Positions 1-64,000 of a stretch of 64,000 bases of DNA are shown here, in pieces. Below the pieces are notes generated by a model. It saw nothing but the letters and a program-made list of their open reading frames with translations, was not told the origin of the DNA and did not search any database. Numbering within the stretch: position 1 is the first letter of the stretch; the number at the start of each line of letters is the position of its first letter. The position numbers and the translations under genes are program-made. This DNA comes from Zingiber officinale (Eukaryota; Streptophyta; Magnoliopsida; Zingiberales; Zingiberaceae): contig NC_055988.1 in assembly GCF_018446385.1 (NCBI RefSeq), positions 163,320,209-163,384,208 on the forward strand, written 5' to 3'.

Positions 1-273
1 GAATGTAATGACAAGAGTGAAGACTTTAGGCTGATTAACCAAAACATTTTTTATAAAGATAGGGTTACATCAAGGATCAATTATAAGTCCTTATATGTTT
101 ACATTAATCATAGATGAACTTGTTGGGCACTTCCAAGATATAGTACCATGATGCATATTATTTATAGATGATATTGTTTGGTAGATGGTAAATGGGAAGG
201 AATAAATGTTAAACTCGAATCTTGATGGGAAACGTTAGAAGTAAAAAATTTTAGGCTCAATATAATAAGTATA
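1..273 (+). mobile_element. LINE reverse-transcriptase fragment (degenerate)
   Basis: A conceptual translation of about positions 57-175 gives the LINE/non-LTR reverse-transcriptase blocks GLHQGS..SPY, then a DELVGHFQDIVP stretch and the catalytic FIDDI (F/Y-x-DD) box near 161-175. This order and spacing are those of plant L1-like RT domains. An in-frame stop lies between the two blocks and more follow, so it is a dead fragment. It runs off the left edge of the window and is cut on the right at 274, where an LTR with a TGTAACG terminus begins. Confidence 0.75.
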
Positions 274-2247
274 TGTAACGCCTCGCCTTCTACTGACTAA
301 ACTGTAAGGCCGGGGGTTACGGTTGCTAAACTATTCTGTGGCTACCACTGATGTATAATGTGAAAAAGACTGAACTAAATTAAAAACTCTGCTAATTGCT
401 ATTAAAACTGGAATTTATATTCTGATACACTTTCATTGTTGTATATATGCTAAAGAAGGGAATCTAAACTTTCTATTTGATCAAGGAGCTGAAATCATAT
501 GTAAATCAGACTTCCCAATCGATTGAAGCTGAGACTCGATCGATTGAAAGGGCTTCAATCGATCCACTGATCGATCTAACGTGCTTCTGTGCACGGAGGT
601 CTTTTCTGAATCGATCGGTCGATCGATCCAACCTGGGCCAATCGATCAGCTGATCGATTCAGCAGCTCTCTGTTCGCGGAAATTATTTCCCGATCGATCG
701 GCCGATCGATCCAACCTGGGTCAATCGATCAGCTGATCGATTCAGCAACTCTCTGTTCGCGGAAATTATTTCCCGATCGGCTGATCGATCCATGGCCAAT
801 CAATCAGCTGATCGATTCATCAGCTCTCTGTACGCGGAGAATCACTCCCCAATCGATCGGCTGATCGATTGAGGACCCTCCAATCGATCGGCTGATCGAT
901 TAAGGACCCTCCAATCGATTGGCTGATCGATTGGAGCTCTGATTTCTGTGATTTCTGCTGTATTCCACCACTAATCCATATACAATACAAATGTATCAAC
1001 TTAAAAACATCATAAGATTCCTAGGCATGCCCTTACGGTCATTATTCATGGTTTATTAACTGACATCAAAATAACTAGTAGTCTAGGCATAACATGGTGC
1101 ATACTTTCACAATTCATGACATTTAAACATTCTAAAGGTGCAGAATAATAAGAATATAAGAAGTTCTAATTCTTTAAATTTGCTAGTCCCCAAGAGTCTT
1201 TATTCCAAGTTCCTTCTCACACACATCTTGACATATTGACCTCCAGCCTCCGCTAATCCAGCTTCCCTTTACCTGTATCTGCAGTATAAGGAAAAGGAAA
1301 CTATAAGCTTGGGAGCTTAGTAAGAACCATCTACCTCATAAAATATGAATTCGATGAAATCATGCTTTAAAAGGATGTTATTTGAAACACGTGCTGATAT
1401 TCATGCTGGAAATGCTAAAACATGGCATACTAATATATGAGTCATGGCAATCAAATACTGATCATAGAACTATCTTGTTGTATCAATAAGAAAAACTGAA
1501 CTGATGCATAAGCTGAGCTAAACTGATTCTGGGCTAATGCTAAACTGAATTGTATTCACATACCTGATTTGTGAAATTTTGAAAAGTATTTTCATAATAG
1601 ATAAAAATAATAATCATGCTGCTGTTGGGCCCGACAACTGTACTTGCTATGCGCGCATCCCTAACTAGACCCGAGGTAGCTAGTCCCGAATCTAGTAGGG
1701 TTTACTAGGTTATCTAAACCTAGGGACGACTATGGGAGTCCAACCCAAGGACAACTAAGAGTCCAGCACAGTACCACTGATAAAAGTAAAATACTGATTC
1801 ATAGGCTGATTCATCTTGTCTTGCTCTTACTAGGTTATCTGAACCTAGAGCTAGGTTATCTGAACCTAGGGGCAACTATGGGAGCCCACACATTGGACCG
1901 TAGTCCCATATAAACTGAAGCAAGACTAAGCATGCTGTTTAAAATGCTTCTATAGCATTTAACTGAGCTATTAAAATGTCTACTGTAGCATTTAACTGTA
2001 CCAGTCATTTTATCGAACACTTGGTGTGCTTATCCCTCCTCTCTATTAGGGGACCACCTCTAGGCACCCGATAGCGTCTAAAACCCCAAAACTGGAGAGG
2101 AAAATATGTCTGACCCATCTAGAGGTGCTCAAATAAACCCTAAACTTGCGAGGAGGATCAAATACACCCTACGTGCCGAAAAATCTGCATATAACTAAAC
2201 TAAAATATAAAAACATACGATTAACTACTTAATAAGTCTATCATCCT
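274..2247 (-). mobile_element. LTR fragment, probably Ty3/gypsy type, minus orientation
   Basis: The left terminus TGTAACGCCTCGCC resembles the ends of the gypsy-type LTRs at 17-24 kb (TGCCACGCCCCC at 19815), and the layout is the same: a CTAAGCTCCCAAGCTTATAG-like block near 1300-1320, then C-rich repeated phrases (ACCTAGGG..CAACTATGGGAGCCC at 1700-1890). A palindromic array lies at 520-935, with a TATATA stretch close to it at about 440-450. No coding region is seen. The right end is not resolved, because a Harbinger element is inserted at 2251. It is a broken fossil fragment. Confidence 0.5.
520..935. repeat. ATCGATC palindrome array inside an LTR
   Basis: About ten degenerate copies of a self-complementary motif (AATCGATCGGCTGATCGATT type) alternate with short unique pieces such as CTCTCTGTTCGCGGA. 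Arm bases vary between units but each unit stays close to palindromic. A TATA-like stretch lies on the downstream side for a minus-strand LTR. The array at 61733-62125 in a copia LTR is built the same way. Confidence 0.8.
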
Positions 2248-2692
2248 TTAGAGCATCCACAATAGCTTGGGATATTTCTCCCAAGTATTTGTGGACCCCA
2301 CTTTCACATCAACTTTCAAATATCCCACTATTCAAATATCTCAACTTTCATAATGAAATATCCCACCATCCAAATATTTATGGGTCCCGCTCATCAAATA
2401 TTCACTCTCAAATATCCTCAATTCTACAATTAAATATCTCACCATCAACCAAATATTTATAGGGCCCACGACCATTTAATTAATTTACATTTAATTTTAA
2501 TAAAAATATAATAGAAATATAAATTTATGTTCATACAAATACAAACATTTTATAAATTTAAAATTAAAATACAGAGATACACACCCTATTTAATTAATAA
2601 AATACATAACGATAAACTACAATTAATAAACTAAACAATAAGCAGATAAAATAAACCATAGAAATTCACTACATGTTCAATTTTTTCTTCAG

Positions 2693-3897
2693 TTATTCAC
2701 ATATCGCTAGATGATTTTGAAGTTGTTCATCAGTTATGCCTCGTGTGTCCATTACGAGGAGTTGATGTGCTTGGATGAGTTGATCAACTTTCTTATTGTT
2801 ATTATACTCTTCCAAATGTGTCATTGATTGTTGCATAGTCTGATTCAATTCATCAAGTAGGCCTACTCTTTCTTTGCCTTTTCTCTTTGCTGCCTTCTGT
2901 CCCATTGGACGAGATCGGATTTCTCTATCATGTATATCAGCAGTTGTGTTAGGATTAGAAGAGTCAGTATGTGCACCTGATGATTCTGATGTTCTTGCTT
3001 TTTTTTGTAGCCCGTCGATCTGAGGATTGAGGAGCATACATAGGACTATCTTTCACGATTCTCCACACATGCTCATATTGGAAAGTAGTTTTAAAAGTAA
3101 TATTGTATTCTTCATGAGCTCGCACCATCAAATCCTCGTCACTCCATCCGCTTGGTCGATCATTATACCATTTATTGTAGATTCCATTGTATTTATTTAC
3201 GATCTTTTTTCAATGAAGCCCAATGTGATTTTGCTTTCTCCGCAGTTCTCTTTTTAGCTCCCTTAGCTCGATTGGTATTGAAGTATGCCACAACTCGTTT
3301 CCAAAATGACTCACTCTTCTGGGCATTACCAACCACTGAATCTTCACTCATAATTGTGTAGGTCGCTGCAAGGAGCTTATCATCTGCTACTGTCCATACT
3401 GTTCGCTTGCTATGATCTTCATCTGATTCGTTGCCCATCTCTGGTGCTTGATTTAGAATAATATCGTCGGACCCTATTTCAGATGAGAATAGAGGAAATT
3501 GTGAATCGGGAACTGCATAAGGTGTACCTTTATCATTGTCAGCTGCATCAACACTAGCTCTTCTCGATTCATTTGATTGAATCTCTAGTGATTGAAGCTG
3601 ATTATTTCCATGAGATGGGGCTTGCATGAAATACTGACTACTTTGGCAATATTCTGGAGGATATGTATAAAACGGAGCTTGAGGGTCGCCACTCAAAGAA
3701 TTTGGATAACTTTGGAAATTATGGTAATATAGTGGTGGGTATGGAAAAGGTTGGAAATTTGGTGGATGTTGAGTGAGAAATGAAAATTGAGAATTGAAGA
3801 AATTAGGACGGACTCGAGAACTTTCCTCACTAGAATTTTCGTCGATATTTGGAGAGTTGAACAAATCCCTAAAATAATGACCAGAATTTTTATCCAT
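2693..3897 (-). pseudogene. Harbinger Myb/SANT-like DNA-binding ORF, frameshifted
   Basis: Translation from the ATG at 3895-3897 gives an Asn/Gln/Pro/Tyr-rich N-terminal half (residues 1-160) and then a trihelix/Myb-like domain (about 166-230: W-T-V-x-x-D-K-L-L-A-A, then S-F-W-K-R-V, then K-S-H-W-x-x-L). This is the partner protein of plant Harbinger transposases, often annotated as glutathione S-transferase T3-like. Two homopolymer slips interrupt it: an extra base in the A-run at 3205-3210 (plus-strand T6) puts the frame into an early stop after residue 234, and a second near 2999-3006 shifts it again. Between them the translation still shows family-like text (SDEDLMVRAHEEY; YEHVWRIVKDSPMYAPQ). 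The C-terminal segment, rich in charged residues and possibly coiled-coil, ends at 2693. A TATA box lies about 65 bp upstream, near 3960-3968. Confidence 0.8.
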
Positions 3898-3971
3898 CTC
3901 TCTAAATTTTTGGTAGGCAATAGGTATGGAAATGATGACAATAGATGAAAGAAAGGATGTATATATAGGGA

Positions 3972-4100
3972 GAAATTGAACGTTACCTAACGTTTAATTT
4001 TCCGAACGTTACCCAACGTTTAATTTTTCGAATGTTTTCGAACGTTTAATTTTCCGAACGTTGATTCCTCGAACGTTTAATTTTTCCAACGTACGCTTCG
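3972..4100 (-). promoter_or_regulatory. AACGTT palindrome array upstream of the Harbinger ORF
   Basis: At least eight AACGTT or GAACGTT cores occur in about 130 bp, spaced by TTTAATTTTCC-like linkers. They lie just upstream of the TATATATA box of the minus-strand ORF. AACGTT is a palindrome with the ACGT core used by plant bZIP factors. The array could be an enhancer or a binding site for the element's own Myb-like protein or transposase; that role is inference. Confidence 0.55.
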
Positions 4101-4390
4101 TTTTTAACGTTTTAATCGTCTGAATTTAATTAAATTTAAAAAATAAATAAAGTCATAGATTCCCTTTTAAGGTGGGGTCCACCAACAATTAAAAAAATAA
4201 AAAAATAGTGGCATCCCACTTTTTGTGGGCTCCACAAGGGGAAATCACTGATGAGTGTTTGGTGATTTCCATTACCCTCATTAAATATCCCCCACAATAG
4301 GTGATATTTGGGAGTGGGGGATATTTGGAGAAATATCCCCTCTAAATATCCCTTATTGTGGACGCTCTTAGTCAACTGATGATCCTTAAA

Positions 4391-4541
4391 AAAAAAAAAA
4401 AGATAACTCGGTGTACAAAACTTCCGTCATGTGAAGTCCCGGTTGTTTTTTGTAAAAGACTATTTCTTGAATTCGAACTCGTGACCTTTTGATCATATAG
4501 TAATAATTTTACCATTACGCTAAGGCTCCCCTTCAATCCTA
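4391..4541 (-). mobile_element. tRNA-derived SINE, Au-like
   Basis: Read on the minus strand it starts GGGGAGCCTTAGCGTAATGG, with a pol III A box (TAGCGTAATGG) and a B box (GGTCACGAGTTCGAATTC), and ends in a run of T after GAGTTATC. The 5' part resembles the plant Au SINE as I remember it; the 3' part differs. The flanks (TGATCCTTA, TCAATCCTA) may be a decayed target duplication. It lies only about 20 bp outside the right end of the Harbinger element. Confidence 0.65.
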
Positions 4542-5678
4542 TAGGACAATCAACATTATCACCCTGGTGGCAAGGGTTGAACGTCTATACTTTTCTAATA
4601 GACTTAATTTAATTGAGTTTCCAATTGAACCGAATTAAATTTAATAGCTTATATTTAACGGTGTCAATCTTAATTTTCTCAATTGAATCGAATGTTGATA
4701 AAGATTGAAGAATTATATACGATGAGTAACTTTGAATTCATGATTTATTTCCTTCTAATAATACCATACATTGAGACTGTTAAAATGACAGTTTTCATCT
4801 TAAAAAAAAAAATGAAAATCACTATAGTATACATTTTTTTAAAATACTTATAAAATTTTAGATATTAATTCTCATTCACATTAAAAATTAGCTAGTACTC
4901 CCACTATCAAAATAATCTATTTATATATTTCCTAAACCACTTTTCCTTATAAAGAATTGAACAATTTTTTATTTTTATATTAAAATGAACTCTAAAATAA
5001 TAATAATAAAACATTTAAGATAAGTTTCCTTGGATAGCTAATAAAAAACAAAGGCCACCTTTATAATCTTTCTTAAAATAATATTTATTTCATTTTAATT
5101 TAATTAAAATTTTTAAATAGGAAGTTTCTTAAAAACTTACCTAATTATATTATTATTATTCTTATTATTATTATTATAAAAACTCTATGAGTAAATAGGC
5201 GGTAAATAAATCAATGTTCGTGAATAAATTTGGTGTTCGATTTTGTAAGAATTTATTTATGTTCGTTCAATATACACAAGATGAATTAAACAAATAAGCT
5301 TAACAGCTCGTTAAGCTAAACAAACATGCTTGAACACATATGTGTTCAACTCGTTAACGTTAGTAAACAACATTCATGAACAATGTTCGTGAACAATGTT
5401 CATACTAAGTTCAAGCTAATAACCAAGCTCAATAACCAATCAAACAACTAATAGTTTCAAATAATCAAACAAGCTTAAATTAAGAGCCAATATCATCTAA
5501 ACGAACCAAGCTCAAATCAAGTTCAAGACAAGCTCAAGTTAAGTTTGAATTGAGAGATTGATAATATCTAAACGAATAAGTTCAAGTCAAACTTCAAACA
5601 AACTCAAGCTCATAAAAAAAAAAAAATCACACGCTTAACCATCCAAAACTCCATTGACCCATACTCGACATAAAACAT
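4542..5678. other. AT-rich intergenic DNA with a possible hAT-like MITE remnant
   Basis: No gene is seen. From about 5195 to 5620 the sequence repeats phrases such as GTTCGTGAACAATG, AGCTCGTTAAGC and CAAGCTCAAGTTAAG, which resemble the interior of the MITE at 28810-29307. No clear terminal repeats or target duplication were found, so it is at best a decayed relative. Confidence 0.35.
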
Positions 5679-5906
5679 TGTGCAAAGGTGGGTTCCGCCG
5701 CCCAGCGGCCCCCTAGGCCTGACCCCACAGGAATCCTAGGAGGAGATAAATCAACGGTGAATGCTGGCCCGGATAAAGCGTAGTGTCTCCAGAATTTAAC
5801 ACAGCTGGCCCAGATTATTCATCCAGTGCGCGTCCATGGACTTTTGACCCTACAACTCATTGTGCAAGGATGTCACGCCTTAACCGGTTGATCCAGCCCG
5901 CGGGGG
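5679..5906 (-). mobile_element. tRNA-derived SINE with perfect 19-bp target duplication
   Basis: The flanks CATACTCGACATAAAACAT at 5660-5678 and 5907-5925 are identical over 19 bp. On the minus strand the insert begins CCCCCGCGGGCTGG and contains pol III promoter-like boxes (CCGGTTAAGG near the start, then GTAGGGTCAAAAGTCC) and a TTGATTTATCTCCTCC core shared with the SINEs at 36772 and 47052. It sits about 350 bp upstream of the aminotransferase start codon, probably close to that gene's promoter. Confidence 0.85.
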
Positions 5907-6279
5907 CATACTCGACATAAAACATGAGCGGAGACTTGGAAGTTCGACGGCTACTGCTCCCAGCTCGTTCGTTCTCCATCAGATCTCTTCACCTTTCCAC
6001 TTTTTGATCTTCCCACGTCTCCGCCGCCTTAATTCCCAGGCTGCAGACACGTTCATTTCGTCAGTTTACGAAGCTATAAAGATTGGATCTTTAGATGCTC
6101 AAGGGGAGAGGGACGGGGGGTCGCTGGGCTGCTGGTCTGTGACGTCAAATTTGGTGGCCAAAGCTTCCGCTTTTGCCTCCGTTTTTACGCTAGTCGGCCG
6201 GGGTCTTTCCTAGAGATTGGTCCCCCCTTGCTGCCCTTTTGACCTTCCCCTTGTGCCCTCCTCGATCATCATAGGCGGA

Positions 6280-9200
6280 ATGGGGACCAGGGCCAAGCTT
6301 GCGAAGAGAGCTCTCGAGACGGATATGCCTGTCATGGTCCAGGTAAGTTCGCTCGCATTTAATGCTTTGTGAAACAGGAATCTTCTTTTCTTTTTTCTTC
6401 TTCTTGATTGTGGATGACCAGGTAACGAGGTTAGAGATCTATTTTACTATGTCTGTGGCGTTCTAGATAGTCGAGCTTTGATCTTTTGTTCCCATCTTTG
6501 CAAGGCTTCTGCAGAAAGATTGAATCTTTGCTCGCTTTCATTTTTTATGTGAAAAGTGGGAAAGTGGCCATTGTTTTCTTTTGACATTTGTAATAGTTAG
6601 CTACGTGCTTCGATGGCTGTGGTTCTTTTTGGGAGTCGCGTGTTGCATTTTAAATTTCTTAATTGGATTCTTTTGCCTTTTCAGATTCAGGAACTGATGC
6701 GTGGAACGAAGGAAGCGATATCACTAGCTCAGGTTTGACTGGCGGAACCACTCAGTTTGCGCTGATTGTTTGCTTGATTTTCTGATGCATTTGTTTTTCA
6801 TGCTTACGCAACTCGAGAACACTTTCTTCAAAATTTAGTAGGTGGTCTTATCTTCATTTTGGTCTTGCTGCTTGGATCCATTATTTACTAAACTTTCGGT
6901 TTGATTTCAGTTTCTGGTTTGGTGATTGTAACCCAATCAAACCAAAAATCTTAATTTATTTGTTTATGATTGAACACATTTAACATTAAGGTTTTTTGGG
7001 TTAATTCAACTTGTACATAGTTTATGCCAAATTCAAAAGTTTACAAAATGACTACTTAATTTAATATTTTTTTTAAAAAAAAATTGTTTGCAAAGAGTTG
7101 CAATCTAATAGAATAGTTAAAAAATTATGACATTTTATTGAAATCTTTGTTCAATCCAAACTCAATTGAAGCAAATCGATAATTTTGATTGAGATTTACT
7201 TTGATTTACATGCTAATTCCAATCCGTTTGGTTTAGTTTTAAGAACATTGATTTGGCTCAATTCAGTTTGGCTTGGTTCCCTGTGAATCAAATGAACAAT
7301 CTTGTAAATACTTGTTATAATAGCCATTGCTACTTTTGAAATCATTCGCAATATCTCATACAGGGTGTAGTCTATTGGCAACCACCTGAACAAGCTCTAG
7401 AAAAAGTTAAACAACTCATTGGGGACCCTTCGATTAGTAAATATGGTGCTGATGAAGGTCTTCCAGAACTTAGGCAGGCTCTGATTGAGAAGGTATTTCC
7501 TCATAAATTTCAAGATCAGGCTTCACATTCATAATAGCTGAAATGATTAATCTACATAAGTTCTAAAAAAAAATCAACTTTAGTTCTTTTGGACTATCTT
7601 AATGGTGATTGCAAGCGCTCTAAATAGTTGTAGAATAATTGTCTGTGGTAGTAGTTGATAAATTGTTTCTCCTCTTTATAAAAGTGTATAAACTGGTAAT
7701 TGTAGTAGAATCTTGAAATTTATGCTTCATTGGAATGAAGTATATAAAAGGTAGAAGCAGCCAGAAACTTTGACGATGATTATTTAAATAATTTCTACTA
7801 GGTAGCCATGAAAGCACAGATGGGATCAAATTAGTTTAAGGACCTATCATTTTTAGTTGCTTTCTTCCATTATATAAAGACTCTCTCTCTCTAACTTAAC
7901 ATGTGCAACTTGAGCAAATTAAGAAGACATTCTCATATGCATTTTGTATTCACTAGAGAATGTAATGTTACTAATAATCTAATAGTATGAGTTGGTTGCA
8001 GTTGCAAAGGGAGAATAATCTGAATAAATCTGCAGTTATGGTCACAGCTGGTGCAAACCAGGTAATCAAGTTTCCAACAATATTTGGTAGTTTCATCTTC
8101 CAAGTTCTCTGTTTTCTTTTGTAAGCAAACTTGAGAAGTTGCTGATAAATTTGTTTTCATTCACAATTTGTTCCTCTTAATTATCTTCATTCAAATTTCT
8201 TAGTTTATCCAACATGTATGCTCATCCCATTTTGTCTGGAATGTGGAAGTTCAGTTTGTATATTACTAGCTCTCTCGTTTGCTTAACTCTTTTCTTCGTA
8301 TGATTTGAAGACAGTAAGGTTACCAGTTCATGCTTGGATGAACAAGACTAATTTGTAAATGAATGTCGGATACCATAACCTAATAAAATAATCCATATAA
8401 GAAAAGTCTTTGAAGGGAAGATATTATAGCTTTCGTAAGGTTTTATCCTCAGTTTTTCTAAAGTGGATAGTGAATTTCCAGGCAACTAAGTGGATTCCAT
8501 AATCACTAACATGGATTAGTTCAATGAGCATTTTTATGTTGTTTGTATAGGCTTTTGTACTTTTGGTTAGTCAAGTATGTTAGAGTACTTAGAAGGTAAA
8601 GTTGATTTGATTTGTTCTGATGGAGTCTGATTTTCCACATGCTGGGGTATGTAATTCACTAATTCTACAGTGTTTGATTGCCTTCATAGACAAATTGCTT
8701 ATTTTTTTATTTACTCTTTATATGTTTTATAGGCATTTGTAAATGTGGTGCTTACCCTCTGCGATCCAGGGGATTCAGTTGTCATGTTTGTGCCATATTA
8801 CTTCAATGCTCGTATGGCATTCCAAATGACAGGCGTTACCGACATATTGGTTGGGCCTAGTGATCCCGAAACACTTCAACCAGATGTTGGTAAGTCTCTT
8901 TTTTACTTGTTTTGCTAAAGTTAAATTACTCTTAGGGGTATTGTAAGTCATTAGAAATGTGTTGTCGGTTGAATCTCACACCAAATGTATAGGTTTTGGG
9001 ATTATTCTGACTCTTAGAAACTCTATGTAATAGATGTCTTTGATAGTACATCAATACAATATTTCTTTCCTCCCATTCAACATAGTACGAGAGTAATGCC
9101 CTAGGGTTCTACAGATAAGGTCATCAATTTCTAGGTGGTGTTTAAGGCATCAGAAACTCTAATCCTTAGGGAAAGTGTTTTACCTAGAATACTCTTACCT

Positions 9201-9332
9201 CGGAAGCTATTGTTCCTACTCTTGCCTCAAAAGGTAGGGTTCCTCTTACCTAGGATAGAAGTCTCTTGTATCTCGGTAGAAAAGTCTTCTTCAATGCAAG
9301 CTTGTGGGGAGATCTTTAAAATGACTAAGAAA

Positions 9333-9380
<48 letters not shown>

Positions 9381-12212
9381 AGATACTATTAAAAATGATA
9401 TTAATATTAGTAATTGATATTTATATGGTGAGCCGAGCATCGTGAGTCCTAGCCCATGCTCAACATGAACCTGCACTTGAGGCTAGTCCATATACGTTTG
9501 GGTCATGCGTTGACATCTCTATTGGAAAGGTGTCTTTCTCTTCCTCTTCCTCTTCCTCTTACCTTGGAAGCAAAATCGTTCCTATTACTCTTATCTTGGA
9601 AGGTAAGTCTTCCTCTTCCTCTTACCTTGGAAGTTAAGTCCTTCCTCATTCCCTTATCTCAGAAGGTTGTTGTTCTTCCTCTTACCTCAGAAGGTAAGTT
9701 TACTCTTCCTCATACTACTTTGAAAGGTAAGTTTATTCTTCCTCTTACCTCGGAAGGTAATTTATTTTCTCTTTTTGTAATCCTTTTCTAGTTCATGTAA
9801 CAAGCAGGAGATAAATTGCAGTTGTACTCTACTCGAGGGGAGTGTTAGAAATATTATGAGTTATTAGTTATGTATAGTGTGTTCATTCCCCATTGGATGT
9901 TTTAGATTTAGAATCTATGTTGAATCCTATATATATACACCTTCTCTTATGAACCATGTTCTTGATGTTTGTCTGTGTGGATCATACACCTTTGTTTAGA
10001 ACATACATCTCTCTAATTAATTATTTTTGAACGAACCAGTGAAATGATAATAGTTTTTTCCCCCTTAAAATATATAATTGGTGCAGAATGGTTAGAAAAG
10101 ACTCTATCACAAGATCCAATTCCCAAGCTAGTGACTGTTGTAAATCCAGGAAACCCTTCAGGAGCCTACATCCCGGAGCCTCTCCTCCTGGTAAATTACA
10201 TGATATATGTCTCTACAAATATGCTGCCAAATTTTCTGTCTAATCTATATAGGTTTTTTACCAGAAAATGTCAGATCTTTGTAAAAGAGCCGGTGCATGG
10301 TTCGTTGTAGATAACACATATGAGTAAGTACTGTGGTTATCTTTTTCTTACTAGCAACATCATATCATTTGCTAGGTTCAACTTATAAATTGTCCATATT
10401 GAGATAAGTAATCAAGAAATATCATTAAGCTCAGCTCGTATGTGCACAAGCAGCGTATACTTGCAAATTCATTAGTGTTCATTGCTACAAGATGCAACCT
10501 TATGACAAATATGATATCATCATCATCTACTTGTTATAGATGAGAATTGTTGCAATGATTGTTTCAAGTGCGTGAGTCTCACAGAGATTTGCTTAGGCTA
10601 CGGATACATTCTTATTCTTACTAAATTTTTTAGTTTAGCTTAATATAGATTTTTCATACAAGGCTATTAGAAAAGGCCGGCAAGTCAAAACTTGTGGTTT
10701 AAATTCAATGATTTGCCTACTCCTAGAGTGTAGAATAGACTTTTGGATTGAAGTTTTCGTCAAATGTATAGGAGACGTTCATTTGATCAAGTCAGGAGGA
10801 TGTGGAACAACAAATCAAATTCCTTTTACGGGTGACACTTTACATTATGTAGCAGGCCTGTGCCTTTATACAACTGAATAGTGGAGGTTGAACTATTTTT
10901 GCCTCAGAGATATGTCAAAATTGAAATTATGAACTTGTTTCTGTTTTCTTTTGATGGTTATAGGATGTGCAGATATTTTTTAGCACATAAATATTATGCA
11001 ACATCATGAGCATGTTTATTCATTTCTCTCTCTCAAATAGAAACCTACAATTTTCTCTGGCAAAATACTCCATATCTCTGTTAATTAAATTTCCTACCAT
11101 ACATAAATCACACTGTGAATGTGAATCACATTATTACCTACAATGCATGTAGTAGATATGACATGACAAGCGACCGCCCAATTGATCCAACCAAGATTCC
11201 TTACCATTTATGGCTTTTTTTGTGGTCAAATATAATGATGCAGGTATTTCATGTACAATGGTCTGAAGCATTCTTGCATAGAAGATGACCACATCGTCAA
11301 TCTCTTTTCGTTTTCTAAGGCCTATGGAATTATGGGATGGCGTATTGGATATGTAAGTCGACATTCCAGCTAACATTTCGGTCGATCTTGTGCCTGATGT
11401 TCAATACCGCATGCCAAACAAGTCAAATTCTTGGAAGCCTGTTTTGTTTTCTAGAAGCATAGCGATGATCAATTTTTGTTTCAGATAGATTTCAATCTGT
11501 TAGAGTATTCATGTTGACTGCTAAGTAGAAAACTTAAAACTATTTTTGTTCAAACCAATACTTTAGGCAATCATAGCTTATAAGGTTAAACATTGATTTC
11601 TTTACTTCTATCTTTGGTGTGGACAAATTGAGCTATGGTAAAAATATAAGTTCGCAAATTGAGTTTGACTAATTCTGATCTTCTATGAACTAACTATTGT
11701 GTAGATTTTCAGTCATTTTTATGAATCTCTGTATCTTAATCTCGTACACAAACTCACAGATAGCATACCCAGATGCAGTCGATGGTTTTGCAGCTCAGCT
11801 TCTCAAAGTTCAGGACAACATTCCCATCTGTGCTTCAATCATAGGCCAGCATTTGGCTCTTCACTCCCTTGAGGTTGGACCGGAATGGGTTAGAGAAAGG
11901 GTGCAGCTCCTCGTGAGGAGCAGAGACATGCTCATAAAAGCTTTGGCTCCACTCGGGGAAGAAAATGTCAAGGGAGGACAGGGTGCTATCTATCTCTGGG
12001 CTAAACTTCCTGAGAAGTTCTCGGACGACTATGAGGTTGTCAGATGGCTAGTGAGGAGGCACCATGTGATCGTCGTTCCCGGGAGTGCCAGTGGCAGTCC
12101 AGGCTATGTTCGAATTTCGTTCGGCGGCCTGAAAGAGACTGACTGCGAGGTAGCTGCCTACAGGCTGCAGAAAGGTTTGGAAGAGCTGGTGAAGGACGGC
12201 ATGGTCGAGTAA
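6280..12212 (+). CDS. ISS1: Aromatic aminotransferase ISS1/VAS1 (PLP-dependent, class I/II)
   Basis: Nine coding exons join to 393 aa: 6280-6342, 6685-6732, 7364-7492, 8002-8061, 8733-8889, 10087-10190, 10265-10323, 11244-11352, 11760-12212; all introns are GT-AG. The product matches Arabidopsis ISS1/VAS1 closely in length and motifs: ETDMPVMVQIQELMRG at the N terminus, YGADEGLPELRQAL, TAGANQAFVN (PLP phosphate region), NPGNPSG, and SFSKAYGIMGWRIGY with the Schiff-base lysine at about residue 232. The family is cytosolic and transaminates aromatic amino acids and methionine, with indole-3-pyruvate and ethylene-precursor metabolism as the known physiological link (established for Arabidopsis, inferred here). 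The start is set by alignment of MGT..LAKRALETDMP with the family. The C terminus LEELVKDGMVE is typical. No break is seen. Introns 5, 7 and 8 are long; intron 5 holds repeat DNA. Confidence 0.95.
9201..9770 (+). repeat. Degenerate CTTACCTCGGAAGGTAAG minisatellite
   Basis: Units of roughly 25-35 bp built on TTCCTCTTACCTYGGAAGGTAAGT recur about ten times. The core CTTACCT..AAGGTAAG is nearly self-complementary. Three units contain the ideal 5' splice-site sequence AGGTAAGT on the transcribed strand of ISS1 (9601, 9692, 9725). Confidence 0.75.
9336..9376. repeat. (TA)n microsatellite
   Basis: About 20 uninterrupted TA dinucleotides inside ISS1 intron 5. Confidence 0.95.
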
Positions 12213-12930
12213 ATAACAAATGCAATCGTTGGGCTCCAAAGCACAACTGAAGTGAAGTGAAGTGAAGCTGTTTTCATTTGCCTTCTGGACTGATTCCAAT
12301 AAGATCTTCCTCATTTTGTGTTCATATTCATAGTTTTTGCTTTGTTTTGTTTCGATTCATTTTCCATTGCGAAGAGGTAAAGACAGCAAATAACATCTCT
12401 TAAACCATAATGAAGCATCATTTCCTTTCATGTAGTGGTTTTTTTATACTCCAGGTGTTTAAGTTTCTTCTGATTAATTTTGAAAATTTGAAGCATAATT
12501 TATGCATATTCAGTTAACTTTCAGATTTGAGATTTAAGTTCTGGTTTTATTTAAGTTTTGGGTTTTTATTATTCCTTCGGTTGTTATATCAGTGCACCAT
12601 AAGATGATATGATATTGTGCCTCGATAAATAATTCTATTTAAAAAGGAATAGATATGATGAAGCTGTCATCTTTCAAAATATTTGATAACTTCTTCTAAT
12701 TCTGGTTTTAATTAAAAATGGAGATTTTATAAACAATTTTAATTGAAATTACTACACAAATTATAAAATTTTAAAAATTCTTTATCTTTTATTTTTAGAA
12801 TTATTACACAAATTAGAGATTTTATAAAATTACTACACTTTATCTTTTTTTTAAGAATTACCACCCAAATTAGAGATTTTATAAAATTTCTGCACTTTAT
12901 CTTTTATTTTTAAAATATCAAAAAGTATAA

Positions 12931-12936
<6 letters not shown>
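12213..12936. other. ISS1 3' region and AT-rich spacer
   Basis: This holds the likely 3' UTR of ISS1 and then AT-rich DNA. Three imperfect copies of an ATTACNCNAATTAGAGATTTTATAAAATT-like phrase lie at 12690-12900. No gene is seen. Confidence 0.5.

Positions 12937-13016
<80 letters not shown>
12937..13016. repeat. (TA)n microsatellite
   Basis: About 40 TA dinucleotides. The minus-strand and plus-strand open frames across it are artefacts of the repeat. Confidence 0.95.
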
Positions 13017-13019
<3 letters not shown>

Positions 13020-13640
13020 TTTTTACTAAACACTATAATTCAATTGGGAAACTTGAACCTTAGAGATAAAATTTTAAAAAAAATATATAGCTTAAAAATT
13101 ATAACCCAATTGGGAAGCATCAACCCTAAAATAAAATCTTAAAATAATATTTTTAATTAATTTTTTAATTCAAAATTAAAAAAAATAATTAAAAAGAAAA
13201 AAAAACAAAGCAAAGCTGATATGCTGTGCAACACGCACAGTACGTGACTGTGCGCATTGCGTAGGATATCATATTCATCTATATATATATATATATAATT
13301 TAAAATTTATCATAAAATACTTTTTCAAATAATGAAAATCAATCGTGACATAATATATATAAGTTTACGAGCAAATTATTTTTTTAATAAAATATAAAAA
13401 TATAATAATTTTGATAAAAAAAATTTAATAATTCTTATCATCAAAATTCCTAAATATTATCTTGTATTTAGACATATAGATGCATTTTATGAGCTATTAA
13501 AGTCTTTCTATATTTAAAGTAATTAAAGAAGTATTATTTGACAATTAATAGTTTTATATAACCTTTATTATATTTAAAGATATCGATATTTTAAAAAACG
13601 AATTATAAGTTTAACTAAGGGATATTTGGAATATAATATA

Positions 13641-14645
13641 GGCTAAAATACCGGTAAGCCCGCTAGGTTTTATATCTAGTATTATTTTGCTCCCCTATAT
13701 TTAAAAAATAAAAAATCTTGTAAAAGATAATTGTGCCTTTTTTATTATTTTTTTAATAATAATCTCAAGAGAAAAAAAATAAATTGAATTGACCATTATA
13801 TCCTTTAATAAAAGCTCTTATAAAATTCATATATGCACCAATATAAATAGCAAAAAATAGTAATTCTGAAAAGAATAATTAACAAAAAAAAACTCATTCC
13901 ACCATTCTCACCAAATAAAAAAAGAAAAATTCTAAATTGATGAACTAAAATCAAATGAAGATGGAACAAAGTTCATCATTAAAAATCTCCTCTTAATCAT
14001 CAAATGTAGCATAATGAATAAAAGACAATTATACCATTATCTTTTTTATTATTTTTCGATAATAACCTCATGAGGAGAAAAATACATTGAATTGACTATT
14101 ATATCCTTCGGTAAAAACCTTCATAAAATTCATACATACATTTACATAAATAATAGAAAAGCAGCAACTCTGAAAGGGATAACCATCTAAAAACTCATTC
14201 TACCACTCTCACTATACCCAAAAAAAGACAGAATTCTAAATTGATGAATCAAAATCACTTCTACTTCATTATACATTATATTTGATGAGGAAGAAGAGAT
14301 TTTTAATGATGAACTTTATTCTATCTTCATTTGATTTTGATTCATCAATTTAGAATTCTAATTTTTTTTATTTTGTGAGGGTAGTGGAATAAGTTTTTGG
14401 TTGATTATCCCTTTCAGAGTTGTTGTCTTTCTGTTGTTTATGCTGATGTATGTATAAATTTTGTGAGAATTTATATCAAAGGATATAATAGTCAATTCAA
14501 TGTATTTTTTTCCTCTTGAGATTATTATTAAAAAATGATTTCTCACATTTGACTTTTGGTCAATGAGGGGTTAAATATTTTTTTTTAAAACTAGGGGCAA
14601 AATGCTATGGGATAGAAAATATGCGGGGTTAAAGGTATTTTAGCT
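13641..14645. mobile_element. Foldback-type MITE with long imperfect terminal inverted repeats
   Basis: The left end GGCTAAAATACCGGTAAGCCCGC pairs with the right end, whose complement reads AGCTAAAATACCTTTAACCCCGC, and complementarity continues for about 60 bp (ATTTTGCYCCYTA block on both sides). Inside, a segment containing CATTGAATTGACYATTATATCC and GAATTCTAAATTGATGAA occurs twice in direct order (about 13770-13960 and 14070-14260) and once inverted (about 14300-14520), so the middle can fold. The flanks are TA-rich, so the target duplication is ambiguous. No coding capacity is seen, and the superfamily is not assigned. Confidence 0.65.
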
Positions 14646-15799
14646 TATAATCTTACTATTTTATTAAAAATCTCCCCCTTTACTAACTAGGTGAAGCCTA
14701 AAATGTATTTACGTTAATGCCCTTTTTTCTATTTATACTAAAAAAATTCAAGATTTATTAGTAATTCCACAAGCGAAACAATCAGTGTTTTAGAGTTCGA
14801 GACTCAGCTACAGCGTATTATTATGAATTTTTCTCATCATTAATTTTCTCTGATTGTTTTATATAAAAAAATATAGTTCTCTTTAGTCTCATATCTTAGA
14901 ATTGACAACACTATGATCAAAGAAGCTTCTATAAATATTTTAGACCGACGATGTTAAAAAATATATTTTTCTTAGTTTTTTTTTACTAAGATAAGTATAA
15001 TATTAAATTAAAATAATTTTTTTATAGTAGTTTGTTGCTAGGATTCTCTAGTGTCACTATTGTATGGGTCTGACAAATCTTATCCAAATAATTAATTCTT
15101 GGTTTATAAGGGTGACACTAGAAAATCCAAACAATTTAGATTTTCAAAAACCCAAATAATTTATATATTATTATACTACACATGCAATTAATACTAAAGA
15201 ATCAGTATAATGTAATATCTGCTCTGGAATATTCTTCTCCCTTCCAACTTTCTAGAGGGATGGTAGTTGGAAGTTGGTTAGAAAGATTTGAACGGTGCTA
15301 TCGATGGTCGAGTAAGTTTTTTTCCTCCCATCAATGGCGAGGCCGTGAGGGCCCTTGTTCATGGCTGTCAGACTACTTTCTTTGGAGTTAGCCAAAGTTG
15401 AAGGAGCAGTTGTTGGACGGTATGTGAAGGTGCAGATCGGTTTTCCTTCCCATCTCCCTCACATACCCTCTTCTTGGTATTTTTTCCTTCCCTCCCTCGG
15501 TTGACTCCTTCCTATCTGTTTTGTTTCTTGATTTCTTCGGCCTCTTGGCTATTGTGTTTCTAGTTCATTGGTGCAAATAGGTTGCTGTAGTTCTGGTTTC
15601 AAGATTTTCCGCTGATTGTTGGAGCTTTTCTTGGCCACTCGTAGAGAATTTTATAAATTTTGTGAGATGAAGTTAACTTCAATTTTTTAGGGTTTAGTTT
15701 AACTTTATGTTAGATTCAGGTTTAAATTTGAGCTCAACAAACAGACATTATTTGGATAAATTTCTAGGTTATAATGAGTAGTATAAAATTTTGGTATAA
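14646..15799. other. Intergenic DNA, no recognised gene
   Basis: The first part is AT-rich. From about 15180 to 15640 base composition rises and a short exon-like stretch appears near 15330-15420, but no start, splice structure or family match supports a gene. It may be flanking DNA of the retroelement that begins near 15800. Confidence 0.4.
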
Positions 15800-17146
15800 C
15801 TGGTTAGGATCCGTAAGGGGTAGATCCAGTTAGTTCCATTTAACCAAATGTACTACGTCGAAGTCATATCTTCTTAGACATGTATAGACTGAGCTTTCCT
15901 AACCTACTATCATCCAAAACTTCACCAGTATCGTAGGTCAAGTTAAACTTATTCCCTTTTTAATTTAATCCTAATTACCCTACCGGGTAGATTATTTTTG
16001 GAGGTGTCAACTAGTTTGAAGCCTAGCTCCCCTAAATTATTGATTTTTCTTTTAAGATTTTTATATAATTAAGTTTAGTTTTAATTAAGATTTAATGTTT
16101 AATTTATAATTTATAATTTAAATTTAAGTTTTTTATTTTGAATTAATTAAATTGGTCAAATTGTCCTTCTTTAAAAGAGTGTATTTAATATTTAAATTTT
16201 CTCTCCATTTTAATTTTCTTAAGTTAATTGAATTGTCTTTATTTAATAGATTATTGTTAATGTTTAAGTTTTTATTAGTTTTTAAATTTGAATTGATTAA
16301 ATTGTTTGTGTTATATTTCTTTAAAGGTTTATCTTTTAACTTGTTATTAATTATTAATTTCGAATTTTCTTTAATATTTAATTTTGAATTTGTTAAATTT
16401 GATTTTGATTTTAATAGAGTGTTTGAATTTATCCATATTTTTTTTGTCTTTTAAGTTCATATTATTAGTTAAATTTATTAGATTAGTCTTATCTTTAAAA
16501 TTTTCTTTGCTTTGGATAGAATTTTCTAGATTGATATTGTCAAGATTATTAAATAATTTATTAAGGTATTTATTGATTTCATCTAAATCTATTTCGTTAT
16601 TTTTTGAATTCAACCTTATTTTAATATTTGAATTAATTATTTATGAATTAATTAATATGTCTGAATTGATTTGGTCAATGTTTTGTTTGACCAAGTCACA
16701 GTTGATGTCAATTTGAGCAAAGTCTTGATTGACTTGATCAAAATCTAGATAGTAATTCAAATTGATTTGGTTATTATTTGAATTTTTAAGATTATTAATT
16801 ATTTTCATATTTTTTGAAATTTCTAAATTAATTAAATTTGTTTTATAAGATAATATCCTAGGGGTATTTGTGCATGTATTGTCAAATACATTATTTTCAC
16901 GTATATTTTTAGAAATATCTAAATTAACATGCATATTTTTTAAACTACTACTAACAGGGGTATTTTGATAAATTTTACTAACCTTAAGCGCAGCCCCTAA
17001 TTCAGTAGGCTTCTCCGTTGGATCTGAGTCGAGTCTGGATTCGATTTTGACTTATTCGTCTAACTCCAATGACTCCACGTGAAGGTTGGTTAGGCAGGTC
17101 CAAAACTTGTGGGCATCCTTGACCTTTCCTATCCTACAAGTAACTT
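15800..17146 (-). mobile_element. Ty1/copia internal fragment (gag-side), minus strand
   Basis: The minus-strand text holds Asn/Lys-rich stretches and a DPTEKPTELGAA..NTPVSS segment typical of the long variable gag-side region of SIRE/Maximus-like copia elements. It has many breaks and is a fossil. I infer that it belongs to the same element as 24376-25989 and was split from it by the gypsy-type LTR at 17147-24375: orientation agrees and both sides are gag-proximal. A deletion at the junction is possible. Confidence 0.5.
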
Positions 17147-19520
17147 TGTTAGGTAATAAATATGAGACAAATTGTAAAATACAACACCTAAATAATAATA
17201 AAATAATAATATTATTTGAGGAATAACCTTAACGGAATTTTTAGAAATTTTTAAGAATTTTTTGAAAATTATTCGAAGCTCATAACACGAGTTTACGGGG
17301 ATGCGTTTATATGCTTTGGAAAAGCCTATTTAGAAATACCCAAAAAATGGAAGTTGATTGAGGAATTCAACCTAGAGTTTAATTAAAATACCTAAGGTTA
17401 TAATATTTTTTTATTTTCTTATTTTCTTTCTTTTTCCTTCTTTTCTCTCCCGAGCTGATCCTTCTCCTCCTCCCCACTCGCGGTGCTGAACCCTCCTCTT
17501 CCTTCTTCCCTCACGCGACATCGAGCCACCGCTGCCTTCTTCCTTCCGATCTCCTCTCTCGACGCCGACGATCTCTTCATCTCCCTCGCTCCTTCTCCAT
17601 CGCGAGCACCAGCATCTTCCCCGACGCATCGCCGGCTGGCCTCGTGCCCTAGCCATCCCTCTTTCCCCATCGGCTGTTGTGAGCCAACGCGGGAACATAG
17701 GCGTTGCCGTTTGCCCTCGGTTGGCTGTGCCCTAACTTCTTGATGTCGATGTTTGATGATGGTGTGAGCATCACCGGCGGTCCCAGTTAGGCTTGGAGCA
17801 AGGAGCCCCTGTATCTCTTGATCGTGGTCGGCTATTGCCCTTCTCCTGAGTATATTCCGGTCAGTGCCCTAGTGACGGCGTCGTACTATCCTGTGCCCCG
17901 GCTCATTCATCGCAGCACCTCGATTCCCTCCGAGAGAGATCTCGGATCTAGTTCAGGGGTAAGTCTTGCTCAGTGTTGAATTAGTATGGTTTTGGTATCA
18001 TATTTGGTTTGGATTTGGGAATTTTGCTTTGATTGTAGTTGATGTGGATTGAGGATTGTGGTTGATTTGGAAAACAACACTTTCATCTAGCTCTGATCAT
18101 CCTTGTGGCATCATCTTATCTTCAGGTCTGAGGGGAGAGCTCCACTGGTATTGCTATTACGGTTGGTGCTATTCATCTAGCAGTGGATTGAATTAGGGTA
18201 AGTTGTTTAGTTTCAGGTAATGGATTGAGATTTGAGTCTAATCCTCATATGTTCAGATGTTGGTTATGATTTAGGGTATTTGTTTTGGGAGATCAGCAAC
18301 CCCACCTTGTACCGGCTACCAATTCCCGGCAGCCAACATCTTCGACCATGAGTCAATAACGGAGCATCCGATTTAGGTGAGTTTTGAAGTTGATTTCATT
18401 TCTATATGGGATGTGAAAAGTGTGATGTGAGTTGTATTAATTGAGGTGGATGAAGTATGTAGGGTTGATTCTTGATGTCTAGTGGAAGTTACAATGGATT
18501 TGTTGATAGGTTATAGATTTTGAATGCTAGATTTTCTATTTAGGGTTTTGAATTATGTAAGAATATGAATGGAAGGGAAAGTGACGATGATTGGGTTTAT
18601 GATGGAATGATTAGGGTAAATGGAGCTAACCCTAGTTGATCAATGGATTAGATTTAGTTGAGGATTTGATTTAGCTAATTAATTTATATATAATTAGCTA
18701 AATCTGTATATCATTTATTACAGGACTTTGATTCAAGACGGCATCTCGACGTGGGATCTTTCGAATATGATCTCCATTTTTTAGGCGGGTACTTCTGATT
18801 TATCTCTTTGATATAGTCATTTTAGATATGCGTAATAGTATATAGCTAGTAGCAATGGATTATGTTACTTTTGCTTTGGTATGTCACTATTTGTTCCTTG
18901 TAGTTTGCCTATATTCTTATTGGTTATGCATTCATACTTATATTCCCTTGTTTGTTGCCATGTTTACTCCTGTTCTTAGAAATAGTGACATACATTGACC
19001 TACTGTGTAGTAGACTTGTTATTTGTCATATCCGATTTGTGTACTTAGATTCATGATTCCTAGATCATTGTATGATTTATTTCCTTTTTGGTGTATTTTA
19101 TATGGAGGTGTATACTGTCAGCATCTACATGTTAATGTCATACACCATCTTGTATGATTACATGCTGTGCGATTGTCGGCTCCATTATTGTTGAGTGCAT
19201 CGCAGTTACATGATCTGCACACACAACCACTAATGGGTTAGTGGTACATCATGCAAGGTGTGTGCAGTTTGCTCTGTCAGGGCTCCGCTGGTCCGCTCCT
19301 GGGTAGCGATGACTGCAACGTGTAGCGGGCAGGGATCCCTTCCCTTGACTACTCCACTCTGTTTAGGGTAGGATGATAGGTGTACTCCGACAGCATCCTG
19401 TCCACTCCGTCATTCAGGAGCAATGATGGCAGAGTGCACAGTTGTTATAGTCCTACCCACTCGGTCTCACCATCGTGTGTGAGATGGCTGACTGGCTTCA
19501 AGGGTGACATATGTTATTTT

Positions 19521-22500
19521 TGTAGGGGATCGGTGGCTAGCTTGAAGGGGGGTTGGATAGACGACACCCCCAAATCGATTGCTTCCTACACTCGTTAGTA
19601 TGCGCAGTGGAAATACAAACTAACTACAAATATGAAAGCTAAACATTAAAGGAAAGAAAAATAAGCCAATCGCTAACACGTTCGTTTAACGTGGTTCGGA
19701 GATTAGGGCTCCTATTCCACGGCGTGTCCTTGAGGTGGATGATCCCGATCCGTCGGTGGATTAGCCCCTGGCAAACTTTGGCTATCTCAAGTAGCTCCTT
19801 GTGGGTGGAGAAACTGCCACGCCCCCAGGTAGTCCTTGCCAGAGAAAATTTCGGTAGCATCTCCCCTGTACGGGTGACAATCTAAAATTTCCTACAATGC
19901 CCTCAGAGCCACATATTCATCGGCCAACACGGTCGGAACAATAACAACATAAATATAACAAACATCCACGCAGTTTATAATGAAAACTACACATAAGCAC
20001 AGATAAGAAAAACATCACCAAAATTCCTACTCAACTACACCCATAAAGCACAAAACTGATATCCTACTCAACTACACTCATAAAGCACAAAACTAATATC
20101 ATCCAAATATAAATCCATCGATAACAAAACATACAAGAACCAAATATCAAGCTATAAGTCTGAAAAGCAAAGTCTAACACAATAAGTAAAACCCAAACTG
20201 TGCGAACTCGTCGCGACGTGCAATGGTGGGGGACTAGCAACTGGAACTCCTCCGGACAGCCTCAACCTGAAAAAAATAATAACGGGGTGTAAGTCCAACA
20301 CTCAGCGAATACCTAGTTGACATGCATAGTAAACTATAACAAATAGTCATAACTATGCGTACAGTCTCCTGATATAACATATAGAAAATATAGAACCGAA
20401 AGATAAGGAGTAACTGTACTAACCAGAACTTGGGTATAAGGGTATCAAGGCCGTCAAACCCAAAGTATCATAAAACCTGTATGCATGTCAAACAATGCAT
20501 TCATCCAATATGTAGCATATAAAGTGCAACAACCACAAGCAATAAATGCAAATAATGCATATGATGCCAATAACATGTCCTGGTCACCCCTACTGTCAGT
20601 CAGTCATCTCACACACGATGGTGAGACCGAGTGGGTAGGGTTGTGGCAACCGTGCACTCTGTCGTTACTACTCCTGATAAGTGACCAAGTGGACGGGATG
20701 CTGTCGGAGTACACCTATCCTCCTACCTCAAACATAGTGAGGTAGCGCAATGCTCTCATCTCCTGGTACGCGATGACGGGGAGGGATCCCTGCCGGCTAC
20801 CACGCTGAGTCATACTACCCATGAGCGGACCAACGGAGCCAAACAGAGCAACCTGCTGCACACACCTTGTCTGAATAAAAAAAAACCACTATCCCATGAG
20901 TGGTTGTGTGTGCAGATCCATATAACTGGCAATGCGCTCAACAATAATGGAGCTGTCAACCGCTTAGCATGCAATCATGCAAGATGGTGCATGTCACTAA
21001 GCTAGAAAATATCCTAATCCTATCCCTCTCCATACAATGTGTACCAAAATATGAGGATCAAATAGTATAATCTAGGTACACATGTCAAGTAGGGTATCTA
21101 ACCAGTCCAGTATATCATAGAGCATGACATGTCACTACCTCTATAACATAAAGGTAATAAACATATAACAAACAATACATGCTAGGAAGTAAATAGTGAC
21201 ATGCTAATGCAGATATAATTATAATTATTACTACTTGTTAAGATCTACTAAACATATCAACAAGACGTATCAAAATAGATAGGTCAAGGTACCCGTCTCA
21301 AATAGAAGGGTCTAATCCGGTCCAAATCCGACGTCGAGATGCTCGTCTCGAATCAGAGTCCTGTGTCAAACAACATATAAATATTTTATTTAGCTAAATT
21401 CATAAAAATAGCTAAATAAAATCCCTAAGACTAATTTAGGATAAAACCCTAATCACACCAACATCAATTTATACTCCTAAATTAAATCCAATAGTTGACT
21501 AGGGTTAATTATCTTAACCCTAATCATTCCGTTAGATAAATTCTAAATTTAATCAATCTACACATGATCAACTAATTACAACATCCGATTCAAACCACAA
21601 TTAACAACATAGATCAATTAACTACCCTTACCTCACTTCTTTCAAATCCTTAGCTGAATCAAGATCGCGCAACAAATCAACAAGCCCCAAAACTGAGTGC
21701 CCAACTGTTAGGTCACTGCCGGATATGTGAGCTGTCAGAAAACAGTGACTGGTGCCATAGTGACCAGCCCAACCATTAGTTTGAATTTGAGCTATAGCAA
21801 GAACCAAAATTCCTAACACCTTACCTTCAACCCAAAACCTCTCCTGTTGATCCACAGCCAAGTAAAACAGATGCCAAAAAAAGCTGCTTACTAGAGAATA
21901 TTGCTGCCAACGATCTTCTGCCGAAACTACAGAGAACTGCGACAATGCCAAGTTCTTCCTCCTTGCCGGAACTAATCCTCATCAACCAAAGTAGAGATGT
22001 AAGGGAAGAGGAAATCAACGATTCTAGGTCAAAGTGGGTGGCTCAGCAGAACCTGGTGGCGGCAGGCAGTGATTAGGGCATGACTTAGCGAATCTGGTGA
22101 TCAGCGATCAGAAACTAGGGCGACACCTAGGCACCTGTTGTGGTCTTCGGCGTTCAGCGGAGAGGCATCAACTGCGCTAGGAGGTGTCGGGCGGTGCCGA
22201 CTAATCGACGACGATAGTAGCTGTCGACGAGCGAGAGACGGCTAGGGCACAAGGAGCCACAAAGGGGTGACCACAGTGAGGGAATCACCGTCGGCGACAA
22301 GGCCAGTGGCCGCTGATCGGTGCGATGGGGGAACCGAGAGCAAGGATGGGCGGCGAGAGACAGCTAGGGCATGGTGCTAAGCAGAGGGGAATCAAAGAAG
22401 AGGAAGAGGAAAGGTGAAGCTCGGGAAAAGCTGGAGAGGTGCGAGGCTTTCCCTTGGCCACTGCCTTTGCACCGTAGGGGAAGAAACGGACGCGAGCAGC

Positions 22501-23555
22501 GGGCGACGCGTCGGTTTTGGGAAGAGAAGGAGAAATGGGCGGAGTGAAGAGGGACGACGTCGGGGAAAGGAAACAGGCACGGGTTCGGCGGGTGAGGAAA
22601 AATAAAAGGAAAAGGAAAAAAGAAATAAAATAAATAAATTTTTCCTCACTTAAATGGGGTAGCCTAAACAGGCTTTCCCGGACCCAATTTTATCTTCGCA
22701 ACTTAAGTCATACGAGCTCCGAAAAATTCTCAAAAAATTCTTAAAAATTTTGAAAAATTCCCTTATGGTTATCCGTCCTTTTCGATATTTTACAGAAACC
22801 TCATCATAACACTCACAAACACTTGAGAACAAGTAAACTACTAATTAGGGTTTACTACCACTAATTTCGTCAGTTATAATCAAGCTCCCAATGCTTGGTT
22901 ATATAGGCCACGGGTTGGAACCACCGCCTACCAGTAGACTGCTAAAATCATCAGTCGATTGTCCTATGTGGAAATTCAACCGTTACATCCCAACGGCTCG
23001 ATACCAGTCGACTGCTAAAACTAGCAGTCGACTGCTCCACACTGGTCGAGCGAACAGAACCATTCTGTTCGCTCCCAGTCGATTGCCCAGTCGACTACAT
23101 CAGTCGACTACTATTTCACCAATCGACTGCTACAGTGCTGCTACAACACTACTATAGTAAAACCCTAAACCTAGGATTTTACCCTAAGTACAATCTCTCA
23201 TGCACTCGTACCCTCACGACTCACGACCCTTCATTGCAACCTTGACCTTTAGCCTTCCCTACTTCCTTTGGCTCTCATCCCTCAGATGCACCCAAGCTTG
23301 TGGCTCGTCCCCAATGTCATCCTTCGCATATGCCTCGAAGTCGCTTCCCTCGACCATTGCTCTTGCTGCCTTGTCCACGGTCCCTCGGATGCTCCATCCT
23401 TCACCGGACCCGAAGCCATCAAGCTGAGTCATATGTGTATCCTGCAAACCTGCACACTCATATACACATATCAAATACAAGGGTGAACCTAACTTAAACC
23501 CTTTGCCCAAACACCAAAACACATTGTCGCACGGACCATCGGGATTGCTCCAACA
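19521..23555 (-). mobile_element. Ty1/copia solo LTR C (about 1.04 kb own length), ATTTT duplication
   Basis: The ends are TGTAGGGGATCGG at the left and ATTGCTCCAACA at the right, flanked by ATTTT at 19516-19520 and 23556-23560. The target is gypsy-type LTR A. The element is split by gypsy-type LTR B (19815-22811). The U3 half (right) holds a CAGTCGACTG palindrome array at 22935-23130 with a TATATAGG box beside it at about 22905. No internal genes remain, so it is a solo LTR and a fossil. Confidence 0.8.
19815..22811 (-). mobile_element. Ty3/gypsy-type solo LTR B (about 3.0 kb), same family as LTR A
   Basis: On the minus strand it begins TGTTATGATGAGGTTTCTG and ends GGGGGCGTGGCA. It is the reverse complement of the flanking LTR A over its whole length and is inserted in copia LTR C. 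It has a purine-rich (minus-strand C/T-rich) leader at 22320-22620. The flanks GAAAC and CTCAC do not match, so the target duplication is lost or the ends are shifted by a few bases. Fossil, no coding part. Confidence 0.75.
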
Positions 23556-24122
23556 ATTTTTGCATCATATGCATAGATGCATTTATGATTTGTAATTGCT
23601 GCATTTTGGATGTTGCATTTGTTTGGGTTGCATATGTTTGACATGCATACAGGTGATATTTTGTATCTAGTCTGACGACCCTTATATTCAGATAGGAGGT
23701 TCTGGTGAGTACAGTTTTCTTCAGCCCTTTTCAGTTTGTATTTCCTTTTATTGTTCAAAAAACTATACCGCATGATTATTACTATTAGTTATATCTTATT
23801 ATGCATGTCTATCTGGTATTCGCTGAGTTCTTGAACTCACCCTGTTGATTATTCTTATTTCAGGTTGATGTTGCTTGGAGTATCCTGCCTACCGGTCCTA
23901 CGTCACATCCGAGGATAGTTTTGCTTCTTATTTTACCCGCTTTACGAATTTGTGGACTTCGTGTAGTATAAGCGAGTTTTTGTTTTGGATTTTGCTATGT
24001 GGAGTTATCTTTGTTTTGTTGTGTTGTGTAAACCTAGTCGACTAGCAGTCCTTGTTTTTGGTTTGTATATGTTTTCCATCGTATTTTCACTGTGTATGTT
24101 TTTAGTACAGCCGAGTAGACTG

Positions 24123-24126
<4 letters not shown>

Positions 24127-24189
<63 letters not shown>
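24127..24189. repeat. (TA)n microsatellite
   Basis: About 31 TA dinucleotides inside gypsy-type LTR A. A looser TATATA patch with GCATGGTTGTAAATAT-like repeats follows to 24260. Confidence 0.95.
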
Positions 24190-24190
<1 letters not shown>

Positions 24191-24375
24191 CTGCATGGTT
24201 GTAAATATTTTGTTCCACCTGAGTGGGCTAAGTATATAACTGCGTGGTTGTATATATATTCCAGCCGTGTGTGGCTGATGTATATCTGTGGATGTATAAT
24301 TGATTCAGATTGTCACCGGTATAGAGGAGATGTTGCCGGATTTACCTCTGGCTGAGACTCCTCTGGGGCGTGACA

Positions 24376-25989
24376 CTAATTTTATTACATTTTGGTTTGC
24401 TTCCGAGTTTTATGTTGATCGATCAGTGTCATGCCACCATCAAAGTCGCTCATGAAGATGAAGTTTTCCATCTGCATCCTCCACAAATTGAATTCATATC
24501 TTTCGTACATCTCATATGGAGGTGGTTCGTGAATGTTTCGTCCTTCGACTTGAGCCATTAAGCACTGATGATAGAAAACTAAAAAGAGGTGCCAAGACTT
24601 GGTCCTAGATTAGCAGTGCTGGAGGAAAAAGTATAATATTTCACTAATTTAAAAAATAATAAAAATATTAATAAAAATATTATTTCAATTTTTTGTAAAT
24701 GGGATATTTTGCTAATACTAACTAATGGTGAAAAGATGACAATGAATTTTTGAAAAATAATTTTGGAGAGAAAAAATGAAAGGCGTAAGGATATTTTTTA
24801 AACACAAACGATATCTATTTTTCTTTTTAAAAAGAACCCCCGTTACTCGATTGGTGGTTACACCAATTCAGAGCGGTACCTGCTCTGATACTACTTGTTG
24901 GATCATAGAAGTTGCTAGAGGGGGGGGGAGTAAATAGCGATCGAAAAATTCGAAGCGAGTACACAGCGGAAAAATGAAAATCACAATGCTAACAAGAACC
25001 ACTTTTACTTAGTTCGGAGTCTTCGTCGACTCCTACTCCAAGGCTCGTATTCGTTGAATGCTTTCGTTGGGCAATCACTAATAGTTCGCAAATTGATTAC
25101 AACAGAAGGTATAGAAACTATTAAATCAAAATACTGACAACAATAAGAAAGAAAACTTGAACCGCAAGTTGTCGGAGTAGCTTCGCAGCATCGCAGGGGT
25201 AGAACGCAACAGAGCAGTTGTAGAAGGAGTTGTTGTCTTGATGCTCCGTGGAAGCCTTCTTTTATAGGCATGCTCTGGGTGCTCGGACCGTGACGTAGGT
25301 CCGGCCAATCAGCGCACTTCATATCTACGACTAGATGAGTTTTGCCTTCTAGGCACTCGGACCACCTCCGGGCGCCCAAATACCTTCCGGACGCTCGGAC
25401 CACCTCCGGGCGCTCGGACCACCTCCGGGCGGTCGGATCCCTTCCGGGCGCCCGAACCACCATTTCCAGAAAACTCCTTTTCCTACAAGAAAATGTTAGT
25501 CCAAGGTAAAAATAAAAGTTATACTACTCTGCAAAACAAAAGTTAACACAAATATAATAAAACAGGGTAATAATTAGATTCCGTCTTACCGAGATCGGAA
25601 TCTAGTCACGATCTTAACTTAGATTTCTGAAATGGATCTAAGTTGGATCGACGCCTAAGTTCCCTAACTAGGAACACGCCCTCACCAAGTCACTCCCCTC
25701 CAGTGATTTACCTTAACTTACCTACCAGACGTTCGGTCAGCCCGTCGACCCGTCTAGACTTTGTGCCAGCTACCCGGTCGACCCGTTGACCTAGCTGGAC
25801 TTCGTGTCAGCTATCTGGTTGGTTCGTCGACTTAGTTGGGTTTCGTGCCAGCTATCCGATTGGCCCGTCGACCTAGTTGAGCTTCTCCTGCATACTTGGT
25901 CAAAATGTTAGATCACAACGAAACTAACTTAACCTACTTTGTCATTCATCAAAACATGAGTTAGACCATCAGTGGTAACCGCACCAACA
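24376..25989 (-). mobile_element. Ty1/copia element M: 5' LTR, primer site and gag start, minus strand
   Basis: The LTR is 24896-25989 (1094 bp). On the minus strand it begins TGTTGGTGCGGTTACC and ends next to a GGTATCAGAGC-like primer site at 24882-24893. A gag start lies at 24558 on the minus strand (MAQVEGRNIHEPPPYEM, then a W-R-M-x-M-E core), matching the gag start of the element at 62514-64000. The element is cut at 24375 by gypsy-type LTR A and probably continues at 17146. The LTR carries a hairpin array (25725-25880), a GGGCGCTCGG palindrome array (25348-25470) and a CCTATAAAAG box at 25259-25268 (minus). Broken, moderately old. Confidence 0.8.
25725..25880 (-). repeat. 41-bp tandem hairpin array in copia LTR M
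   Basis: There are about four units of 41 bp. Outer arms on the plus strand are CCAGACG/CGTCTAG, CCAGCTA/TAGCTGG, TCAGCTA/TAGTTGG and CCAGCTA/TAGTTGA; inner arms are GGTC/GACC or close variants. Two units pair perfectly or nearly so, and the rest carry G-T wobbles or transitions. It is the older relative of the array at 62618-62822. Confidence 0.8.
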
Positions 25990-26725
25990 GGGAGTAGCCC
26001 TTTTGATATGTGAACATCTTTTAATTTAATATACTAAGTTTGTATGTTTCTTGTTTGATGAAATTATATGTATTTATAATCCAGATCTATTGTATTAACG
26101 CGACATCGATGCCAAAAGCATAAGATTCATATCCCACGAGGGTTTGAGAATGAACCAAAAGGAGAACCCCAATCCTCTGACTCGTAGAAAATTGAGACAC
26201 GGAGAGTCAGATATGAAAGTGCAACCTAGTATGTCGCAAGAAATCCTAGGTCACCATAGAGTTTAATGGATCAAACCTAATTTGTTATCACGTAGTAGAA
26301 AAAGTGGTTAATTAGAGGTTGATGGATCTTGTGACAGGGTCCTCCTAGGTTTCGATCACTAGTTACAATCCTCTGAAAGTAGACAATGATTAGAATTGGT
26401 ACATCATTGTAGTACCAAAAGTTTATATCGAATACCATAGGATGGTCTACCTATATAAATACCCATTGAGGATATGAAATCAAGCATAGATTAAGTGTTT
26501 ACCACCATTTGGGTGAAACTGAAGTCCTAGAATCACTTTTCTCTTCACTTACTTCCTTGATTCAGCTCTCTTCTCTACCTCTCCCTCAAACCTCTCTCAA
26601 CTTTCGCAACTCTCATTTTCTTAAGATTTCTTGTGACCACACACCACCACGATCATCTAGATAACTTACTTTATAAATTTAGCTAGTGTTTAATCAACAG
26701 TCTCTGTAGATTGATATTTTATTAC
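25990..26725. other. Unclassified, probably retroelement-derived DNA
   Basis: No gene is seen. The last part (AGCTAGTGTTTAATCAACAGTCTCTGTAGATTG) resembles leader sequences of plant LTR elements and continues after the solo LTR at 28102. The two parts were contiguous before that insertion. Confidence 0.4.
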
Positions 26726-28101
26726 TGTTGGTGCGGGAAGCATCCGACGATCGTACCTTAGTTTTGATAATGGCAAAGGGATTGAAAATTAAGATTCCTT
26801 GTTATCTAACGTGCTTAAAGAAGGTTTCAGGAAAGTCCTAACTGCGGTTAGGCAGGTGAAAATCCTAAGGGGTGGTAACCTTAGGTCCTAGGGAGTGGTA
26901 ACCCTAGGTGAAGGAAAAATCCTAAGGGGGGGTAACCTTAGGTCCTAGGGGGTGGTAACCCTAGGTGAAGGAAAATCCTAAGGGGGGGGGGGGGGGATAA
27001 CCTTAGGTCCTAGGGGGCGGTAACCCTATGTGGAGGAAAACCCTAAGGGGCGGCAACCTTAGGTCCTAGGGGGCGGTAACCCTAGGTGGAGGAAAACCCT
27101 AAGGGGCGGCAACCTTAGGTCTTAGGGGGTGGTAACCCTAGGTGGAAAAAAACCCTAGGGGGCGGTAACCCTAGGTCCTAGGGGATGGTAACCCTAGGTG
27201 GAAAGCCCAGTCGGTCTGGAGGACCGGACTGGCATCAGGTAAATCTCCTGAGTGGAGTAGGTGAGGACGCGTTCCCCGTAGAGGGAACAGTAGGCGTCGG
27301 GTCGACCTAGGGTTTCCGGTCGGAAACCCGAAGTCAGACTCGGACAGTCCGGAGACTGTCATTATCATTTCTATTATGCTTTATGTGCTAACTTTGTGAT
27401 GCAGGGTATATTTGGGATTAATGTATCTTGCAGAGACCAAAGTGCAAAGATTAACCTCGGGTGAACAGTGTCCGAGGCGCCTCCATGGAGCTTGGAGGCA
27501 CCTCGGGTGCGAAACCTGATGCTGGCTGCGAAGAAAGCTTCAAGGCGCCTTGAACAAGTTGATGAAGGCGCCTTGGAGAGGTTGGAGGCGCCTTGAACAG
27601 GATAAAAGTTCGACCAGGTCAGTTCTGATCTACGCGGGTGACGCGGCCATCCTGGAGGTGCCTTGGAGGGGTTTAAGGCGCCTTGAACATCCTTTATAAG
27701 AGGGGTTCGAGCAGCAGCAAAGGACAACGAAAGAAAAAGCTTCCTCGTGCTGTGTTCTGCTCAAGTATTGCTTCCGAAGTGCTGCTGCAACATTCCGACG
27801 ACCCGGAGCTCAGATTTTTCTACCACTATTGTCGGTATAACTTTAATTACAGTTACATTTGTAATTAGTTTGTAATAATTATACGAGCTTATAGTTATTG
27901 CCCACGGAAAGTGATCAAGGATCGCGGGCCTTCGAGTAGGAGTCGCCTTAGGCTCCGAACGAAGTAAATCCTTCGTGTCTGTGTTTTCTCTAGTTCATTT
28001 CCGCTGCTTTAATTACTCGACGATTGTTTTACGATTTCGATAATCGAACGAAATAGCCGCGAGCACTATTCACCCCCCCTCTAGCGCGTCTCGATCCAAC
28101 A
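26726..28101 (+). mobile_element. Ty1/copia solo LTR with perfect ATTAC duplication
   Basis: It starts TGTTGGTGCGGG and ends CGCGTCTCGATCCAACA, flanked by ATTAC at 26721-26725 and 28102-28106, so it is a 1376-bp solo LTR. Parts in order: tandem hairpin array (26837-27240), GTGAGGACGCGTTCCCC block shared with the LTR at 62514, GGCGCC palindrome array (27470-27690), TTTATAAG box at 27693-27700, and the end block with a C-run and CTCTAGCGCGTC. Internal genes are absent. The intact duplication suggests a fairly recent recombination to solo form. Confidence 0.9.
26837..27240 (+). repeat. 56-bp tandem array of paired hairpins in the solo LTR
   Basis: About six units of roughly 56 bp each hold two hairpins: CCTAAGG/CCTTAGG and CCTAGGG/CCCTAGG, with loops of GGYGGYAA type. 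A further hairpin CCTAAC/GTTAGG lies at the left edge. At the right edge (about 27207-27232) a hairpin CCAGTC-GGTC..GACC-G-GACTGG has the same two-tier design as the units at 62618-62822. A poly-G run of about 15 lies in one loop. Confidence 0.85.
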
Positions 28102-28266
28102 ATTACTTGATGACAGAATCATGCACTTATGATTTTCCACATCGTTGGGCATTCCCAATTGATTTGTTGATGGTTCCAATCAAGGCAGCAATAGAGGACT
28201 ACAACACTGAGTAAGACGGCTAATATGAATGATGCACCAAACATAGTGGCCGCCACGGGTGGAAGG
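28102..28266. other. Unclassified DNA between two LTR insertions
   Basis: It continues the sequence that was interrupted at 26725. It has no recognisable gene. It ends where the D element begins with TGTTGGTCCACG. Confidence 0.4.
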
Positions 28267-28809
28267 TGTTGGTCCACGTTAAGCTATCTAGAAGCTGGTG
28301 AATAGCTTGAAAAGAAAGTTAGAAATTTCTTACTTTTCGAACTTTGCAAGGATACAATATTAATTAAATAATCAAAAGAAAATGCATAAAATAAGTAAGA
28401 GGATACAAGAATTACTTGGTTACAACCTAGGCAGTTGTTAATCCAAGGCAAGCAAAAGCGCACTAGAAATTCTCCTTCGTTGAAGGCGGAGTAACCTCTT
28501 ACAAACTTTGGAAGCTCACAAACTAGCTAGGAAATGATTACTGTAATTGTTGTTGAATTCCTAGCTCCAATTATAGCTTTTGGAAAAATTTATCGTTACT
28601 TAGAGGCGTCTCCAAGACCATCCAGGGCGCCTCCAACATGGATAAAGTTTTATCCATGTTCCAACAATCAGTCAACAATTCTAACTAGTTGGAAGTGTCT
28701 TCAATGTCATTAGAGGTGCCTCCACGCCTCTACTTGAGGCGACTCCATCCCTTTTCTTGGTCCCCTGACGACCGACTAGAGGAGGAGGAGGGAGGGAGGG
28801 AGGGGGGGA

Positions 28810-29307
28810 TAGGGATGTAATCGAGCCGAGCTAAACTCTTGGATGTTTGAGTTTGACTCGTTTATAATCGAGAGCTCGAGCTTTATTTAACGAATATATT
28901 TATGGCTCACGAGCTTATTCGAGCTTTTATCGAGCCTAAACATGCTTAATAAATATAAATTATAAATTTAAATATTCATTAAAAAACTAAATTATATATT
29001 TTTTAAAAATTATAATATTCTTGTTAAATTTTATAATTTTATTCTAATAAATAAATTTAATATATTTATCTATGTTTTTCATTAGTAGAGTGTAAAATCT
29101 ATAAATTCAATATCAAAACTATTATTTTTTTATTTAAAAGTTGATTCATGAGCTTAACGAACATGTTCACGAGCTAACGAGACGAATATTGTGAAGCTTA
29201 AGATTGGTTTGTTTATCTTAACGAGCCTCATTAAACGAGCTCAAACGAGCTTTTATCGAATCGAGCTTCGAATAGCTCACGAGCGGCTTGACTCATTTAC
29301 ATCCCTA
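28810..29307. mobile_element. hAT-like MITE in the 3' LTR of element E
   Basis: Terminal inverted repeats are TAGGGATGTAAtcGAGcC at the left and, at the right, the complement of TAGGGATGTAAATGAGTC. The flanks share GGGGGGA (28803-28809 and 29308-29314), compatible with an 8-bp hAT duplication in a G-run that has slipped. The AT-rich interior has AGCTCGAG/CTCGAGCT-type repeats and no ORF. Confidence 0.75.
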
Positions 29308-30156
29308 GGGGGGAGGGGGGGAATAGCCTTGAAAAATAAATAAATACCCTTCTCAAACTTATAACTTGATTAAAACAAACACTTGTATAAAAGAATAAGA
29401 AGCAAATTAATTAAAGACAGATGCACAGAAATTTACTTGGTTTGCAATCAGAGGATTGCTAATCCAATGCAAGTAAGACTCACTATGAAGATCTCCTTTG
29501 GGTGGAGTAGCCTCTTACAACGTTGACAACTCACACAGTAGTAGAATAGAAAAAGAACTTATTTGCAAGTGTTGTTTTTTAACTACTAAAATCATAGCTG
29601 TATTTATAGCACTTATTCGGGCGCCTAAAAGGGTTCTGGGAGCTTGAGTGCAAATAAAATTTTATCCACAATGCAATAGATTGCGACAGGTCGACAAGTG
29701 ATAGCTTTTGTGGTCCGGGCGCTTGGACCAGGCTGAACTAGCCCTCGACCAAGGAGTAAGCTCGGGGTGCCTTGGCTAGCCTCGGGGTCTCAGCGCCCGG
29801 ACCAGGTCCGAGCGCTCGGACCAAAGTCAATAAACTTGTTGACTTTTTCATCCGGGCTCTCGCTCCAGCTCCACTCACTTGGGTGATTTCAGCCATCTGG
29901 AATAGGGCTCACCCAAATCCATTTTCCGGCATTCTCAAGCAACCTTCCGCTCTGGCTTCTTTTCCCTCCGAAACGTCTCACGATTCCTTCTCATTTGCCA
30001 GCATACTCTTTCGCAGCGCCTCATCCCTCGGATGCACCGAGCCCGTTGACTCTCTCCCGTGCCATCCTTCTTTTTAGCTGCGTCTTTTGCTCGACTTCTT
30101 GTGCTCCTAAGTTCCTGCACACTTAGACACAAGACATCAAACCATAACATGACCTA

Positions 30157-30349
30157 GCACAGTCCCCAGGGCGTAGCACAGCTGGGACGCATGGTTTCGT
30201 GGCCGAAAGGTCTAGGGTTCGATCCTCGGGGTGTCATTACTTGGGGTTAGCGTCCCGACCATGAGCTTTCAGCTGTGTACCTGCATTTACCTCATCCGTG
30301 GGATCGACTCTAGGGGGGCCGCTGATGTGGCGGTTCCACATTTTTTTTT
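30157..30349 (+). mobile_element. tRNA-derived SINE, copy 1
   Basis: It has a pol III A box (TAGCACAGCTGG at about 30174), a B box (GGTTCGATCC at 30216-30225), a CATTTACCTCATCCGTGGGAT core, and a T9 tail. Flanks ATAACATGACCTA (30144-30156) and ATAATATGACCTA (30350-30362) form a 13-bp duplication with one mismatch. It is inserted in the 3' LTR of element E. Confidence 0.85.
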
Positions 30350-30503
30350 ATAATATGACCTAGCGCCTCATCCCTCAGATGTACCGAGCCCGTTGACTTT
30401 CTCCCATGTCATCCTTCTTTTTAGCTGCGTCTTGTGCTCGACTTCTTGTGCTCCTAAGTTCCTGCACACTTAGACACAAGACATCAAACCATAACATGAC
30501 CTA

Positions 30504-30696
30504 GCACAGTCCCCAGGGCGTAGCACAGCTGGGGTGCATGGTTTCGTGGCCGAAAGGTCTAGGGTTTGATCCTCAGGGTGTTATTACTTGGGGTTAGCGT
30601 CCCGGCCATGCGCTTTCAGCTGTGTACCTGCATTTACCTCATCCGTGGGATCGACTCTAGGGGGGCCGCTGATGTGGCGGTTCCACATTTTTTTTT
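30504..30696 (+). mobile_element. tRNA-derived SINE, copy 2 (by segmental duplication)
   Basis: Same length (193 bp) and boxes as copy 1, with only a few differences (for example GGGTGTTATTAC against GGGTGTCATTAC). Flanks are ATAACATGACCTA at 30491-30503 and 30697-30709. The identical flanking LTR segment shows that it arose by tandem duplication, not by a second insertion. Confidence 0.85.
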
Positions 30697-30895
30697 ATAA
30701 CATGACCTAGCGCCTCATCCCTCAGATGTACCGAGCCCATTGACTTTCTCCCATGTCATCCTTCTTTTTAACTACGTCTTTTGCTCGACTTCTTGTGCTC
30801 CTAAGTTCCTGCACACTTAGACACAAGACATCAAACCATAACATGACCTAACTTAACTTGGTTGATCACATCGAAACCTCCACGGGATACTTACA

Positions 30896-33341
30896 ATCTC
30901 TCCCTTTTTGATGTGGATCAACCTAAATTAAATTAGGGTAAAACACGACAAAATGAATATGCAAAATAAATATGCAAGTTGTAAAACATTAGATATGTCA
31001 TATTTTTAAAAAATATACCTCCCCTTTAAACTTAACTTCTAACTCTCATATTTTAATCACATTAAAAATAAGGGTTTTACTGAATTAAATTGAAATCAAA
31101 TTCTAAGGAATACTCAAACAGTGACTAACACTTTTAAAAAAAATTAAAATTTATTTTTGAAATTCTGATTTTTTTTTTAGATTAAAAAATAGTTTTTTTT
31201 ATTTGTTGACAAATTATGAGATTTTTTATAAAGATTAAACAGACATATTCAAAATAGTAATAAAATTTTCATGAAAAAATAAAATCAATTTAAGCAGTAA
31301 TAAATTATTTACTATAGAAAGATAATTTTTTCTTTAAAATACTTAAAAATAGTTTTAAGGTTCAAAAAAATTTTGAGAATTTTTTGAGATGGTAATAGAG
31401 TAAGTATTTTTATAGAAAAGTTAAATTTTCAAAAATTGAGTGTTCAAGAATTTTTAATATTAAAAAATAACATTTATAAAAATAATTTATAGAAAATTAA
31501 ATATTGATCAACAAATTTCAAAAATATTTTGTTCGATAGAGAATACTATAAGTTTTTATCGAAAAATAAATTTTGTAAAAAGACATCTGTGAAATATTTT
31601 TTAATTAAAAAATATAATATTTGAAAACAAAACTATAAAAAATAATACAACGGTCAAAAAAATTTTAATTTTTTTTTTCAAATGGAAAATGAAATCCTCT
31701 TTTTCAAAAAATTAATACCTAGTTAATTTTGATCAGAAATTGTACGAAGAAATTTATTTTAGCACATTAGGTAATTAAAAGATAAATATTAAATCAAATT
31801 AAAATTAGAAATATCCACAATTTAAACTAAGCATAATTTTGGAAACCAATATAGATTCCTTCCAACCGGATTGATCAAGTATTTTATAGGAATATATGTT
31901 TTTGTTACTTTTCTTATTTAACTCTTGTGAAATCTATAATATCAATTTTGTCCTTGATAATAACTAAAATTTGAGCATGCAGAATTTTTTAAATTTTCTA
32001 TTTGTTCATTTAAATTAGCATTTTCAGTTTTCAATTTTTCAAGATCCTCTATCAAGCAAGATTTTACCAAGATTCTTTTTATTTCTAAATTCTCCCTTTT
32101 AAAATTTTAATTTTTAGTTTTTAATTTACACATTGATTTATAATTGATTTGATACCATAATATAGTTGATCTAGAGATAAGATGCATATCTCACTTACCA
32201 TGTTAGATCTGAAGCTTGATACTCTCCCTGCTTCACTACATTCATCTGATGATGCTCCCCCTTCATCGATGTTGGCTTCTGAGGTGCTTTATTCTTTGTG
32301 ACTAGCCATTAGTACTAGTCCGGCATATGCTTCGATTTCTAACTTGGATGATGAGCTTTCGTCCCAAGTGGCTTTGAGATTCTTGTACTTGTTGTGCTTG
32401 GGCCCTTGGTTGTTTTCCTTTTTGAGCTATGGACAATCCTCCTTTATGTGTCCTTTTTGACACTGGTAGCATCGAACATTTCTTCTATTTCTTGTATTTT
32501 TTTCTGCTATGTATTTCTTTAAATTTATTAGATTATGTTTTAAACTTCCTTACCATATAAATTTCTTGGTCTGCTTCGAGATCTGAGTCTGACTCGGGTT
32601 CGTTCTTATTGGTGCCTCTTAGTGCCAGGCTCTGCCTTGACTCTTTTGTTGTATCTGCACATATGGTTTTATGTAATTCTAAAGTCGAAAATGGTTCCTT
32701 TAGGGTACTTACTTCTAGGTCCTTCAATATGTAGTAGACATCTATTATCGAAGTCCATTTTGGAGTTCTGGAAAAGCATTGAGTGCATAGCGTACCATGT
32801 CCCGATTGGTTACCGTTTCGCCAAGGTTGACCAGTCTGGTGATCAACTCCTTGATCTTCGCATGTAGTTGGCTACCTTGTCACCTTTTTCTAGATGAATG
32901 TTTGTTAGCTTGTTCTGAAGAATGTCCCATCGTGCGAGCTTCACTTCGGATGTGCCTGCATGGAGTTCTAGGAATTTCTCCTAGAGATCTTTGTACGATG
33001 TGTAGCTTTCAATGCGATTGACTTCTTGAGGCGGTAATATACTTAGTAAGTGATATTCCGCTTTACTGTTGGTCACGAAGTTGCTTTGCTCCTTCTTCGT
33101 CTAAAGGTACTCTTCTTTCTCCATTCCTTGTTGATCCTTAGGAACTACAAAACCATACTTGATTATTAAAAGTATTTCAAAATTGATTTTTAGGAATACC
33201 TCCATTCGGTGTTTCCAGTGTGCGAACTCCCTCTCGAACTTTGACAGGATGAGACTTGGCCTGCCCATCGATTTCTTTGCTTCGGTCGACGATTAGTCCT
33301 TCTGAAGCATCCTTGCTCTGATACCACTTATTTGTCCCCTA
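30896..33341 (-). other. Interior of element E: AT-rich filler and gag remnant
   Basis: 30896-32170 is very AT-rich DNA without recognisable coding text. 32170-33310 is the minus-strand gag region with the zinc knuckle. No protease, integrase or RT motifs were seen. The interior of element D at 34704-35885 has the same AT-rich character. Confidence 0.55.
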
Positions 33342-35885
33342 GCGGCTAAAATAAATGAATACCCTTCTTGAATTTATAGCTTGATTAAAATAAATACTTG
33401 TACAAAAAAATTAAGAAACAAATTAATTAAAGACAGAGGCATAAAAATTTACTTGGTTTGCAATTAGAGGATTTCTAATCCAAGGCAAGTAAGGCTAACT
33501 ATAAAGATCTCCTTTGCGCGGAGTAGCCTCTTACAATGTTGATAGTTCACACAGTAGTAGAACAGAAAAAGAACTTGTTTACAAGTGTTGTTTTTTAACT
33601 ATTGAAATTAGAGTTGTATTTATAGTGCTGATCTGAGCACTTATAAGGGTTCTGGATGCCTAAGTGTGGATAAGATTTTATCCACGATACAACGGATCGT
33701 GACAGCTCGACAAGTGATAGGTTTTATGGTCCAGACGCCTAGACCAGGTCTGGGCACCCGAACCGGGCTGAACCAGCCCTCGACCAAGGCGCAAGCGCGG
33801 GGCACCCTGGTTAGCCCTGGGGGTATGGGCGCCCAGACCAAAGTCAACAGACTTGTTGACTTTTTCATTCGGGCTCTTGTTCCGGCTCCGCTCGCTTGGA
33901 TAATTTCAACCATCCGAAATAGGACTCACCCGAATCAATTTTCTGGCATTCTCAAGCAACTTTCTGCTCCGGCTTCTCACCCCTTAGAAATGTCTCGTGC
34001 TTCCTTCTCGTCTGCCACCATATTCTTCTGTAGCGCCTCTTCCCTCAGATTCATTGAGTCCATCGACTCTTTTCCATGTCGTCATTCTCGTTAGCTGTGT
34101 CTTTTGCTTGACTTCCTGTGCTCATAAGTTCCTGCATGCATACTTAGACACAAGGCATCAAACCACAACAGGACCTAACTTGACTTGGTTGATCACATCA
34201 AAACCTCCATGGGGTACTTACACCTTTTTCATCCGAGGCGCCTCAGACACATTGGAGACGCCTTAGACACTGAAATTCGACAGATTTACTATAGCACCCG
34301 ATGCACCCTCAATCACAAGTGAGGTGCCTCGGATCTTCAAGATTAACCTCTAAATTGACCTTCTTCGATTTCGCTTGCTTAGGTGATACTCTGGTCGTCC
34401 GGAATTGAGTTCACCCGAACCCAACTCCGATCTTCCCCTTAAGCAAGCTTCCTCCCCGATTTCTCTTCCCTTGAATGTTACACATGTCCTTCTTGCCCAT
34501 CGATGCACTCTTCTACAATACCTTGTCCCTTGGATGCACTGAGCCCATCGACACGCTTCCCATGGTATCCTTCTCGCTAGTTGCATTTTCTACTCGACTT
34601 CTTGTGTTCTTAAGTTCCTACACACTTAGATACAAGATATCAAAACTGTAGGACCTAACTTAACCTGGTTGATTATATCAAAAACTAACCCGGGGTACTT
34701 ACAATATCTCCCTTTTTAATGTACATTAACTCATGTTAAGTTGGGTAAACAAATAATACAACATTTAAAGAAAATAAATTCGGCAATAAATACAAGAAAT
34801 AATTTTGTAATAAGTACAAGTAAAATTTTACAATTATATAATTATCTTCCCCTTAACTTATTCTCTTTATCCCTTTATCCCTTTGATCACATAAAAAAAT
34901 ATTAGAAACATGGGAAGACTAAGTAAAAAATATTGAAAAATATTCTTGGGAGTTTTAAAAGAGTTTTAGTAATATAACATTCTACCAATATTAATTTTCA
35001 AAAGAAATAATTTTTATCAATTACATCTCAGCTTTGGCAAAAATAACTTAAAAATTTTATTTCAAAAAATGCTATTTTTTTTTTTTTGTAAATGGCAAAC
35101 ATAAGTATTAGAAACATGAAAAAATATTTCACGAATAAAGTATTAATATTTGAACCATAATAAACTTTTTGAATAAAAATGGTTATTTTTAAATTTAAAT
35201 ATTTAAAAATAGATTTTTAATTAAAAAAATCTTGTTGATTTTTCTTAATGTGCAAAATATAACGTTCCTTAGTCTAAAAATCATGTTTTTTTTAAATTTA
35301 TCTCCGAAATTATTTTAAATTTAAAATTATATTTTTTATCAAAAATTCATTAAAAATCAGATAATTATAAAAAAAAAAAATCTTGAAAAAATTTATTCTA
35401 ACAGATCACCTAACTCTTTATTATAGAAAAATAAAATTTTAAAAAAAAACTATTTTTGAAATAATTTTAATTAAAAAAATGATTTTTATTATAAAATTCA
35501 TAAAAAATAATAGTAAGGTAAAAAAAAATTGAAATTTTTTTATTTTAACAGAAAATAATTTCAGTTTTCAAAGATAAAAAATTCAGGCAAAAATTTGAAC
35601 ATACGATATACAAAACAATTAATTTTATCCAACATATTAATAATTCAAGCAAAATAAATCTAAGCATATGAAATTAATTTTATCAGGTAAACATGATTTA
35701 TGAATTCAAAATAAATTTCTACCTACATAATTTATTTATTAGAAATTTTCTCAAAATACTATTTTTTATACTTTTATAATTTGACTCGTATGGTTCCTAA
35801 TATACCAATTAAGTTCACTATAATGTTTGAATTTTAGAATTGCAGAATGTGAGCATGTAAATTTTTAAGACATTCTATATGTTTC

Positions 35886-37045
35886 TATTGGCGCAGCGCG
35901 GCAAGTAAGAGAGAGGGGGGGGTTAATTGCCTATTAAGAAATTAAAAAGAACCTTTTCCGAACTTTGGACTTCAATCAAGAGCAAATTCACAATTATAAT
36001 AAATAGAAATGAACAACTAATAAAATAAAAGAGGCTAACAGATTTACTTGGTTACAACCTAGGTGGTTGTTAATTCAAGGTAAATAAATGCATTAAAAGT
36101 CTCATTCTTTGAAGGCGGAGAAGCCTCTTACACTCGTTAGAAACTTAGAAAGTATTTAGAAAATAAATACATTTCCTAGGTCCAGGGGTCTTTTAACACC
36201 CCCTGGTAAATCTTATCTGAGGTTGGAAGGCGCCTCCAACAAGCTGGAAGGCGCCTCCAGCAAGGTAAGTACGGATAAAACCTTATCCTCTTCCAACAGC
36301 AGAATTTGTCTGGTCGAAGGCACCTTCTATAGGGCTGGAAGGCGCCTTTGTATTGTTCATCGAAGGCGCTTTCCAACCATGGAAGGTGCCTTCCACAGTG
36401 AAGGTGCGGAGGCGCACATAGACACCTTCAACTCCCTTTGAAGGCACCTCTAGCAGTATTTCCAGCCTTCTTTTTGCTCTTCTGCTGCTTCGATCATCTG
36501 GATGATCACAGCCATCCGGGATAGGGCTCACCCGAACCCATTTTTCGGCCTTCTCCTCGAGCAGGCTTCCGCTCCGGCTTCTCGTCCCTTGGAACGTCGT
36601 GCATGTTCTTCTCGTCTACCGGTGTACTCTTTCGCAGCACCTCATTCCTCGGATGCACCGAGCTCGTCGGCTCCCTTCCCGTGCCATCCTTCTTGCTAGC
36701 TGTGTCTTCCGCTCGACTTTTTGTGTTCCTAAGCTCCTATACACTTAGACACAAGGATCAAACACAACATGTGGCAAAAGGTGATTCGCTCGCCCCCAGC
36801 GCCCCCGCCAACCCGTCCCTAGGCCAACACGGAGGAGGTAAATCACGGGTGGCTACTAGCCATTAGTGCAAATGGCCAAGACATGGGGGAGGTTATGCTC
36901 GGTCACGCCGAGTTTCGACCCCAAGACCTCATGTGGCAACACCCCATGTCTTAACCATCGCACCGCCCCGAGGGGACAGGATCAAACACAACATGATCTA
37001 ACTTAACCTGATTGATCAAATCAAAATAACCACGGGGTTCTAACA
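35886..37045 (-). mobile_element. Ty1/copia solo LTR F, GTTTC duplication, nested in D
   Basis: GTTTC at 35881-35885 and 37046-37050 flanks a 1160-bp LTR; on the minus strand it begins TGTTAGAACCCCGTGG. It carries a GGAAGGCGCC palindrome array (36216-36445) and a SINE at 36772-36977. There is no internal region. It is a solo LTR fossil. Confidence 0.85.
36772..36977 (-). mobile_element. tRNA-derived SINE with perfect 18-bp target duplication
   Basis: AGGATCAAACACAACATG occurs at 36754-36771 and 36978-36995. On the minus strand the insert begins GTCCCCTCGGGGCGG, with an A-box-like GATGGTTAAGAC, a B box GGGGTCGAAACTC, and the core GTGATTTACCTCCTCCGTG, and it ends CACCTTTTGCCA. It is inserted in solo LTR F. 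Confidence 0.9.
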
Positions 37046-38772
37046 GTTTCAAATTCATATTTTTATTTTTCATTTTGATATTCTTAATTTAAGCTTATAT
37101 AAAGATTTAGACATTAATTTTATTCCTTCATAAAGTTAGTTAGGAGGAAGAAGGTATACTTAACTTATTATGTTGGTCTCAAAGTTTGACTCTCCCCCTT
37201 CATCGTTCCTTTCCTCTGAAGCAGCTCCCCCTTCATCGATGCCCTTCATTTGGTGGCTCGTCATTAATGCTAGTCTGGCGTATTGCTCTGTCTTGGATTC
37301 GGATGATGACGTCTCATCTCAAGTTGCTTTGAGGTTCCACCATTTCGACTTTCTTGATCCTTTGTGTTTGCCTCTAATTTCGGACAACTTTCTTTTATGT
37401 GTCTTTCATCATAACAGTTGTAGCCATGTACTCTTCTCTTGTTTTGTGGATGCTTCTTACCTCAAGACTTGTTGAATTTGTTAGTTTTAAAGAACTTTGA
37501 TTTTTTTTTACCACATAAAGTTTTTCATCTTCATTGAGGGATGTATCTAAATCTGGTTCGTCTTTCTTGGCTTTCAGGGCAATGTTGTTGTTTGACTTTT
37601 CTATATCTTTAAGACTTGTACATCGAGACTCATGAAGTTTAAAAGTTAAAAAAAAATTCTAGCGTACTTACCTCAAGATCCTTAGAGATATAGTAGGAGT
37701 CTACTATACATGTTTATGTCAGTGTTATTAGCGAAACATTTAGGGCATACCTCAGAGAATCTTGATTCGTTACCATTTCTCCGAGGTTAGTCAGTCCGGT
37801 AATCAACTCTTTAAGCTTCAAATGTAGTTGAGCAACTGACTCTCCTTTTTCTAATCATAAATTACTGAGCTTGTTACGAAGAACATCTCTTTTCACCAAG
37901 TTGGTCTTTGAGGTCCCTTCATGCAACTCTAGGAATTTTCCCAGAGTTCTTTCCCTAAGTTGTAAGCACTGATTCGATTGACATCTTGAGGTGGTAGTAC
38001 ACTAAGGAGGTGGAATTCGACCATACCATTTGCCACGAACTCGGTCTGTTGCTTTTTATTCTAGTGATGCTCTTTCTTTTCTTCTCTATTCTCATCTATA
38101 AGCACTTCAAAATCATATTTCATAGTCAGTAAAATATCAAAATCAATTTTAAAATATATCTTTATTTTTTGCTTCCATAGCGCGAACTCTCCCTCAAATA
38201 TTGGCAGGTAAATGCTAGATCCAGCCATCATCTTCTTGTTTCAATTGACGATTAGTCCTTCTGAGGCCTTGGGCTCTGATATCAATTGTTAGTCCATGTT
38301 GGACCGACTAGAGGAGATGAATAGCCTGAAAAGAAGTTAGAAATCTCTTGCTTTTCAAACTTAGCAAGGATACAATATTAATTAAACAATTAAAAGGAAA
38401 TGCATAAAATAAGTAAAAGGATACAAGAATTACTTAGTTACAACCTAGGTGATTGTTAATTTTAGACAGGTGAAAGCGCACTAAAAATTCTCCTTTGTTG
38501 AATGTGTAGAGCCTCTTACAGATTTTGGAAGCTGACAAATTAGTTAGGAAATGATTACTATAATTGTTGTTGAATTCCTAGTTCCAAAACACTTTTTATA
38601 GCCTCTAGAAAAAAGTTACCATTACTTAGAGGTGTCTCTAAAGCCATCCAGGGCACCTCTAACGTGGATGAAGTTTTATCCACGTTCCAATGGTCGACGA
38701 ACAACTCTGACTGGTTGGAGGCACCTTCAATATCATTAGAGGTGCCTCCGCGCCTCTGCTTGAGGCGCCTTC

Positions 38773-38860
38773 TGTTGGTGCAGAGCGCACTAGAATCAAA
38801 CCTGAGTTTTAATGTTATTAAAGGATCAAATTAAGTCATGTTGTGTCCATTACAATAGCT
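38773..38860 (+). mobile_element. Truncated copia LTR start
   Basis: TGTTGGTGCAGAGCGCACTAGAATCAAACC... matches the first 70 or so bases of the LTR at 62514 in order (TGTTGGTGCGGTTTGCACTAA, then a TCAGGTTAAGTTAG-like phrase) and then stops. It cuts the 5' LTR of element D. Only a fragment of the fossil remains. Confidence 0.55.
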
Positions 38861-40256
38861 TATTGTTAGGGTTCTCGAGCGTTGCCCTTACACTGTACTA
38901 CTACATGGGTATGACGCACCCTTCTCAAGTCTAATTTATGGGTCTGGTCGTCTGGGGCACTAATTTACGTATATTCATATATTATATTACACATATAACA
39001 TATGTCCACGATGACTAGTATATATTATACTAGTGCACAGGTAAATTTTATTTATTTATTTAAGTAACCAGTTATGCCAATCAGATTTTACCTTTAGAAT
39101 TTAAGAATTATGTTATAATATTTAATTAAAAAAGATTGAAATTAAATTATTTTTTAGATGCTCAAGGGATCTGTGGCATATCAAAACTATATATGAATTT
39201 TGATATCCTACACATCTTACCTTGCACACTCTGTGCACATCTAATTTTTTTTCGATTTAAATTTTTTTATACTTAATATTATAATTCAACCTTTAAATTC
39301 TAAAAGTAAAATTTTATTGACACAATTGAAAACTTTAAAAAAAAAAAATTATAAAGAAAACACCGTGATTGCACTCCTCGGTACCCAAATTGGGTGCCAA
39401 TAATATTACTGTAGTAGCTAGGGTTATAAAAAGTATAGAGAATGTTGGTGAGTATTTTCTTAACCGGTTTCAGAAAATGTATTCGATTTGAATTTGAAAT
39501 TATTAAATTTAAGTTTAACTTAAATATATTTGATAATTTTTTCAAGTTGAATTTAAATTTATAATATTTTAATTAATTGTTTAGAGTCACTCATAAATCA
39601 TAGTCTATTTATTTTTATATAATTTTAATTTGAATATATTCAATTTAAAATTTAAATAATTCTAATTGAATTTAAATTTAAATTATTTTAAATTATAATT
39701 TGATTCTCTGGAATATAAAATCGAGCACAAGCTTGAACTTATTTTGAATCGCCCTCGAATTAAAATTATTTATATTTTTAAATTTTGAATCGATGTAAAA
39801 ATTATATATATTTTTGACCTCCAATTTAAATAATATTTTTATACGATATACACCGGTGATTATTATTATTATTATTATCTAGTTATTCAACTTTTAGAAC
39901 GGAATAATTTGAAAGATTTGATCTCACGTCTTTTGTTTCACTGGTCGTAGAGATAAGTTTGCACTTTAATTTAAAAGTGCAAATGACTTAGAGCTATGCA
40001 GCCAGCGTTTTAAGTTTGTCATAATTAAAAATTAATTTTATTAATTGTGAAAACATCTAAACGGTTTAGTATGAGAACTTAAATTAAAGGAGGCACGGAA
40101 CGTCTTTTCGCCAAACAATTAGTTACTTATAAGAATTAGTTTCTGGATCTTTCTTGGGCTGGAGCCCTTTAATAGCCGGTCCTAGAATGTGCCAATTCTT
40201 AGCTTTCTTGCCCCGTAAGACGGAGGAAGGGCAGGCGGTGTAGAAGGAGGACGACG
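38861..40256. other. AT-rich spacer and RPT6 upstream region
   Basis: No gene is seen. A TATT-rich stretch lies at 39280-39860. The last 120 bp before RPT6 are more GC-rich (GAGCCCTTTAATAGCCGG, GCGGTGTAGAAGGAGG) and probably hold its promoter and 5' UTR. Confidence 0.5.
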
Positions 40257-45251
<4,995 letters not shown>

Positions 45252-47034
45252 ATGTTTCTTATTCATCGACTTATTTTATGTTTTAACTCAGACTTGGTTG
45301 ATCGCATCGTCCGCAGAGCAGTGCTTTAAATTCTGCAAAGCCTGCAACTCCATCCTAATATGAATAAACGGTCAAAGGTGCTGAGCTACGTGATGCTTGT
45401 GGCTAAATGCATTTCATGGTCAAACCTTTTTTATACTTACATATGAGGATTTAGTCATGGCAGTAATTTTATACTTTCCTGTTCAAGTCTTGATTATATG
45501 ATTTTTTTTCATTAAACATTATTAAAAAAGCATTTGTTCACAATAGTATGCATTCATTTCCACACGTACAGTTCGTAGTTTTCCTACAGGTGACTAAGGC
45601 TTTGTCTGAATTTGTTCACAATACTGAGCATTCATTTCTACACACAGTTCATAGCTTTCCTACAGGTGACTAATGCTTTGTTTGACTATGTTAAAATGAT
45701 TAATCATTTTAAGGTTCAAAATTGAATAAATTGAAATTTTGTGAATTAACTAAATTGACCTATCTTTTTAATAAATGTCGAATAAATAGAATTGGTTAAT
45801 TTTATTTAATTGAATTTTTTCTCCTCTCATCAAGAGTGACTTTTGTGCTATTGGTTGTTTATCTAATTCTTATGAGCTTCCGATGAAATTTTACGTTGTT
45901 ACCAATGCTATTCTTTATGCATCAATTTTTTATTTATTTATTTATTATTTTTTTTTTTGTATTTTCAATTTGATTGATAAACAAATGAGATTTTGCCACA
46001 AGTCGACTGTTTGAGTTTGAGCTCTCCAAAACCTGTGGGCGACCTGCTATTTAAAGTAGGATTGAGGATAGAAAATAGAATTGAATTATTTGAAATTAAA
46101 TAAATTGATTTTTTTTAATAAATTAATTTAATTATTAAAATCGAATAAATTGAATCCATAAAAAATTACTCGGTCAATAATCAATAATTAAATTAATTAT
46201 TTTTTAAAAAAAAATTAATTTCTAATTAAAATGTAATTAATCTAATAAAAAAATATAATATGCATCTTTTATTTTTTTTATTGTTTAATAAAAATCAATT
46301 TAATATATTTAATAGATTTTTAAATTTTAAAATTATAAATTGAATTGATTTAATTAAAATAATTAATATTTTTAAAAATAATATTTTTTAATACATCGAA
46401 TTAAAATTTTAAATTAGTCGATTATTTTTTTTAATTTAATTAAAATTTTGCTCACCACTCTATCTTGATTGATTGATGTGTTAAAAAATTATAAATTATT
46501 ATCTTTTTAAAGTTATCTTAATGGTTAATATAGTTATTCTTAGATATAGTCGAGTTAATTATTACATGACATATTTATATAATTAAGTAAGGATTGGATT
46601 CTAATAAAAATCAATGAATTATCTTTTAATGACTAATTTTGATTTTTTTAATTTATTCCCTTCTAATAATAGTACAGTGATGAGAAAACTATTAGAATGA
46701 TAAATTTCATCTTTTATAGAATCAATGGTAACATAATTGTTTTAACTATAACAATTACTATCGATTTTCTTAAAAACCACTTCTATTATTTAGTAATGGA
46801 AGCATGTTTTACCTATTTATCGCTTTGTAGCCACTCGGAAATCAATAATAATTAAATTAATCAAATCAATAAAATCGAAATCAAACAAATATTTTTTTTT
46901 TGAACTTACTAAACCGACTGACTCAACTTTTCTAAAAAAAACAAACAAATTAAAAAAATTTAAAAATAATTATTCAATAAAAAATAAAAAATAATCAATT
47001 TTTTATTATCAATTGACTGATTAAAATATCAATG
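45252..47034. other. RPT6 3' region and very AT-rich spacer
   Basis: No gene is seen. A phrase containing CACAATAGTATGCATTCATTTCC...TTCCTACAGGTGACTAA is duplicated at 45540-45600 and 45618-45675. 46070-46460 is made of AATTTAATTAAAA-type low-complexity DNA. Confidence 0.5.
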
Positions 47035-47051
47035 ACTTATGATCATACTCA

Positions 47052-47214
47052 TTGGTGACAACGGAGGTGGTAAATCACGGACGGCTACTAGCCTTTGGAA
47101 TAATGACTAGCACATAAGGGAAGCATTTACCTCGACTTTACCGAGATTCGAACTCCAGATCTCATTGGTGGCAACACCTCATGTGCTAGTCACTAGACTC
47201 ATCCGAAGAAGACA
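47052..47214 (-). mobile_element. tRNA-derived SINE with perfect 17-bp target duplication
   Basis: ACTTATGATCATACTCA occurs at 47035-47051 and 47215-47231. On the minus strand the insert has GTCTAGTGACTAGCACATG near the start, a B box GGAGTTCGAATCTC, and the core CGTGATTTACCACCTCCG shared with the SINE at 36772. The 5' part is divergent. Confidence 0.85.
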
Positions 47215-47640
47215 ACTTATGATCATACTCAGATCCATCAATCAAGTGTTAATCATTCATTCATTCTAATGACCTCAATTGAATTGTTCAAATCAATATC
47301 TTAAACTCTAATTTTGAAACTGGATTAATAGAATTAATTGATATTTAAAAAAACTAAATTTTCTAAGTAAAGGACCAAACTTCAATTTTTGATGGATTCA
47401 ATAGTTGATTTCATGATATTTTTCTTAGTCTAGTAGCCACCGAAATAATTTATTTCTTTTATAATTCTCAAATAAATTAAGTTATTTTTAGGATTTACAT
47501 AGTTGTATTTGTGGTTTCGATCTTAATGGGCCAAGGCACGGCCCATCTCAAAACCTAACCTTTCATTATTTAAAGAAGAGAGGAGTACGAATGTTAGGAA
47601 GGGCAGCGGCCGTCGATCAGAGAACACATAGTCGGAGACG

Positions 47641-50600
47641 ATGTGGAGAAGGATTTGCGTCGCCCCTTTGCGTTCTGCCCTCCGTCAGCCCCGTGCCTCC
47701 TCCGGCGCTGCCTCTTCCCATAGCGGCTCTGTTCTTGCTCCAGTTTCAGTGTCTTCATCCTTCCTCGACACGCGGTATAGCTTCAGCTCCGTCCCTGGTA
47801 ATCCTTTGTTTCACGTAATCTTTCTTTTTGCCTTTTTTTTTCTCTATGCGAGTGCGTTTTTTTCTTCCGGTCGTCGGATCGGACTTAGAATTCGATTTGA
47901 ATCTGGTAGATCTTGGTTTATTCAGAGGATGGATCGTCGAGGAATAAAGTGGAGGACGTGATGCCGGTCGTCACTGGACTCGAGCGCGTGGAGTTAGAAG
48001 CAGAGCGCCAGGTCTGTTCTTCTTTTTGATCCCTTCATTTTGGCGTTGTTTGTATCTTTGTACGATTAAAGATCACCTTTTTTTTTCTGTGTCACATTGA
48101 TTTGGCTTAGGGAAAGAAGCTGTTTGAGATGGAGACGCCCGTTGGCCCCTTTGGTACTAAGGTAAGATTTCCTTTTCTTGTTGCCCCTTTGTAGATCTCT
48201 TCATTCTAATATTTTACGAACTTTTGAATCCTTGTTACAGAATAGACAATGAGCTGGTTGCCACTTGTCCTCTTACAATTTTCTTTTAAGGATCGATATG
48301 GGATTTATATTATTCCTACCTTTTGTAGTTTTGAAGTGTCTGAGGATCTATGCAACTTGGTAAATTGTGAATTTATTCTAATCAATTTTAGAAAGTAGAA
48401 ACCGAAATCAATTGTTTATTTCATTGTTTTAAATAGATGGATTTGGCTTAGGTGATCCTTCTTAGGTGACTTTTAAAAAGAGAAGGACATGAAATGTCTA
48501 AGTGGCCCAGACGACTTGCCAATGTGGTCCAAATGATTCACCAAGGCGTTCTAGGTGGGTTGAAAGAATTTGTTTGATTCTTTTAACAAATTGTTGATTC
48601 ATTTATACTAAAAACTAATTTTTATCCTCGTCATTTGCTCACCCAACACTCATTGTTCACTCAAACCTCTCTCTACTCGATGCCGTTGGCCTACATTCAT
48701 TTTGGGCTATATTTTCTTTCTTCTTTTCCTTAGGTGTGTGTTCCCATTTGTGTTCTCTTTCTTCTCATTTATGGTTAAATTTTTCTTCACTTAATCTCAA
48801 CCTTCTTAAAATGATTTGTTCCCCAGATTTTGTGACTGTATTTCTTGGTTGTAATGTGCAATATAAATTGTCATTGTTGTGTTGTTAGTGCTTATCAATT
48901 ATAACTTATTTATTTGTAATTTTGAACTTGCTTTGGTTGATTGAGAATGCCACTTTAGGTCCTCGGCAAAGAGCTAGGCAATCAGTCGATCCTCTATTGC
49001 TTAGAACCACTTTGTAATTCCCTAGATTTTACCTGCATATATACTTGATTATTATGATTTCTTTAAACAGAATGTGTAGTTTAAAAGATATCATGGGTGA
49101 CATGATTCATTCACATAACCCCTTAGGAAAATGTGTAATAGTCTATTATGATTTTTATTCCTTCAGTCTTATGCTTGTTTGGCTATTTTTGTTCTCGTTT
49201 TCTTTGTCTACTACATTACCAAGCGAGTAATTGCTTTAGCACTAATGATTCATGTTCTTTTAATTGAAATTGCACATTATATACTTCATTTTAGTTCATT
49301 TATTTCTCTTGGATTTTCATTTGTAGTTGTATCTTCTCTACTATTCATGGTTGTTGAATGGAATTTTAACAACATTAAATGTTTCATAGGACAATAAATA
49401 TTGTTATCAGGATGTGAGGCTAGAGGGGAAGTGAATAGCCTTCTCTTGAGCAGTGGAATATATCAAAACATAAATATTAAAGTATGAAACACAGGCAACG
49501 CTAACACTTAGTCTTTATATGGTTTGTAACCCTTGGTTACTACTCCACTACCTATAGTCATCAGTGAGTCACTTCCAGAATTCCTTTATCCTTTTCTTCT
49601 TGCATTCTTGCATAAAGAATAATAAATACTAGAATAACTTTTTCTTGTCTCACTTTCACTTGCTTTATTTGCTTGCCTTGGGTGCTAAAACTCTCTTTTT
49701 TCCTTCTATATAGTCTTTATGTCTTAACAATTACCTTCTTTATGCACCTGATTAGTTGTCTAATCACTGGTTCTGTTGACTATTTTTGCGTCTGCTTTAG
49801 CCTTCTGTCTGCCAATTAATGTGTCAATTGCACTTGCTTCTAATCAGTTGCTTGACTTCTCAACGGATTCTTGAGTAGATTGATCTTGCTTCCATTCAAT
49901 TGATCTATTTAGCTTGTAGACTATCTAACAGCGTTGTAATTTTTGTTAGATCAACGACCTAACTCTAGCTTTTCTATTATTCCATCAATGGGCTACTACT
50001 ATTCCCTAGTCGACTGTCTAGTCAATTGGCTTATAGTCAAAAACATTTTGTTCATTAGCAAATTAGCTTGAGTTGACTACTTAATTGATTTAGCTACCAA
50101 ACTGAATATAACCTTTAATCAATTGGATCATTGACTCCAACCAACGACCAACGACAGTGTTTTCTTAATTCAAGTCTAGCCAAAACTATAGGTACTCTCT
50201 CGTCTCACATAGACTTCCCTGCCAAGAGGTTTTGATGCCCTCTCATCTTGCCAAAATGCCTTTCCTTCGAGACACGCTCATATATCTAATTTTGGTTTTT
50301 CTTTACCTATTAGACTTTGAGTTGCTAAGAGGCTTAACCTCTGGGACTAACTCTACAAGAGACTTTTTTTATGGGACTTCATCAATTACTGAGTATTAGT
50401 TAATCTTAACTTAACAACACTTTCACTTGCCCAATTAGGTCTGATCTATTGGGATTTCTCACTTGCCAAACATCTAGTTAATCTTTATCTACATAGACTT
50501 CTTATTTGCCAATACTTGTTGAACTTCCACTTGCCAACACTTGGACTTTTACCGTTGCTAACACTTAGTGGACTCTTACCATCTCCAACAGCTATTGGAT

Positions 50601-52399
50601 TTCTTCCATTCCCTACACCTATTGGATTTCTTCCATTGTAACATGTACTGCTCTAATGTTGACATTTGTTGGACTTCTCCGCCACTAATCCTTGTTGAAC
50701 TTGTACCATTGCCAACACTAGTTGTTGGTCTTCATTCATTGCCAACACCTGCTGGACTTCATCCCATGCCAATTCTGGTTGGACTTCAATCCAATGTCAA
50801 GTATGCTGTCAGTGTTGACCTACTTAACACCAAATATGCAAACAATATTAGCATATTATTTATTATATGACTAAATTTGACATAATTATCATGAATCTTC
50901 AAATATAGTTAACAAAACAACAATGGTGGATGAGAGTGAACTTCTTGTGTGATTGTTTCATGTGGTTCACTCTAAAGGTGCATTTACAAAAGAGGTAGGA
51001 GGGATGTGGAATTGTAGCAGTAGCACTATGTTTTGGTATTTGCCTTTGGCTAGAACCTCAGGAGTGAAAAATCAGGGACACTGAAACTTATTTTGAGTCA
51101 TTCTCATTGTACACTTGCAAAAAATCAAATTTGACACCATACAGATTGGAATATGTTTAAGATGCTTATGCTTCTGGTAAAGTATGAGAAGTGAGTACAC
51201 AGATGTGACTCAATTCTATATTTCAATAAACCGAACTGATATCAATTGCTTGCAAACATCCTTGAATTTCCCTATGCCATCTGCACCAATGTCCTCGTTC
51301 CATCACTGCCCCTTTCTCACACGGACAGGATTGGCCATGCAACACTAGGGGCTGCTTGGTTCAATAAGGGGAATGAGAATGGGAATGGAAATGATATTAG
51401 TGGGAAATGATAATGGGTATCATTAATTTAATGGGGTTGCTTGGTTTAGCAAGGGGAATGAGTATCATTAGTAATGGGAGGCTTTTTCAAGGAATGAGTT
51501 TCAAACCACTGGTTTTAGTGGGGAATGAATGATTGCTAACAAATAAGGAATGAAACCCTTGTGAAAAAATGAAACCCTCAAACCAAACACCTATATTTCA
51601 TTCCTTTCCCATTCCCCATTTATCAAACCCTCTAAACAAGCAGCCCCTAAATTTATATGTTGAGTTCAGATACCTTCAAAGAAAAGTTCATGTTGGAAGT
51701 GGAACTAGATTCTTACTTTCAGGATAAGGCCCATCTTGTACTCAGCGCTGCATTTGTGCTTGGGCTGCTCCTGTAAAAGTTTTTTTTTGTGTAGTTGTAA
51801 GCAACCATAATTGACTTGATTAATATTAATATTGATTATAAGCGTAATATCTCTGGAAAGAAAGCACCTGAAAATTAATTTTTATTTAGATACTCTTCCT
51901 AGTAGGACAATTAGCATGCCATCAGTGTTGATCTTCTATTTACGCTTGTTCCCCCTCGTCCAATGCTGATGTTTGTTCTTCCTCTGATTGAATTAATACT
52001 TTGGGTCATACATTGTAGGAAGCTCCTGCTGTCATCCAATCCCACTACAACATGAGGATAGTTGGTTGTGTTGGTGATGAGGGCGGTAAGTTATTTTTTT
52101 TTATTGTTTCATCTACTCGTTCTAGAAGACCATGCGTCGTGCTAGATTCCACAACATTCCAACTGTTTATCCAGAGGATGAACACGAAGTCATGTGGTTT
52201 TGGCTGAAGAAAGACAAGCCGCACGTGTGCCCCGTTTGCTCTCAATACTTTGTGGTAATTAAGATGCCTCTTTTAGACTTGACAAAAAGAAATAGATCAG
52301 GGTTGAATTTCACAACTGAAGGTTAATCTTCTTTTGCAGCTTGAAGTGATCGGCAAAGGAGGCGACCCATATCCTCCTAGCGACGATGATGATCACTAA
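47641..52399 (+). CDS. COX5B: Cytochrome c oxidase subunit 5b, mitochondrial
   Basis: Six exons give 166 aa: 47641-47797, 47926-48011, 48111-48161, 52019-52085, 52175-52254, 52340-52399, all GT-AG. The product is a nuclear-encoded, zinc-binding peripheral subunit on the matrix side of respiratory complex IV. The N-terminal 50-60 residues (MWRRICVAPLRSALRQPRAS..) are rich in Arg, Ser and Ala with no acids up to Asp43, as expected of a mitochondrial presequence. The mature part has FEMETPVGPFGTKEAPAVI, RIVGC, a DEHEVMWFWLKKDKPH stretch and CPVCSQYF. RIVGC and CPVC supply three cysteines; the first pair seen in animals (C-x-C) has only its first cysteine here, as in other plant homologues I recall. 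The acidic tail DPYPPSDDDDH is family-like. Intron 3 is 3.9 kb and holds an LTR remnant and a MITE. The upstream in-frame alternatives do not fit the presequence. Confidence 0.95.
49410..50870 (-). mobile_element. Degraded copia LTR in COX5B intron 3
   Basis: The left end GGATGTGAGGCTAGAGGGGAAGTGAATAGCC corresponds to the TAGAGGGGGGTGAATAGC ends of the other minus-strand copia LTRs here, and further marks follow in the same order: a TTTGTAACCC..TTACTACTCC block, CTAGTCGACTGTCTAGTC palindromes at about 50005-50025, and a hairpin-like array at 50505-50800 near the U3 end. No gag or pol is attached. It is an old fossil LTR; the right end is approximate. Confidence 0.6.
50505..50800 (+). repeat. 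Degenerate hairpin minisatellite, GCCAACACTTGTTGGAC type
   Basis: Roughly nine units of 30-36 bp, each close to CCAACA..TGTTGG with CTTC-rich linkers. Variants keep partial complementarity: TCCAA..TTGGA, CCAAC..GTTG(TTGG), CCAATTCTGGTTGG. It lies in the same U3 position as the hairpin arrays of the other LTRs. Confidence 0.6.
51348..51647. mobile_element. Tourist-like MITE (300 bp) in COX5B intron 3
   Basis: Ends are GGGGCTGCTTGGTTCA at the left and, at the right, the complement of GGGGCTGCTTGTTTAG, flanked by CTA and TAA (TA shared, possibly a decayed TAA/TTA). The interior repeats AAGGGGAATGAG in direct and inverted order. The terminal motif is like the GGG.CTGTTTGG ends of PIF/Harbinger-derived Tourist elements. 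Confidence 0.75.
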
Positions 52400-53936
52400 A
52401 ATGTGGATCTGAATTGTGCTGAAAATAAAAAAACAAACGAACCTGGGAGGCAGATCTCCTTGTGCTGTGTAGCTACATTCTTCTTCCTCTGGCTTGTGGA
52501 TTTTGGTCTTCTTTGCTATTCTATAATCAAGTAGAGAAGTGACCACCCTTAACAATTATTGAGTTGTGGTTATCTTTTGGCCCTTGTTTTTTAGTTCCCA
52601 AATAATGAATGGCCACATTAAACTCGGCATTATTAATTTTATCATATTTTTAATCTTTCAATCCACTTTTTCCTGAGCTCAATATTGCTTTGTTTCTAGT
52701 AGTCTCGTGGATTATTTCTAATTTAGATCCAACGGAAGTATTAATGAGTTAAGGGGAGAACGTGGAGAAAATTCTGGACCAGAACAAATATTTTTAATTT
52801 GTTTCAAATTGATATTGTTGCACTCTAGAGCTCTTTCTAAGTCGATCTAAAATCATAATTTTATTAAATCGATTAAATTTAAAAATTATTATTTTGGAAT
52901 TTTAGGTTTTTTTTTTAAAAATAATAAATTTGATTTGATTTTAGTTTAAATTTTTTTATTGGATTAATTTGAAAAATTGAAATTTTAAATCAAATTGTCT
53001 TTAAATGTAAAATTCCTAATCTAAGTAAATTCTAAATTCTACTTCCGCTTGGTTCCTTCGCTTATTCGATGTCGATCCCCTCCCCTCAGTGTCGATCTCG
53101 ATCCTCACCCCTTGCTTTCATAAGTGGACCTCTGCGACTCCGTGTTTTCATCGGTTTGCCCTACTCAGCTCACCCTTCTCCCGTCACTCTCGTTGGCGGC
53201 TTGAGCCCTGTTCTCGTCGGCTTTCTCACTATCGCTCTCGTTGTTGATTCTATCTTGCTCAGCCCTTCTTCCTCTCGTTGTCTCGCCGTCTCTTGCCCTC
53301 GGAATGTCCTTGTATAATTTAACCCTATACGATCCGTCATGGTCCATAGAGACTATTTATCTTTTTTTTAGTTGTTTATTTATTATAAAATAATGAATTT
53401 AAAAATTCATTCGCTAATTATTTTTTGAATATTTTTTTATTCGGATGGAATGCAACTGACTCGCGCGCCCGGTGGCATTTGCGGGGTAACCTTGTGCTGC
53501 CGCGAGTAGATGCCCCACGCGGCCCTGTGTGGCCGACCATATATGGGCGATTTGCAAGGCCGCCTCGCAAGGTCATGAGCCGCAAGTGGCATTGCTACCT
53601 CTCGCGGTCACAAGCTACGTACAGCCTCGCTCGCGGACACGGCCAACCTTTCACGTTGCTGCCATCGACTTCTCTCGTAGAGCGAGCTTATTTTATTTTA
53701 TTTTTCTTTCTCAATCTTTATCATTTCTCTCTCTCTTTATTTTTTTTTAAATTCCTTTCCTTCAAGGATTTTTTTTTATCTGTTCTCTTCCTTTTTCTCA
53801 AGGATTTGTTTACCTCGAATCCCTTTCCTTCCTCGATCCCATACCTTTGAATAAATAGAGCCTTACTAGACTCACTAGCAATCTCATATATCTATTATCA
53901 ATTGATTGAGACCTATCTGTTTTAATCTCATATATC

Positions 53937-53969
<33 letters not shown>

Positions 53970-54416
53970 AATTTGCAAGCTGATATTGATCCTTTCCAAT
54001 TATATTACTCCTATAACCACCGCATATTTATATCCAAGTGTAAAGGATCATTTTTAGATAGCGTGAGACTGTCTTATAAGGGCCACTAAGATATTAAGAT
54101 GACGACTTCATCTTTTTACACTGATAGTATAATTGAGTTAATATCCAAATGGTAGACTTACATCGATAGATAAGGATTTTGAGTTGTGACTGTAACAAAT
54201 AACTCTTTTATTTATGGGACCGCTTAGTACCTAATTTATTTTCCTTCATTATCTCACCTTAAGGCGGTGATGAAAAATACTGTGTGTGAGATATATCGTA
54301 TGTATTTTATTTATTTATCAATAATGTTGCATTCCTAACTACTAGACCATGGAAGAATACAATCCCTCCCATTTAAAAAAAAAATAATCAATCATCATGA
54401 TTTACTTTTTTTATTG

Positions 54417-54420
<4 letters not shown>
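52400..54420. other. COX5B 3' region and intergenic DNA
   Basis: No gene is seen. 53040-53330 and 53450-53690 are GC-richer islands with fortuitous open frames but no family match; they may be worn LTR pieces. An (ATT)n run lies at about 53940-53968. Confidence 0.45.
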
Positions 54421-54457
<37 letters not shown>

Positions 54458-54561
54458 CAACGATATTATAACAATTACACTGTGTTAAAATAAAATAATT
54501 TAATTTAATTTAATCAAAAATAATATATATAAAATACTTTTATATAAATGTTTTTTATATA

Positions 54562-54658
<97 letters not shown>

Positions 54659-54751
54659 CAACGATATTATAACAATTACACTGTGTTAAAATAAAATAAT
54701 TTAATTTAATTTAATCAAAAATAATATATATAAAATACTTTTATATAAATG
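54421..54751. repeat. Two (TA)n tracts, each followed by an identical 97-bp segment
   Basis: TA tracts lie at 54421-54455 and 54565-54656. Each is followed by the same 97 bp (54454-54550 and 54655-54751), beginning ATTCCAACGATATTATAAC and ending TTTTATATAAATG, without a difference that I can see. The period is 201 bp. Confidence 0.9.
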
Positions 54752-55540
54752 TTATTTTTATCAATTGGATCAAAATTGAATAAACCTAATGAAAATCATT
54801 TAAACACATTCAAAACCACCTTCAAATTGTTGTAGCAGTCGTTAAATAATTACTATAATAATTCTATCATGCTTTCAGGTGACCATCCTGCATTTTTTTT
54901 ATAACAGCATATCTACAACCAATAGTAAACCCTAATCCTCCAGACAGACCAATGAAGGTCAAAAAACAACAAATTTCTTAAATTTACACAAAATCAGCAA
55001 GCAGGTAGGATGAAGGGGTGCAACGAACCTGATTAATCTTCGCAGCCTGCATTGCAACAAGTGTTGAGGTATCGCACGGAAGTGACAGGGTTGATATTTT
55101 GGATGAAACAATCTGTAAATGTCAATGAACACATTTGGCATCAACTTTGAACAATAATAATTGCTAGAAACACAGTAAAATTTTTGCAAATATATGAATC
55201 CAGAAAACAAACTTCTTTTAGAGAAAAGGAAGAATTGGCTGCAGATAAACCAAGTAATACATCATACAAGAATACATCCAGGGATAAATCCCCAAGCCAG
55301 GGCATGGACACTAAAACTGCCGGTCATATTACAATATCGATACATAATTTCATTTGCACTGCAAATGCAAAGCATCCTCAATGAAAACATCTAAAGATTA
55401 GAACTGTCTTCAAGCAAACTCAACAGTGGAAAGGAGATTCAAGCACTAGGGACGGTACTATCAGGCAAACCATTGTTCGAGCAAAGCCAAATACTAGATA
55501 GAACAAGCCAGAAAACTGCCCACAGATGCAGGTAATGAGC

Positions 55541-56941
<1,401 letters not shown>

Positions 56942-59080
56942 TTTCTATGTATCTGTGGGAAAATGTCAAAAAAGGAGTATTGGAACCAGAAACAAAAGAT
57001 TTTACTGGAAATAGTTTCACCATGCACATTTTACATGACTACAAATTGCTGGTCATGGTCATAGAATGTCCAAGTACATGAACATGCATTATCAGACAAT
57101 GCATAAAATATTTGATGAAAAAACAGACTTACATACAAGTTTGGAACAGAAAAAATATAAAGTGTCATGGGTTCATTTGCAGATGCTCAGCAATTAGATT
57201 GTACAATAGCACCCATCCTCAGGTTATCAATTCAATAGATAACTTTAGAGATCTATTTTTTTTGCATCACTATTGTACTCAGACTGCATATTTATCTGAG
57301 AAACATATGCATTGATGTCTTATGCAGCAACACTTCACAAAACTCTGACCAAAAAGTTTCATCAAAAATAAATTATGATGCATATTGTTCTCTTTCATCT
57401 TCTGAATGTTTATGATTCTTGCATAATTGTAATGTTGCGGCAATAATTGAATTTGTGAAAAATTCAAAAAACACATGTGGGATTAAATTGGTAACAATCT
57501 ACTAACAACTAATATGAAACTCGAGATAGAAAGATGCAACAGAATAGTAATTTCTACAGGGGCTTGACAAATAAAACATACAGAGAAGATACAGATATAA
57601 AAGAAATTATTAAGATTATTAGACATAACCAAAAGATTCAAGTGATGTGGAAGGGGACTAATAGTAATGAGTCCCAAAGTGATCACGACCAGCAATGATC
57701 TTTCAAAATGGCGAATATATCATGATCTAATTCCGGAAAGCCTTTAGTATGGCAAAACTAGTGGCAGATACAAGAGGTGGATGACAGTGGCCTCTGCTCC
57801 CTTAATATTTTACCAACCCTTTCTAATTTTAAATTTTAGTCTTGAAATTTTTTACAAGTTACATTTTTCCATTCTTAGTTATAAGATATTAATATTTGCC
57901 CCTCCTATTCTAATTATGTCCTCTGCCACAAACTAGTACGACCTGGAATAATTCAAACTGATTGTTGGGATAAGAACTTTGAGGAATTGTGCTCAAGCAT
58001 GCTAATTTCCAAAGGTAAATGCAAAAGAAAAAAAAAATTATTACACCATCATTGCCTAATAAACTTATTACAAATGTTCAACTCAAAGAAATAGAACCAG
58101 AAAATAATCATTTATGATAAGAATAAATGAATTGAAAAAAAAAAAACTAGAATATCAAAATACACTAACGCCAGTTCCCGCTTACCTGCTTAAACAAATA
58201 TCATAAATTCAAAAGTCAGTGATTGTTGAATAAATAAGAAAATGTTTAAAACCCATGACAAATCATCTACAGGAAAGTCAAAGCACAATACAAATTCTCA
58301 CTCCGAAAGATCAATTCTCCATAGGCATGGTTTAGTCTTTAGACATATGCCAAGCTAAATACTGGATCTGCTATCCAAAAGCAAAGGAAGTTAATTCTAG
58401 AGGGAATTTATGAAAGTACCAGAAATAAATTTTAACCCCAAGGGTGTTCAATCTGAGCATAGGTTTATGTAAGCAACACAAGATCGGATGATTCGGATCC
58501 TACAGAAGCACTGTCAAAAACAAAGATAGAATTCAAGGGAAAATATGATCAAACGTAAAACCAAACAAGTTCCCTACCCAACCTTATAGTACGATTAACT
58601 GAATCCACACTCGACTGAGCTCCGACAACTGAGAAACAATACTCATGGTTTTACAACAACTCGAATCGAAGCAGCTTTCATTTCCATGTAACTTTACTCT
58701 ACTAAAGAGACATCATAGATCAGTCAATCTAAGTCAAAAGTTAGCAAGGAAAAGAAAAAATCAGAACTTTCGGCAGTCAAAACACAAAGCATCCGCTCGG
58801 AATCACTAAAACTCAACTAAAAGGTCACTATCCTACTAGATCAGGCCAAGACATGGCATCCCGGATCTTCAGATTCACTGGCCTAAGCAGACAGCTCGCA
58901 GATCCGAGCAGCAACCAAAAAAAGGAAACCAAAAAGCTCAATAAGAACAGATCCAGAGTAAGCAGATCAAAAGCGAAGAGCAAACCTAGTCGACGACAGC
59001 GATCCGCCAAGATTTGACCTGAGGAGAGATCGGGGGACGGCGATCTCTTCGCGACAGAGTAACGAAGAAGAAGGTGCCTT
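56942..59080 (-). promoter_or_regulatory. Actin 5' UTR: leader exon and leader intron
   Basis: The start-codon exon extends to 56952, where a CACAG acceptor (minus strand) precedes it. A GC-rich leader exon lies at 58986 to about 59080 and ends in TCGACTAG followed by GTTTGC. The intron between them (56953-58985, 2.03 kb) is in the position of the leader intron known to boost expression of plant actin genes. The exact transcription start is not visible. The intron contains no recognised gene. Confidence 0.75.
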
Positions 59081-59415
59081 TTTACATCCTCTCACGATAG
59101 ACGGAACCGGTCGAATTAGGCTGTTCTTGAACCGGACTTGATTGGGCCGGCCCATGCCAACGAGGTCACTCATGCAGTCCAAATGTACGTTTCATTCGAT
59201 GAAGATGTGCTTTACAACACGTCCAAGGCAAAGTGGATGGGTCCCATTTTTCCAAACTTTATTTCTGTCAATTATGAAAACGGGTGGATGCATGTGCATA
59301 TGACCAACCTACAGCTATTACATGACTAAACTATTCGAATTCGAATTCGAATTCAGCCAACCCAACCGAAATCTCCATGCCTATTTAATGGACTCGATCA
59401 GACCCTAATTAACTC
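59081..59415. other. Spacer upstream of actin
   Basis: No gene is seen. A GAATTC repeat (ATTCGAATTCGAATTC) lies at about 59335-59355. It ends where minus-strand copia text begins. Confidence 0.4.
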
Positions 59416-61732
59416 TCAAACCCAAAATTTATTGGTGCTCCTTGAATGCTTTAGATACTCACTAGGGATAACTTCCTTAGATATCTTCCTAAGGACCTTT
59501 CTAGGCTTCTTAGAAGCTTTGGTCACTTCTACTAAGTCACTCCTAGGGCTAACTTCCCTTATAACCATATTTGTGACTTTGTTTGGCCTTTTTGGAGGCT
59601 TAGTCACCTTTATTAGATCAACTTTAGGGATGACCTCCCTTGTGACATTCTTTGTGACTTTGTTATTCTTAGAAGTCTTGGTCACATTGGTCTTACCAAA
59701 AGAACCTTTAGAGTTTTCTTCCCTTGTATCTTTGACTTGACCTCTAAACTTAGGGTTTGTCCCATAGCTATATGGAACTCTATGAAAGAAAGTCACATCC
59801 TTCTTGACTTTAGGTTTGTATCCCAAACTTCTATAGCTATTGGATGGCTCTTGTCTAGTTCTCCCTAGAGTTTGCTCATTTTGACCCTTAAGAATATTTT
59901 CCATTCTTGCTAGGGTCCTTTCTAAGTTATCAAATCTTGACCTCAAGACTTGGTTCTCCGTCATTAAATCCATAGATTTGAATTTTTCTTGACCCCTATG
60001 AGCATTTCTATTTTTAGGCATATATCTAAAGTTCTTAGAATTATTGCCTAAGTTACTATCTAGTTTCCTAAACTTAGATGTGCTAGTTCTAGAATGAGGA
60101 GGTATATATTTATCCCTAGTTTGATCATGCTTTCTATTTTCATTGTAAATAGCATTTGAATGATTTATCTTGTAACTAGCATGCTTTTTACCATTACTAG
60201 GAGGAATTGCACTGTTAAATATTACCTTGGGTTTGCTCTTCCAAGCTCCCCCTTGATTTGTGCTTTCTCTTATCCCTTTGGTTGTCGTCTTCCCTTTAGG
60301 ACATTGACTTCTATAATGTCTTCTTTGATTGCACAAGAAACACACAATGCGTTCCTTGCTCTTCTTTGTAGTGGGAATTGTCTCTTTGAACTTCTCCTTG
60401 CCCTTGGATACTACTTAGCTCCTCTTCTTGGCTAATTTTGGACATTTACTCTTGTAGTGCTCATGCTCCCTACACTCAAAGCAAATGATATGATTTTTAT
60501 TATTTTCAATTAAAATTTCTATACCTTTGCTTGTAGGGATGATGCTCGATTCTCCATTTGATGTAGCTTGAGTTGTGGAGGTAGCATCATCTTCCAATTC
60601 TTCTTCTCTACTTGGAGGTGTGGGTGCTTCCATCTCTTCAACTCTTGAGGTTGTGGATGCTTCTACCTCTTCCTCTCTTGAAGAAGTAGAGGATCTCTCA
60701 TCTTCTTCCTTCTCCTCCTTTTCCTTCTTCTCCTCGAATGATGACCTTGTGTCAACATCGGATTGGTCCTTCTCTTCTTAGACCAATAAGCCCTTCTCCT
60801 TGGGCTCTACTACTCCTTGGACTTCTGTAGGGTCTTCATGATAGGCAATGATCTTTTTCCAAAGATCACTTGCATTTGTGGTTTCACCTACACTCAACAA
60901 AATATTAGAAGGTAGTAAATTATGCAAAATTCTCGTTATCTCCTTGTCCGCCTCCGATTACTCTCGTTGCTCTTCGGTCCAATGTCGAGGTCGGAGGCGT
61001 TTACTCTTCTTGTCCGTAGGAGCTTCAAATGGGTCACTCAAAACAACTCATTGGTTCCAATCCATTTAGAACCATGTCTCCAGTCGATTCCTCCAAAAGG
61101 TGAAGTCTTCCTTGTCGTATGGAGGAGGAATCCGGATGTCCCATCCAAGTGGACCTCCCAAGTCCATCTTCTTCCCCTAGCTTCTTGCTCTCTTGGCGGT
61201 TAGTCCGTAGAAGAGCGACCTCGCCCTGATACCAATTGTTGGGACCGATATGCCCGCTAGAGGGGGGTGAATAGCGTCTCGTCGCGCGCTTATGCTTGCT
61301 TCATCTTGATATGCAGCGAAAAATACAATACAAACACAAACACCGCTAACTCTAGGGATTTACTTGGTATCCACTTCAAAAAGAGGTGACTAGTCCAATA
61401 ATGCACACACTCACACACCTTCCACTATGAAATCACTCATTTACGGTAACTACCGAAGGCGGAGAAGCCTTACAAGCTCACAATACAACATAAATACAAA
61501 TAGAAGTAGATACAAGGGAAATTTTACAAGATTTGTACACCAAACCCTAACCCTAGCTTCTTCTTCTTATTATAACTCACCTCTTGACTTGGACGTGCCT
61601 CCAAGAACCTTCAAGAACTAGCGTTGCAAGCTTGGAGAAGATCGTTGTGAATGTTGCAGAAGAGTCGCAGGAAAGAAGGCAAAGTTCTGGCGAAGAAAAC
61701 GCTCTGCCCAGGCTTTATACAATGCTCCCAAT

Positions 61733-62125
61733 CGATTCAAATTAGTCCCAATCGATTGTCACGTCACATCTGCACAATCTCAGTCGTCCATTGCTCGTTT
61801 CCTGCTCAACCGTCACTTCCCAATTGATCAACCAATCGATTGAGACCATCTGAATTGATCGGCCGATCGATTCAAACCCATTCTGTGCTCTTGTGTCCGC
61901 GCGAGAGCTTCTCCTCCCCAATCGATCGACCGATCGATTGGTAGATCCCAATTGATCGCCCGATCAATTGGGAAAGCTTCTGTGCTTGTGAGTAATGCTC
62001 CCAATCGATCGACCGATCAATTGGACATTGGTTCAATCAATCGACCGATCAATTGGACACTGGTTCAATTGATCGACCGATCAATTGGACACTGGTTCAA
62101 TTGATCGACCGATCAATTGAACACC
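61733..62125 (-). repeat. CAATCGATCGACCGATCAATTG palindrome array in LTR H
   Basis: About ten near-palindromic units with arms such as CAATTGATCG/CGATCAATTG, separated by GACACTGGTT-like spacers in the right half. The arms vary together between ATCGATTG and ATCAATTG forms. A GTATAAAG box (minus strand) lies beside the array at about 61710. Confidence 0.8.
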
Positions 62126-62227
62126 CTGAACTTGCCTCAAACTCAAGTTCAAGGTCTCAAATCCAACTCCCGGTCAACCATGACCTGTTGGGTATCCATG
62201 CCTAGCATTTGGCCAACACCCGACGGA

Positions 62228-62480
62228 CCTCGAATTAGCCTTCTAGCCTCCTCCATCAGCCTTACGTCCCTCGGATATCTCTCATCCTTCACGCCTTGCC
62301 TTCAAGAGCTTCCTTCGGCCTCATCCTAGTTGTCGGATTATATACCACACTTGATCAACCTCGAACTAGCCTTCTAGCCTCCTCCATCAGTCTTACGTCC
62401 CTCGGATATCTCCCATCTTTCACGCCTTGCCTTCAGGAGCTTCTTTCGGCCTCATCCTAGTTATCGAGTTCTCCTTACCA
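62228..62480 (-). repeat. 131-bp tandem duplication in the U3 of LTR H
   Basis: CCTCGAAYTAGCCTTCTAGC... starts at 62228 and again at 62359. The two copies are about 95 percent alike over roughly 110 bp (CATCAGCCTTACG against CATCAGTCTTACG, CTCTCATCC against CTCCCATCT). Confidence 0.8.
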
Positions 62481-62617
62481 AGTCACACTAGGACTTATCT
62501 TGCCAAGACCACATGTTGGTGCGGTTTGCACTAACGATTTAACCCAGGTTTTGATGGATGACAAATCAGGTTAAGTTAGCTTGTTGTTGTCTAACACTCT
62601 GATCGAGTGTGCAGGAA

Positions 62618-62822
62618 AAGTCCAGCTAGGTCGACGGGCTGACCGGATAGCTGGCGAGAAGTCCAAGCGGGTCGACGGGCTGACCGGACGCTTGGCGAGA
62701 AGTCCAGCTAGGTCGACGGGCTGACCGGATAGCTGGCGAGAAGTCCAAGCGGGTCGACGGGCTGACCGGACGCTTGGCGAGAAGTCCAGACGGGTCGACG
62801 GGCAGACCGGACGTCTGGCAGG
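62618..62822 (+). repeat. 41-bp tandem hairpin array with covarying stems in LTR J
   Basis: Five units of exactly 41 bp start at 62618, 62659, 62700, 62741 and 62782, in the order A-B-A-B-C. Each is AAGT, outer arm, GGTC, 8-nt loop GACGGGCW, GACC, GGA, complementary outer arm, then a CGAG-type spacer. Outer arms are A CCAGCTA/TAGCTGG, B CCAAGCG/CGCTTGG, C CCAGACG/CGTCTGG. All are perfect 7-bp stems although the sequence differs. A further hairpin (GTCACT..AGTGAC) follows at about 62826. Confidence 0.92.
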
Positions 62823-63060
62823 TAAGTCACTGGAGGGGAGTGACTGCGAGGACGCGTTCCCGGGAAGGGAACAATAGGCGTCGATCCGGCTTAGATCCAT
62901 TTCGGATATCTAAGTCGAGATCGTGACTAGATTCCGGTCTCGGAAAGACGGAATCTAAGTCATACTTTGCTTATCTATAAAACTGTGCTAACAATCTTTG
63001 CTGCAGGGTACATTTGTCTCGGACTAACCTTTTCTTGCAGGAGGACTTTCTGGAGAAGAG

Positions 63061-63195
63061 GGGTCCGGGCGCCCGGAGGGGATCCGGGCGCCCGGGAGGC
63101 AAGTTTTATCCCGATTGTGCGTCGCCACGTGGAGCTCACTGGTTGGACCTGCCACGTCTCACCAGGGCGCCTGGAAGGGATCCGGGGCGCCCTGA
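63061..63195 (+). promoter_or_regulatory. GGGCGCCC palindrome array upstream of the LTR J TATA box
   Basis: Palindromes CCGGGCGCCCGG (twice), CCAGGGCGCCTGG and GGGGCGCCC lie within 135 bp directly upstream of ATATAAAAG. Arms change in step on both sides of the GGCGCC core. Equivalent arrays occupy the same place in the other copia LTRs of the window. Confidence 0.75.
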
Positions 63196-63911
63196 GCTTC
63201 ATATAAAAGAAGGGGCAAGGGTAGAGCTTCAACAAGAACTAAGAATCCAAGATCTGCTGCTCTGTGCTCTTGCGACGCTACGAAAAGCTCTCCGACTCAG
63301 TGCTGGTTTTGTTTCAATTTTATTGTCGGTATTTTCTTTATCTGTCAATTCTTGTACTTAACTCTGTAATATTCGAATTGATAGTGATTGCCCAACGAAA
63401 GTGGTCAAGGACCACGGGCCTTCGAGTAGGAGTCGTCACAGGCTCCGAACGAAGTAAAAAACAACTGTGTTCGTTTACCTTTCCGCTGTGTTTAAACTCT
63501 TGTTTTTTCGAATCGATATTCACCCCCCCCCTCTATCGAATCTAACGGTCCTACAAGTGGTATCAGAGCGAGTACCGCTCTGATTTGGTGCAACCACCAA
63601 TCAGACAAAGAGGGGGTCTTTTTAAAGAAAAATTATATATCGTTCGTTTTTAAAATAAAACCTTACGCCTTTCGTTTTTTCCCTCCAAAACTGGTTTTGA
63701 AAAATACATCGTCATCTTTTCACTATTATTTAGTATCGACAAAATATTACATTTTCAAAAATTTGAGATAATATTTTTTATTAATATTTTAATAATATTT
63801 TATTATTATTTTTTTAAAAAAAAAAATTTTGAAATATTATTTGTTTTCCAGCACTACTAATCCAAGACCAAGTCTTGGGATTTTGTCTTTGTTTCATTGT
63901 GTGGAAGAACA

Positions 63912-64000
63912 ATGTCTTTTCAAGAAGGATGGAACCCCAATGAACCACCACCGTACGATGAAGATTTCAACTACTGGAGGCGAAGAATGGAATGCTTCTT
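63912..64000 (+). CDS. gag N terminus of element J (partial, runs off the window)
   Basis: The frame from ATG at 63912 reads MSFQEGWNPNEPPPYDEDF, then N-Y-W-R-R-R-M-E-C-F. The PPPYD..F.YW...ME pattern is the conserved start of copia (SIRE-type) Gag, which coats the element's RNA in virus-like particles. It is open to the window edge, so completeness cannot be judged. Confidence 0.8.
   Translation, partial: MSFQEGWNPNEPPPYDEDFNYWRRRMECF

Follow-up and report, generated by a model that had tools for sequence, protein, structure and literature searches.

Results

Host element and Sirevirus hallmarks

The window, i.e. the whole stretch of 64,000 nucleotides of Zingiber officinale DNA that was analysed, contains the 5' LTR of a Sirevirus-type copia element (TGTTGG...CCTACA, 1,042 bp, plus strand, 62514..63555), recognised by its sequence, its PBS and a matching 3' LTR. 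The 3' LTR lies beyond the window at C3:163389267, and since a CCACA flank is common to both LTRs and they differ by 9 substitutions in 1,040 aligned positions, we regard the insertion as young. An array of five hairpin units (62618..62822, plus strand) starts 104 bp into the LTR and lies upstream of a TATA-like box (63202..63208, plus strand), in agreement with its earlier placement in the U3 region of a copia LTR.

Most of the non-coding hallmarks of Sireviruses, as given in the sections of PMC2829016 that we consulted, are present in this element. The LTR/PBS junction CA/AGTGG/TATCAGAGC (63554..63569, plus strand, CAAGTGGTATCAGAGC) fits the published definition CA/A(T or G)TGG/TATCAGAGC. 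The PPT of the same definition, AGGGGGAG followed by AT/TG, is found as AGGGGGAGATTG just ahead of and into the 3' LTR (locus L012), and a poly-C run of nine C about 24 bases from the LTR end (63523..63531, plus strand) matches the Sirevirus integrase signal of PMC2829016. There is also a candidate inverted repeat at the PPT/3' LTR junction, its left arm bordering the PPT and its right arm starting from LTR position 36, but with 14/22 ungapped matches it is weaker than the published repeats (mean 28 bp, 89% identity; PMC2829016, same sections). Judged from these sequence features, the element is of the Sirevirus type. Its length of about 7.6 kb, taken from the two LTR positions, is below the 8.45-14.42 kb reported for 21 Sireviruses in PMC2829016, a range that is descriptive rather than defining, so this may be a shortened element. 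A Pfam scan of the 163-codon stretch at the start of gag gave no match.

The array and its five units

The five 41-bp units follow each other head-to-tail, and a parse that fixes the 19-base core and leaves the arms free shows the outer arms of all five to be Watson-Crick paired. The outer stem is CCAGCTA/TAGCTGG in units 1 (62622..62654) and 3 (62704..62736), CCAAGCG/CGCTTGG in units 2 (62663..62695) and 4 (62745..62777) and CCAGACG/CGTCTGG in unit 5 (62786..62818), all on the plus strand and all found by sequence, parsed arms and fold. The inner stem GGTC/GACC is constant across the units and the loop differs by a single base, in unit 5; in all these points the first-pass annotation was right. 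In the fold of each unit, a 7-bp outer stem is followed by the inner stem and the loop, and three unpaired bases (GGA) bulge out on the 3' side where the inner stem meets the outer one.

Folding energy by itself is a weak witness for these hairpins. Taken singly, the units reach z values of -1.3 to -1.9 (plus strand) and -2.1 to -2.7 (minus strand). For the 206-nt array, with no pair spanning more than 50 nt, z is -2.3 and -4.8, respectively, and the global fold of the array (261 nt) is unexceptional (z -0.56).

Other structured regions in the window

Four further hairpins are predicted by local folding 3' of the array (62826..62957, plus strand), with the stems GTCACT/AGTGAC, GACGC+GTTCCC/GGGAAC+GCGTC, CTTAGAT/ATCTAAG and TAGATTCCG/CGGAATCTA; their z is -5.6 on the plus and -5.9 on the minus strand, and the second of them, used as a pattern, occurs 15,919 times genome-wide. 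An older related array of four units lies on the minus strand (25725..25880), in an LTR starting at 25989. The U3 of a related type B LTR (26726..27360, plus strand) has the same flanks as the array LTR and different hairpins (array z -3.7 plus, -6.0 minus). It includes a second hairpin array (26862-27199) with a paired stem difference, CCTAAGG/CCTTAGG vs CCTAGGG/CCCTAGG, and similar loops. Tandem palindromes of another kind, AATCGATC..GATCGATT, are seen at 610-933 and 62002-62124. An Rfam search of 60000-64000 returned eight matches, all under the gathering score and all at 61903-62133, i.e. outside the array; the sub-threshold microRNA matches coincide with the palindromes at 62002-62124.

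Splice-like signals bracket the array (62605-62827), with CTAAC...TGTGCAG|G on the 5' side and CAG|GTAAGT on the 3' side, followed by CTAAC...CTGCAG|G near 63006 (62990-63045). In raw counts over 20 sampled loci, 15 have a GGTA(A/T) site ahead of the next hairpin and 13 have a CTAAC-type...AG further on, one of the latter clearly elsewhere. Some transcript might use the array as an exon. The minus strand also carries an ORF that reads like actin and an ORF whose start resembles a CCHC zinc knuckle as in retroelement gag (55494-56315, 59416-60345).

Arm covariation across the family

The genome searched comprises 3.09 Gb in 211 contigs, and in all counts each LTR of an element is entered separately, as is each of the two haplotypes; reversed-pattern controls gave 0 for each of the five genome-wide counts given here. 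There are 35,300 occurrences of the core with free arms. Among the fully paired stems, CCAGCTA/TAGCTGG (12,220) and CCAAGCG/CGCTTGG (9,283) are the most frequent, as compared to 352 mixtures (CCAGCTA with CG(C/T)(C/T)TGG 215, CCA(A/G)(A/G)CG with TAGCTGG 137), a count that includes only mixtures involving CCAGCTA/TAGCTGG. Paired stems far outnumber the mixtures counted, and the arm covariation first noticed in five units is real and reaches beyond the window. Pairing is well beyond what chance would give: 85 of the first 100 free-arm units listed have complete Watson-Crick pairing, whereas re-pairing their arms 2000 times gave 26.9 such units on average and never more than 43. All 100 come from the opening 11.4 Mb of a single contig, and copies that share a source element are among them.

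Loci were collected by searches with the array, with the old copy and with the downstream flank only, as well as from a pattern sample. The DNA searches scored 40 candidates of 2877, 7640, 4617, 6146 and 6025, and the pattern searches gave the first 100 places. Of 116 loci, 13 were set aside because they contained one unit or none, which left 103 loci with 548 units, including a few two-unit rows that are perhaps spurious. In 380 of the 548 units each arm is an exact match to one of four types, and in 371 of these the two arms are of the same type; the other 9 combine two types, 5 of them only one base apart. Fully Watson-Crick pairing is found in 379/548 units, yet in only 9/114 distinct arm pairs, where the unpaired remainder is mostly scattered decay. 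When whole 3' arms were shuffled among 112 distinct arm pairs, the share of paired cells (wobble included) decreased from 84.1% to 74.3%, with a maximum of 76.9% in 300 shuffles.

A 13-unit alignment serves as an illustration rather than a test, since its units were hand-picked for paired stems. In this alignment 6 of the 7 outer pairs changed on both sides, one pair occurs with all four Watson-Crick types, and sliding the partner by one base lowers the paired cells from 98.6% to about 39%; RNAalifold returned the identical structure.

Stem types and intermediates

Copy numbers mostly reflect inheritance and not independent events, therefore it is the number of stem types that counts. The type A array stems are CCAGCTA, CCAAGCG, CCAGACG and CCAGACA, each with its complement, to which the rare stems CCAACTA (3 loci), CCAGCCG (1 locus) and CCAAACG (1 locus) are added, again with complements. 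Type D loci, of which 7 were seen, retain the inner stem and the bulge and have the outer stems CCAGATA/TATCTGG and CCGGTTG/CAACCGG, while the 12 type B loci have different hairpins between identical flanks. About seven distinct base-pair replacements separate the source stems in the hand-picked alignment.

The first-pass annotation had stated that four stem positions change together. The paired change on both arms is confirmed, but the four-position jump is partly a sampling effect due to missing intermediates. CCAGACA/TGTCTGG, CCAACTA/TAGTTGG and, in a related subfamily, CCAGATA/TATCTGG are each one base pair from other types, and CCAAGCG is linked solely via CCAAACG/CGTTTGG, which is fully paired in 1 of 103 loci. 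There are five one-pair steps among the stem types, one of which, CTAGCTA/TAGCTAG (2 loci), is probably decay. The mismatched CCAGACT/TGTCTGG is recurrent (5/103 loci).

The number and the order of units vary among loci. The 73 loci outside the old set show 32 type strings, some of which differ solely in unclassified units, and 8 of their 387 units are mixed; the CCAGACG type is the last unit in 63 of these loci. The 30 old loci show 27 type strings and 10 mixed units, many of them the last unit. At two loci (L080, L084) the LTR arrays are broken up by stretches from another subfamily, as if elements had recombined.

Decay, wobble and strand

The first-pass annotation had named independent change of the arms as the result that would speak against a structural role. 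Among the source stem types the arms do not change independently, but within copies they do: one-sided transitions in 237 CCAGCTA-type units comprise 40 wobbles and 37 A-C mismatches, as expected of neutral decay. Since decay favours neither kind, pairing appears to be kept in source lineages and not in dead copies. A wobble test aimed at RNA selection specific to one strand gave, when pooled, 100 G-U against 74 A-C. The stem finder gave G-U/A-C ratios of 74/8 for young type A, 53/32 for old type A, 17/15 for type B and 9/14 for type D; the G-U cells of the young loci are not independent, because 43 are one inherited position in a downstream hairpin and 10 belong to another stem. This inherited wobble position is a weak hint that points to RNA.

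For structure sampling, we selected 20 loci among the 100 places listed, favouring those with unusual loops, and 14 were usable, i.e. the LTR start lay at least 200 bases ahead of the pattern hairpin (the second downstream hairpin). In these 14 LTRs the array stretch has z values of -0.6 to -3.2 on the plus and -1.0 to -6.4 on the minus strand, and for the stretch that begins with the second downstream hairpin they are -2.0 to -5.5 and -2.8 to -7.1, respectively, while eight R/U5 controls gave -0.4 to -1.8 and -0.1 to -1.4. As both strands are structured alike, a role in RNA is not singled out.

Discussion

It is useful to compare the ginger array to the palindromes already known from Sirevirus LTRs. 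The first-pass annotation knew of no description of such an array. This did not hold, since Sirevirus LTRs have already been reported to carry palindromic repeated motifs (RM) upstream of the TATA box. PMC2829016, in the sections consulted, describes thirteen Sireviruses with RM such as CGGTCAGACCG, so we consider the array a variant of a described feature. Both are tandem palindromes in the first LTR half, upstream of the TATA box, and the inner GGTC/GACC is similar to RM cores of the CGGTCAGACCG kind. The ginger units differ in their length of 41 bp, their inner and outer stem, their bulge and the several stem types per array. The RM in those sections have a CGG-CCG core and at least eight copies, starting 200-400 bp into the LTR, whereas ginger has five array units from about 104 bp, plus four other hairpins; CGG and CCG are present in units 1-4 (CGGGCTGACCG), off the centre of symmetry. 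In maize, palindrome-rich regions of Sirevirus LTRs are described as highly variable small-RNA hotspots (PMC5311732 and PMC10760457, on Bousios et al. 2016; cited from excerpts). The ginger array is likewise a variable, hairpin-forming set of palindromes in the LTR regulatory region, but in another host and analysed here as DNA sequence. In the open-licence literature searched, none of the papers listed reports stems that covary inside a Sirevirus array.

The in-step change of stems during the evolution of the family suggests that pairing itself has been kept. We favour the explanation that the hairpins are maintained for their structure in active elements, and give it a probability of roughly 0.6. 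The main rival, which we consider rather unlikely, is mutational copying, in which one arm is rewritten from the other by template switching, during replication or during reverse transcription, so that matched stems arise without selection on structure. Such events are described, in the excerpt of PMC8794818 used here, as able to create and maintain hairpin stems with multi-base compensatory changes such as those in ginger, although in RNA genes and not in a retroelement LTR, and the founding stems of the ginger array have perfect Watson-Crick pairing. Against this reading, the asymmetric bulge and the loop in ginger stay unsymmetrical next to the changed arms, and several stem types are only one pair apart.

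Two other explanations appear improbable, to a similar degree. The palindromes could act as double-stranded promoter elements, i.e. as binding sites of host transcription factors; this has been proposed for the Sirevirus repeated motifs (PMC2829016, same sections) and is compatible with the position upstream of the TATA-like box and with the likeness of both strands. Binding to particular arm sequences is unlikely, however, because the arms vary from unit to unit within a single array, and it would not preserve the match between arms; only the core is constant. Alternatively, a few palindromic units might have arisen once by chance and then been copied, the covariation being a founder effect. 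Copy numbers do trace to few sources, and decay within copies is unselected (the 40 wobbles vs 37 A-C mismatches above), but the related subfamilies stay paired with other stems, and inheritance only does not sit well with about seven distinct replacements, albeit counted in a hand-picked alignment.

The palindromic array of this Sirevirus-type element is a train of U3 hairpins upstream of the TATA box. In every module the inner stem-loop and its 3-nt bulge stay constant, whereas the outer stem around them varies in sequence between units and subfamilies with both arms still matching. If structure is indeed selected, the hairpins would be needed by active elements, most likely as single-stranded (RNA or cDNA) structures in which the core is recognised and the outer stem acts as a clamp. 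Base pairs might be replaced a few at a time, whole units would be gained and lost by recombination with mixed units seldom spreading, and decay of inserted copies would be unselected. More tentatively, and at less than even odds, we speculate that the constant bulged stem-loop is read by an element protein, a host RNA-binding protein or Dicer, that the clamps of this modular, structure-selected train are sequence-free, and that neighbouring stems were perhaps diversified so that hairpins fold separately and not with each other.

The palindromes of Sirevirus LTRs have so far been read as promoter elements or as small-RNA triggers. Covariation of stems, both inside single arrays and from one subfamily to another, tells selection on pairing apart from selection on sequence, and a family with 35,300 core matches in a single genome is a natural library for testing one against the other.
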